Shown in pieces: positions 1 to 64,000 of a DNA stretch of 64,000 nucleotides (the first letter of the stretch is position 1; each line of letters starts with the position of its first letter). Source of the stretch: Tridacna crocea (Eukaryota > Mollusca > Bivalvia > Cardiida > Cardiidae); contig OX031060.1 in NCBI GenBank assembly GCA_943736015.1, forward strand, positions 13,281,501-13,345,500, given 5' to 3'. The notes under the pieces were generated by a model. That model made no database searches and was not told where the DNA came from. It saw only the letters and a list, made by a program, of their open reading frames with translations. A program made the position numbers and the translations under genes.

Positions 1-517
1 TACTGACAGACGTTTAGCCCCCTTTTGCCAAGACACTGCACCAAGTCAGAGAAGTAATCTGTTCAGACAGACAGAAAACGAGAAAACTGTATCCACTCGC
101 CTTACATTGGAGATAAAATTCACATTTCTTTCGCACAATTATACTTTATTTCAGAGACAATTGTGCATTCTGGTACTTTGAATTAACATTCGGTGCACTC
201 CGGTGTTCTCGACGAGCCCTAATCATAAGGAGGTCACTCGGTCCATTCTCTCTACTTTTAACTTGGAAACATCGTGGTCAACGTTCAAGTGTATGTGTAC
301 AAACAAATACAGAAAGTCAAGTTGCCCATTTCCTTTAAAATTCAACTTACCGGCAATCCAGCTAACTGGCAAGAGTTTTTCCCGAACTTGCGCCGTCCTG
401 ATAAAGCATCGCCATGTTGGAAATCCCTTGAAACTGTCGTCCAATCAAATGCACTGTTGCAAAATGGTCTTTAACCAGTATCGAATGAATTTTTTTTTTA
501 TTGCAACATTTGTGTCA

Positions 518-752
518 TGACAAACGTTGCAATATTCGATACCAATATTTTCATTCGAAAAAAAAAATAATGATTCGAAAAAAAAAATATTGGTTCAATA
601 ATCCTATATATTTGCTACAAAACAAAAAATATGTGTGCGAAAAAAATTATTTATTCGATAATTTTAGTTTTGGGAACAAATATTTTTTTTATCGAACAAT
701 TTTTTTCCGTTTTGGAATGAATATTTTGACATCGAATATTGCAACGTTTGTC
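518..752. mobile_element. 235-bp TIR element
   Basis: TGACAAACGTTGCAATATTC is exactly inverted at the right end. The interior is A/T runs with repeated ATTCGAAAAAAAAAA. Confidence 0.66.
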
Positions 753-761
753 ACGCCATAG

Positions 762-940
762 CAGACGACAAAATAAAAGCGACTGTAAATTTTGAAATTG
801 TCGCAGTTTGAGAAGGGTAGAAAACATTGTTGGAAAAAGGAGAAAATGCTGGTTACCAGCATTTTCTCCTTTTCTTACAATGTTTTCTAAAGGTTTACTC
901 TCCTAGGGTCGTCAAAAGGAGGGATTTTGATGGTAATGGG
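762..940 (+). mobile_element. Family A MITE, left end truncated
   Basis: Begins at GCAGACGACAAAATAAAAGC immediately after a 235-bp TIR element; right TTAA at 941-944. Confidence 0.75.
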
Positions 941-1029
941 TTAAGAAAGAAAACGGTAAGCAATAGAAAAAGAAGCACGTAAAACAACATTTTGAAATTT
1001 TAAAGTAAAACTTACTCTTAACTATCTAA

Positions 1030-1252
1030 CCCTTTACCAAATAATCTCTGGTTTTTACGACTCCGAGGAAGGAGCCTTCTGAGAACATTGTGGGAAAAGG
1101 AGAAAATGCTGGTAACCAGCATTTTCTCCTTATCCCACAATGTTTTCCACCATGCTGGAAAAAAAAAATCATTTTTTTAAGTCATATTTATTTTGTCGTC
1201 TGCAAGTGCTTTCAATTTGGACAATTCTAAAATTTTGTCGTTTGGCTAAGAC
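1030..1252 (-). mobile_element. Family A MITE
   Basis: CCCTTTACCAAATAATCTCTGG left end, intact hairpin, right end GTTTGGCTAAGAC. Confidence 0.8.
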
Positions 1253-1430
1253 TTAAAAAGCAAGCTTGAGCGTTTGGGAACCCTGAGAAGGAACGTTTTG
1301 AAAGCATTGTAGGAAAGGGAGAAAATGCCGGTTGGGAAAAGAAAATGAAAATGATAATGCTGGTTAATAGCATTTTCTCCTTTTCCCAACATGTTTTCTA
1401 CTCTACCAGAATTTAACTTTCTTTAATTTA
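1253..1430 (-). mobile_element. Family A MITE remnant
   Basis: Partial copy with a rearranged hairpin holding an extra AAAATGAAAATGATAATG insert. Confidence 0.6.
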
Positions 1431-1695
1431 GATTTTTTTGTTTGAGAAAGGTAAACGTAGGCAGAGATATCCCGGAAATAAAGATTTATGACTTTTATAA
1501 ATGTATGAAATTAAAAGCAAAGAAAGAATTTACTAAGTGACATTTATGCACTTTTAAGCACTGATTTGCCTGTATAGATTTATTCTGTTCCTTTTAACTC
1601 ATTATCAGACGACAAAACTTTAGACTTGTCCCAGTTGAAAGTATTTGTAGACGACAAATTAAATTTTGCTCAAAACGATCGGATGTATTTCTTAA

Positions 1696-1919
1696 ACCTC
1701 ATTACCAAACGACAATATTTAAGGCTTGTCCAAATCGAAAGCATATGCAGACGACAAAACAAAAGTGACTGAAAATTTGAAATTTGTATTTTAAAGGATA
1801 GAAAACATTGTGGGAAAAGGAGAAAATGCTGGTTACCAGCATTTTCTCCTTTTCCTACAATGTTTTCTAAAGGCTTCTTTCTCAGGGTCGTTAAAAGAAG
1901 GGATTGTTTGGTAATGGGT
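1696..1919 (+). mobile_element. Family A MITE, first of a head-to-tail pair
   Basis: TTAA at 1692-1695, perfect hairpin, ends GTAATGGG. The next copy starts within two bases. Confidence 0.8.
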
Positions 1920-1920
1920 T

Positions 1921-2142
1921 CTTTCCCAAGAGACAATATTTTTGACGAGTCCAATTTGAAAGCATCTGCAGACGACAACATTCAAAGGACACAAATTTTG
2001 GGATTTGAATCAGATAGTCTAGAAAAAACATTTTGTGAAAAGGAGAAAATTCTGGTTACCAGCATGTTCTCCTTTTCGCGCAATGTTTTCAAAATGCTTT
2101 CTTTCCTAGGGTTGTGAAAACCAGGAATTGTTTGGTAAAGAG
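1921..2142 (+). mobile_element. Family A MITE, second of a head-to-tail pair
   Basis: Begins CTTTCCCAAGAGACAATA; right TTAA at 2143-2146. Confidence 0.8.
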
Positions 2143-2367
2143 TTAAAGGGTAGGGAAGGTACTCGTAGTGCGGAAAAGAATCTGGTTACTTACACTTTCT
2201 ACTTTTCCAGCAGTGTTTCCAAGGATCTCTTGTCTAAGGTTCGTTGAACTTCCGATAAATTTTTGGTAAATGGTTTACAGTTGTCACTCTAAAATGCCAT
2301 AATGTCAGAAAAGTGCATCACCGTGTATTAAAAGTACGGATGCCGGTAGGTGTCATGCTCTACACAG

Positions 2368-2752
2368 TTTTTATTTCGAAATAACGAAATCCTAAATCGT
2401 TCATACGAAATGTTTTTTCGAGAAAACGAAATACTAAATCGTTAAAACAACATACTATTTCGATAAAACGAAATGCTATTTCGAGAAAACGAAATAGATA
2501 TGTTCGGAACACTTGAGTGTCATGTGAGATGAGTGACCACACAGTCTGTATACGATGACGATCAAGTATTCCGAACATACCAATTTCGTTTTCTCGAAAT
2601 AGCATTCAGTTTAATCGAAAAAGCATTTCGTTTTAACGATTGAGTTTTTCGTTCTCTCGAAATAGCATTTCACTTTAACGATTTAGTATTAAGTTTTCTC
2701 GAAATAGCATTTCGTTTGAACGATTTGGGATTTCGTTATTTCGAAATAAAAA
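2368..2752. mobile_element. Foldback built from CGAAAT-rich units
   Basis: Ends TTTTTATTTCGAAATAACGA and complement. Each arm holds several short units of CGAAATGCTATTTCGAGAAA type; the centre is an unrelated unique loop. Confidence 0.7.
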
Positions 2753-4079
2753 TATGTGTTGAGCGTTACCGGCCAGTTTTCCAGCTTGCTCAATTCGGTT
2801 GCCTCACAGCTTTTCACACAAATAATGGTGCATCGGAATGTAGGCCTGCTTATTTGCAAAATATGTAGGCCTTGTAGAGATAAGTTAAGTCAACCTTAAG
2901 TGGGCAAAAAACGGTAAATTTAAGTGTCTAAGAGTGTCAAGAACGTTACAATCATTAAAGTGCCAAAAGTGTCGTCTTCTCTGCAGATCTAACCCTTATC
3001 TTCCACAAACAAACTTTTTATCTAAAAATAATCATAAAGGCTAAATGTAAACAAAGCTGGTGTTGAAATGGATTTGAATTTATACCGTACCATTCATAGT
3101 ATGTTAATTATTGTAAAGATGACAATCTGTCATTATACGGTCGGCCCAAGTACAAATCGCTGACAGATTCATTAATTTCAAAATTAGATTAAAACCTGCC
3201 ATGTTGCTGTCTTTTGTTTACTTTTTGCCTGATTGAAAAGTTCTTCTTATCCGCCAGCGAGCAACATATGGCTCGACCACACGATTAAGGACTGTTGTCT
3301 CCACAATATATTCCACACTTTTAAATGGTATAATTTAAATCTGAATGTATTATAACACCTGCGTTTATATTTTGGCCTTTACTGGGCCTTTAGAAGTGGC
3401 TTTTTGCGGTCAGTGTATATTTAGTCCAGGGTCCGTATTCACAAACCTTTGTTAAAAAAATGCATATTTGGTCTAATTTTGAACGGGGATAGTAACGCGA
3501 ATTTTGATTGGCTAAAGTATTAGGATAAACCATTCGTTTTTAACCAATCAGAAATTGCGTTTTTACACAGATTTTTTTTCTAATGGTTAGGCCAGGATGC
3601 TATAGAGATTGTTGAGGTGGACAGGGCTGCTGCACATAATATGCAGTAAACACAGACACTTCGTAAAGTAGGCCACCAGTTATACACTGTACAGTCAACA
3701 TGTATAAAAGTATGTCATGTTTGAATTGACATTTAATTGATATAAGGATTATTTGTAAAAGTGCCTTGCGTTCATTATAGATTAAGATCAGTTTGCATAC
3801 AATTAACTCTGTACATTCTGATCTTTGATCTATATTGTCAGTTCTGCTTAGTCATACTGGATAAAAATAACCTAGAAATAACATTTTTTGTAGGTCTGGT
3901 TAATTGGCTTTCAAAAATTTACATGAAAATATCTATCTCTTTAAGGGCCACAATAGCTGGCCTTTCGATCAAAATACAATTTCCATTTCTGTCTTTTTGA
4001 GACATTGCAAAGAAAAGGAAATTTTAATAGCTAATCCGAGACAGCACTTTATGTCAAAGTTATTAGTTGTTTTCGGCTC

Positions 4080-4520
4080 GGGGCGACATGATTTACATCA
4101 GCCGTGAACAAGTTTCCAAGTCCCCTGTCACCTGACCGTGCAACAAGTTTATTAAACTGCAAAGTTTTAACATTCCAATGTTTTCTAATGGAAACTGAAG
4201 TGTTTTGGTTTAAAAAATTGAGTACTCTGACGAAGAAGAATTTCCCTTCTGAGTTCCCCAATTAAAAAAAAACCGGACGTCACTGGGAAATGACGTCACT
4301 GAAACCTTGGTAATACGTCAGCTTGGTGCATAGTCTCGAGGTTTATCTTGATCAACGCCACCACTTTTAATGTTGCGTTGACAGTGCATTCATGTATACT
4401 GGGCTCCCAAAAGGGAAACTGCGTTTTGCCAGTTTACATGATATTTAAGTTCGGGTCATATTATCCAACCAGATTACGGGAAATTTCTTTGCGGTTTAAT
4501 AATACATTTTGCAAATAGCC
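4080..4520 (+). repeat. Family F dispersed repeat
   Basis: Shares TGAACAAGTTTCCAAG, GACGTCACTGGGAA and CACTGAAACCTTGGTAATA with copies at 35.6 and 45.2 kb. Confidence 0.65.
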
Positions 4521-5224
4521 GAATGCCCCTTTTTGTGTGTTACATGCCATATTGTTTCATTTTCTTACAATATCATTAGAAATTGTCGGCTGTCAGTTGC
4601 ACGAAGTAGTCATTCGGAAAACTCTGCTTGATCTGTTGATTAAATCCCTTTGCTGTATTACGATGTGGCTCCGCCCTATTTAAGGTCATGTGACAGACAG
4701 AACCATTAGGCATACTTCGGATGATCTGGTGGTATCTGGTGGTGTAACATAAAAGCTAACAGCCACAGATTCTCACGCTCGGGTCATAAATATCTATATC
4801 GTAAATTCCATAGTAAATTTCATTGTGTCTGATCCAGCTTGTCTGAGAATGAGTACAGGTCAGGTAAATCATACGATACGAGATCAAGAAGATCCGGAAT
4901 CGTTTTGACTTATTTGGGCTGACGGGGCGGCGTATCCCATGATTCAACTATAGCATAAAATAGCCGCCTGAACCGCTCGGGATGGGATTTTTCTTGAAAA
5001 AGAATTTCGGAGAGAATTAAAGAGGATATTTTTGAAAAGAATCTTTAGAAAAGAATTCTTGAATTTGAAGTTTTGATTTGGGTTATTTAACCTAGAAGTA
5101 TGGAAACTATGAGACGTTATTATTAAACTATAGAAACCAGAACACAACGCGACTTATTTATTTCCTGGAGTTCTTTTAACTGTGGTAGCATGAAGTGCCA
5201 CAGTGGATTGAAACACACCAGATT

Positions 5225-5590
5225 GGTTCCTTTTCATACGAAATCTTTGTAACTATATTTCAGTTGACAAACAGTTAGTACATTCATTTTCTTAGCGTTG
5301 CTTATCAATTCCGATTGAAGTTTTTCAACGACAATTAGATAAATGTGAATAATTTCATCAGATAAATGTGAATAATTTCATCAAGGTTTTTTTTTTTTAT
5401 CGTTGCTAAACGACTTAAGTGGTGCTGCCATGTATAGGATCACGTGATTGGCAGTTCAAATGAAAATGACCGTTATACGGATGAGATTAGATGTTGGTAC
5501 GGAATCGGAATAAGTTGTGACGTGTGAGACAGAACTTCAGAATTGATACGGACGGGGTTAGGTTTAGTTACGAAATCGGCCGAGTTGTGA
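5225..5590 (+). repeat. Family J dispersed repeat, copy 1
   Basis: TCCGATTGAAGTTTTTCAAC through GTTGGTACGGAATCGG match 19840-20125. A 23-bp block with AAATGTGAATAATTTCATCA is duplicated in tandem only here. Confidence 0.62.
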
Positions 5591-5737
5591 CGAGTGAAAA
5601 AGTCGTGTGCCAATGCTTCCGCGTGAGAGTTATTCAGTAGCCAATGCTTCAATTTTCTTTTTTATACGAGTAAGTTGTCTTGAAACTTTCACGCAGTCTA
5701 TCTCGAAATGACGTTAAGGTAACATAAAATATCATAC

Positions 5738-6114
5738 AGCTTACAACACACGCGAAAAGGCGCATGCAGGCTAATACAAGACAGCACATTACGACTACAT
5801 TAGATTTTGTGCTTCAGTAGACTTGTGCAAAACAGAAAATTTTTACATAAAAACGGAAAATGTTGTTTCGAATCAGTCCGCGCAGGCTGATCCGAGACGA
5901 CATTCGGACATTTGCGTAAAGTGTCGTCTCGGATCAGTCTGCGCAGTCCGCGCAGGCTGATCCGTGATGGCACTTCACGACTACACTGTGCTACAGTTAA
6001 CTTGCACGAGACAGAAAATTACATAAAAACGGAAAGTGTCGTCTCGGATTAGCCTGCGCGGTTTCGAGACGACACTTTACGCAAATGTCCGAATGCCTCT
6101 TTTTTGCGTGTTGA
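5738..6114. mobile_element. Family B inverted-repeat element, enlarged
   Basis: Ends TTACAACACACGCGAAAAGG and inverted TTCAACACGCAAAAAAG with several copies of the GTCGTCTCGGAT/GCGCAGG palindrome. Confidence 0.65.
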
Positions 6115-6275
6115 AGCTCGATTACAAGACTTTACATTATGCAAAGAGGTCGCGATATAGAAGCAAGTCTTATATGGTTAAGCTTTGTATTTGAATCTAC
6201 GTGGGGAGATGTTTTTGGAAAGATCTTATATATATATAAAAACTGACCAAAATCACATTATGGGTTGTACTTAAA

Positions 6276-6458
6276 GCCGGTGTAATGCAGAGAAATGACC
6301 CCCATTAAAAAATGACCCACGGGTCATTTCTCGACGTAGAGGAATGACCCACGGGTCATTTCTCGACGTAGAGAAATGACCCATGGGTCATTTCTCTACG
6401 TCGAGAAATGACCAGGGGTCATTTTATAATGGCGGTCATTTCTCTGCATTACACCGGC
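6276..6458. mobile_element. Foldback with internal ATGACCCACGGGTCAT units
   Basis: Ends GCCGGTGTAATGCAGAGAAA, inverted at the right. The middle repeats GACCCACGGGTCATTTCTCG with CGACGTAGAG spacers. Confidence 0.72.
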
Positions 6459-6683
6459 CGACCGAAGATATAATATCTCTATCATTATTGAAGGCATTTG
6501 CTTCAAAACTGGACAAGATGTTAACTATCGAAAAGGGTACCTATAAAACAAGGACAGGTAACTAGCTTAGTATGTTTGTCACAGTTATGTTATTTTTTCG
6601 ACTTACAATTTGCACTCAAAGTCAAGTAGAAACAGTCCTGAATGTGGTGCTCGTGTGTGTGTGTGTTTTAAAAGAAATCTGTG

Positions 6684-6880
6684 TCTTTATTCACCAACTG
6701 TTCTTAAGAACGTTCTTTGCCTTATTTAGCAAGATTGCCTGACTGTGAAAGTAACAGAACTTCTAACTGGCTAAACCGAATGGTTTAGCCAATCATAAGT
6801 TCTGTTGTTTTCACGATGACAAAATTTTGAAGAATAAGACTAAGAATGTTCTTAAGAATGGTTGGTGAATACAAACCCCG
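6684..6880. mobile_element. Family C palindromic MITE
   Basis: TTCACCAACTGTTCTTAAGA to TTGGTGAATACAAACC; centre GGCTAAACCGAATGG. Confidence 0.68.
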
Positions 6881-6929
6881 ATCTTATTTGAGGAAAGATA
6901 ATTAGTTCTTAAATATTTGAATATACATG

Positions 6930-7050
6930 GGAAGGAGGGTGGCAAAAATACCACAGAAACTAATTACTGCTGCTGAGATTCAAACCTGCTTCGCCGAAAA
7001 CTTAGCCCAGTGACTCTATGCGTTTTTGACACGCACTCACCTATTGTTAC
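6930..7050 (-). repeat. tRNA-like remnant
   Basis: Minus strand AGCAGGTTTGAATCTCAGC fits box B; the head is too diverged to fold. Confidence 0.35.
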
Positions 7051-7433
7051 ACAGTAATGACCACCCATGGGGAGCAGAATAAGACATTCTACCAAGCAAA
7101 AAACGTATATCTAAAAGAAAAGAGAGCCCCCCCCTTTTTTTTTTTACAAATATATGTCAATGTCTGTTCAGGTGAATGTAAATAAATAATTAATTAATGT
7201 AAAATTTTCTTAAAAAACGTGGGAAACCAAATCTTGTTGTATTCTGCTTTAAAACTGCATGGCTAAAAATAACTTTTTAGTTTGTTTTGTCACCTTTGAT
7301 AGCTGGATGACTTTTTTTCTTAAATGAGAATGAAATATTCAAACTTATCCTTGTAGCTGATGACGGACACCATTACACACTGCTTTAGATTATGAACAAT
7401 ATTCCGTTGTTTAAGTATTCATATCATCTTCGC

Positions 7434-7488
7434 TAGCCAAGGTGACTATCACTACGTGGTGATCGTCACCTTGGCTAGCGAAGATGAG
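7434..7488. repeat. Short perfect hairpin
   Basis: CATCTTCGCTAGCCAAGGTG and its complement around ATCACTACGTGGTGAT. Diverged relatives lie near 31965 and 34420. Confidence 0.65.
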
Positions 7489-7745
7489 TCATCATATTTT
7501 TTTCGTGATTTAAAATTCTTGTAAAAGACTGACTGATCCTTCTGAACTTGTTTGCCTTTGCAAGATTTAATCCATAAGCTACTAAGCTAAGTGCGACTCA
7601 AGGGCCTTTTTGGACAATGTAGACCAAGATCAGACTGATCTTGGATCTACACTGTTCGGTGAAGAGTTTCTTTTTCCACAAATACCTCTGAAAGTGGAAA
7701 AGTTAATGTTTTTTCTTCATCAGTTTGAAAGTTTCATTTCAATTA

Positions 7746-7971
7746 TCTCTTTAGCAAACGACAACTTTTTGTTAATCTTGTTAATATGATGATTTTTTAC
7801 TTTGATAGGGTGGAAATATTGTGGGAAAAGGGAGAAAATGCTAGTATCGGGTGGAAAATATTGTGGGAAAAGGAGAAAATGCTGGTTACCAGCATTTTCT
7901 CCTTTTCCCACAATGTTTTCCACAGGCTTCTTTCTCAGGGTCGTTAAATGTCGGGATGGTGTGGTAAAGAG
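7746..7971 (+). mobile_element. Family A MITE with duplicated hairpin stem
   Basis: The stem start GGAAATATTGTGGGAAAAGG occurs twice (from about 7811 and 7853). Right TTAA at 7972-7975. Confidence 0.76.
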
Positions 7972-8367
7972 TTAAATAGCAGGGTGAGGATTAAGAAACT
8001 ACGCAGTTACATTCTCAGTTGCAGATTTGGTTTTTATGGTTGTAGACCCATAATGCAAAACAGCTGTTTACGTTAGAATATTGTCCGACAAAATTTGCTT
8101 CGATTTAAAATGATTACCATTGTTTTACTTTAACCGAGCCACTTTTTCTTTTTTGTTTCCTTCTTGGAATTATCATTTATAAATCTAAAACCACTATATT
8201 CTCGTTACGAGGGGAGATAATAATTACCTCCCCTTTTCAGGAAATTAACAAAAGTATCAACAAATAATTTCAATATAAATATCAAAGGAATCTCTGGTCG
8301 GTTGACAATGTGCAAAAATATTGTATCAGTATAAATCCATATTCATAAACCAATAAGATATTTTATT

Positions 8368-9130
8368 CCATGTAGCACGTGAAGTGTTAGGGTTTTACTA
8401 CCTTAAAGGTGGCCCTTCAGACTTTGGGACGAAAATTTTACAAAAAGACAAAAAATCATCCTTATAATCCCAAATACCTTATAATTTCCATTCATAAAGC
8501 TCCAGTAGTCAAAAGCCATTCGACAACATTAGAAATTTGAGATTTACTACAGCTCAGGTCGACAACAAAGGGAAACATGGTCTATTTTAACATCAGCAAC
8601 TCGCTCATTTACATACCGGAAATATACAGGCGAAGCTTTTAACATAGAGCCCGAAGTTCTAGACATTATGGAAAATAATAATATGTTTGTTATTATGGAA
8701 TTTAAGAGTCATTAGTCACGTGCCAATCACTCAACATTCCCACAATGCTATTTTAATTTTGGCGGGAAATCTAAAAATAGCTTTAGAGGCTATGTAGCCT
8801 TTTAAGGGAATACCACCCTATTTTTTATTTGTAATTTTATGATTCGTAGTTATTGATGATTTGTATTGTTTTTTCATATTAATTTCAGTGATATATATAT
8901 ATTTTAATTTGGTGTGATGTGAAAAATCTAAATACCAACCTTTAAGCTAAGATGGTCGTATTGTATTCAGATACCAACGTCTATTTCAGTGATATCAGAT
9001 CTGACGTCATCCTAGCTTTTTGTATAAGGTCCCTCATAATTGTTATCGATATTTTGACATTTTCTGGGACGGGGGGGGGGGGGGGCTTTGCAAACTTTAA
9101 GCGCAAATATTAAGGGATCTTCGGACATCG
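8368..9130 (+). repeat. Family H repeat, split by family G
   Basis: Left part CATGTAGCACGTGAAGTG (to 8402) and right part GCTAAGATGGTCGT onward (from 8946) are adjacent in the copy at 12753-12960. A 15-base G run at 9071-9085 is absent from that copy. Confidence 0.7.
8407..8941 (+). mobile_element. Family G TTAA element (535 bp) inserted in a family H repeat
   Basis: TTAA lies on both sides (8403-8406 and 8942-8945). Termini are AGGTGGCCCTTCAG and, inverted, AGGTTGGTATTTAG. The copy at 57300-57842 shares the interior. The uninterrupted family H copy near 12760-12960 serves as the empty site. Confidence 0.82.
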
Positions 9131-9289
9131 AAGATTTAGGACTGATAGCCCTGTATAGGAGCAATAGTTGGTAATGTTCTTCTACAGACCTGCCTTAGAA
9201 GCACCTTTTTTTTTTTATAAAAACACTTAATTTTTCTGTCGTTTGCTCTATGCAACGTTCTACTAATCTCTTTCTTATGGGAGAAAAAC

Positions 9290-9678
9290 CTTGCATCCGC
9301 GTGGTTACTCTAAGTATGAATTAGTTTTCCTTTCATGAAGAGTTGGTCATGTTAGAATCGAAATAATCTTCAGTCTATCCGGTTTATCGTTCAATAAACC
9401 ACGTTGTGAGGTATGAGGCGCAATGAATAACTCACTCGGACTATCGCCCTCGTGGATTATTTATTATGCCTCATAACTCACAACTGTGGTTTATTTAAGA
9501 AATAATCTTCTTTCTATCGTGCTATCGCCCTCGTGGATTATTTATTGCGCCTCATAACTCACAACTGTGGTTTATTGAACGATATACCACGATAGAAAGA
9601 AGATTATTTCGATTCTAACATGGCCAATTCTTAGTGAAATGAAAACAAGTTCAAACTTGGAGTAAAAACGCGGATGAA
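9290..9678. mobile_element. TIR element with about 90-bp inverted ends
   Basis: CATGTTAGAATCGAAATAAT and ATCGTTCAATAAACCAC appear inverted at the right. A TCGCCCTCGTGGATTATTTA segment is duplicated inside. Confidence 0.68.
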
Positions 9679-10262
9679 GATTATGTTCCATTGAATAACT
9701 CATTCATTGAATGACGTCACTCTACATGGATTGTTGCAGATTTTACCACGTTTTCCTTGCACTGTGTTTATAGAGCCAAAGTCGCGTGTCATGTTAGAAT
9801 GAAAGATGAACCACGATAGAAAGAACATTATTTCTTCAGTAAACATTGCTGTACGTATTTGATATAACAATGATACCTTATCGCAGAACAAAACATAATA
9901 TTTCCATTTATCATAAAGCAAAAAAAAAAAGATAGATGGGCGGACACAATATCGTTGTGTGATTCTACCGACGTGAAACTAAAATCTGTGAAAGACGGGA
10001 AACGATTTACGAAAATAGACCAAAACGTGTTTCAAAATGGAAGTTTGTGACACGAATGACGGAGCAGATGTTATTATTTTTGAATTTGTCACTGTCATTT
10101 TTATCACATGTCTTTGTCTGCTGTGCAAAAAAGAAAATAATGTGGAAAAAAACAAAAACGTTGAGGACCTCATGATTTTACAAATTTTGTCCGGCGTATT
10201 AATCAATTTCAAAACTATATTTTGTTGACAGTTCATGTCGACTCTGTAGTGTTTTCTTTTAC

Positions 10263-10720
10263 CCTTTACCACACAATCCCGACTTTTAACGACCTTGAGA
10301 AAGAAGCCTTCTGAAAACATTGTGGGAAAAGGAGAAAATGCTGGTAACCAGCAGTATATCTCCTTTTCCCACAATGATTTCTTCCTTTCCTAAAAGAAAT
10401 TTCTTCGCCACACAATCCCGACTTTTAACGACCCTGAGAAAAAAGCCTTCTGAAAACATTGTGGGAAAAGGAGAAAATGCTGGTAACCAAAAAAAAATTT
10501 CTTGACCACACAATCCCAACTTTTAACGACCCTGAGAAAGAAGCCTTCTGAAAACATTGTAGGAAAAGGAGAAAATGCTGATAACCAGCATTTACTCCTT
10601 TTCCACAATGCTTTCTTCCTTTCCTAAAAGAAATTTCAAATTTTCAGTCACTTTTATTTTGTCGTCTGCAAATGCTTTCGATGTGGACCAGTCTAAAATT
10701 TTGTCATTTTGTAAAGAGTT
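10263..10720 (-). mobile_element. Tandem array of three partial family A MITE copies
   Basis: Three left halves, each beginning ACACAATCCC with ACTTTTAACGACC, occur at about 10272, 10410 and 10509. Only the last continues to a normal right end (GTAAAGAGTT at 10711-10720). Confidence 0.82.
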
Positions 10721-10921
10721 ATACCCTTCTGTTTACAACGAACGCAGGATTTTGACTGTTTACCAGACGACAAATAATAAGACAAGTCAAAATTGAAGGG
10801 TTTGCAGACGACATAATAATTGTTGCTCAATGATAATTTTTTTTTTGGATTTAAACAGGCAAAACACACTTTTTGAAAAGGAGAAAATGCTGATATGCTA
10901 GTTTCCGACATTTGCTCTTTT

Positions 10922-11197
10922 AAGCCATGGATTTGATCCCCGGCTCGGCCAATTTCTTTCCAAGGATTGATGATAGTCATTGCGACAGGATTCATTCTTC
11001 TCCCACCACTGACCATTGTTTCCATAATGGTTATGTGGGAAAGCAGCCAGTGGCTCGGAAAGAAAAAAGTGCCGAATACTGTTGGTATAACAGACTCCTG
11101 AAAGGCATGGATAGGTGCACTGGCCGCCGCGATATAACTGAAACAATGTTGAAAAAGGCTTTAAAACCAAACAATCAACCAATCAATCTTTTTAGGT
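10922..11197 (+). mobile_element. tRNA-derived SINE, 5' truncated
   Basis: GATGATAGTCATTGCGACAG body, GAAAGCAGCCAGTGGCTCGG middle and ACAATGTTGAAAAAGGC tail ending in CAATCAACCAATCAAT. Box A is missing. Confidence 0.72.
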
Positions 11198-11876
11198 ATA
11201 GTGTTTTTTTAGAGCTAATCTTTTGCTTCAAGGTCGTTAAAAGTCGGGATTGTTTGGTAAACAGATAAACATCTTACACCATACGTTGGTTCAGTGACAC
11301 CTATATACGATTTCCTCACAATGTTTCCTTCTCTCTCAGAGAAGATAAGTATGTCTGTATCAGCTGCGAATTTGCCATCTGCAAATGTTTTGAATTTCGA
11401 TCAGTCTGAAATATGTTATTTTGGAGAAGTTTAAGTATGTACATGTGTGAACGAGAGGAAGAAAGGTTCGATCACAGCGAAACATCAACAATCTCATGGA
11501 CTTGGCCACAGCTCTCGTTCAGGAATGGAATAACATTCCTGATGCAATGATTTTACGTTATGTAAGGTCTATGCGACGTCAAATAATTGACAGCAGAGGT
11601 GTCCATACAAGATATTGATTGAAAAATTACAAAAATTTTCTGAAAAACCCAACTTTAACTCTACCTTAGTATTTGGGTACTTTTGCAACTTTGATTTTAG
11701 TACCACCTTCATTTAAAATTTTCTGTTAGTCAAAATCTGATTAGCCTGGCATTTTCTACAGACTCTGAACTAAAGTATGATATCAAATTTGTTGGTCTTC
11801 AGAAAAACATGCGACGAAAAGTAAAAGAAAATTTACTCGTAAGTGCACAATTATTTATGGCACTGAGTATATTTAA

Positions 11877-12097
11877 CTCTTTACCACACGAGAAAATTTT
11901 AGACTGATCCAAATTGAAAGCATTTGCAGACGACAAAATAAAAGTGACTGAAAAATTGAAATTTGTTCTGGGAAGGGTAGAAAACACTGTGGGAAAAGGA
12001 GAAAATGCTGGTTACCAGCATTTTCTCCTTTTCCCACACTGTTTTCAAAAGGCTTCTTTCTCAGGGGCGTCAAAAGTAGGGATTGTGTGGTAATGGG
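11877..12097 (+). mobile_element. Family A MITE, 221 bp
   Basis: TTAA at 11873-11876; the right target has decayed to TTGA. One of the least diverged copies, with perfect GGTTACC hairpin centre. Confidence 0.88.
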
Positions 12098-12395
12098 TTG
12101 AAAGAAAAATCTGTCCAAAAAACGATTAAAACATCGGGTAGTACGATCCTTGGACAAGCACAAAATTTTCAAATAGCAAAAAGTTTCGACCTAATTATTT
12201 CTTTTAACAAAATTGTCTCTGATTGTAAATCAAAACCTGTAGATCTCCACAATAGCCGAATTTATTAGGTTGGCTGCGATAGATTTATGAGAATCGAGTT
12301 AAAAGTACAATCTATTCATTGCCAATCTACGTCAATAACAGTTCAGTTAATGTTGCATGAATTATTCCATTTGTTACATCACAACCGCATCTTTT

Positions 12396-12590
12396 AATGA
12401 CACGAAAGAAGACGCCCTTCTGAAAACGTTGTGGAAAAAGGAGAAAACGCTGAGAACCCGCATTTTCTCCTTTTCCCTCAATGACTTCTATCATTTTAAT
12501 GACAAATATCTTGTTTCGGGCCTGATTTGATTTATCGCCTAAAAATGCTTTTAGTTTGAGTCCATTTTAGCGTTTTGTGTAAAGTTGATA
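12396..12590 (-). mobile_element. Family A MITE, old copy
   Basis: GAAAACGTTGTGGAAAAAGG with a diverged partner arm; ends not clear. Confidence 0.6.
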
Positions 12591-12752
12591 CTGAACCTAC
12601 CATAGGCGCCGAAGGATGTATAGAGAGAGTGGCGACCGAGATCAGCCGTTAGTCGCGTGCTGTCTGATCTTAATCTACCCCTTTTTCCTCTCTTTGTTTT
12701 TTAATTTTATAACTCTCATCAGATGCAATTAGAAATAAAAAAAGAAATTTTA

Positions 12753-12960
12753 CTCCATGTTACACGTGAAGCGTTAGGGTTTGCAACCTTGAGCTAAGAT
12801 GGTCGTAATTAAGATATATACCAACGTCTTTTTCAATGATACCAGATCTGACGTCATCCTTCCTTTGCGTATGAGGCCCTTCATAATTGTTATCGATCAT
12901 TTGACATTTCCTGATGCCTTTGCAAACTTTAAGGACAAAAATTAAGGGACTTTCGAAAAT
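12753..12960 (+). repeat. Family H repeat, uninterrupted copy
   Basis: It reads CATGTTACACGTGAAGCG, then CTAAGATGGTCGT and TCAGATCTGACGTCATCC-like blocks in the same order as the 8.4-9.1 kb copy. Confidence 0.7.
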
Positions 12961-13006
12961 CTCTTTTTGTGAAAGTCGCCTGCATAATCTACAAGTCTTA
13001 AGCTTT

Positions 13007-13475
13007 ACTGTTAATAAACGACTAGATTTTAGACTTGCCCAAATTCAAAGCATTTGCAGACGACATATGGCCTGCAACACACGAAAAGGGGCATTCGGAC
13101 ATTTGCGTAAAGTGTCGTCTCGGATCAGCCTGCGCAGTCCGCGCAGGCTGATCCGAGACGGCACTTTACGTTTTCATGGTATTTTCTGTTTTGCACAAGT
13201 CCACTGTAGCACAAAATCTAATGTAATCGTAAAGTGCCGTCTCGGATAAGCCTGCGCGGACTGCGCAGGCTCATCCGAGACGACACTTTATGCAAATGTC
13301 CGAATGCCCCATTTCGAGTTTTGCATACCAATTATAGGTATGACTCAAATGATCAGTTTTGTGTAAAAATGGGTAAAGGAGAAAATGCTGGTTATCAGCA
13401 TTTCTTCTTTTTTCACAGTGTTTTCAAATGCCTTTACCTCAGGGTCTTAAGAACTTGGGAATGTTTCGTGAAAGG
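13007..13475 (+). mobile_element. Family A MITE split by a family B element
   Basis: The left arm through GCAGACGACA ends at about 13066. The right arm with the AGGAGAAAATGCTGG hairpin resumes after about 13329 and ends at TTAA 13476-13479. Confidence 0.72.
13067..13329. mobile_element. Family B inverted-repeat element
   Basis: Ends GGCCTGCAACACACGAAAAG and inverted GGTATGCAAAACTCG. Contains two GC-rich palindromes (GCCTGCGCAGTCCGCGCAGG) flanked by GTAAAGTGTCGTCTCGGAT. Confidence 0.72.
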
Positions 13476-14297
13476 TTAATAAGCGATTTTCTGTTGTATT
13501 TTCTCCACCTGTAGGCCGGCAAATAAACTCAACGCAATTTTAGTCTAGTTTAACCTTTAGGTTCCTAAGCGCGACTCACTGACTTTTTGTAGACACTGTA
13601 GACCAAGATCAGACTGCACAAACGTGCAGTCTAATAATGGATATACATTGACGATGACGATAAGTACGTATCTTTCCTCAAAAACTGCCTTTGAAATAGC
13701 AAAACTTGAGTTTTCCCTTGAAAGTTGTGACACATCTTGCAAAAATGGACCTTCTGGGGACTGCAAAAAGTATTAAAACCTGGTCAGAGTGCGCGAATTG
13801 CGCAGGCTGACCAGGGTCGACACTTTTCGCTTTAATGACATTTTCTGTTTGAAAAGTGGCCATTGTGCCTTGTTATACAATCATTTTTTTAATTCTCAAC
13901 TTAAACTGAACTGCACTGTATCATCTGTTTTCATCTAATTGATTTACAGAATTCCCAGATGGTCTCTTTTTTCCGTGATGGGTGAAAGTTTCATTTTAAG
14001 TTATTTAGCTGGAAAACGGTTAAAAACCTCAGCTAGAGCAGTATCAAGGTTGATTTTTGTCCAAAATGTCTCAGCAAAACCGACAATGTGTAACTTAGAT
14101 CAAACTGCGAGTTTTGTGCAGTCTGATCTTGATATACATTTGCAAGCAAGAGAAACTTCAGATGTTAAGTTACTTTGTAGGTAAAGGTTTTGCGTTTTTT
14201 ACAGCCTGATCTTGATCTTTACTGGTTGCAAAAGCAACTTTAGTTGTTACAGGCAGAGCTCCAGATAGGAAGGAGTGGTGGTATCCTAAAGTCTTTA

Positions 14298-14392
14298 TTT
14301 CTCTTCGAAACCCTATGATGTGGGTACTCATTAGAATCGTCTCGAAGACACGATTCTAATGAGTACCCACAACATAGGGTTTAGCAAAGAAT
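14298..14392. repeat. Family D hairpin (CCCTATG...CATAGGG)
   Basis: Arms GGGTACTCATTAGAATCGT and complement; about 100 bp upstream of the Ig exon acceptor. Confidence 0.68.
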
Positions 14393-14490
14393 AATTAACA
14401 TTTTTCAATTCTGAAATCAAAATCACTCCCTCTGTCTACAGCTATGTAACAGGTATTTTTATGGGAAATAAGTTTTGCCTTCTTTTACAG

Positions 14491-15368
14491 ACGGTGACCC
14501 ATACTCCTCAGTCAGAACGGAAAAAGAAGACGAAAAATTCACAACTCATCTGTATATAGCTGCAGATAATTTATCTAAAATCGAACTTCTTTATTTGAAA
14601 ATTCTCTCTGAATTCTCTGAAGTGACCTTACTGTTCAACAAGGAGGCTGTTTTAAAGGGAGAAAGCGCTCAGTTGTCACCGATGAAACTATTCAGTGAGG
14701 ATCCTAAACCGGAAATGTTGATCGCAAGTCCTTTGGAAAATGCTACAATAACCACTTATATAGATACAAATATAGATAAACTTACAACATTTGTGAATTT
14801 TATTGGAATAAATACGTCGACACTTCCAAATTTATTACTCGATTTACAACTCTCAGACGACAGGATTCAAAACAATATTGTGAATACAACTCGGGGATTT
14901 CGTTGGACTGTGGAACTCGATAGATCATTAGTCAGGATTGGTGGAATGGTATCTTTACGGACAGTTGAGCAAAAAATGGCCGGTGCCGTGCTTCAGATTC
15001 ATGTTGGAAAGACTATGTATGTGGTGCCGCATGTACCCGGGTTATCTAAGGCGCCATTTCAAGAAGGTAGCCTGGCTATTTTACCGCTTTATAGTAATAC
15101 AGGATCCATTATTATAACCAAGAAACCTATTGGCGCCATCTGGTGTTACGCTTTCGGAAACCCTGTACCTCAAACGGCCATTTACAAACTGGATTATAGC
15201 GGGAGGAAACGAAAGATTCCTGGTCACTTGTTTAACATCGGACGTTATGATTCGGCTCAGGTCGCCCTATTGCAGAACATTTCTAAATCTGATCAGGGTC
15301 GGTACTTGTGCGAAGCAAGGTCAGGATTCAAGGTCGTAACAGAACCGCTATATGTCAGAGTGACGTGA
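14491..15368 (+). CDS. Terminal exon of an Ig-like domain protein (upstream exons not found)
   Basis: Acceptor TTCTTTTACAG at 14480-14490 opens an 878-nt frame entered in phase 1 and closed by TGA at 15366-15368. The last 90 or so residues look like an I-set Ig domain: AIWCYAFGNPVPQTAIYKLD, then ISKSDQGRYLCEARSG and a terminal EPLYVRV strand. The usual core Trp is Tyr here. The preceding 200 residues have several N-glycosylation sequons (NAT, NTS, NTT) and a GFRWTVELDRSLVRIGG stretch. That stretch recalls the beta-sandwich linking VWA and Ig domains in hemicentin-like proteins, but this is only a resemblance. No Met or signal peptide is in this exon, so it is the 3' end of a secreted or surface protein. 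It could be a single-copy exon left by a decayed gene. Confidence 0.65.
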
Positions 15369-15887
15369 GGACCGAAAATTTGGGAAGTTTATACTCAGGA
15401 AAACAGATAATATTATTATAATATGATGTAAATATTTTGTCATACGGGCTACAAATGAATAGCTGTGCCCTTCTTGGTACTTTTTCATACGGGCAACAAA
15501 TGAATGGTTGTGCTCTTCTTGGTCGTTGGTGAAGTTTGACATTGTAAACTTGTTCATGTGGTACAGATGATTGCACCAACTGGAGCAGTGGATCATGTGC
15601 ACAACCCACATTATCTAAGGTATTATGTTGGTGCCAAGCTTTATTTCAACTAAACCGATCGATTACTCCTTGCATTATCTACAAGTCGGTTACGTTATAT
15701 AGATGGCGTTGATTTTTTTTTTAATTTACAGTTAAACCCTTTATTTAAGCAATCCCGTTTACCCTTTACATATGACATTAAAGAAAAAAACCCAAAACAC
15801 TCAGCTGATAACTGGCATTTTCTCGTTATCTGACAATGTTTTTCAAATGCCTTTTCCGCGATTCATGAAACACGGGATGATACGCGA

Positions 15888-16035
15888 AAATGGGCATTCG
15901 GTTATTGCGTAAAGTGTCGTCTAATCCGAGTCGGCAGTTTTTTACTGCATTAGATTTTGTTCTACAGAAGACTTGTGCAGAACAGAAAATTACAGAAAAC
16001 GGAAAGTGTCGTTTAGGATTAGTCTGGATACACTT
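15888..16035. repeat. Family B fragment, diverged
   Basis: GGGCATTCGGTTATTGCGTA and GGAAAGTGTCGTTTAGGAT pieces. Confidence 0.5.
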
Positions 16036-16189
16036 TGAGGATTAAGAAAATGAAAGCGTTAAAAGGAAACGAAGATTACAAAAAAAAACTTTTAAATTAT
16101 TTATATCCGAAGTTTACAAAACAAAGTCTTTATGGCTAATCATTTCAGATAAAAGCCATAGTTATTGCTAGAATGATAAATGGCTTTCC

Positions 16190-17755
16190 GTTTTAGATTT
16201 AGTTCATGCAGAATGATGGCTGCAATCCTACTTTTGCAAAATCCGGATATAGGACAAAAATATATCAGTAGGGTTAGGGCTTTTTCATTCTGTACAAAAG
16301 AAAGAATTATCGGCAGGATTATGCCTTTCCATTTAAGATATAGGACAGAATTACCCCCTGGATTAGGCCTTTCCATTTCAGATATAGGAAATAATTATTG
16401 CTAGGATTATGCCTTTCCCTTTTAGATATAGGTCAGAATGATCGGATACAGCACAAAGATTATCGCAGAGGTTATGGCTCTTCTTTTTATACAACAGACA
16501 GAATTACCCCCAGGATTATGCCTTTCCATTTTAGATATAGGACAGAATTATTGCTAGAATTATACCTTTCCGTTTTAGATATAGGTCAGAATTATTGCTA
16601 CAATCCTACATTCGTAATTCGGATATAGGACAAAAAACATCGCTAGGGTTATAGCTTTTCTTTCTGTACAAAAGACAGACAGAATTATCGCCTGGATTTT
16701 GCCTTTCAATTTTAGATATAGGACAGAATTATCGCTTTCCATGTAAGAATAGGACAGAATTACCCCCAAGATTAGGCCTTTCCATTTTAGATATAGGACA
16801 GAATCAATGCTAGGATTATGCCTTTCCTTTTTAGATATAGTTCAAAACAATCACTAAAATCCTACCTTCGCAATCCGGATACAGCTCAAAGATTGTCGAA
16901 AGGGTTGTGGCTTTTGATTCTATACAAAAGATAGAATTACCCCCAGGATTATGCCTTTCCATTTTAGAGATAGAAAAAATTATTGCTAGGATTATACCTT
17001 TTCTGTGTAGATATAGCTCTGAATGATCGCTAGAATCCTACCTTTGCAATCCGAATATAAAACAAAAATCATTGCGAGGGTTATTTCTTTTTCATTCTGT
17101 ACAAAAGATAAAATTATCGCCTGGATTATGCCATTCTGTTTTAGCTGTAAGATAGAATTATAGCCAGGATTATGCCTTTCCAGTTTAGATATAGGACTGA
17201 ATTATCGCCGGTATTACGCCTTTCAATATGACAGAACTATGGCCAGAATTATACCTTTCTTTATAGATATAGGACAGAATTGTCACCAGGATTAGACCTT
17301 TTCATTTTATATATAGGACAGAACTATCGCAGTATTAGGCCTTTCCATGTTAGACATAGGACAGAATTAATGCTGGGATTATGCCTTTCCACTTTAGATG
17401 TAGGACAGATTATGGCCAGCATTATATACTTTTCCATTTTAGATATGGGACATAATTATCGCCAGGGTTATGCCTTTCCATTCCGGATATAGAACAGAAT
17501 AGATATAGACAAGAATTATTTGTTGGATTATGCCTTGCCATCCTAAAGTATACGTAGGAAAGAATATTTGCAAGGGTGGTGCCTTTTCATTTTAGATAGC
17601 TGGGCAGAATTTTTGCTAGAATAGGCTCTTCTATTCTAGATATAGGACGTAATTAGAACCAGGATTAGGCCATATAGATAAATACAGATAAAGGACAGAA
17701 TGGTTGCTGGGACTTTTGCTTTCCCCTTCTAGATATAGGACAGAATTATAGCCTG
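16190..17755 (+). repeat. Minisatellite with higher-order structure, unit about 43 bp
   Basis: Roughly 35 units of GGATTATGCCTTTCCATTTT followed by AGATATAGGACAGAATTATC. Two variant unit types, with AATCCTACCTTTGCAATCCG and TTCTGTACAAAAGACAGAAT, recur together at about 16225, 16600, 16857 and 17035. Confidence 0.85.
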
Positions 17756-18005
17756 TCTTGTCAAGATCAAGAACTTGTTCAAGGTCCGATTCAAGGTATT
17801 ATATTTTCCTTAGTTTCCTGTTTTTTTGGATTGACTGAAATGACTCCATAGACGGGGATCTGGTTGATATCACATGACTATGATGACTATGAGACTTACT
17901 TAGGCGCTGGATTCGCCAACCATCCAACGACTTCGAAAAAAACTATTTATATACTGAGCTCCAGAGAGAGGGGGGGGGGTTGATTTCTAAATTGAAAATA
18001 TTTGT

Positions 18006-18105
18006 TATTCTCCACCAAACCCTATGTTGTTGGTACTCATTAGAATCGTCTCATCGAGACAATTCTAATGAATACCCACAACATAGGGTTTGGAAGAGAA
18101 ATAAT
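18006..18105. repeat. Family D hairpin
   Basis: CCACCAAACCCTATGTTG and complement around TCATCGAGAC. Confidence 0.68.
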
Positions 18106-18589
18106 GGATTTAGAAAAACCATCACTCTGTCTGATCCGGGGCTCTGTATATATACAAATATGTATATAAATTCAGGGTTATCAGTATAAATTGAATTTGC
18201 GGATTAGAATTTACATGAAAAGTATATGTTAAAAGTCGAAACTCATTATGAGCAATTTCTTTTTTCCTACAATAGTTTTAAAGAAAGGTCTGTTACCAGG
18301 CTTAAAAAAAGACTCTTTTAGTAAGTATTGAGGTCAGAGCTGATACAGACACAAACACACACACACAAAAAACCCAGTTCTTCACGTTATGGTAAATTGT
18401 TTACTGCTTCTATTTCTAGCGTAAACATCAGACGATGCGGGGAAGAACAAAGTTAAACGTTGATTTATGTAGCGTTTTATCTATCTATAGAATTTTCAGA
18501 TGCTCATTCGTCATTGTCTTCCGCTGTTTATATATGAAATTTGCCGTAAAGCTACACAAAATATGAACTATTATTTCATGGTTTCCGTT

Positions 18590-19420
18590 AGGATATCGAG
18601 AAATAGCAGTGAAAATATTTAGAGGATATTTATTTTTTTCGGTGAAAGATCGAAATTTATTTCATCGAGTGGACACCATCGATAATATTTTCACGAGTGG
18701 CACAGCCACGAGTGAAAATATTACCGATGGTGTTCACGAGATGAAATAAATTTCGATCTTTCACCGAAAAAAAAAAAACAAACAAATATTCTATTTATTT
18801 TATGCTTTTAACCCTTTCTGGGAGGAGCTTTATCAAAATTCAGTACAGTTCTTTTTCTTTATTCCCCGTGGCGTACCCCTACCGCATAGCAACGTTACCT
18901 CAAGCGCGAGAAATCTAAGGTATGTGACGTCATATTTCCCATCTGGTTGTTAGGCACGCGCAATTTACCTAGGCGACAAGAACGTGAAAATCGGTATTTT
19001 CACTGATGATACCAGTGTAAGATCGAAAAATATTTTCACTGCTATTTCTCGATATCCTACCAGAAAGCATGAAATAATTTTCGATCTTACACGCCATGGT
19101 ACCACCAGTGAAAATACCAATTTTCACGTTCTTGTTGCCTAGGTGAATTGTGCGTGCCTGACAACCAGATGGGAAATATGACGTCATATACCTTACATTT
19201 CTCGCGCTTGACGTAATATTGTAATACGTTGTTACGCGGGAGGGGTACGCCACGGGGAATAACGGAAAAGAACTGTAGTGGATTTTGATAAAGCTTCTCA
19301 CAGAAAGGGTTAACAGCATGAAATAAGTAGAATATTTTTTTTTTCGATGAAAGATCGAAATTTATTTCATCTCGTGAACACCATCGGTAATATTTTCACT
19401 CGTGGCCGCGCTAATCGTAC
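18590..19420. mobile_element. Large family E inverted repeat, about 0.8 kb
   Basis: Arms of about 300 bp fold around 19055. They contain TGACGTCATA, CCCCGTGGCGTACCCCT/AGGGGTACGCCACGGGG and AACCCTTTCTG in mirrored order. Inner smaller hairpins carry GGTGAAAGATCGAAATTTAT. Confidence 0.72.
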
Positions 19421-19664
19421 AAAACAAATATCCTCTATTTCTCTGGCAATTGGGAGGTTAACGTATTAGCGTGATGCATGATACTCAGCATGTCGTCACG
19501 TAATTATAAAACCGTAAAAATCCATTTTGGATCGGCAAAAAGTATCCACCTAGGTCAGCCTGTGCAGTTCCCGCAGGCTGTCTCGAGATTTCTTTAAAAG
19601 GAGCCTTATAATTTTAAGAACAGTAAACCGGCGATGAAATGCACCGCGGGGGTGCGTATCAAGC

Positions 19665-19757
19665 TACCAGATACAGCCGAGGAATTTGATGACTCCCATC
19701 ATCCGAGGTATATACCTCGGATGATAGGAGCCATCAAATCTCTGGTATCTGGTGGAT
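19665..19757. repeat. Long hairpin with perfect centre
   Basis: Arms of about 45 bp meet at CGAGGTATATACCTCG; ends TACCAGATAC and GTATCTGGTA. Confidence 0.68.
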
Positions 19758-19839
19758 TGATAAGCAGCAGATCGGTACATTCATCGCCCGGAAATGCACC
19801 GGTTTACCGTTCTGAAAATTGTCAGGCTCCTCTTACAAA

Positions 19840-20125
19840 AGAAACCTTGAGTTTTAATTTTCTATCGAAATCTTTCCAACTATATTTCAATTGAGAAGCA
19901 GTTGGCATATTCATTTTTTATCACTTCCGATTGAAGTTTTCACCGACAGATAGATAGATGTGAATAACTTCATTAAGGTTGTTTTTGTCGTTGCTAAACG
20001 ACGACATTGGCGCACCATTGATAAGATCACGTGATTTCCATTTCAGATGGAAACGATCATAGTATGGACGAGATTACATGTTGGTACGGAATCGGTCGAG
20101 TTGTGACGAGTGCCGAATGATACCG
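19840..20125 (+). repeat. Family J dispersed repeat, copy 2
   Basis: Collinear with 5225-5590, including GTCGTTGCTAAACGAC and GTTGGTACGGAATCGG. Confidence 0.62.
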
Positions 20126-20880
20126 TACCTTATCTCACAGTTTCTTTCTTTTTTTAAAAACTTTTTAGAAGTCTACAAAATTCGTTGCGTTTCTTCATAA
20201 TGCACATAACTGTATTGTTTAGAGATCAAAACAAAATTTAGATTTTTTTTTTTGAAAATGGGAATGAATGTACCTTTAATAAGTATTTACTATAATGTCA
20301 CCTCTAAGTGCACCGTTTACAAATGGGTTTCTCTTCTAAGTGGCGGAAGGCTGTGTACATGTTTACGAGGGACGAGGCCAAAGGTGTTTGTCCGAAGAAT
20401 ATAAAATCTCTTATGTAAATGATATGTCAACAAATTGTATGCTGAATTAACTCCACTTTATATAAATCTCTCGGTTTTCCTTTTTTATCCGTTTCATGTG
20501 CCTGCCTATTGGCATACATACTAGGGTTTTTTTTTTTAACAAGCAGTAATCAGCATCTGAAAACTTCGTTTGGAAAGAAGTGCAGTTTTTTTTCTATGTA
20601 ATTGAAAATTAACATTTTCTTTTCCTTAGCTTAAATCTGTTTCCAATCTTGTATTTTTTTTTGTATTTATTTTTCAGTCATATTCTGGGGAAGGTGTCCA
20701 ACAGCGTCTGCAAAAAGTTATGATCCATATTAGTCTGTGCAGACTAAGATCAAAACTAATGGCTGTTGTCAAATCTTTTACTTGTCAAAAGACCACTCTA
20801 GCTCATGCATCAATCTGTTTCTCGATAATAGTACAATAGCCGTACCATTCGACGACTTACTTGCTAAGCGTATTACAGTT

Positions 20881-21143
20881 GACCTGCAACACACGAAAAG
20901 GGGCATTCGGACTTTTGCGTAAAGTGTCGTCTCGGATTAGCCTGCGCGGTCCGCGCAGGCTAATCCGAGACTAAACTTTACGACTACATTCGATTTTTTC
21001 CTACAGTAGACTTGAACTAAACAGAAAAATACATAAGCACGGAAAGTGTCGTCGTCTCGGAGTATCCTGCGTGGACTGCGCAGGCTGATCCGAAATAACA
21101 CTGTACGCAAATGTCCGACTGCCCTTTTTCGAGTGTTGCAGGC
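20881..21143. mobile_element. Family B inverted-repeat element
   Basis: GACCTGCAACACACGAAAAG left end and inverted GGCCTGCAACACTCG right end around two GC-rich hairpins. Confidence 0.72.
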
Positions 21144-21261
21144 CATTTCTAGTTCATAGATGAACTAAAAAAAAACTGAAATGAAACTTTCAAGTTGCTA
21201 GAAAAACCCAAAGTCTTTTTATTTCAAATATTTATTATAGGGAAAATGTCTCCGTATCAGC

Positions 21262-21360
21262 AGCATTCGGACATTTGCGTAAAGTGTCGTCTCGGATCAG
21301 TCTGCGCAGTCCGCGCAGGTGAACCCGAGACGGCACTTTACGTCTTCATGTAAATTCTGT
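21262..21360. repeat. Family B solo half
   Basis: GCATTCGGACATTTGCGTAA with one GC-rich palindrome; the second half is missing. Confidence 0.6.
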
Positions 21361-22384
21361 TTTAGGAAAGATATTTATTTGTTAATTTTTTTTTTTATTG
21401 AGATATTATTGTATATTTGTTTTGTCGATTTCATCGGTACTGTACAGATATCGCTTACTGACAGATAGTGGAGACCAATCCAAATGGACTGGCCATGTTG
21501 TTTTCACTTCCTGTTATACACGTAAGATAATTAATGTTGTTACACGCATTATTTCAAATGGATGACATTTTTAATTTCTTTTTAGCCACCTTAATTGTTT
21601 AAAGTTTACCGTTTTAGACGGGAAAAAAAGTCGTTTGCAGGCAGATCTCTGTTAAGAAGTTCATGAAAAACGTAGATCTGATCACATTCTGACACCCAAG
21701 TTTGTTTACTTTTTCATCGAGGAGAATGATTGGGGATAATATTAAAGTAAGCTTTTAAAATAATAAAAAAAAAACTCAATTTTTTCATCGTTTAAGACAA
21801 CATCAGTGATATACAGAAAACTATACATGTATATGTTATCTATGGCACCCATATAAATGATCAAAAGAGAAAAAATGAATATACATGAACAAATATAATA
21901 TTTGGATATCAGATACTTTGCTATGCTTATGACTGCCATTATGTACAAGAAGTATCTTTTTACATATACTAGCTACAAAATCAATGAAGACCATTCCTGT
22001 TAGTTAAATAATCTGCCTTGCCAGACAAAGACTAAAGGTAACCAAATAACAGATTGGTTCTGTCACCTGTTTTCCTTTGTTTTTATCCTTGATTCTATTG
22101 GGGATGTTGCGATAAATATATCAAGATTTACGGTATGCGAACGGTGCCCTTGTAGTTTAAAATCAAATTCCGGTCTGAATCAGCAGAAAATACGTATATA
22201 TCGATTTGTTAACAAATCCAGTCAGACTTAGTTGAGATATTACCTCATTGCCATGACTGTATAGTGCAAGAAAATCAAGGACAAAAACCAAGTAAGCCTC
22301 ATGTCAGGACGAATGTAGTACTGGTGAGGAATCAAGGGAATTAGTTGAACAATAGCCTTCATTGATTCTATGAAAAGTAATTTC

Positions 22385-22587
22385 CAGGGCCCGTATTCAC
22401 CAACCATTCTTGAGAATATTCTTAGTCTTATTCTCCAAGGTTTTCTAAATATGTAAGTAACACAACTTCTGATTGGCTAAACCAAATGGTTTAGCCAATC
22501 AGAAGTTGTGTTACTTACAAATGTAGAAAATCCTGGAGAATAAGACAAAGAACGTTCTTAAGGACGGTTGGTGAATACAGGCCCTGG
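22385..22587. mobile_element. Family C palindromic MITE, best copy
   Basis: CCAGGGCCCGTATTCACCAA at the left and its near complement at the right, with a central GCTAAACCAAATGGTTTAGC palindrome. Confidence 0.75.
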
Positions 22588-22976
22588 ACTATTTGTTTAA
22601 AAAAAAAAAAACAATTCGTTTACCCTATTTTTGCGACCAAACTAAGTTTGGGTTCAGTGACTTAAAAAAAAACTATATATGTTCTTGCACCCAAATATTT
22701 CAAGAATATGACAGTTGGGTTTTGATTGGTATTTCCGGAAATATTTGTAATTTCATTCACTCAAGTTTACAGTGTTGTTTGACGGGTGTACAGATATACC
22801 TCATTTTACTTTGTTGCTATTGTTGGTGTTTTGTTGAAAAATTGCAGTGAAAAATAAAAGGATTTTTTTTGTAGACTTTTTAATGTTTTTTAAGTTACAA
22901 TTATAGCCCATGAAACCATTTTGTTTTCCGAAAATCCATCAAAGCTGTGTCCGTAACATCAGAAGTAATCTAAATT

Positions 22977-23118
22977 CTTTATCAAACGACAAAATTTTAG
23001 ACTGGTCCAAACTGAAAGCGTCTACAGACGACAAATTATACGTGGCCAAAGTGACGAAACTTTATCTTGATGGCGTAGAAAGTATTGTGGGAAAAAGATA
23101 AAATACTGGTTACCACAG
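22977..23118 (+). mobile_element. Family A MITE fragment
   Basis: Left half only (TATCAAACGACAAAATTTTA), broken in the hairpin next to the 23127 copy. Confidence 0.65.
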
Positions 23119-23126
23119 TAGTTTAA

Positions 23127-23431
23127 CCTCTTACCAAACAATCCCTGGTTTTTACGACCCTGAGATAGAAGCCCTTTTAAAACACTGTGGGAAAAGGAGA
23201 AACTGCTGTTTACCAGCATTTTCTCCTTTTCCCACAATGTTTTCTACCCCGCTGAAAACAAATTTCAATTCTTGAGTTACGTTTATTTTGTCGTCTGCAA
23301 ATGCTTTCAGTTTGTACTAGTCTAAAATTTTGACGTCTGCAGGTGCTTTCAGTTTGTACCAGTCTAAAATTTTGACGTCTACAAGTGCTTTCAGTTTGTG
23401 CCAATCTACAATTTTGTCGTCTGGTGAAGAG
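23127..23431 (-). mobile_element. Family A MITE with internal triplication
   Basis: TTAA at 23123-23126. A block of about 44 bp (TCTGCAAATGCTTTCAGTTT region) is present three times at 23290-23425, lengthening the copy to about 305 bp. Confidence 0.82.
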
Positions 23432-23542
23432 CTAAAAAGTCTTCTTCCTCAGTGTTGTTTAAAGTCGGGATTATGTAGTGAAGGGGCACACTTTGTAACA
23501 TTACGAAAAATAGATTTTGAAATTGCTTTAGTTCTAACTGAA

Positions 23543-23757
23543 CTCTTTGTCAAACTACAAAACCAAAGGCTTTAAAGACTTTTTAGGCAGAAAATCATTG
23601 TTGCTTGAATTATTAGATTTTAATTCCGAAGGGTAGAGCACATTGTCAGAAAAAGAGAAAACGTCGGGTACAAACATTTTTTCCTTTTCTAACAATGTAT
23701 TTGGTAGCCTATTTCTTCAGGGTCATTGAAACAAAGAATTGTTCGGTAATGGGTAAA
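23543..23757 (+). mobile_element. Family A MITE, diverged
   Basis: AACTCTTTGTCAAACTACAA left end and GTTCGGTAATGGG right end around a degraded hairpin. Confidence 0.6.
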
Positions 23758-24448
23758 ATCATTTGAACTTTGGTGCTCAGTAAATTTGTTTTGCCGACAG
23801 TTAAACCTTCAAAGAAGTTACAGAGGTATTTCACCCATGCTCTGTTTAAAGGTGGCTGATTGCATCTACAAAAAAAGTACCGAAGTAAATCAGCCAGTGC
23901 ATTTTGTGCAAGCTGACCTGGACCAAAAAGTTTTGCTATCGGTCAATTTTCTACATGTCCAAGGACCATGTGACCCCATGATTCAGTCTTTTGTAATTAA
24001 AAAAGAGTATTAAGGGTCATGATCATGCGATCACTTGCTTGGTATTATGCATCACACCCTAGGCCTCTGAAATTCCATTGGTCTATCACAGGATTAAGAG
24101 TTTTTCATTATCGGACACCGTTACTATAAACAGCACATAAGTGATTCCCTCTTTATCCTTTATACTAACATGCATATAGAGGTAGTCACCACTGTGCTAT
24201 TCAAAGTAACGGTGTTGAAAATTTCACCACTCCGTAATACATACAGGCGAGGCACCAACATGATTTTATATAAATACGTGTTCAATGATCGACCAAAGAA
24301 AATTTTAGTATTTTGTGATGGATCAATGGAAATTCAAAAGGCCTGTGATGACACAGATGCATCAAGCTCTTTTTTTGCTTTGTGATGGGTTTTCTCAGAT
24401 TCAGGATTGGGAGAAAGAAATACCTTCACATAAAGTCTCTCATTTCTA

Positions 24449-24454
24449 TTTATT
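24449..24454 (-). promoter_or_regulatory. Candidate polyadenylation signal AATAAA
   Basis: An AATAAA on the minus strand lies 12 bp downstream of the EGF/fucolectin stop codon. That is close, but it is the first hexamer after the stop. Confidence 0.5.
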
Positions 24455-24465
24455 CAATGACACAA

Positions 24466-24656
24466 TCAATACATGTAAATTTCGACCTCACAAAGAGTAA
24501 GAATGGTGCCCTCGTGCATTATTTTGACAGTCTGACCGACAAGGTCGTCTCTCTCACACGGTATCTCTACCGTCAGCTGTTCCCAGTTGGCTGGGCCGGG
24601 ATAAACTGCACAGACCTCGTCGTCAACGTAGACTGTGATATCTTTGAATCGCCTGG
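24466..24656 (-). CDS. EGF/fucolectin gene exon 6 (C-terminal half of fucolectin domain, stop)
   Basis: Acceptor TTTTTTTTATCAG precedes SRRFKDITVYVDDEVCAVYP. The exon continues to ILTLCEVEIYMY and TGA at 24466-24468. It supplies Arg209, the third fucose-contact position. Confidence 0.88.
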
Positions 24657-27600
24657 CTGATAAAAAAAATGAATAAAGAAATAACATTAAAAAAAGAGTA
24701 CAGGTTTAAAAAATCGAACATGTAGTTGAGAATGATTGTAGAAGACTCTTGCACAGCATGCTGTAACTGAATCAGCAGTGCCTTAACCGTTTATCACACA
24801 ATCCCGATTTTCAACACCCCCGTGAAAGAAGCCTTTTGAAAACATTGAGGGAAAAGGAGAAAATGCTGGTTACCAGTATTTTCTCCTTTTCCCACATTGT
24901 TTTCTTCCCTTCCTAAATCAAATTTCAATTCTTTAGTCACATTAATTTTGTCGTCTGCAGAGGCTTTCAATTTGGACTCGTCCAAAATTTTGTCGTTTGT
25001 TAAATAATTAGGCAAACAGTACAATTTAGGCTTAAACAGAAAGACACTAATGATAAAATGTGATTTGAGAGGTCTACAGCAAACAGTATGGATAAAATTC
25101 GAATTTCGAATCACCGTACCGTAAAACGTCGGTCAGACTTTGACAAACATTTTGGCTCAGAGCTTGATTGTAGTATAGCATATTTAAGATGACTTCATAA
25201 GCAGTCTATAAACAAGAACTGAACATAGGTAAAGAAAGGGAAACTTTATAACAACGTCTGCTTTACGGCTTTGATAGCCATCTACAAGATTACAAATCAA
25301 AGCGTTGAGAACGCTGTTGAGGTATTTTTCAAGGAAACCATTGTGTGGAATTAATGATTTGAACTAAAAGAGAAATACATGAAGTATTCAGATATTGGCT
25401 TGAAATCCAACCTGAACCTACTTGGCAAATGAATACCTTTTAATTTTGGTTAAGGGAGAGTTTTCATGACACAGTTAGGATTATTTGTGTATTAGTGGTC
25501 TCCCTTCGATCATTATGAGGAGTAAGAAGTAACGTCCCTTGACAGTAGGTTGCATGATGGATAGAAAGAAAAACCATGTGAATATGAAATTAAGTTTGTT
25601 GAAGTCTATAATTTTGAAATATCTTTGGTCGTTGAAATTTAATTTGTGACATTACTATAAATTATTTCGATCTATTAAATATTCATGCCCAATTAAATGG
25701 AACAGCGCGTAATCATGAGATAAACAAGCCATGGGATGAACTGGTTTTGGAAAGAAAAAGCCGAGGACCAAGCTATCGGTAGACAAATTATGTATCACTG
25801 CACCAAAAGAAGGCTATGAGCGAGTGAAGCTATTTTCAATAAAAAAATTAGTATTTCCACGATCGATTATATCTTATTATATCTTAACATGGCATTTCTA
25901 ATTACATATCCGAGTACTACCGAAAAACTCATTTGCCTGAGAAAAATTGAGTATAATTCGGTTTATTCCCTTCGGCTTTGCACAAAATACGATACATGGT
26001 CTTCAAAGTTCAGTACTGAACTCATGGTGGTATTGTCTTTGAGAAATACCACAAAAATTAACAAAATGTAGTATTACATGCAATGCAAGTGACTTTTCGA
26101 TAACAATAATAGAACAGAAAATTTCCACGGAAACAGACCAAAGAAGAATTTTACATACACAATCCCTCTAATCTATTTGTCACGACAATTCTACGGATGT
26201 TGTAGGATTCTTTTAAAGTGACCTTCCACCAGGGGTTTCTGTCATTTCCGTTATGATAACACCGGTTGACGTTATGACGCCCATCCTTAATGCCATTTAG
26301 CGCATACTGTGGGGCACCGCCCCAACCGGAAGTCGAAGCCTCCACACTCAAATATCCTTCCGTTAAGTCGTAGGCTACATGTGCAAGATAAAAAAAACAA
26401 AAACGCTGTCAGAGCAGTGGACATTTTAGACCCATCGACTAATTTACAAATCTTATCTAGATGTAGAGAGTAACGACGTCGAATTGGTTAAACCAGTTAC
26501 TTCAGGATATCAGACGTTGTATTACTCTCAAATTTAGACAAATCTTCAGAATAAGACTAAAAATGTTCTTAAGAATAGTCGGTGAATATGGAACCAGGGC
26601 ATGTATTAAGCAACCATTCGCATTTACAGTCTTCGCCTAGTTCTGAAATAGTTTGTAAAACTCTAAGTAACGTTTATTCGGATTGGCTAAAGCAAATACT
26701 AACCAAACTCCTTACAAAGAAGGACTAGTTTAAATAAAAAGCATTTACAGATGAAAAAATAAACGCGACACAAAAACTGAAATCTGTTTTTGAAAAGGTT
26801 AGAAAACACTGTCGGAAAGGAAGAGAACGCTGGTTGTTACCAACATTTGCTTCTTTTCCGACAATGTTCTCTACAGAAGTTTTCCTTTCAGGCCTTTAAA
26901 ACTAGTGTCAGTGTGGTAAAGGGCTACCCAATTAACCCATTACCACTCAATCCCTACTTTTGACGCCCTGAGAAAGAAGCCTTTTGAAAACACTGTATGA
27001 AAAGGAGAAAATGCTGGTAACCAGCATTTTCTCCTTTTCCCACAGTGTTTTCTATCCTTCCCAGAACAAATTTCTATTTTTCGGTCACTTTTATTTTGTC
27101 GTCTGCAAATGCTTTCAATTTGGACCAGTCCAAAATTTTCTCGTGTGGTAATGAGTTAAGCGTTGTCTTACCAGAGCTCTAGGTAAGAGAAATTGATGGA
27201 ATTCTTAATCCATTATCTCTCTTCCAAGTCCTATGTTGTGGGTACTCATTAGAATCGTCTCAATGAGACTATCCTAATGAGTACCAATAACTTAAGGTAG
27301 AGTAGAAAATTAATGACATTTTCAATTTTAAAATCAAAATCAATCCCTAACTCTTGAGCTCTGCTCTATCCTCGTAATATAAATGAGACTAGAACTGCAG
27401 TTTAGAATGGATGTTTAATAATGGTTTTCTGCCCGTAATATTGTATCAAATTCTTAACCCGAGAAAAAAAAAACGAATAATTATCTCTCTCTGTTGTAGT
27501 GCCGTCTTGATCTTTTTGTTTTGCATCTCTAGTCACATGCCCGAGTAATAAGTTTGAAGAGGTCAGCGAAATCTACTATGATATCTAATATACAACTTCC

Positions 27601-30600
27601 AACTTAATCGTTCTATAAGACTTTCTAAGCAGGAAGCAAAAGACAAGCAGATATAACAAGAAATTGCTATTTTGTTCTAGCTTACTTTTCTTGCCATTTA
27701 AAATCACTAAGTATGGTGATAGATTCTTTTTCCCCTTCAAACGTTTCTCTTCAGTAAAACTTGAAGGGCCTCTCAGAGAATTGTGAGATTTGACAATGTG
27801 TAGAAAAATTCTTTGTACAGCACGTGGATTTCCACAGATTTTCCAGGTTTACAAGGCTATTATTGTTTAAAAATCTGTGTCAAAAAAAAAAAGAAATAGG
27901 TAAAGAAATGTGACACTCACTTCTCCAATCGCAGCTTCCAGAATGGTTAGCAGGACACAGACAGGTAAAGTCATTCAACCCATCCACGCAAGTAGCGTTT
28001 ATACAGGTGTTGTTCGCGCAGTCGTCGATATCTGGATATGAACAATTGAAACCATATAGTATGTTCGAAGTAACGATTCAATCAAGTGGTTTTTGAACAT
28101 GCGTTTTTCATATAGCCCTCTCGATACCTCCGAATACGATTCAACAACCTTTATGTTACAAGAACTATGGAACGCCATAGCTGTCATATGTTGATACATT
28201 TCGAGTTGTAGTATTTAAACAAACTTTTTTTGTGTCATGAAATGCATTATCTCGTCAGCTAAGATAGTACTTTTCTCAATACATGATTTAATTTGTTTGA
28301 AATAAATGCTAAGTTGTCGACATCTATACTTATTATACCTCAACACTATCTTATAATGTTAATGGAATGAGAGATCTGCTTGCTTCTTTGCGTTGTTATG
28401 TTGAAAGACAAAGATGACTTGTCAAATTCTGTTACTGTTTGGTCGATGCGCTGTGTTATTGTGTCCAACACACGAAACTTTTTACTATGTCAATCAGACG
28501 TGTTGTTGCGTTAGCGTGGTACCAAGAGTTACATTACCATGTTGATCTGTTCATAGGCCATATTGATAGGTCAACTATTTGTTTCGTTGGGTTAAAAACA
28601 AAGGTAAATATATGTCTCCTTACTACTTCTGTTTGTGCGTAAACTATGTTGACTGGACTACTATTCAGGTCGTTGAGTTAAAAAAACACGGTTAGCTTGT
28701 CAATCAGTTGTGTCGTTATGTCTATACACCATGTTGTTGTTGTTTTGATATAACATGTTGACCGGTAGATTATTTGCGCTGTTAGGTTAAAGGTGGCCCT
28801 TCAGATTTTGCGAGCATGTTGACCGGTCGTCCCTTTGTGTTTTTAGGTTAAGAAACAAAGTTGAGTTGTCAACAGTTAGATCATTATGTCTACATGTCAT
28901 CCTATTGCGTTCAAAAGAAATGTTAACTGGTTGATTCTTTGTGTTGGTTGGTCTGTGAACAATGTCAGTTCATCAGACAGCTGTATTATGATGTCTACAC
29001 GCCAATTTATTGTCTTTATTTGACATCTTGAATGGCTGAGTCCTTGTGTTGTTGGGTTAAAAATCAAAGTTGTTATGTTTGCATGCTGCCTTATTATGTT
29101 CATTTAGCATACTCACTGGTCGACTATTTGCATTGCTGAGTTAAAAGATTGAGTTGTTGTGTCTGCGTGCTGCGTTGTTGCTGCGTTGTTGTGTTTATGA
29201 GACATGTTAATAGGTGGATTTTTGGTGTTGTATGGTTAGTATACAAAATTAACGAGTCAGATAGTTAAATTAACAAGACTTAGTCTTTACGCCATGTTAT
29301 TGTGTTCATAAGCCATGTTGCCTAGTCTAGTCTATATACCTTTGGGTTACCAAACAATTTTGGGTTCTCTAATGGTTGAATTACTATGTTCACATAGCTT
29401 TTTATTGTGTTCATTTGACATGTTGACTGATCGACTGATAGTGTTGTGTGGTCAAACAACAAAGTTAAATTATCAAAAAGATGTATTATTACGTCTACGC
29501 GCCATGTTGTTGCGTTCACTGGACAAGTTGACTGGTGGACTTTCTGTTTTGATTTGTTAAAAGCAATTCTGAGTTGTGGAATAGTTGTACTTATATGTCT
29601 ACAAAGCATGTCATCGTGTTAATAGGATATAATTATAATAACGCCGCATGCAGGCATACTAGCTTAGTTTTGTGACACAAAAACACAACTAGTGACCAAT
29701 CAATGTGTCACGTGAACACAACAACGTAGCACTTAGACATAATACCTTTATTTCTCAACCAAACAACATGAAGATCAACCAGTCAACTTAGTGTACTAAA
29801 GCAATAACACGACTTGTAGACATAATAATACAACTGTTTAACAAGCTTACACTGTTTTTAAATCCAACAAAAATAAGAATCGACCAACCAACATGTCCAA
29901 TGTAAACAGTAACGAAGGACACAGACATAATAACTTGTATTTGAACACGGCAACACAAATAGTCCACCACACAGCCTTTCCAACGGACACAATAACGTGT
30001 CGAGTAGAATTGGTGACTTGACCATTTGACCACTTAACTTTGTTTTTTAAGCCAACAACACAGAGGGTCGACATGGCAACACCTCAAATGAACACAACAA
30101 AATGTCATGTAGATATAGCAATAAAACCATTTGACCAACCAACACTGTTTTTTAACCGTCCAACACAAATTACCGACCAGTCAGCATTGCTAATTCACGC
30201 AATAACATAAGGTGTAAACATAATGATTCAACTGTATGACAAGTCACCATTCTTTTCTGACCAAACAACACAAAGAATCGACAAGTCATCATGTCTCCTT
30301 GACATAGCAACAACATATGAAGACATAATAATACAACGGTATAACCAGTCAACATTGCTTTCAACCCCATAACTTCATGTATTTAGCATACCACATGCCA
30401 GGTAGACATATTAAAATAATGGTTCGACAAAGTGAAAATTCATACCAACAAAACACCTCAAATTGCAGTAACTTATGGCAGCTATGGCGTTCCATAGAGA
30501 ACCTTTTAAACGTTTAAACGCGTGCTAAACACTCATCGGTTTCTGAATGTTTACACTGGTGCTGTATTATTTACTCAGTTGCCAACAGAAACGTACAAGG

Positions 30601-33600
30601 CTTTCGTATATCATGTTTATCATGTTTAAAAAAGTCGAAATATAAACTGAATACCACTTGTTCGTCTTTAAAATGATTGTGATATTAGAATCAAAGTGTT
30701 GAGAACGCTGAAGTGGTATTCGTCAAGGAACCCATTGTGTGAAATTGATAGTTTGAAAGAAAAAGAGACATTTTGTTCAAATACTGGCTTAAAAGTCAAC
30801 CAAATATTGGCATAAAAGTCAACCCACTAGGCCAATGAATACCTTTTCGGCTGATGGGAGAATACTCATGACAAAGTCTGGATTATTGTGTATTACTGAT
30901 GTTCCTTGGTCATTAGGAGGAATTATGAGAACGCCCTTTGACAGTAGAATGCATGATGGATAGAGAGAAAAACCATGTGCATATATCGAATAAAATTAAG
31001 TTTGTGGCTGGAAGCTATAATTTTGAAATATCTTTAGCCGTTAACATTTAATTCCCAACATTACAATAATTTTTTTCGATCTATAGATATTCATGAGCAA
31101 TTAAATAGAGTAATGTGCATTCATAGGATGAACAAGCCATGGGACGAACTGGTTTTGGAACGAAAAAGCCCAGGGTCAATAGGCAAATTTTGTATCATTG
31201 CGCCAATAAAAGGCTATGAGCGAGTGAGCTATTTTCAATCATAAATAGGTATTTCAACGATTGATAGCCTCACCCAGTGTATTTCAACATCACATATCAA
31301 ATAACATATCTGATTGCTACCGAAAAACTCATTTGCCTGAAAAAAATTGAGTTTAATTTATATTATAGGTTTATTTCCTTCGGCTTTGCACAAACTACGA
31401 CACATGGTCCTCAAAATTCAATCTTGAATTCATAGTGGTATTGTCTTCGACAAATACCACAAAAATTATCTCGTTACGATATATTTCACTAATCGATAGC
31501 ATGAAGTACCCAAAAACTACACTTACTTTTGTCACAGTATGTTCCCTCGAAGCCTGCGTTACAGATACATGTGTATCCATTGACAGCATCAGAACACGTA
31601 CCATTCACACACAGATTGGTCTCACATTCATCGATGTCTATCATTAAGATATCAATGCTAATTATACAATGAATAACAACAAAAAACTGCAATAAGAATC
31701 ACATTGGCGCTAACATGTACAGGGGTACGGATGGACGGAGCGACTATGATTTCAAAGATATTAATCATTCTCCACTAAAACTTATGTTGTGGGTACTCAT
31801 TAGAATCGTCTCATCGAGACGATTGTAATGAGTACCCACAACATAGGGTTTGAAAGAGAAATGATGGACTTAGAATACAATCACTCCCTCTTATCTGGAG
31901 CTTTGAAGCATCCGATACAGTCACTTTGAACCTGCTGTACATAACGCTCAGTTCCACCACATCTTCGCGAGCCAAGGTTACGTTCACTACGAGGATCTTA
32001 CCTTGGCGGATCGAGCCCATTTCAAGATTTCCGCGATACGCTCCCTATTGCATGTTGCTTATTATCGCCCTTTACATCATATTTCTTATGGCCAATGAAA
32101 TACCGTTTTACAAACCGCTTACGAATGCAATAATTCAACATGAAGCAATGACCACAAACGTACTTCGACATTTCATGGTCAGGTGCTGGGATGTAGTTTA
32201 GTTTAAACATATTTATTTTCCCTCAAATTTACATGGAAATGGGGTTGGGTCACAAGTTATAACAACTTAGAAATCGACCCTCCCCCTACAATATAATGAA
32301 TTTACAAGTGTTCCACAACTAATTATAATACACAAGAAAGAGATATAGAGAGAAGGAGAGACAGACAGATAGACAGACAGATAAACAGACAGACAGAGAG
32401 TCAGAACGACAGACAGACAAACATACAAACAGACAGACAGACAGAGATTTTGTCCATTTGCTCACTATAGTCAAAAGGAAAAGTCAGATCATACGACAGT
32501 ATGCTTATATCAAGTAAATCGGCCAGTTTGTTGAATATACTCCTGGACTGATACAAATAATTCTGAATTTTCTCGATCTGTTAGGGATGGTTTGCCAAAA
32601 AGAAGATCATCTACATTCAATGGATTAAGGTGCTGAATAGAGTTAAATAAGTGCAGTCTTTGGATAACAAAAAGATTGCATCTGAAAAAATAGTGTTCGG
32701 CGTCTTCAGATTCCACCGAGCACGTGCAAAGCTGACTGTTACGAAGATAATTATGAAACAAATCACTATTTACACGGCTGGGAATCACGTGACACAACAA
32801 CAACAACAATGACCGTTATTTGAAAAAATTCCCCGACTTCAGGTAAGAAAATCTTCAATAATTCCGTTAATACATGACCGATTGGAATTTGGTTTGAAGC
32901 AGAGAAGGCGGAAGGACTCCAGGGATTTGCTTGATGTGTTAGATTTTTCAAACAACACCTGATAAAAAAGTTATTGACGAGCAAACAAATTTTTTACCCT
33001 GGATGATTTGTTTGCTCGTCAATAACTTTTTTATCAGGTGTTGTTTAAAAATTCTAACACATCAAGCAAATCCCCGGAGTCCTTCCGCCTTCTCTGGTTC
33101 AAACCAAATTCCAATCGGTCACGTATTAACGGAATTATTGAAGATTTTCTTTCCTGAAGTTGGGGAATTTTTTAAAATAACGGTCATTGTTGTTGTTGTT
33201 GTGTCACGTGATTCCCCGCCGTGATTTAGTTCACTGCATTTATTCCTAATCCGGGCATGCATAACTGATAAGAAACGATTGCCTTCAAGGTAATAGGCGG
33301 GGACAGGGGTTATTGGGAACCTACTTGAAATTAATTTTTTAAAAGTCGAAAACGAATAAACATTTTTCTGGTTTTCATTTAAATTGTTCCAAATATATAT
33401 TGAAGAAGGGATACAAGATTTTTGAGAAATTGTAGTGCGAGTAGATATGTTTCTTAAATCAGTAATGTTTCTAAGAGCATATTGCGTTGTGTCTGCTATA
33501 AGTGGCGGAATCAAGTCTGCAATGTATTCGGGAACCATCTGATGGGTTGCTTTATACATAAAAAACATTTTTTGGGTTTCCCGCCTATCTTTCAAAGATT

Positions 33601-36600
33601 GCCATCCACATTCTAAGAACAAGTTTTCTAAGGAAACAGAACGGGTGAGACCAGTTACAATTCTGGCAGCTTCGTTTTGAATTTTTTGTAGAGAATTTGC
33701 ACAGGAATCAGAACAACCATCCCAAACAATTGACGCGTATTCTAGTAATGGTGCTACATAAGACAAATAAATTTGGTTTAATGATTTCCTATTCAGTGTA
33801 AATTTCAGCTTTCTCATAATTCCAAGTACTTTAGAAGAAGATTTTAAAATAGTATCAATATGTGCGCTCCATTGACCATTTAGGCTAAAAGTTATCCCTA
33901 AGTGCTTATGATTTTCAACAAAGGTAACATTGGTGTTTTGGAATATTAGCTTAGGTAGTTCGTCAACTTTTTTCAAAGAGAAAAGGATAGCTTCGGTCTT
34001 TTGTGGATTAAATGTTACGAGCCATTGTTTTGCCCATGAAGATATTAGATTGAGGTCATGGTTTATTATACCTTCGATATCACTGATGGATGATGCTGAA
34101 TAATAAAAGGAACTATCATCTGCAAATAGCCTGCTGGGATGTAGCCTAAAACCTCTGATAATTGATTGGTCACACTGAATTTTTTGTAAATATTGTTCGT
34201 CTGTGTATTTTTCGGTAATAAATCATTACAGATCCTGCACATATCCACGGAGGTTTTCATGTTTAGATCTACCTTCTATTTTTATCCGAAAGTTCGCGAC
34301 CTTATTCTATTTTTTATCAAAGATGAAATGCTACAAGCGATTTGATTTCGTGCAGTTAGAGCTAGCTGCAACCAATGAAAATGCGTATCGGGGGAACGTC
34401 GAAATCCAGCTCGATCCGCCAAGGGTAGCGTAACGTAGTGGATCGTCACCCTTGGCTTGCGAAGATGAGTTCTACCAGTACATGGAGAAAAATGTTTGAC
34501 GCAACACAATCCACAGCACTATTAGGACTTTTTGAGGCATGTCCCAAATGTCTTTTGCTGAAGTGAGGTCTTGCGATCTGGTAAGTCATGGTTATCGACC
34601 AGTTGTATGTATACACTGACAGTCTGGTATTTCTGGACATTGTGATGATAAAAACCTGACATAGTGAATGATGGGTGACGTGGGGCTCTGCCAGAACCAC
34701 GAATCTAAATGGAATGTCCGAACATGTCTGGGACATATTTCAGAGGTCTTTACGTCGTCACAAGTACTGCAAAGAACTATCAAGGAACTAAGCATCGGAA
34801 CATAATCAAACATTCAAGTTGACAGGCTGAATCACTGAATGTTATGTCTCTGTAGTGGTGTCCACGGTTGTCCATGGACCATAAGGTCCCGAGTTCAATA
34901 ACCGGTTGTGGGGGTCAACTTTGGGATTTTTCATAGGCCCACACGATCGGCGCAAGCACTGGTGTAGTTCTCAGGAAGCAGAATCGAGAGAGATTAGTTT
35001 AAGTTGTAAGAACTTTTTTCTCAATCGATGTAGTAAGATTTTCAAGATTCACCTTTATCAAAAAGTTACACCCACAATCTAGATGAAGTATTGACGGTCT
35101 ATCAATGTGATTACATATTTTCAAAAATCAATGAATCCAAGCATTTCTTATAGACTAGTTCTATATTCTGACGCAAAGTATTCCAACAAGCGGAGATGGA
35201 AACAAAAGGCAACAGTTTAAGACCAAAACATTAGCTTTAAATAAAATTTTGAATGGCATAATTGAAATCGTTTGCATAAATGATCAGCATGGATGGATGA
35301 ATGCAATCAAAAGTGAAAGGAAGCAAGCATGTATCCATGTATGTTACCAAAGCGCCAAAAAGTTCACCTACTTGTACAACACCTTCTACCTGTGTATCCA
35401 GGGTCACAATCACAGGTATAAATTTGATCTCCGTCTACACAATTCCCGTGAGTACATGGGTTCAAGTAGCATTCGTTCGTGTCTACAAAGAAACGTTTTT
35501 TTTTTTCCCTAATCTTTGAGCTCCAAATACATAAAGGGAATATTCGGGGTTTCCTTCGGTGAAAGAACGAAATCTATTTCAGCTAATGAACAGCATTTAA
35601 TTGTACGGCCATATACAACTAATTTATCGTACTGCAAAGTTTTGCCATTCCAATGCGATTTCAGAGAAATTTCTCATTTATGTTCGAGTTCATGAAGTGA
35701 GTACGCTGACGACATCTATTCCGAGTTCCCCAATTCAATAAAAACTGACGTCACTGAGAACCTACGTCACCGAAACCTTGGTAAAACGTGCAGATTGGTG
35801 GATGGGCTTGGTGATGTCACTGCGGTAGAAATTTCTCTTATTTTTTATTCAATCGTGGATTTAAAAACCTTCAAGGTAAGTAACTGTGTTTTTTAATCAC
35901 CTGTTTTCATAAAGTAAAAAAACTATTATCTAGATCTAGTTACCACAAACGACAATTTATTTATCCTTTTAACGTTACAATGAATGAGTTTTAATAATAC
36001 TTCACAACTTGCTTACCTGACGAATGGATAGCTCGTTTTAACCCCGTGTAATTGTTTCATATAATGGCAAGGAACGATAATTTTGTAAAATCTAACTAGA
36101 TCTATATTCATTTATTTTCAAAAATTATTCATTATTCTGGTGAAAGCTGCTTGTTATCTTTGTCTTGCTAGCGGCTCGTATCGGTCGAAGCCGCCATTTG
36201 GGATGTTGTGTTGAAAATGTACTCATGTATACGGGGGCCTTCAAAAGGGAAACTGCACGTAAAAGGGAAACTGCACGTACGTGAATTTTTCCAGTGTACA
36301 TAGTTTGTATTTAATGAACATACTTATCCAATCAGATCGCGAAAAATTTATTTGCAGTCTAATAAAATCGGTACTGCTTTCACAAATGGCGCAGCCACGA
36401 GTGAAAATCTGACCGATAGTGTCCACAAGATGAGAAAAAATTCGATCTTTCACCAAATTCAAGACAAATATTCGATTTATTTCATGCTGCTTACCAAATG
36501 TTGGTAATTTCGTCAAAATCTAGTGCAAAAGATTTTCGGTAATTACTATGTGGCGCGCCTCCACATAAAAATGTATTGCAATATAACCTTATTTACCCAG

Positions 36601-37380
36601 TACCACACAATCCCTACTTTTGACGCCCTGAGAAAGAAGCCTTTTGAAAACACTGTAGGAAAAGGAGAAAATGCTGGTAACCAGCATTTTCTCCTTTTCC
36701 CACAGTGTTTTCTAACCTTCCCAGAACAAATTTCAATTTTTCAGGCACCTTTATTTTGTCGTCTGCAAATGCTTTGAATTTGGACCAGTCTAGAATTTTA
36801 TCGTGTGGTAAAGAGTTAAGCGTGAGAAATGTCGGGTAAACTTTGAGTCAATTACGTCATATATTTCCCTCTGAAGAATGGCACAAGCTGTTTACCTACG
36901 TAACTTGTGCACGGGAACTAGATCTAGATTTCTGCGTTCACTTGCAGAGTTAGAAAATAAGAAATCGATAGTTTTCACTGGGTTGTAACCTTAAAACGTT
37001 TTCCTTGCGTTTCTCTTGCCATTGTCTCGTAAATTATTTTACCTAAGCCACTGCCAGCTTTCCTTCATGACCATCATCGAAAAGTGCCAGTTGTCAGAAA
37101 CACTCTAAGTACGTACTGCATGTTATGGAGAGGTGAGATGTCAGATCGGCTAAATGTTGAAAGAATATTGCAGAGTATGGGATCCATTACATTTTCTCTG
37201 ATGTCTGTTCTTCATTTCGTACATCATTTGCATTTAAAACAAGTGCTCAAAGAGACCATTATTTATTATTTTGCCCCTTCAGAAGTAAGATAGTTTGATA
37301 AAGCATTTAATCAAATAACTTGTACAGTTTTATCTCATGGGTTATGCATTATACTTCTTCAACTAGGAAATCGTGACATC

Positions 37381-37432
<52 letters not shown>

Positions 37433-37502
37433 AATCGAAAACTTCTGTCCCCAGTGTTCCAGAAATCAAGACACAAACAAGCCCTATGTTTTTCAAGAGC
37501 AT
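24466..37502 (-). CDS. Secreted three-EGF plus fucolectin (F5/8 type C) protein, complete six-exon gene
   Basis: Coding exons in transcript order are 37433-37502, 35372-35482, 31527-31637, 27921-28031, 26159-26374 and 24466-24656. All five introns are phase 1 with GT-AG ends, and the joined frame is 810 nt (269 residues plus stop). Residues 1 to about 19 form a signal peptide (MLLKNIGLVCVLISGTLGT). Three EGF-like domains follow (about 24-60, 61-97, 98-134), each with six cysteines; the second and third begin NIDEC and NIDDC, typical of calcium-binding EGFs. Residues about 135-269 match the fucolectin/tachylectin-4 branch of F5/8 C domains: N-P-W-W-K, Y-N-I-R-R-I-V-V-T-N-R and a terminal L-T-L-C-E-V-E-I-Y. 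His175, Arg202 and Arg209 keep the spacing of the fucose-binding triad of eel agglutinin. It is probably an extracellular fucose-binding lectin or recognition protein; the ligand is inference. An AATAAA lies 12 bp past the stop. Untranslated exons are unknown. Confidence 0.88.
24787..25006 (-). mobile_element. Family A MITE in EGF/fucolectin intron 5
   Basis: TTAA at 24783-24786, hairpin intact, right end GTTAAATAATTA slightly decayed. Confidence 0.82.
25300..26064 (+). repeat. Family K dispersed repeat, copy 1 (EGF/fucolectin intron 5)
   Basis: About 760 bp shared with 30690-31470. Inverted ends GAGGTATTTTTCAAGGA (25319) and, reversed, GTGGTATTTCTCAAAGA (26052) suggest a non-autonomous DNA transposon. 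Confidence 0.65.
26159..26374 (-). CDS. EGF/fucolectin gene exon 5 (N-terminal half of fucolectin domain)
   Basis: This 216-nt phase 1-1 exon follows acceptor ATGTAG and ends at donor GTATGT. It covers SVEASTSGWGGAPQYALNG through VVTNRLEGL, including His175 and Arg202 of the fucose-binding pattern. Confidence 0.85.
26722..26922 (+). mobile_element. Family A MITE, diverged
   Basis: GTCGGAAAGGAAGAGAACGC and complementary arm; right end GTGTGGTAAAGGG just left of the 26936 copy. Confidence 0.62.
26936..27155 (-). mobile_element. Family A MITE, 220 bp, TTAA-flanked
   Basis: TTAA at 26932-26935 and 27156-27159. Very similar to the copies at 36596 and 51002, which share TTTTCTCGTGTGGTAA or close forms at the right end. 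Confidence 0.87.
27220..27310. repeat. Family D hairpin, right arm diverged
   Basis: CCTATGTTGTGGGTACTCAT arm; partner reads ATGAGTACCAATAACTTAAG. Confidence 0.6.
27921..28031 (-). CDS. EGF/fucolectin gene exon 4 (EGF 3)
   Basis: This 111-nt phase 1-1 exon has donor GTGAGT. It reads NIDDCANNTCINATCVDG and then CLCPANHSGSC. It carries three N-glycosylation sequons (NNT, NAT, NHS). Confidence 0.88.
28165..30497 (+). mobile_element. 2.3-kb foldback element whose arms are tandem repeats of about 100 bp
   Basis: The ends are inverted copies of CTATGGAACGCCATAGCTG, flanked by direct AGAA (28161-28164 and 30498-30501). Inside, about 11 diverged units of 95-105 bp run forward from about 28430 to 29640. 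About seven units run in reverse complement from about 29690 to 30400. Each unit carries a T/G-rich GGGTTAAAAAACAAAGTTGA-like core and a TGTTGACTGGTCGACT-like segment. The organisation resembles Drosophila FB elements. It lies in intron 3 of the EGF/fucolectin gene. Confidence 0.75.
30692..31470 (+). repeat. Family K dispersed repeat, copy 2 (EGF/fucolectin intron 3)
   Basis: Inverted ends are GTGGTATTCGTCAAGGA (30713-30729) and GTGGTATTTGTCGAAGA (31444-31460, reversed). Shared blocks with copy 1 include AACAAGCCATGGGA and AGGCTATGAGCGAGTGA. Confidence 0.65.
31527..31637 (-). CDS. EGF/fucolectin gene exon 3 (EGF 2)
   Basis: This 111-nt phase 1-1 exon has donor GTAAGT. It reads NIDECETNLCVNGTC, then GYTCICNAGFEGTYC, a canonical calcium-binding EGF pattern. 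Confidence 0.9.
31768..31865. repeat. Family D hairpin
   Basis: TATGTTGTGGGTACTCATTA and complement in EGF/fucolectin intron 2. Confidence 0.66.
32344..32450 (+). repeat. (CAGA)n-type microsatellite at LINE tail
   Basis: Imperfect ACAGACAGACAG runs just inside the LINE 3' region. Confidence 0.8.
32510..34215 (-). pseudogene. LINE ORF2 fragment (reverse transcriptase C-terminal part), interrupted
   Basis: The frame begins near YTDEQYLQKIQCDQSIIRGF, reaches the RT catalytic LFADDSS box, then LVTFNPQKTEAILFS and the thumb-like HKHLGITFSLNGQWSAHID region. After KCSELN it is cut by the 32773-33223 foldback. It resumes as SDLFHNYLRNSQLCTCSVES with EHYFFRC and a stop at 32510. The upstream finger and palm motifs and the endonuclease domain are missing, so it cannot be active. 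Confidence 0.82.
32773..33223 (+). mobile_element. 451-bp foldback DNA element with CAC termini inserted in the LINE
   Basis: Two arms of about 215 bp are near-perfect inverted copies around a short centre at about 32998. The ends read CACGGCTGGGAATCACGTGA on one side and the complement of CACGGCGGGGAATCACGTGA on the other. A 5-bp direct repeat ATTTA flanks it (32768-32772 and 33224-33228). Skipping the element and one ATTTA leaves the LINE frame continuous. No transposase frame is present, so it is non-autonomous. Confidence 0.88.
34845..35015 (+). mobile_element. SINE-like element of another family
   Basis: GTAGTGGTGTCCACGGTTGT with CCGAGTTCAATAACCGG resemble boxes A and B; ends in a TAAGAACTTTTTT tail. 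Confidence 0.5.
35372..35482 (-). CDS. EGF/fucolectin gene exon 2 (EGF 1)
   Basis: This 111-nt phase 1-1 exon follows acceptor TTTGTAG and ends at donor GTAGGT. It encodes TNECYLNPCTHGNCVDGDQ and the remainder of a six-cysteine EGF, with an extra cysteine after C6 (RRCC). Confidence 0.85.
35610..36360 (+). repeat. Family F dispersed repeat, interrupted copy
   Basis: GACGTCACTGAGAACCTACG and CCGAAACCTTGGTAAAACG, then about 350 bp of extra sequence before the shared TCCAATCAGATCGCG end. Confidence 0.58.
36360..36500. repeat. Family E fragment
   Basis: CACGAGTGAAAATCTGACCG and TTCGATCTTTCACC followed by TCGATTTATTTCATGC. Confidence 0.55.
36596..36815 (-). mobile_element. Family A MITE, 220 bp
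   Basis: Right TTAA at 36816-36819; left target reads TTTA. Close to the 26936-27155 subfamily (DNA reads CTACTTTTGACGCCCTGAG). Confidence 0.84.
37384..37428 (+). repeat. (AG)n microsatellite next to a signal-peptide exon donor
   Basis: About 22 uninterrupted AG units. On the transcript strand it is a CT tract starting immediately after the donor of the EGF/fucolectin exon 1. Confidence 0.9.
37433..37502 (-). CDS. EGF/fucolectin gene exon 1 (signal peptide)
   Basis: ATG at 37502 opens a hydrophobic leader ending ...GTLGTEVFD. The donor GTAAGT occupies 37427-37432, directly beside a long AG microsatellite. The exon is 70 nt and leaves phase 1, which every later exon of the gene requires. Confidence 0.8.
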
Positions 37503-38130
37503 TTTCAGCAAATAAAGACGTCGATCTCAATCTGTTTAGAAAATAGTAAAATTTGGGCTCAAGATTTATTTTACCTGATATTTGAAGCGAAAGATTTTGA
37601 AAACATTATTGTCAAAAAAAAAAGAGAGTTTAATACTTAAAAGTGTGTAAAAACATTCTGGCAAACGGAAAAGGCCTTTATCACGATCATTTAGTCTATT
37701 TACAACAGTGTTTTCAAGAATAGTATTTCCATGAAACAATGTTGGCTGTTGGCGTCATGAGGTACTCCTTTAATGTGTCATCTATAAAAGTTGAATGATT
37801 TTATTATATGAAAACGGGCTGTAATGCATCTGCAAGAAGTATAGACCCATGTAAGAATACGCAGTCCGCGCAGACCGCCAAAGGTCGAAAGTTTTTGCTT
37901 TTGATCGATGCACTGCATGTCGAAAGTCCATTTTACCTCAGTTTAGTCGGGTGTAAGAAAAATGGATTTTATGAGTCCATAATTATGTGGTAATTTAAAT
38001 TATCTTATACAGTGTATTGAAGAGGCTCATTAAACCCCTTTTGCCAGTGTGCGGCTCATCTATGTGTATAGGCAATGTAAAAAGACCGAAAGGAACTAGA
38101 GCTAGATCTAATTCTAAAATTTAAGCATTG

Positions 38131-38333
38131 ATTCTTTATCTACCAAACAACAAAATTTTAGCTTTGTCCAAATCCAAATCATGTGCAGATGAAAAATGAA
38201 CGATGGGGTTTGCCTTTGAGAGTACAAACTATGTGAGAAGTGAAAATGCTACCAACCCACAATTTCTTCTTTCCAATCAATGCTTTCGGAATACTTATTT
38301 TTCCCCCAGTCATTTGTTGGCACAGGGCTAAGT
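38131..38333 (+). mobile_element. Family A MITE, diverged
   Basis: TACCAAACAACAAAATTTTAG left end; hairpin almost lost. Confidence 0.55.
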
Positions 38334-38362
38334 CACAGACAAAATAAAATGAACCAAATAAT

Positions 38363-38512
38363 CTTTTTATTCACCAACCATTCTTAAGAATGTTCTTTGT
38401 CTTAGTCTCCAAACTTTTTCTACATTTGTAAATAACGCAACCAATTTAGAAAACCTTGGAGAATAAGACTAAGAATATTCTCAAGAATGGTTGTGAATAC
38501 GGGCCCAGGACT
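38363..38512. mobile_element. Family C palindromic MITE, shortened
   Basis: TTCACCAACCATTCTTAAGA to GAATACGGGCCCAGG, with the central palindrome deleted. Confidence 0.62.
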
Positions 38513-39369
38513 AGGCTACTTTACTTCATATAATGGGAAAAAAATATGACAATAGTTCTGCTTAACTACCATTATCTTACATGTTTCATAGAATTTTTAA
38601 TTGGGAAAAAAAAAAACATACCCCTTCACAAGCTCCTAACGGCAACCGTGTCTTACAGATGAAGTACTTTATCAAATATCAGAAGAAAAGTTGAAGGTCA
38701 GAATTCATATAGCATATACGTCACAAACGTATTTAGGTTACCTTTTTCATCCTACTCGTTCTCTACCTTAATAAATTTGCAATAGAAGAGCCTATTTTTC
38801 TCTGAAAGTGTTGCAAAATGGATACATACAATACCATTGTGTGAAAAGGAAAAAAAAGTATGGTTATCGACAGTTTCTCCAATGCAAAAATATTGCGTGA
38901 TTTCAAAAACAATACAATTATTCATGTTGTCCATTGCCTATTCTATTAGTAAATAAGATTACATGTCCGGATACAATTCATTGAACTTTTTAATGTATCA
39001 GCAACCAACCTTAACTGTTCCCCACCCCCTCCCCCTAGAAATACCACCTGCCTCAATGGTCGAACCTTGGCAGCTGTGCGATATTGACCAATGTAATAAT
39101 CCATGGTCATAAATACTTTATTGTACATACATGTATTGTGGTCTACTTAATGACTGGTCTTAAATGAAAATATTTCGGAGTATTTCATCAAGGCTTTATG
39201 ACCAAACGTGCTTAACTGGAACAGTTGTATTACAGCGTTCCAATAAATGTCAGATTACTATCTAGAATGAAAATAAGGATATTTTATTTACGCTTTCCCA
39301 AGTGACAAATATTACGCGCTCAAAAAAAAGAATAAATCATGCAGATAATACAGTGATAATCAGTATCAA

Positions 39370-39490
39370 TGAGGATATAACATTGTGGGAAAAGAAGAAG
39401 TTGCTGGTCATCCTCCTTTCCAAACAATGTTTTCGACAGCCGTTCCTCAGGGTCAACTTTCATAGGATTGTTTGGTAAAAGTTTAGGCTT
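39370..39490 (+). mobile_element. Family A MITE fragment
   Basis: CATTGTGGGAAAAGAAGAAG and GATTGTTTGGTAAAAG only. Confidence 0.55.
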
Positions 39491-39998
39491 AATCTGTTCT
39501 ATGTTTCTAAAAGAAATACAGCAGAATTTCTAATTGTTATTTCTCGGAACGGGTAGTAAACATTGTGGGACGAAACTTTAATTGTAGCCTTTGAGAAACA
39601 GGCCTTTAAAGCTCAATTGGTCTATCACGAACACTAAAATTCTCCTTGGTCCATCATAGAACACTTGTAGGACTTTGGTGCATCGCCTCATATCACAGAC
39701 AATCTATTCAAATTTCGTTAGCACCGTTTCTATAAATAGCACATTTGCGACTTCTATTTACGATACAGAGGGAATCTCCAATGTACTATTTATAGCAACA
39801 GTGCCCGATAATTGATATTTCGTTATCCCTTGACACCAATGGAGTTTCAGTGGCCTATGAGGAAAATCCAATTTAGTAATTCAGTAATAAAGGAGTCAAT
39901 GCACTTCATGTTAACAATTACGCTAAAAAAAGAAGGTAAATTTTACTATTTCAGGACATTAAAAGATACTAATTGTCTTATAATTGTTCATTTCATTC

Positions 39999-40004
39999 TT
40001 TATT
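39999..40004 (-). promoter_or_regulatory. UTP11: Candidate UTP11 polyadenylation signal AATAAA
   Basis: An AATAAA on the minus strand lies 43 bp after the stop codon, a normal distance for a short 3' UTR. Confidence 0.6.
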
Positions 40005-40046
40005 TCAGAAAATAATATCAAGCGAACATCACAAATATGACATTTT

Positions 40047-40136
40047 CTATCGTTTTCTTTTAAATTTCCATTTGTACTGTGCTGCACTGTCTTTGGTTTC
40101 CTTGGCAACCTGTACTTTTTTAACTCCGTGATCTTG
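40047..40136 (-). CDS. UTP11: UTP11 exon 8 (C-terminus)
   Basis: Acceptor TTTTTTTCAACAG precedes QDHGVKKVQVAKETKDSAAQ, then YKWKFKRKR and TAG. This is the expected basic Utp11 C-terminus, reached across an intron of about 2.9 kb. Confidence 0.9.
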   Translation of the reverse strand, partial: QDHGVKKVQVAKETKDSAAQYKWKFKRKR

Positions 40137-43100
40137 CTGTTGAAAAAAAAAAGAAAGAAAGAAAAAAATGAAATCAAAAGAAAATGACAAAATGACAAGT
40201 TACTTACTCTGCAGACATCCTTATTTTCATGCAGCTGATCCGTTTTGAAACGATGAAGCAATAGGAGAATTGCCTCACATCAGGCAATTTCTCCTTTCGC
40301 CAGTGTTTTCATGCACACTTACAGTCATATAAACAAAAATATACATTAACAAATATTTGACTCTAGCGAAATGAAAAGTATTAATGGAACGCGATAACCG
40401 TGGCCCTGGTTTACAATAATTCAGACCATTCTATTTTCGTATACGGGAAGGACAGGTAAATTATCCGATAATTTCAGTATAAATGTAAATTGAAAAGGCT
40501 TAAAACTTTTACAAGTTCTCTATTGTACTAAGCGAGCAGTGGTGTAATGGATAACATCACTACCTCTAAAGCCGGCGATCCTCGTTCGAGCCGTCAGACC
40601 TACTTTTTTTTTTTAAGGAAGCATGTTGCATTTCTTTTTTCGGTTTTCGCTTAACTTTTCTTTTTTTCCTCTCCGTACTTTTCTTTTCCTTGTTCGAATG
40701 TCTTTTATGTTTCTTTTCTTTATCCTTTCTTCTTCCTTTTTTAGACGTTTACATCTTTTTTTTTTGTCATTGATATTCTTTTGTTACATTTTATTCTTAT
40801 GCATTTTATTCTTCGTTTTTTAAAGCATCTATATGACTGACTCAACAATAAAATGATAAGTGTACAACTCTCATCCCGTGCTCTGGCAGTATCGGAACTT
40901 GCTTCATTTTCACTGGCCTTATCGGTACCCTAACCCTCTTAACATTCATTATTTGTTGCTTCCTCGTCGCTGAACTGCTCACAGGTTTCTTGAACTGCAA
41001 TGTCTGCTTTTTTTAAAAAAAATATTCTGCTAAGACCGCACATCTACAGTAACTTTTCCACTCAGGTTGCTTTAGTTCACAAGTGGTTCCGTTCCACTGG
41101 TGTTTCAATTTAAATCCTTGTGCAGTCAAGCTTCCGAGATGCGTAAGTTCCCAACTGTAGTGAGTCTATAGACATGTCTCTTCTGTAAAAGCCATGAAAC
41201 AGGAAGAAAACTAGTAGCCAGAAATTTGTGGCTTTAGTCATCTTAGAAGTCTAAATCACGAGGCTATTTCTAGCATCAATTCCTGTACAAGAAATGTATT
41301 GGTTCATTTTTCCCAACTTTCGAAGGATCAATGTGCAATCTCGTGTCATGTCAATTAAATATGAATGAAACTACAAAGTAAAAGTAAAAATATTCACTAT
41401 GATGTCATAAAAATAATGTAACCATTGACTTGGCTTAAAAAAAAAAAAAAAAACAGTTGCTTTACTGAAAAAAAAAAAAATCTCTGTGACTCGAACTCGA
41501 TCCGTTTGGGCGGTAGCAGAGTCCCTTTGACCATTGCACCACAGCATTACCTGCACGTCCTTGTTGAAAGTTACCAATAAGTAACTGATTCGTCCCTGGT
41601 ATTCCCTATTTGAATGTTTTAAAGTGATCTAGTGTTTGTAAACAAAGGCCACAGTTATCGCGTTTTGATAGTAAATGAGCCATGCTTTGAGAAAAGGAGG
41701 TTTAATACATCTACAAAGACTACCGATCTAGGTCACCCTAAGCAAGTTAACCTGTGTTGAAATATTTTGCTTATGGGTTTTTCTGCATGTCAAACAACCA
41801 CTCTACCTCATGACTCAGTCTGCTGCTACATGAAATGAATTTATGGATCCATAATACAACGCTGACTTGCTTGGTAAATGCACCAGAGACCTACTAAATC
41901 CCCTTTTGCTAGGGCATGGATCTCTTGCTAAAGAGGATACATGTATTTTTTTTTTCAAAAAAAATACGGACCACAAATGGAACATTGGCCTTCAAGTCCT
42001 TTTATCCTTTACCAGACTAGAGCTATCACTAAACGTGATCACTAAAAGTTCAAGGGGAGATAATTTTGCAACGAATCACAGCAGGGTCCTGAAAATTGCA
42101 CATGCATAACTTCCTATATATTGGAACACTGTGTGTAAATTCGGGTTCATTACTATCGTGTTGTCAGTTTTATACTAAACAAAGCTCATTTGTTTTCAGA
42201 CCGTTTATTAGCAGGTTCTACTGAATATACATATGTTTTTTATACCCCTGCAAAACGAATGCTTTCGGTGGTATACTGGAATCAGTCTGTATGTTCATTT
42301 GTCTGTCGGTGTGTCTGTCTGTGTACAAATGATTGCCTGTTTCTGTCAAAGTGCTGGCGGGAGTATTAAGTCACATTCATTGACAGCTCTAGTTTCCTCT
42401 ATTGTGTCTATTTTTTCTGCATGAAATGCAAAAATTTGGGCCAAAAAATTTACAGGTATATCTAGCAGCCTCAAGCTGATACCTCTAATCTATGACCTGA
42501 AACTTTGCCATCATAAAACTTTTTTATTAATAACTTTAAAGAGTAGATTGACTGTTGATGCCATTGTTTGATCTCTTGGTTTGACCCTCTACCAAAATGA
42601 CAAAATTTTAGACTCATCAAAATTGAAAGCATTTTCATATGGTTAAAAAGTATCCTAATAGCCAATCGAAAGATCAATAAAATATTCATTCTGTCTTGTG
42701 GGGAGGGCAACTTAATTTCGTTAGTTACTAAAAATAGAAATGATGGCATATTTGTGATAAAAATAGTTCAAATTTTCTCAAAGAAAAACTGAGATTACCA
42801 ATCAAAATGCTTAATGAATAATTCATGAGAACTAGAAAACTCCTGCCAAATAAGCCAGGGTCAATTACATTATAAATCGAAACTGGGTCAACGAGGATGG
42901 GGTGATCAGTTGTTGAAATTTGTTTTCCTTGGGCTTTTGCTTCTTGCCGCAGGAGATGTATTATTTTCTCAATCAGCTTACAGGATACCAGCACCAGGAA
43001 AGCTAATGCAACATAGTACTTATATAATATATTTTACCAGGAGTTGTTTCTTTCTCTCCATTTTCTGAGCTGTGACTGTCAGTTGTTGTTCTCTCTCAAT

Positions 43101-46100
43101 TCTTTTTTTCAGCTCGTTGTATTTAGTTCTTTTCATAGCCTCTGCTTCCTTCATTTATAAAAAGCATAATACTGTGTCACATTTGTTTACCTGTTTTCCC
43201 CCCCACACAAAATTTTAGACTTTCCCAAATTCAAAAAATCTGCAGACAACACGTTCAAAATTTTTTTAACTACATGTATGTTTTCAAAAGCAGACTGTCT
43301 AAGTGTTTATCAAACATGGTCAAATTAACTACAGAATATGTTTTAATTCCTAACTCTACACATTCCCTATGCTTTTCATCCAACAATCCCTTGTTTTAAT
43401 AAATCTTTGGAGAGAGGCTCTTGAAAACACTGGGAAAAGCAGGAAATGCTGGTAACCATCATTTTCTCCTTTTTTCACAATGTTTACCACCCCTTCAAAG
43501 ACTAATCCTGTTGTATGAGCAAAACATCGTTTCAGCAATGCACTGTATGTAACTCATTATTATTTGGTCAAGTCTAAAATTAAGTCCCTTAAGGACATTT
43601 TCGGTAGCAATTTCTGCACATCACTTTGGCGATTTCAAGGGAGACAATAACAGACAGTAACTCTTCTCAAAGAAGATACTTGTATATCGTTCAGACAATA
43701 CCTTGAATTTCGAAGCGAAGAATGAGTTTACAATATCGACTTAACGGACATTTTGCAAAAAGATTTAAAGGGGAAAAGATGAGAAGAATACAGGAAAGTT
43801 CTCGGCGGTATCGACTTTCTCAGAGACTTGAGTCTACTGTACATGACAGTGCTGATTGGTCTGAGCGCCTAAACGGTCACTATGGAAATGGCCAACTTTT
43901 AATGACCCTAAATGAAGAAGGCTTTTGAAAACACTTTGGGAAAAGGAGAAAATGCATTTTCTCCTTTTTCCCACATATTTTCTACCCTACGAAAAGAAAA
44001 ATCTCACCATTTGAGCCACACCTTAATCGTTGTTTGTGCAAGCTTTCAATTAAGACAAATCCAACTTTTTGTGAGAGACGTTGTATACCACAACATGATG
44101 GTAATACTTTCTGCACAAATCCGCACCAACAGCAACAGGAAAACAAACCTGGGTTCGTATTCAGCAACCATTCTTAAGAACATTCTCAGTCTTTTCTAAA
44201 GAATTTTCTAAATTTAAAAGTAACATAACTTATACTTGGCTTAACCGTTTCGTTTAGCCAATCAAAATTTGTTTTACATTCTTGATTTAGCATTAGACTA
44301 AGAATGGATTAAAAAATGGTTGTTGAATACAAGGCCTGGATTCAAAGCTAGAATACCTCGTCCATTTCCATCTCCATATCTACAAAATCTCCTCTCTTTA
44401 AACTGTCGAGAGTTGGTCGGTTATATCTACGTCCTAACAGGGCTGGGTGCGTCTGGAAATGCTTAGCTGCACTAAAATCTTTAGCTGCAATGGAATATGA
44501 ATATCCAATCTCATTCACAAAAATTTCTTTCTCATTGTTACCTGTCAAAAATACAAATCCAGTAACTGAGCAGCGAAGGCCCACACAGTTGACATCTCAC
44601 AAGAAAACAGTAAGCATACCAGCAACTGCATGTAACAGTAAATAGCTCCTTGTAGCCCAACCTTATACTGTTATTAAGGAAAATTCTTGCGGATATCACT
44701 AAGAATGCATTTAGAATGATAGTTAAATAAGACCTTGATTGGGCAGTTTTACACACTGTTTCAACATTATTTCAATTATATAGCTGCAAACAGTAAACTT
44801 ATCCCCCGTAAACTTATCCCTGGTTTTCTAGATTTACTTCTGGTTTTTAGCCACTGGTTTTGTTCCAACAAGTTCGACTGAAAATCATTAAGACAATTTT
44901 CAAGTCTCTGTCACAATGACTATCATCAATCTTATTTGGTTATGCTGTGAATTAACTCTTTAAGACAGTATCCCGATCCTGAAATACAAGACTTTTGAAG
45001 ACATTGCTGAAAAAAAGGAGAAAATGCTGATTACCAGCATTTCCTACTTTTTTCGCACTATTTCCTACTATTCTCACAACTAATTTCAATTTTTGAACCA
45101 GATTTTATTTATTTTTTCATCTGCTAATACTTTCAATTTCAAGAAGTCTAAGAGTTTGTTATTTCAAAAAGTTAAAACAACAATCAGCTGAAATTAAGCC
45201 CGTACATTACTGACAGAGCCACTGGGCTTGACACTAATACAGTGGAACATTATTATTTGTACGGTCAGGTGGCAGGGGACTTGGAGACTTGTTCATAGCT
45301 GTGTTTAATCATGTCGCCCCAAGCTGAAGGTGAGGTGACTTCTTGATTCACCACAGCTGTGAACAAGTTTCCAAGTGCCCTGCCACCTGACCCTGCAACG
45401 AATTTATTATACTGTGAAATTCTACATTGTAACATTAATTTTGTTCAGAGAAATTCACCTGATCTTTGGTTTAAATGTGAATATGCTGACAAAGTCAAAT
45501 TTCCCTTCTGAATGCCCAAATTCAATGAAAACTGACGTCACTGGGAACTGACGTCACTGAAACCTTGGTAATATGTGCTAAAACATGCAGCTTGGCCCAT
45601 AATCTTGATGTTAATCTTAATCTATGCTGCCATTTTGGATGTTGTGTGGATAGTGTGGTCATGCATACAGGGTTCCCTGGTTTTGCCAGTGCGATATATA
45701 TGTTCTAGGATATATTATCCAATCAGATCAAGAGAAATTTCTTTGCAGTATTATAATAAATACTGTATTGGCCTTTAAGTTAACCCTTTCCCTAACAACA
45801 AAGTTTGGGCTCTTCCAAAATGAAACAGTTTGCAGATGACAATTTCAGATTTTGAGAAAATGGCAGAAAGTTCTCAAAAAGGGTAGAAAACACTGTGGTA
45901 AAAGGAGAAATTGCTCGTTACGAGCAATTTCTCCTTTTCCCACAGTCTTTTCAAAAGTCTTTCACTGCAGACACGTAAAAACCTTGGCCTGTTTGGGAAA
46001 GGATTAATACAGAACACTGGATACCTTCTTTCTTTGAATCCACAAAAATGATGTGCGAGTTTTCTGGTTTTTCATCAGCTTCTATCAAATGCAGGGATGA

Positions 46101-49100
46101 CTTCAGTCTTTCAATTTTCTGCAAAAAGAAATACAGAAAAAAAATTGTTGTCCAGTAATGAGATAAAAATAAACCTTTGTTTATCCTGAATCTTGTTTGA
46201 AGTCTCTATCAAAATTTAGAAAGAACTTCAACTTTGATTGGTTAAACCATGCAAAATTTTTTGAGAATAAGACTACAAATTTTTGGTAAAAAAGGTTGGT
46301 AAATAGTTGCTATGGATGGGTTACTCAAGATAGTCAAGGTTTGTGAATTGTATTTTACCCCACTTTTAACAGTATCACAGACATATCAAAATATTACGCT
46401 ATTTATTCATGTCCACCACATTTTTACAAATACAAGGCTTAAGTTTAGCAGCACCTTGCCCATACATTCTCCAAAATGGCAAGTGGCACAAGCAGGGATT
46501 AAACCAGGATTTCTCAACCACAAATTAACTCTTTACCACACAATCCCGACTTTTAATGGCCCAGAGAAAGAAAGCTTTTGAAAACATTGTGGGAAAAGGA
46601 GAAAATGCTGGTAATAATAAGCATTTTCTCCTTTTCCCACAATGTTTTCTACCTTTTCCAATTCAAAATTCAATTTTTGATTCACATTTACTTTGTCGTT
46701 TGCAAGTGTTTTTAATTTGGACTAGTCCAAAATTTTGTCATTTGGTAAAGAGTTAAATTCCATAATGACTTAATCATGGAGAACCATAGAGAACCATTGG
46801 ACAGTAAATTGCTTTCAATAAATAAGAAATCAAACATTACCTTCATCTCTGAAGATCTTTTCATGTTGATGTAGTTCTGATCCTGAGTGTATATCAGTTT
46901 TATCTGGTCATCTGTATGGTCTGTCTTTGAGGTCTCACGCAGCTGATGCTCCCCATCCTATAAAATTTGTTAACCCTTTACCAAACACTCCCTGGTATTT
47001 AACTCTTTCCCAAAAGACAAAATTTTGGACTAGACCAAATTGAGAACATTTGCATACGACAATTCAACTCTTGCTGAAAAGATGATTTCTGTCTATGATA
47101 GGGTAGAAAACATTGTGTGAAAAGGAGAAAATGCTGGTTAAGAGCATTTTCTCCTTTTCCCACAATGTTTTCAAAAGGCTACTATTCTAGATCTGTAAAA
47201 ACCAGGGATTGTTTGGGAAAGGGTTAAGACCCCGAGATAAAAGCCTTTTGAAAACATTGTGGGAAAAGGAGAAAATGCTGGTAACAAGCATTTTCTCCTT
47301 TTCCCACAATATTATCTGCTGTATCAAAGACAGAAATCATCATTTGAGCTACATTTAACCCTTAACCAAACGACAAAATATGACACTGGTACAAATTGAA
47401 AGCATTTGCAGAGGACAAAATAAAAGTGACTGAAAATTTCAAATTTGTAACATGAAGAGTAGACAACATTGTGGGAAAAGGAGAAAATGCTGGTTACCAG
47501 CATTTTCTTCTTTTCCCACAATATTTTCTAAAGGCTTCTAGCTCAGGGTCGTAAAAACCAGGGATTGTTTGGTAAAGGGTTAAATTGTTGACTGCAAATA
47601 TTTTCAATTTGGTTTGGTACAAAGTTTAGTCATTTGGTAAAGAATTAATGATCAACCTTTTTCCAAACTACAAAATTTTAGACAGGTCAAGATTGAAACA
47701 GAAAAAATGTAACTAAAAACTGAAATTTGAAGGGTAGAAAACATTTTGGGAAATTGAGAAAATGCAGATTACCAGCATTTTCTCCTTTTCCCACAATGTT
47801 TTCTCTGTCAGGGTTGTTTAAACTCAGGATTGTTTTGTAAAGGGTAAAAAATAATTTTCTTGTTTACTTTTTTTCCGTAAGTCTACTTTTCCACATAGTT
47901 TAGATTAACCTTCAAATTTCTTCATTCTGTCTATGGAGTAATTGAGGTACACTAACTGTACTCTCCTTTTGCCTCAAGGTTTTCAAAAGCCTTCTCTTTT
48001 TGGGCTGTTAAAAGGGTCCTGTGTAGCTCAGTGGTAAAGTGTAGGACTCATGACCTGGAGGTCCCGGGTTCGAGCCTCTTGGCTTCACTGTTTTGTTTTT
48101 TTTCACTGGAGTGTCTTTGGGCAAGACACTTCAGAGCCTTGCCTACTACAGGTGCAATCCAAGAAACATGAGTATGTGAGCTGACCGGTGATATGACTGA
48201 AATAATGTTGAAAACAAATTTTGGGCTGTTAAAACTCACGATTAATATGTGGTAAAGAGTTTTATAACTTGTTTTGAGAAAAAAAATTAGAACATTTTTA
48301 CGCACTTCATACCTTTTTCACTGTGTTCACCATTTTGAAGTAAAACTCATCTGGATTTCTGTTCAGTGCCTGTCTTTCAAGGTATTTCAATGTATTCTTT
48401 TTTTTCTGTGCATCTCTGAAAATGTTAAAAAGCTGTATGTATACTTTCACTTTTATCACCGTGACAAAGGCCTACCAATAACTTGATGGGAAAAGCGCAA
48501 TGGGAAATGATCAAGCTAAAAATACAAGTAAAATGAAATGTACAGCTGAACTAAGTCTAAAGACGAGTCAAGATTAACCCTTTTCCACACAATCCTGACT
48601 TTTAATGACCCTGAGGAAGAGGCCTTCTGAAACCTTTGAGGGAAACGGAGAAAATGCTGGCAACCAGCATTTTCTCCTTTTCTCACAAAGTTTTCTTCTC
48701 TATCAAAGAAAAATTGAATCATTTGAACCACTGTGAAATTAGCATCTGCAAATGCTTTCGATCTGGACAGGTCTATAATTCTGCTGTGTGGTAAAAGGTT
48801 AATAGTACTTGCAGAGAATAAAAATTAGGAGAGAATTTGAGGTTGTCTTCAAAGCAGAAGGCATTGCAAACAAAAAGGGGATAATGTTGGTAATCATCGG
48901 AAATTAAAGTCAGTTGCCCATGAGTCTCAGTTGCCCATGAGTCTCAGTTGCCCATGAATCTCAGTTCCCAATGAGTCATACCATGATGATAGCTCATTCA
49001 CCTCCCAAGCTTCAACAGAAGAAAGCTGGGGACTCGTCTGTCTCTTGCCTAAAGACAATCCTGCATGATCAATACCTCCAGCAAAAATTGGATTAATCAG

Positions 49101-52100
49101 TAATCCCGATAACCAAGGTTGGGCGGTCGAATCCAGGGGTGGTTTTAACCGGTTAAAACCGCCCCGGTCAATACTCCCAAAGTGGTCAATACTGGTCAAT
49201 ACTGGTCGATTGGATATTTGTAGTGGTCATTTGGAAATTTTACTGGTCAGATGCATTTTAAGTGGATAGTGATGCTATTTAGTTGATATTTATTGTGGGT
49301 TTTTTTCCTATTTTGGTTCCAAGGTTGGTTGAATTCACCAATATGGGAGTTAACTTTAGTGGAAAGAATGTTTTGTCCCTGCCAAGGTTACTTATCAGCT
49401 GGCTTTTGCCATTTTTCCAAAACTCTATATAAGTTCCTAATAAGGTCTTTAGGTTTCATTTTTGACACCTTAAGTAACTGCATGATGATAAGATATTAAC
49501 TTGATTGCATATAAATCAGTATTTCACACTTTAGGAATAAGGCCTGGTGTCAAGTATTCTACCCCAAATAGGGATACATGATTGGTCCTTTTTGTAATTT
49601 AAGCCACACCCATTGGGATAGAAAGGGGCAACTTTTACACCTTTTAATGTGTTTTGACAACAATGTAAAGGTATAGGTAGACACTTGAATATCCTTCAGA
49701 CATTGACATTAATGTATCCCTAACTATTGTTTAGTTAATCAGTCACAGCTTCTTTATGGGTACTCAATATGCCTATAGATTAGTGACATGTAAATTTCAC
49801 AATGGTTTACACATGGGTGACACTGTTTTCTTCAATTTTACATGAAAGTTTCAAATTAGCTGCTTTTTTATGCTATCTTTGAACTTTTAAATAATCTAAA
49901 ACCTAAGTATATTTGTGCTGGTAGTGGGGAAGAGAAAAAGAGAGAAGATGCAGTACTATAAATAGATATCTAACCTACATGTATAAGGAATGATGATAAA
50001 TAAAACTTCTAAAGTTCTTTGGTTGAAAAGAACTGACCTCCATGTAAGTACAAAGAGGAAGGTCAATCCAAACAACCTCTTCAGTTGACCAGCAGTAATG
50101 TCTTTTGAATTATGATCAAATAAAAAAGGGACCTTACTGATAAAAACTATGATACTGATGATAATATGTAATATATCTTCAGTACAGGATTTAGGAGAGC
50201 TTTCAAGACTAGCTTAGAAACAGGACAGGTATCTAAGTCACTGTCAGTGATTCAATCGACCCAATCAGCCACTTCAATTGACCACCAATCGACCAGTATT
50301 GACCGGTTTTAACCGGTCCGGTCAATACTCATATTGACCGGCTTTTTGCCAACCTTGCGGCGATAACAAATATAATACTACGCCAAGGAGAACCCATAAA
50401 GTTTAAAATTTACTGTATGGTGTTTAATGCCTTTTTCAACATTATTTCAAATACATTACAGTGGCCAGTGCATCTCTCCATGCTTTTCTGGATTATTTTT
50501 TACCAATTCTCAAGATAATATTCTTGTCAAGGCACTACCTTTTTTTGGCACTTAACCATCACTGAAACAATGGTCAGTGGTGAGAGGAGAATGAAATCTT
50601 TTTCAATGACTATCATTAACCCTTTACCACACACAAAATGCCGACTTAAATGACCCTGGGAAAGAAACCTTTTGAAAACATTGTGGGAAAAGGAGAAAAT
50701 GCTGGTAATCAGCATTTTTTCCTTTTCCCACAATGCTTTTGACTATTAAAAGAAAAATTGCACCATTTTTGAGTCACATTGAAATTGTCCTCTGAAAATG
50801 TCATCTGGAACAGGGTTAATTCTTGTAAAGAAATTGTACGAGCCAGGGATTGAACAAGTGGCCTTTTTATCGAGTCATGTAAGCTACCTATTAGAGAGCT
50901 ACCATGACTTGGTGACTCCTCAAGTAGTGTAAATGGTAAATGAAGGCTGGATGTATAAAGCAATACATTTATAACTAAAGCTGTCACTGAATGTGACTTA
51001 ACCCATTACAACACAATCCCTACTTTTGACGCCCATGAGAAAGAGGTCTTCTGAGAACACTGTGGGAAAAGGAGAAAATGCTGGTAACAAGCATTTTCTC
51101 CTTTTCCCACAGTGTTTTCTACCCTTCCCAGAACAAATTTCTATTTTTGAGCCACCTTTATTTTGTCGTCTGCAAATGCTTTCAATTTGGACCAGTCTAA
51201 AATTTTCTCGTGTGGTAAAGAATTAATACCGCTGCCAGCGCTTTGACAGAAACAGGCAATTGTAATATTTTGTTCACAGACAGACACACGGACGGACAAA
51301 CGGACAGAAATGCTAATTCTAGTAGAAAAAACATTTTTCGTTTTGCAGGGATATAACAAAGAAAAAGACTCACATGGCTCTCAGCTTGTAGTCCTTCTTT
51401 TTCTCCAGAATTCCTAGATGTTTTCTACTGGATGGCTGAAAAGAACAGATTACTGGATAATGCTGTGTGATTTAGCTTGCTCTCTCTTCATCTTTCTCTC
51501 ACTCACTGAAAGTATTGGACAGAACCTATTGTGTATTTATTGAAAGTCACATAATACAATCATGTACTTTTGAAATCAAGGCTGATTTTGCACACCTTTG
51601 TGTCATTTCTTTTTAGTGGTTACGGAAATTTCAAAATTTTATCTGTAATCTTTCTGCCAGTTGTATGGGTCTTTAACCCTTTACAACACAATCCCGAGTT
51701 TTAACAGCCCTGAGAAAAAAGCCTTTTGAAAACTATGTTGGAAAAGGAGAAAAAGCTGGAAACCAGCATTTTCTCCTTTTCCAACAATGTTCTCTACATT
51801 ATCACAGACAGAAAATCCAATTGGATCTACATTAAAATTGTTGTCTGCAACAGCTTTGAATTTGGACCAGTCTAAAATTTTGCCATATGGTACAGAGTTA
51901 AACTGCTTGTCAGAGATAAAAACATAGACATGCATCCACATGATCCAGGGTCTTCCAAGAGCTTTCTGGTGTACAGATAATTAGACTCCCTTCAAATGAA
52001 TGAAAGAAAGCACGCATACAAATTTTGGGTCTCATTTTAAAAATTTGGGGGTCTAAATTCAAGGATTCAAGGAAACAGATACACTTTGTTAGTGTTTTGG

Positions 52101-54298
52101 TTTTCTTGTGAAAAGCAATTGTTACTCTATCAGAGAATGGACCTTATTATTAGCAGACAATAAAAATAAGGCCGATGATATTTACCTGCCTGTCGTGTAC
52201 ACACTGAAGAAAATTCATACTGCCAGGCCGACTGTCGTGTACTCGATGAAGGAAAACTCGTTGAGTGCCCGACAGTTGTGCCCGGACTGATGAAATATTG
52301 TCTTGTAGGCACGACTTGCGTGCGCGCTACTTCCAATTTCTTCATTCAGAACACAATGCGGTTGTGTCCGCACATAAGAATCAGACTCTAACGTACACTG
52401 TGTATGATTCACATACCAGTCTGTGTTTTGGTCCAACCCATTAACACAGTGTACGTAAGATCCCGCTTCTTTAGTGCGGACACGACCGCATCATATACTG
52501 AGTGAAGAAATCGGAAATAGCGCGCACGAAAGTCGTGCCTTCAAGACGATATTTCATCAATCCGGGCACAACAGTCGGGCACCCAAGAAGTTTTCCTTCA
52601 TTGAGTACACACCAGTCGTCCTCGCAGCATGAATTTTCTTCAGTGTGTACACGGCGGTCGGGTAAATAGTCACTTTGTAAAAATAAAAATGCTTACTACA
52701 GCTACAATTTTACCAGCATCTTTTCAAATGGCTCTCTATGCGACAAAATTTCAAATAGCAGCTAATATAGTGGGCATATTGTTAGATAAATGTTTAATAT
52801 TTAACATCACACACACTGTGCAGCAAAATACCAATTAAATCAACAGAAATTTACTTTTTTTCCCCAATGTAAATAAATCTACTATTATTTGTAAACAACT
52901 CACATGGCGGCTTCCATTTAAGATATGCACACTCAACAGTATTTGAATTTTGTACAGTCTGGTTCTCTAACCCTAACAACCATTTTCGTACAAGGTACCT
53001 TTGTCAATTTCCAAATGAAACGTCATTTCCAAATGAAACGTCCTGAAGCATGTCAAGAGATACTGCGATTTCTGTGCATTGATTGTATCACCATGTTTTG
53101 ATTTCCGGTGAAGTAAGTCAACAATTATATAAGTTGAAAAGCACAGATTTGCACGAAGGTAAGATGATATTAACTAACATCAGTTTTTTTGTAAAGATTA
53201 ATCATTTATCTTTCTTTCTATGCCCATTTTATTAGCTGTAACTGGAAATTTTGCTGCAGAGAGTCATTTGAGAAGACGCCAGTAAAATTGTATGCATGCA
53301 TTCCAGATACTTTTGATGAAGGTTGCTGTGAAGGTTTGTGGAGACCAATAATAAAATTAGCATCGGGGCAAACCTACAGGCTGAAGGTAAAGTCTACTGA
53401 GCTTGTAACAACCTAGTCTCAATATAGAGACGCTCCTATGATATTTTTGATATTTTGACATTTATTGTACACCGTACCGTATCAAGTCCATATTAAATTT
53501 TCCAGAAGCAAATATAGAGCGCTATACTGACTTTCTGTTTCGTCAGTTTTATCGGCATTGCAGCGAAATATATTTAACTTTTAGTAATAAACATGACTAA
53601 AAGTAAATTGTTAAACCATACATTACATAAAGAGCTTGTAGGAGTCGTTTAAAACATGTTTATCTCCGAAAAATCACTGATGAAATTTGTCATGCGTGGT
53701 CGCCATTTTGTATGTTTTCGGGAACGTAAACAAGTCGACTAACTGATGAAAATAGTGTTTTTCTCACATTCAGCAATTAAATTGAAAGTATTTGTATTTC
53801 AAACGAAGGAATATTGAATACACAAGCAACAGGTATGTTTAAATCCTGGTTTTGTGCTCTATTTGCGAAATTATAAGAGTTCAAACTTGTGCACAAAATC
53901 TGTGCGGAACTTTCAACTGATTTTGTCCGGATTGTCTCTGTGCCCAGAGGCGACCAGTCAAAAAGTAACATCGCCTTTGGGGACAATTATCTGTACTAGT
54001 AACAACCCAGCCTGTTTAGTTAATTGTATAACTACTTATTCCAGTAGCACAAAAAGAAAGGCTGTGACAAGGTCTCACAAAGAAACAGTTGAAAAGGTAA
54101 AGCAGTTTTGTTGTTTGCTTTACAGTGAAAAAAATCGGGAGGGGGTGGGGGGCATTATCCGGAATACAGTTCGTATCCGATTTGCCTGCAAGTTATTTTC
54201 TTAGTTTTACTTAAATTTTAGTCGCAATTCTCCTTTACCTGACTCCGTTCTCGGTGGGATTTGGCTCGAGCTTTATGTGCATTCTTCAGTGAAGACAT
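40047..54298 (-). CDS. UTP11: UTP11, U3 snoRNA-associated small-subunit processome protein, complete eight-exon gene
   Basis: Utp11 is a nucleolar component of the small-subunit processome, acting with U3 snoRNA in 18S pre-rRNA cleavage. Exons in transcript order are 54239-54298, 51374-51435, 48313-48415, 46841-46957, 46025-46118, 44357-44484, 43038-43148 and 40047-40136. They join with consistent phases into 765 nt (254 residues plus stop), against about 253 residues in vertebrates. Family landmarks in order: AKSHRERSQ at the N-terminus; KHLGILEKKKDYKLRA; RNPDEFYFKM; TQDQNYINMKR; KIERLKSSLHL; FQTHPALLGRRYNRPTLDSL; KKRIEREQQLTVTAQKM; and the basic C-terminus YKWKFKRKR. The protein is lysine and arginine rich with likely coiled coil near residues 189-225. 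The introns are full of MITEs. An AATAAA lies 43 bp past the stop. Confidence 0.95.
40527..40600 (+). repeat. tRNA-like remnant
   Basis: TGGTGTAATGGATAACATCA and TCGTTCGAGCCG resemble boxes A and B. The acceptor and anticodon stems do not pair, so it is a decayed tRNA or SINE head. Confidence 0.45.
41478..41552 (-). repeat. tRNA-like remnant
   Basis: Minus strand GTGGTGCAATGGTCAAAGG and GAGTTCGAGTCAC resemble boxes A and B without a sound cloverleaf. Confidence 0.45.
43038..43148 (-). CDS. UTP11: UTP11 exon 7
   Basis: This phase 0-0 exon of 37 codons encodes EAEAMKRTKYNELKKRIERE, then QQLTVTAQKMERKKQLL. The acceptor ATGAAG has a weak pyrimidine tract, but the reading frame and homology fix it. 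Confidence 0.87.
43370..43530 (-). mobile_element. Family A MITE fragment in UTP11 intron 6
   Basis: GAAAACACTGGGAAAAGCAG with partner arm; ends lost. Confidence 0.58.
43895..44085 (-). mobile_element. Family A MITE, diverged, in UTP11 intron 6
   Basis: Hairpin shortened to GAGAAAATGCATTTTCTC; ends eroded. Confidence 0.62.
44154..44340. mobile_element. Family C palindromic MITE in UTP11 intron 6
   Basis: GGGTTCGTATTCAGCAACCA to GTTGTTGAATACAAGGCCTG. Confidence 0.62.
44357..44484 (-). CDS. UTP11: UTP11 exon 6
   Basis: Acceptor CCATTGCAG precedes AKDFSAAKHFQTHPALLGRR, then YNRPTLDSLKRGDFVDMEME. Exit is phase 0 at donor GTATTC. Unspliced reading would stop two codons later, so splicing here is required to reach the C-terminal exons. 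Confidence 0.9.
44956..45171 (-). mobile_element. Family A MITE, 216 bp, TTAA-flanked
   Basis: TTAA at 44952-44955 and 45172-45175; diverged hairpin core. Confidence 0.8.
45246..45775 (+). repeat. Family F dispersed repeat in UTP11 intron 5
   Basis: Includes GAACAAGTTTCCAAGTGCCC, TGACGTCACTGAAACCTTGG and ATTATCCAATCAGATCAAG. Confidence 0.65.
45784..46003 (+). mobile_element. Family A MITE, 220 bp, TTAA-flanked
   Basis: TTAA at 45780-45783 and 46004-46007. The hairpin centre is TCGTTACGAGC, a compensatory change on both arms. It ends 21 bp from UTP11 exon 5. Confidence 0.86.
46025..46118 (-). CDS. UTP11: UTP11 exon 5
   Basis: Acceptor TTTTTGCAG precedes KIERLKSSLHLIEADEKPEN, then IIFVDSKKE. 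It exits in phase 1 at donor GTATCC. A MITE ends 21 bp beyond the exon. Confidence 0.92.
46529..46752 (-). mobile_element. Family A MITE, 224 bp, TTAA-flanked
   Basis: TTAA at 46525-46528 and 46753-46756; hairpin loop extended to GTAATAATAAGC. Confidence 0.87.
46841..46957 (-). CDS. UTP11: UTP11 exon 4
   Basis: This 117-nt phase 0-0 exon encodes DGEHQLRETSKTDHTDDQIK and then LIYTQDQNYINMKRSSEMK. Its acceptor is only 16 nt from the end of a family A MITE. Confidence 0.92.
47003..47223 (+). mobile_element. Family A MITE, first nested copy, 221 bp
   Basis: Starts CTCTTTCCCAAAAGACAAAA and ends GATTGTTTGGGAAAGGG, with TTAA at 46999-47002 and 47224-47227. Confidence 0.9.
47359..47579 (+). mobile_element. 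Family A MITE, second nested copy, 221 bp
   Basis: Starts CCCTTAACCAAACGACAAAA and ends GATTGTTTGGTAAAGGG, with TTAA at 47355-47358 and 47580-47583. Confidence 0.9.
47655..47846 (+). mobile_element. Family A MITE, diverged, next to the nested trio
   Basis: ACCTTTTTCCAAACTACAAA left end and TTGTTTTGTAAAGGG right end. Confidence 0.68.
48012..48225 (+). mobile_element. tRNA-derived SINE with recognisable tRNA head
   Basis: GTAGCTCAGTGGTAAAGTG (box A) and GGGTTCGAGCC (box B), then GGGCAAGACACTTCAG and tail GAAATAATGTTGAAAAC. The body differs from the GATGATAGTC copies, so it may be a related subfamily sharing the tail. Confidence 0.68.
48313..48415 (-). CDS. UTP11: UTP11 exon 3
   Basis: This exon covers IDAQKKKNTLKYLERQALNR followed by NPDEFYFKMVNTVKK. 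It enters in phase 2 and exits in phase 0 at donor GTATGA. Confidence 0.92.
48578..48798 (-). mobile_element. Family A MITE, 221 bp, TTAA-flanked
   Basis: CCCTTTTCCACACAATCC opens the copy; TTAA at 48574-48577 and 48799-48802. The hairpin core is intact. Confidence 0.88.
48908..48980 (+). repeat. 18-bp tandem repeat, four copies
   Basis: Unit AGTTGCCCATGAGTCTC, last copy diverged, UTP11 intron 2. Confidence 0.8.
49114..50357. mobile_element. UTP11: hAT-like non-autonomous element, 1.24 kb, in UTP11 intron 2
   Basis: The termini are CAAGGTTGGGCGG and, inverted, CAAGGTTGGCAAAAAGCCGG. Both are followed by several TCAATACTGGTC and AACCGGTT motifs. A near 8-bp direct repeat (CCGATAAC before, GCGATAAC two bases after) suggests hAT-type insertion. 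The interior has no transposase. Confidence 0.6.
50418..50914 (-). mobile_element. tRNA-derived SINE, split by a family A MITE
   Basis: Minus-strand copy with Pol III box B-like GTTCAATCCCTGG near 50850, body AATGACTATCAT and tail TTTTTCAACATTATTTC. Interrupted at 50620-50815. Confidence 0.75.
50620..50815 (-). mobile_element. Family A MITE, 196 bp, inserted in a SINE
   Basis: Ends CCCTTTACCACAC and GGAACAGGG with TTAA on both sides (50616-50619, 50816-50819). SINE sequence is contiguous across the insertion. About 25 bp of the right half is missing. Confidence 0.9.
51002..51222 (-). mobile_element. Family A MITE, 221 bp, TTAA-flanked
   Basis: TTAA at 50998-51001 and 51223-51226; core GTAACAAGC at the hairpin centre. 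Confidence 0.88.
51374..51435 (-). CDS. UTP11: UTP11 exon 2
   Basis: Acceptor CTTTTCAG precedes PSSRKHLGILEKKKDYKLRA. Donor GTGAGT leaves two bases for the next codon. This is among the most conserved Utp11 blocks. Confidence 0.93.
51677..51897 (-). mobile_element. Family A MITE, 221 bp, TTAA-flanked
   Basis: TTAA at 51673-51676 and 51898-51901. The right end has drifted to GGTACAGAG. Confidence 0.86.
52179..52668. mobile_element. 490-bp long-arm foldback in UTP11 intron 1
   Basis: Ends TATTTACCTGCCTGTCGTGT and inverted TATTTACCCGACCGCCGTGT. Arms of about 230 bp run to CGTACACTGTGT around a loop of about 35 bp. Confidence 0.76.
53236..53386 (+). CDS. Candidate exon of unknown protein, antisense in UTP11 intron 1
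   Basis: A strong pyrimidine tract and TTAG acceptor precede an open 151-nt frame ending CTGAAG before donor GTAAAG. It reads CNWKFCCRESFEKTPVKLYA, then CIPDTFDEGCCEGLWRPIIK, with seven cysteines. No family is recognised. It could be a chance ORF. Confidence 0.3.
53948..54096 (+). CDS. Second candidate antisense exon in UTP11 intron 1
   Basis: Acceptor TCTCTGTGCCCAG and donor GTAAAG bound an open frame (phase 1 in, phase 0 out) reading EATSQKVTSPLGTIICTSNN and then TKRKAVTRSHKETVEK. Its phase does not join directly to 53236-53386, so an intervening exon would be needed. Unrecognised. Confidence 0.22.
54239..54298 (-). CDS. UTP11: UTP11 exon 1
   Basis: Sixty nt encode MSSLKNAHKARAKSHRERSQ, ending CAG before donor GTAAAG, phase 0. 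The ATG matches the family N-terminus in place and length. Confidence 0.9.
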
Positions 54299-55710
54299 CT
54301 TTTGTGGTTATCGGTATGAACTCCGCAAATCAAAAGAATTTTTATGACCGACACGTTCTCATGTTTCGCTGACCAAGGGAAGTAACCCGAAAGATATCCC
54401 GGTCAAATATGGGCAAAGTGTATTCCCCGGCTCCAATCGAAAAAATAAGGCAGAATTCCCGACCCTAACGACCCCCTATCGAAATCTTTTACTCATTATT
54501 TGATTCTGCTGAAATATGTATCATGTATGAAAGTCTAGATATCAATCTTTCATATGATATAAGGTACATTATGATAATCGAAATACGTTCTTGAAATATT
54601 GTTGATCAGAAACAGGAAGATTTCCGTATTTTCTTTGAGATATTTCAATTATAAATACTGGCCCCTTTGCTCAATCCTTTATTTGACAGAAAACATACGG
54701 AAACTATTTCTAAATGAAAGTGTGTGGTTTAAGCTGTCCAAAATTATGAAAATAAAAAGATTTCGACAAAACCAATAGAATAATAGGTCTTTGAAATGAT
54801 CGACCCCTGTTGAGTTTAATGACTTACCTCACAAATCCAGCCCTTATGTTAAATCCTTTGTTCCATCAAAAGCGTCCCGACAAATATTTCTAAATGAGAC
54901 TAGGCCTAATTATTTAAGATTTTGGCTTTCTTTCAAAAGCTTGTATTTTTATATCTATATTAAAAATTATATATTATATACATAATAAAGTCTGAAACAT
55001 AGGAGTTGGATATGTTAATATATATTTTTTTAATGCCATGAACATTTGTCCAAGAATCAATAAAATCTGAAACGTTATAGCACAAAAAAGAGAGAAAAAA
55101 CCTGCACCAATATTTGATTTCTATATACCATCAAAGAGCTTTCTTAATGAACTTTGAATTTATGTCAAGATTTTCTAGGTTTGATGCATCATTGAACTGT
55201 AATACATGTATTGGGGCTGGATATCTAACTCGATTCAGTTTCAAAATAATTTTCACTGGAAATGGATGAAATTAAAATGCTGATCACTCAACAATGCATG
55301 CGTCAAGTTTAATTTAGAAGTGTTCGTATAAAGCTTAAATTAAGCAGTTTATTACCATCCTTTTTCACTTTTTTCTGCAAATTAAAACAAAAATGAAGTT
55401 TGAAATATTGGAGCCGGATTCTATATTTCAAAAATTTTGAAACATTAAAAAAAAAAAAAAAAACAAAGGAAAAGAAAAAAAGTTCAAACGCTTTTATCTC
55501 AAATTTCATAATGAAACCCTAAGTTTCTATATACCATCAGAAAGCTATAATATAAGCTTTCACTCAACACCGATTTCATTATATTCGATACAAAAGTAAA
55601 AGCTGTGCTCCGGCCAAAGGGGACTTATTGAATCTCGATGGTACAATGTACCAAGCAAGTTTTCACATACTAATGGATACATAATAGCCACATATTTTAG
55701 CAACGGACTT

Positions 55711-55931
55711 ACTAAAGATCAAAACTTTGGACTTGCCCAGATCAAAAGCATTCCGCAGATGACAAATTAAATGAGGCTAAGTTGTTTGAAATTTCGCTTT
55801 GATAGATTGAAAACATTGGGAAAAAGGAGAAAATACTGGTTACCAGTGTTGTGTTTTCTTCTTTCTCCACAGTGCTGTCTTATAGTAGCTGTGTTCTCCA
55901 GATTCCTTAAAACACGGAACTGTGTGATAAG
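55711..55931 (+). mobile_element. Family A MITE, diverged
   Basis: AAGATCAAAACTTTGGACTT left half, hairpin with a TGTTGTG insert, right end GTGTGATAAGGG. Confidence 0.62.
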
Positions 55932-55969
55932 GGTTTATTCCTGTAAACTTTTAAGTGAGAAATGAAAGC

Positions 55970-56340
55970 TTGAAGGAATTAAAATATATAGAGGGTATTT
56001 GTTTTTTTTCGGTGAAAGATCGAAATTCATTTTATTTCCGATGATCCTCGTGAAAATAATACCGATGGTGTTCACGAGATGAAAGAAATTTCGATATTTC
56101 ACCGAAAAAACCCCAAATATTCTATTTATTTCACGTTTTGAACCCTTTCTGGAAGGGAAGCGCGAGAAATTCAAGGATAAATGACGTCATATTTCCATGT
56201 GGTTGTGAAGTCACGCGCAGTTTACCTAAGTAACTAGAATATAAAAATTGGTATTTTCACCGGTCGTATCCGTGGAATATCGAAAAATATTTTCACTGCT
56301 ATTTCTCGATATCCTACCGGAAAACATGAAATAAACACCA
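55970..56340. repeat. Family E repeat, partial
   Basis: GGTGAAAGATCGAAATTCAT, its inverted copy, and the TCACTGCTATTTCTCGATAT segment. Confidence 0.62.
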
Positions 56341-56865
56341 GATATTTTTCCGACAGAAAAGATACCATCATAGTAAAGTTACAAGCATTCACGCGTCGCA
56401 ACAGAAAAATCCAGACAAAAAAGCAACTTTTTTCTATATCTATTTTTTTTTACTAAAATAAGTCAGTTTTCAACAAGATTGTCTAGAATATTATCATCTA
56501 ATTAACAAACAAATCAACGACAAACAAAACATAGAATATAATACACTATATGTCATCTGACTGACATATAGTGGCATGTAAAAACAAAGCTGCATTGTAA
56601 AATAGGCATAACCTTTGGCATAGAACCTATTGGCCGTAAAAAATGGCACGAGACTAACAGATAAATAAATAGAAGATATTTAACAAATTTAACAATACTA
56701 ACAGATGATTAAACATGATAACAAGAGGACCATGGTGGTCGTATATCGATCACCTAATTCAATAACACATAAAATTATTAGCAAATGTAATGGTACATAT
56801 TTTTTTCTGCAGTTGTAATTTCCTAGCTGACTCCCCAAATCTGGAGAATTGGAGATGAGAGGTAA

Positions 56866-57060
56866 ACTCTGTACCACACAATGCCGACTTTTAATGATCC
56901 TGAGAAAGAAAAAAAACATTGTGGGAAAAGGAGAAAATGCTGTAACCAGCATTTTCTCCTTTTCTCACAACGTTTCCTGTTCTTTCAATCAAATTTTACA
57001 CCATAGAAATAGTCGTCTGCTAGTGCTTTTAATTTGGAAGAAACTAAAAGTTCTTACAAG
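56866..57060 (-). mobile_element. Family A MITE, diverged
   Basis: TACCACACAATGCCGAC left end; part of the stem flank is deleted. Confidence 0.66.
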
Positions 57061-57299
57061 AAATTTTATAACAAATAGGGTAGATTCCAGGGATTTTCCT
57101 CCCTCAAAATTGGCTCCAAATGTGAGCCCGATGAACTTTCCAAACAGGAGAACTTTTCCCCAGTTTTATCTATGGCTTAAATTCCCGAAATATTAGTAAA
57201 TATCTTGGCACAAATTTCAGTTTCAATTTTTGACTTATTTCGGGTTACATTGGACAGCTTTCTAGTATTTGGTTATATCATAAATACGCCCGAGGTTAA

Positions 57300-57842
57300 A
57301 GGTGGGTATTTAGATTTTTCACATCTCACTAAATTAAAAAATATACATTATATATATCACTGAATTCTATATGAAAAAACAATACACATCAATCATTAAT
57401 TAAGAATCATAGAATTACAAGAAAAAATGAAGGTATTCCCTTAAAAGACTACATAGCCTATTAAGGTATTTTTAGATTTCACGTTAGATATAAAAAAAAA
57501 AAATCATTGTGGGAATGTCGAGTTACTGTCACGCTTAAATAACGCTTAAATTCCAAAACATAACAAACATGTTATTATTTTACATGATGTCTTCTTCGGA
57601 CGCTATGTTTGAATCTTTGTCTGTGTATTTCTGGTATATAAATGAGCGAGTTGCTTGTGTAAAAATACAACGTGTCTCCCGTCGGTGTCGGCCTTGGCCT
57701 GGTAAATCTCTAATTTCTCTTGTTGTCAGATGGTTTTCAAATACTGGGATTTTATGAATGAAAATAAAAAGGCTTTGGGAGAATAAGGGTGATTTTTTTG
57801 TATTTTTGTAAAATTTTCGTCCCAAAATCCTAAGGACCACCT
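57300..57842 (-). mobile_element. Family G TTAA element (543 bp), second copy, reverse orientation
   Basis: It starts AGGTGGGTATTTAG and ends with the complement of AGGTGGTCCTTAGG, with TTAA at 57296-57299 and 57843-57846. It is collinear with the 8407-8941 copy in reverse. Confidence 0.82.
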
Positions 57843-58514
57843 TTAAAGGTAAGCTATTCCTGCTATTTTGGGAATTGTTAATTTTGAATTTTATCGCTAT
57901 TTTGAATGATTTTCGGTATTACATACTCTGAAAAAAAAAGTCTGCATTCAAACAATCTTTATTCGATCTTGGAATATATATAGACTTATTTCAATGCTTC
58001 TTGCTTTAAGTAGATCTATACTGCTTTTTTCAAGCTGGAAAATAGGTGACTAATTGCATCCTACTACCTGCAAATTTCTACGTTTGACAGACTTGGGCAT
58101 AGTAGATCGATATTACATGTCCATTGTTCAAAGGCCCTATGCTCGAAGTGACAGACGGAGAGGAAATCCCTGGATCCAAAATCAAACTTCGGTTTCTGTG
58201 TAGTTTTGAGCTTTAAATGATTGTCATCACAAATATTGTCTTGATATGTTAAGCTACATATTTACCACCTCAAAAAGAGCTGCAGCAGACGAATTCGAAA
58301 ACATTCTTGTGACATGTGAACGAGCAACAGTAATTGATACTAATTATGAAATGATAATAAATATAAATGAGAACACGTCTTTAACACAACGAAACAATGG
58401 AAACTGCCTTTAAACCATTAATTTACCACAATTTTTATCAATGTGCTGCAAGATGAAAAACGTCGTAAACAGGTGGTTAAAAAAAAGTCCGACGGTAAGA
58501 GACCAATCCTGAAT

Positions 58515-58657
58515 TCAGGAAATGACGTCAATGACACGCTTGACACTGTCTTTTCTGGTGAGCAGTTCCGGTTTGACAACTACAGCCTCGGTCAGGAGAG
58601 ACTTGAATTCGTCTGACAAGTTTTCTTCCTCGTGGTGGACTATGATCCAAGTATCAC
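58515..58657 (-). CDS. TYMP: TYMP terminal exon
   Basis: A strong pyrimidine tract (TTTTTTTACCCTCCAG) precedes [20 protein letters not shown], and the exon ends [11 protein letters not shown] with TGA. No AATAAA is seen close by; a GATAAA variant lies about 80 bp downstream. Confidence 0.88.
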
Positions 58658-61600
58658 CTGGAGGGTAAAAAAATGAGATCGTAGCTATTTAACCCATTAC
58701 CACACAATCCCTACTTTAGACGTCCCTGCGAAAGAAGCCTTTTGAAAACACTGTGGGAAAAGGAGAAAATGCTGGTGCATTTTCTCCTTTTCCCACAGTG
58801 TTTTTTACCTTCCCAGAACAAATTTCAATTTTTTAGTCACCTTTATATTGTCGTCTACATAAGCTTTCAATTTGAACCAGTCTAAAATTTTGTCGTGTGG
58901 TAAAGAGTTAACCCTTATCCTGCTGAATCACTAAAATGAAACTTTCATTTCGATAGTAAAAAAGTCAAATACTGCTATTTCAAAGTTATTTTTTTGAGGA
59001 ATGATATCTCTTTAATGGACAGTATAGATCCAAGATCAGACTGCACGTTCAGTGCAGTCTGATCTTGATCTACGCTATCCGCAAAAGGTCATTGAGTCGC
59101 GCTTAAGTTAACTTCTAATAAACAAATAACCGATAGTCAAAGCCCCAAATTTGCAATTTTGAAGTTATTTTTGGTGGAAACATGTCTCCTGCTCAGATGA
59201 CGTAGATCAAGATCAGTTTGCACGTTCTGTGCAGTCTTATCTTACTATACATTGTCCGAAAAAGTGCATATGGAGGGGAGTCAAGCAGTCAAGTGGCTTA
59301 ATTGCCCTGTCGAGCAGCCAAGTGGCTTAATTGCCCTTTCAAGCAGCCAAGTGGCTTAGTTGTCCTGTCAAGCAGCCAAGTGGCTTAATTGCCCTGTCAG
59401 TTTTTGTGTATTAGTTAATCAATTTGCACTTAGCTGTTCATCATCTTTTTTGGCATTTTTGTCAAAGTCCTCTATGGTCTTGTAATACGCTCGTGCCTAA
59501 CGAAACTCTTTCTAAAAACGCTTGGCTTCAATCAAGGATGGAACCCTTGGTTTCAAGGTATCGAATTATACACTATCACTATTTAGTCACAGAGGAGCCT
59601 GGCAGCCAATTTAATTTCTTAATTCACTTAGATCAAATTACCGCATCTGTCACAAGTAATGACTCATGACAGACTGCACCACAGGTGCCTGACATGTCTT
59701 GTATCATACTTGTGAAACCCTCTATATAGAGGGGACACCAGACATATCAGGCATCTGCGGACTGCACCACCTTCAGCCAAGGCTGACACAGGTCGAAACA
59801 CTTTGCTAACGTTATTATTTATATTTTCTGCACGGCGAAGGACTACTCTACCAGAATAACTAAGACTATAGGACAAAAATGGGCCATTTTTTTTTTGCAA
59901 AATTTTGCTTTGCATAGTGGATTAAAAAAACTTATGAAAATCCCTTTAACCAAGCGCAGCTCTGGGATTTCTGAAAAAAGTACCTTCGTCAACTTGCTCG
60001 CCAACATGTTTCATAATCTGTAGACCCACAGCATAGTTGACAGTCTCGCCCGCCTTGCTACGTCCAGCACCAAGTTTACATGTTACTGTGGCACATTTCA
60101 TGGCATCGATGGAGTGAACATAACCTGAAAATTCATTCGGCGGTCATGAACACAGCATAGCATTGTAAAATTTATATGATAAATAAAAGCATACATTATT
60201 TCATGATTTCCGGCAGCTTATCGAGAAATAACGGTGAAATATTTTACAATATTTCATTGTTACGACCAGTGAATAAACAAACAAACGATATTATCTTCTA
60301 ACTCTTCAATTTTGGGCGGAAACTCTAGTTCCCGCGTATTAGTTGCCTGAGTAAAATGCGTGTGACACTCTACCCGATAGAAACGTCCCGTATTCTAGGT
60401 ACCATTCTCGTCCTTTGCGTAAATTAATGCAATGCGTTGTTATCTGCAGATGTTTAGCCATGACTAATCTTCGAAAATAATTTTAAGGGAAAGGGTTAGA
60501 AGCTGGAAATAGATAGAATATGTTTTTTTGGTGCGCCACTCGTGAAAATATTATCGATGATGTTCATTCGGTGAAATAAATTTTGATCTTTCAGCATTAA
60601 AAAAGAAACAAATATCCTCTATCTTTTCCTCTCTGGACAAATCCATTACCCAGCTGAATGGAATGAATTGTGATGTTTTGATAAAAAAGAGGAACTTGCT
60701 CTTAATTAAGACTACGCCACTTTGGGAAAAGGAGAAAATGCTGGATATAGATGTATATCATTATTTTCTTCTTTTCTCACATGTTTTTCAAAAGTTCGCT
60801 TTCTTAGGGTCGTTAAAACTGGGGATTGTATGGTAACGGGTTAAACTACTAGGCTCATACCTGCACGGTCGGATTTAATATTGGTTTTGTATTTGGCTGT
60901 TGGAAGAATGGTGAAAACATCTGCTTCTTTCTTACACAGAGCATTAGCTAGATCTGAAGCAACACCCTGACCTTTGATCATCTCTACAAACTTATTCAGG
61001 GCTGCCCCACCGTCCAGCGATTCCTTTATTTTGTCCTTGGCTTCTTCAAGAGCGCTGGTTTGTCCACTATGGTAAAGAAGTTGTCCACCTGCAACAGATA
61101 TATGGGATCTGACAAGAGTTGGTTGGTAAGATAAGAAATTATCAAACGAGTCTACAAAAATGTTATTAAGCGAGCCTTTGGCGAGCTTAATAACATTTTT
61201 CCTTGACGAGTTTAATAAAATTTCATTTTAAATGCCACCGAATATCGGATTCTTTTTATCACATAACGATATTTCACACATTATAGATCAGAAGATGCAA
61301 AGTCACCAATAGATGCATCCGCACTTATATCCGTAAACCTCGTTCACATCTATGAAAAACGTTAAAAATGACATCAAAAATAACGTCATACAATAGTGAT
61401 ATTACACGTGTGTAAGATATAGAGGATAATCAACCAGTTATATTTGATATGAAAAATATCTCACGAGGATGCGTTGTTAGGCGTTGAAAAAACGAGTGCG
61501 CAACACGAGTTTTTTCAACGCCTTACGACGCATCCGAGTGAGATATTTTTCATGTAGAAATAACCAGTTGATTATTCTATTTATCATATACCTTATTAAC

Positions 61601-63811
61601 ATTATTATTTTTAAATTTTTCGCTTGAAAATCTAAATCAGTACTTTGGATAGAAAGAAGAAATCAGGGACATAGTGCGGATGAATACATAGTTTAAAAGA
61701 ACAAAACGAGACTGAGAAAAGTAGCTGAATTGTCTGGTTGAAAATATAGAACTTACAATCAACACTATCTATAAGTGCTTAATGGAAAAAAAAGTAGTTC
61801 CTAAATTACGGCAGGAAGTGGAAGTGAAAGTTGATATCGTCACTAGTGATGATATCAAAATTTATTACACTGGGAAATTCCAGGATTTCACTGCTAAGTA
61901 TATAATAAAAGAAAATTCTTAATGGGTATTATTACACTGAAAACAAGGGAGGTTATGAGATAAAAGAATTTCATTTGTCAGTCATCTTACTCCAGGCCCA
62001 TGTAAACCGGCTGTAATCCCGTTTGGATGGGTTAGGCGAGGCAAAACATTAAGCTCTGCTCTGGCAAAAGGGGGCTTAATGCATCTTTTTGGAGCATTGT
62101 ACGAAAGCAAATCATTATATAATTATGAATCTATTAAATCCATTTTGTCTAATAAAAGACTGAATAACGCGGTACAGTGGTCTTTTGACTTGCAGAAAGA
62201 TTACAAATATCAAAAAGTTTCGACTCATGTCAGCCAACTTTTGTAGCACTGATGTAGCAGGATAACACTTAACTCTTTACCAAACGACAAAATTTTAGAC
62301 TGGTCCAAATTGAAAGGATTTGCAGATGACAAGGTCAATGTGAATCAAGTTTGAAATTTGATTTGGGAAGGATAGAAAACATTGTGGAAAAAGGAGAAAA
62401 TGCTGGTTACCAGCATTTTCTCCTTTTCCAACAATGCTTTCAAAAGCATTCTTTCTGAAGAGCATAAGAAGTCGGCATTCTGTACTAAATACTTGAACTA
62501 CTCACTATATTTAAACCCCGTATGTAAATGATTTCGATACAATAAGGTCAATTTCCTATTCAGGAAAAGATTAAATAAAAAAGTAATAAGGTACCAAGGC
62601 TTATCACCAGCTCCATTAAGTCTGGTGGTCCGTTTCCATGGAGACAGAATATGGCTTCTGCGACTTCTAGGGCGTTACCAACCATGTTACCAAGGGGCGC
62701 GTCCATGTTTGTTAGTAATGCCACAGTTTTCACTCCAGATCCATTCCCGGCGGTGACCTTCAAAGGGAGGTAATCACACAATGACGACTTTTGACAACCC
62801 CGAATAAGAATCTGTTAGAAAAAATTGTGGGAAAAGGAGAAAATGCTGGTAGCCAGCATTTTCTTCTTTTCCAACAAAGTTTTCTACCCCATCAAAGGAA
62901 AATTGTGTCATGTGAGCCACTATGAAATTGTCGTCTGCAAATACTTTCAATTTAGCCCAGTCTAAAACTTTTTCGTTTGGTAAAGAGTTAAGTATAGCAG
63001 TCGGTAGTGCACAGTACTTTAATCAAAGGGTCACCGGTTCGGAGCCCACACTGGGCAAATTTCTATCCGAAGATTGATGATAGTCGTTGCGACAGGAATG
63101 ATTCTCCTCTCAATGCTGATCATTATTTTCACGATAATTCTGTGGAAAAGCAGCCAGTGGCTTTGGAAAAATAATGTGTTAAGTATTGAAACTCTTCTTT
63201 AATTTATAGCACTTTATTAGACTATTGTTCAAAAGTTTTGCTATTACATGTAGTTTTTCAATGCTTTTGAAACACTATTTAATCATTAATGTTTTATCAC
63301 CCGCTTTTGTTCAGTATTTCGGCTATTACCTTTTAGAGAACTTTGAAACCCTATTTAAATTCAAAGTGTTTTATCAGTCTATTATTCAAAATTTTGGCTA
63401 GTGCTAATGTAAGCTGATTAACCCTAACCCACACATTCCCAGTTTTTAACTACCCTACAGAAGTAGCCTTCTGGAAACATCGTGGGAAAAAAGAGAAAAT
63501 GTTGGTGACCAGCATTTTCTCTTTTTTCCAACAATGTTTTCTTCACTATCACAGCGAAGCTCCCTCATTGGAGGCCCGTTTTATTTGTCGTTAACAAATA
63601 TTTTAAAGTTGGGAAAGTCTTAATTTGTTTTCGTGTGGTAAAGAGTTAAGAGTTAACAGGGAGATGAAAAGTGAAATCTAATGACTAGGTACCATTCTGC
63701 TGGCAAGTTCTCTGGCATCTTTCTCGTGTTTAAGGAACGCTCCTTTACCAACTTTGACATCGAGAACCAGCGAGTCTAAACTTTCTGCTACCTTCTTCGA
63801 TATGATGGAGG
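58515..63811 (-). CDS. TYMP: Thymidine phosphorylase, C-terminal five exons (5' end outside window)
   Basis: Thymidine phosphorylase converts thymidine and phosphate to thymine and deoxyribose-1-phosphate in the cytosol. Exons in transcript order are 63693-63811, 62595-62757, 60861-61088, 59984-60124 and 58515-58657, joined with matching phases into 263 whole residues. The order of motifs fits the pyrimidine-nucleoside phosphorylase family. The SIISKK block carries the active-site Ser and Lys; then come [44 protein letters not shown], and the C-terminal domain with [20 protein letters not shown] and [17 protein letters not shown]. The phosphate-binding KxSxGGxxD segment and the N-terminal helical domain must be to the right. 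Uridine phosphorylase-like activity cannot be excluded from this part alone. Confidence 0.92.
58693..58907 (-). mobile_element. TYMP: Family A MITE, 215 bp, TTAA-flanked
   Basis: TTAA at 58689-58692 and 58908-58911, about 30 bp upstream of the TYMP terminal exon acceptor. The hairpin centre has lost six bases. Confidence 0.85.
59015..59085. repeat. Family I hairpin (GATCAAGATCAG-type)
   Basis: ATCCAAGATCAGACTGCACG pairs with TGCAGTCTGATCTTGATCTA. Related hairpins or halves lie near 7615, 13600, 14095 and 59205. Confidence 0.6.
59280..59400 (+). repeat. TYMP: 30-bp tandem repeat, four copies
   Basis: Unit CAAGTGGCTTAATTGCCCTG with TCAAGCAGC, in the last TYMP intron. Confidence 0.82.
59984..60124 (-). 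CDS. TYMP: TYMP exon (GAGRSKAGE block)
   Basis: Phase 1-1 exon encoding [20 protein letters not shown], then [20 protein letters not shown] and VGEQVDE. Confidence 0.92.
60185..60650. repeat. Family E repeat, diverged, in TYMP intron
   Basis: TATCGAGAAATAACGGTGAA at the left and GTGAAATAAATTTTGATCTT at the right. Confidence 0.55.
60711..60839 (+). mobile_element. Family A MITE, left-truncated
   Basis: Hairpin centre replaced by GATATAGATGTATATC; right end GGTAACGGG then TTAA. Confidence 0.62.
60861..61088 (-). CDS. TYMP: TYMP exon (C-terminal domain start)
   Basis: Acceptor CTGTTGCAG precedes [20 protein letters not shown]. The exon runs through [19 protein letters not shown] to NIKSDRA with donor GTATGA, phase 1-1. 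Confidence 0.9.
61415..61590. mobile_element. Foldback in TYMP intron
   Basis: GATAATCAACCAGTTATATT and its inverted partner flank mirrored GAAAAATATCTCAC and GTTGAAAAAACGAG arms. Confidence 0.68.
62273..62490 (+). mobile_element. Family A MITE
   Basis: TTAA at 62269-62272 and a conserved CTCTTTACCAAACGACAAAA left end; right end decayed. Confidence 0.82.
62595..62757 (-). CDS. TYMP: TYMP exon (nucleotide-sugar domain core)
   Basis: It encodes [20 protein letters not shown], then [20 protein letters not shown] and [14 protein letters not shown]. Phase 0 in, phase 1 out. The acceptor CCCTTTGAAG overlaps the edge of a MITE. Confidence 0.9.
62767..62987 (-). mobile_element. Family A MITE, 221 bp, left end eroded
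   Basis: The right TTAA (62988-62991) is intact and abuts a SINE. The first eight bases have diverged and lie within the splice-acceptor region of the TYMP exon at 62757. Confidence 0.78.
62993..63190 (+). mobile_element. tRNA-derived SINE, 3' truncated
   Basis: Box A-like TAGCAGTCGGTAGTGCA and box B-like CCGGTTCGGAGCCC, then the GATGATAGTCGTTGCGACAG body. It abuts a family A MITE. Confidence 0.74.
63422..63645 (-). mobile_element. Family A MITE, 224 bp, TTAA-flanked
   Basis: TTAA at 63418-63421 and 63646-63649, in the TYMP intron. Confidence 0.83.
63693..63811 (-). CDS. TYMP: TYMP exon (active-site SIISKK block)
   Basis: Acceptor ACATTGCAG precedes [20 protein letters not shown], then [19 protein letters not shown]. 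It enters in phase 1 and exits in phase 0 at donor GTACCT. The exon is bounded upstream by a family K repeat starting about 10 bp away. Confidence 0.9.
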
Positions 63812-63821
63812 CTGCAATGTT

Positions 63822-64000
63822 AACCAAAGCGTTGAGAACGTTACAGTGGTATTTATCAAGGAAGCCATTGTTTGGAATTAATAATTAGAGAGAAAAAGAT
63901 AAATCTTATTCAAATATTAGCTTGAAAGTCAACCTGCTAGGCAAATGAAAACCTTTTTGTCTGAGGGTGAGTACTCATGACAAAGTTTGGTGGTGGTCCC
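63822..64000 (+). repeat. Family K repeat, copy 3, cut by window end
   Basis: AAAGCGTTGAGAACGTTACA and the following GTGGTATTTATCAAGGA match the left end of copies 1 and 2. The repeat begins about 10 bp from a TYMP splice acceptor. Confidence 0.65.

Follow-up and report, generated by a model that had tools for sequence, protein, structure and literature searches.

Most known foldback elements belong to the Mutator superfamily, although there are exceptions, among them Galileo (P superfamily), and a sea urchin foldback is cited in the same source (PMC4079207). The inverted repeats of Galileo measure 0.5–1.2 kb and include tandem repeats with additional binding sites for the transposase (PMC3688188), and those of Tm1, a Mutator/Phantom element of root-knot nematodes, are made of short tandem units of 13–15 bp, the number of which differs at the two ends (PMC3169594). 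IS3EU transposons are described as always having TA..TA ends and usually having 6-bp target duplications, and they group with GingerRoot (PMC10045372). In fungi, 6-bp duplications and TAYGG..CCRTA ends have been reported for IS3EU, and in the TET-bearing fungal families an alpha-kinase gene runs opposite to that of the transposase (PMC12730594); Styx in Zymoseptoria has also been attributed to IS3EU (PMC10853768). No IS3EU foldback was found in the literature searched for IS3EU together with foldback (Repbase not covered), and the one paper listed with both words, PMC8268682, has "foldback" in a cited title.

The element described here lies in a 64,000-nucleotide stretch of the Tridacna crocea genome (contig OX031060.1, positions 13,281,501–13,345,500), referred to below as the window, and is taken, at a probability of about 80%, to be a non-autonomous DNA transposon of IS3EU type with a foldback structure. 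Its 2,331 bp (window positions 28166–30496) are built of long inverted repeats of tandem units with termini and target duplications, as in foldbacks. The left terminus, TATGGAACGCCATAGCTG (28166–28183, plus strand), is followed by a left arm of tandem 21-bp units in a five-member, 105-bp order (28184–29629, plus strand), a center in which unit orientation flips and two left-arm segments score negative (29630–29664, the right boundary being approximate), a right arm with the left arm's 21-bp units reversed (29665–30478, minus strand), and the right terminus, which is TATGGAACGCCATAGCTG on the reverse strand (30479–30496); both arms were delimited by HMM units and autocorrelation. The 18 terminal bases on either side form a perfect inverted pair, and the inverted termini claimed in a first-pass annotation of this DNA are identical over 19/19 bases, the sole inverted 19-mer pair within the element, though the outermost base is flank: positions 28165 (C) and 30497 (G) both lie outside the element, and the former chances to be complementary to the latter here. 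Beyond the termini, the arms match at 32/53 and then at 12/58 bases in ungapped comparison, against a published length of more than 30 bp for IS3EU terminal inverted repeats.

The target duplication of the window copy reads AAGAAC on the left (28160–28165, plus strand) and GAGAAC on the right (30497–30502, plus strand), with 5/6 bases matching, and its length is set at 6 bp because the siblings of the element carry exact 6-bp duplications. A 4-bp AGAA duplication, as first annotated, is therefore wrong, even though its probability by random flanks was 0.006; AGAA is the inner part of AAGAAC/GAGAAC. The 7-mer AACCTTT, which occurs in both flanks, was dropped on the same evidence of the siblings. 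A small terminal hairpin (CTATGG/CCATAG), also annotated at first, does exist but is not conserved, and it was rejected as a functional feature because the ends of families B and C described below, CCGTAG (132 exact places) and CCACAG (L030), disrupt its pairing.

Genome-wide repeat counts are given as lower bounds. The 19-mer end was found at no fewer than 180 + 177 places with up to two mismatches, against 1 + 0 for the reversed pattern in the whole genome, and exact matches to the 18-mer end TATGGAACGCCATAGCTG were found in at least 58 places and to the one-base variant end CCGTAG in at least 132, with no match for the control in either case. These 58 exact places can be joined into 16 adjacent plus/minus pairs, of which 11 span 2,316–2,352 bp; the CCGTAG matches listed (100 of 132) give at least 40 pairs, with spans from 189 to 32,654 bp, and at least 25 of these fall in the range 4.19–5.20 kb. 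The expectation that other genomic copies would share the termini was thus borne out by at least 11 exact-end pairs at the same spacing, the window copy included. The 2.3-kb copies, which lie on several contigs, are collinear from end to end at 91–99% identity by blastn, and 11 of them have a mean pairwise identity of 95.4%, so the element has spread as a complete 2.3-kb unit, both ends included, to no fewer than 10 other sites. The element has probably moved recently, because one sibling (L024, contig C10) is 99.5% identical to it outside gaps (0.9% difference by blastn).

An exact 6-bp duplication flanks 21 of the 29 end pairs read, including all seven of the 2.3-kb siblings read first, six of seven CCGTAG elements other than the giants described below, all three giants, and L033, L040, L042, L043, and L044; L010, L012, L035, and L036 were not read as end pairs and do not enter the count. 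Counted over the 2.3-kb copies, 8 of 11 have an exact duplication. In 7 of the 29 pairs the duplication is absent or unclear, namely L028, L030, the outer and inner pairs of L034, L037, L041, and the 15-kb pair L038/L039; the ends of L037 carry one or two mismatches yet begin with TATGG. The duplications and the siblings together demonstrate that the element has been mobile.

These copies also bear on whether the element might be a dispersed satellite, in which arrays of 21 and 105 bp were spread by recombination and the ends are incidental. Old and diverged units (identity about 0.61), the four tandem termini at 47-bp spacing in L035, and the existence of 21- and 105-bp satellites without transposon assignment in the Pacific oyster would all suit such an origin, which is nevertheless scarcely credible: exact 6-bp duplications abut fixed ends, and copies on several contigs are collinear from end to end. 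For the 2.3-kb family a satellite origin is refuted because of the 6-bp duplications. The oyster satellites in question are CgiSat33 (105 bp) and CgiSat43 (21 bp), whereas CgiSat35 and CgiSat47 are assigned to IS3EU (PMC8268682, table 1), and a link between CgiSat satellites and such 21/105-bp arms is possible. The four tandem termini (L035, 377–535) look as if the end had begun to form a satellite, and in L034 four copies of the 2.3-kb element follow one another almost without a gap, the truncation being alike in two of them. Several other loci were set aside. Large open reading frames (ORFs) in L032 and L033 were considered as possible transposases, but their Pfam matches are to reverse-transcriptase proteins, and they are therefore nested LINE-type retroelements. 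Similarly, the 15-kb end pair on C16 (L038, L039), considered as a transposase-bearing relative, holds one nearly full copy, one partial copy of 493 bp, and, by eye, an LTR-type retroelement. Matches to a 16-mer of the end in viral contigs (nine stretches with one match each) were taken as chance.

The arms of the element have a basic unit of 21 bp. Strong autocorrelation is seen at 21, 42, 63, 84, and 105 bp, with z-scores at 21 and 105 bp of 7.7 and 7.9 in the left arm and 6.9 and 10.4 in the right arm, and a cyclic HMM prefers period 21 by BIC (gain 283, against −509 for 105) when compared with 15 other periods. The 21-mers are of five kinds that succeed each other in a fixed order, kept in 57 of 65 steps, which gives the unit of about 105 bp (5 × 21). 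The two arms differ in unit number: the HMM assigns 71 segments to the left arm and 39 to the right, equivalent to some 14 and 8 of the 105-bp blocks, counts that include a partial segment at each inner end, one double-length segment on the right, and several poor ones. The first-pass annotation had described about 11 forward and about seven reverse-complement units of roughly 100 bp; the orientation of the arms was right, but the basic unit and the count per arm are corrected by these figures. Tandem Repeats Finder reported no array within the element. Units of the same class are about 0.61 identical, with values of 0.605 and 0.618 within the arms and 0.616 between them, and the arms are not homogenized separately because identity within and between arms is equal.

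The units of one element have thus diverged to an identity of about 0.61 while whole copies average 95.4%, and the arms therefore look older than the present copies, having apparently been passed on nearly as a block. Measured against the majority sequence, the 11 copies carry ten distinct indels of at least 8 nt, and one of them, in L040, is the exact loss of one 21-bp unit, which was masked at first by 11 nt that only the window copy has. The other nine measure 8, 8, 10, 11, 13, 13, 14, 16, and 23 nt; an indel of 105 nt is not among them. Change by a single unit happens, but rarely among these copies; the earlier suggestion that the arms can grow or shrink is weakly supported, with one instance in L040, but the 11 copies span 2,316–2,352 bp, and the other nine indels are not unit-sized. 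In 46 neighbor-phased units of the window element, core positions of the 21-mer are conserved at 0.804 against 0.714 (permutation p = 0.0007), a modest excess between units that is in part an effect of base composition, for which a simulation was also run. Core positions vary no less among copies (76/483 against 164/966 variable positions, p = 0.60), which speaks against a binding role for the 21-bp units. The signal within the element is suggestive of selection on the core, but the comparison among copies shows no difference; equal variation is what decay after insertion would give, and past selection is accordingly neither shown nor excluded.

The single-strand DNA fold predicted for the element scores −314, where 10 arm-wise shuffles give −241 (sd 8), and 490 of 778 predicted pairs join the two arms. 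This strong predicted folding between the arms, together with an exon encoding an EGF-like domain on the minus strand (about 27921–28031, with splice-like ends by eye), could be read as a long hairpin serving as a source of small RNA beside an opposite-strand exon and kept for that purpose, a highly improbable explanation, since siblings at other sites argue that the location is incidental. The limits of this exon were set by eye; it is separated by about 135 bp from the element, which is upstream of it and probably sits in an intron. Elsewhere in the window, an ORF with an F5/8 type C (NedA-like) domain is found on the minus strand at 26151–26408, and a second foldback with 21/42-bp units of different sequence at 2368–2752, which was considered as a relative and seems unrelated (0 + 1 matches to the 21-mer model). 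Other inverted repeats of MITE or foldback form lie at 18620–19437, 32773–33223 (arms of 218 nt, 96% complementary), 52179–52668, and 13068–13330.

Shorter relatives of the window element, of 120, 330, and 1,142 bp, share its end and are flanked by exact 6-bp duplications. A model of the 21-mer, with the window element as its only training sequence, was run on the relatives and a control stretch and gave 0 + 4 matches in the 330-bp relative and 4 + 13 in the 1,142-bp relative, and no match in the 120-bp relative. The resulting size series of 120, 330, 1,142, and about 2,330 bp suggests that the arms grew from a short inverted-repeat element, if the direction of change is read correctly. Family B, with the CCGTAG end (L025, L026, L027, L028, L029, L031, and L032), comprises elements of about 5 kb without inserts (4.7–9.8 kb as found), in which 21-bp-periodic inverted repeats of about 1 kb, with 97% agreement between arms (L025 vs. 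L031), enclose about 3 kb of non-repetitive sequence; a remnant resembling SAM matches weakly there (0.003, under the Pfam cut-off). In L028, an element of the CCGTAG type lies between short end remnants of the CCATAG type, with GACAAC outside both remnants. Family C is represented by one element read (L030), which is 4.0 kb in length, has the CCACAG end, and contains strong 21-bp arms. The 21-mer model found 48 + 56 units in family C, where 1.6 would be expected on each strand, 10 + 9 in family B (2.4 expected), and 1 + 0 in the control stretch (1.2 expected). Independently trained 21-mer models correlate with the window motif at 0.90 for L042, 0.80 for family C, and 0.63 for family B, with best reverse-strand values of 0.41–0.44, and family B shares the 21-mer only moderately.

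The window copy has no transposase. A profile search with Pfam rva_4 (PF24764), which we took to be a possible IS3EU core, matched this genome 147 times and 14 control genomes not at all. Among the five best matches, three, on C2, C16, and C17, lie 3–4 kb inside the end TATGGAACGCCGTAGCTG, which is followed by arms of 21-bp periodicity. They belong to three giant DNA transposons with an exact 6-bp duplication and a DDE (rva_4) ORF: C2:7933796–7966449 (32,654 bp), C16:37486040–37518407 (32,368 bp), and C17:32241679–32276077 (34,399 bp), with loci labeled L053–L055 and L064–L069 in G000. A 40-nt end specific to the giants, searched with up to three mismatches, occurs at exactly 3 + 3 places (control 0), which pair into the three elements. 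Their inverted ends are about 98–99% alike (392/400, 205/208, and 174/178 bases identical), and their arms are 82–88% identical to family B; the right arm of the C16 giant is 21-bp periodic, and the right ends of the C2 and C17 giants were compared over 400 and 178 bases. The ends TATGG..CCATA are present in the window element, the 2.3-kb siblings, family B, family C, and the giants wherever both ends were read.

The DDE-type core of the giants, 296 amino acids in length, matches rva_4 at 5.6e-71 and rve at 1e-7 in C2 (rve being just at the cut-off), with similar values in C16 and C17. The residues D53, D110, and E143, invariant in six aligned ORFs of this genome, are probably catalytic, and the only PDB chains matched by the profile of the giants are two retroviral integrase core sequences (7e-5). 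Upstream of the core, the C2 and C17 giants have a 188-amino-acid ORF with SAM (4e-4) and weak HTH matches, and the C16 giant is without a stretch of about 0.9 kb at this place. The opposite strand, which was read for the HECT ORF in the C16 giant only, contains a HECT-domain ORF (8e-8) and a 470-amino-acid ORF with a weak zinc-finger match. The 188- and 296-amino-acid ORFs gave no Pfam match to an HHCC zinc domain, which IS3EU transposases are described as lacking before the core. Elements of 32–34 kb with 6-bp duplications and an integrase-type DDE core, whose only solved matches are retroviral integrase cores (7e-5), also recall Polintons/Mavericks, in which 6-bp duplications and an integrase occur too, and the whole series might be a giant related to these together with its deletion derivatives. 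This is unlikely, as TA..TA ends are reported for IS3EU, and four interior ORFs scanned in the C16 giant comprise one HECT ORF, one weak zinc finger, and two without a match, with no polymerase B, packaging ATPase, or protease among the four.

With an IS3EU-type origin, the CCATAG family would be mobilized in trans by the transposase of the giants or a close one. No transposase-bearing element with an exact CCATAG end was found, the giants ending in CCGTAG; a possible CCATAG-ended giant was noted near C4:58250375, with an exact end 40 kb away. A transposase of the giants' kind would bind the ends of a window-type element and probably also repeated sites in the 21-bp array, which corresponds to two helical turns, and would then cut the element out and paste it with a 6-bp stagger. 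The arms may predate the spread of the present copies, having been amplified out of a short element with inverted repeats in steps of 21 bp and then of 105 bp, and would now be inherited nearly as a block. A tentative extension, against which the odds stand, is that the 21-bp arms are transposase-binding arrays that synapse very distant ends, that one array design is common to the 33-kb HECT-carrying element and its derivatives down to about 330 bp, and that foldback arms thus arose independently, as a device for synapsis, in a third transposase superfamily. A foldback series with IS3EU hallmarks from 120 bp to 34 kb, found with a candidate transposase in one genome, makes it testable whether tandem arms are convergent binding devices or by-products of replication. 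The three DNA transposons of 32–34 kb with exact 6-bp duplications would similarly join the giant eukaryotic transposons reviewed in PMC6431247.

Among known systems, the organization proposed at first, a mobile foldback similar to FB/Galileo, is upheld by the tandem-unit inverted arms, the copies, and the 6-bp duplications. Galileo, of the P superfamily in Drosophila, is alike in its long inverted repeats built with internal tandem units and differs in its ends, its THAP/P transposase, and its longer repeat units. The target duplication of Galileo and the P superfamily is about 7 bp, against 6 bp here. The sea urchin TU and Drosophila FB elements also have inverted repeats of tandem units, but their units, ends, and duplications are other than those found here. 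Tm1 has duplications of 8–10 bp, where those of the present element are 6 bp, and it also differs in its asymmetric terminal motifs, its Phantom-type transposase, and a unit number that varies between elements. Membership of the P (Galileo) or Mutator (Tm1/Phantom) superfamily, whose foldbacks share the architecture of long inverted repeats with internal tandem units (PMC3688188; PMC3169594; PMC4079207), is very unlikely, given 6-bp duplications against the 8–10 bp of Tm1 and Tetris and an rva_4/rve integrase-type domain in relatives that differ by one base in the end. The Mutator- or P-like central transposase that the first-pass annotation had expected was thus not what the transposase-bearing relatives contain: their domain is of the integrase-type DDE kind (rva_4 5.6e-71; rve 1e-7), and their ends and duplications fit IS3EU. 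The ends and the 6-bp duplications (21/29 pairs exact, 5/6 bases in the window copy) are hallmarks of IS3EU, unlike those of Mutator or P, and the element is provisionally filed there on published descriptions. It is like IS3EU/GingerRoot in its TA..TA (TAYGG..CCRTA) ends, its 6-bp duplication, and the DDE transposase of the giants, and unlike them in its foldback arms of 21-bp units, its transposase-bearing form of 32–34 kb, and the upstream segment with SAM-like and weak HTH matches; as a counterpart to the alpha-kinase gene of the TET-bearing fungal families, a HECT-containing ORF lies opposite to the transposase ORF.
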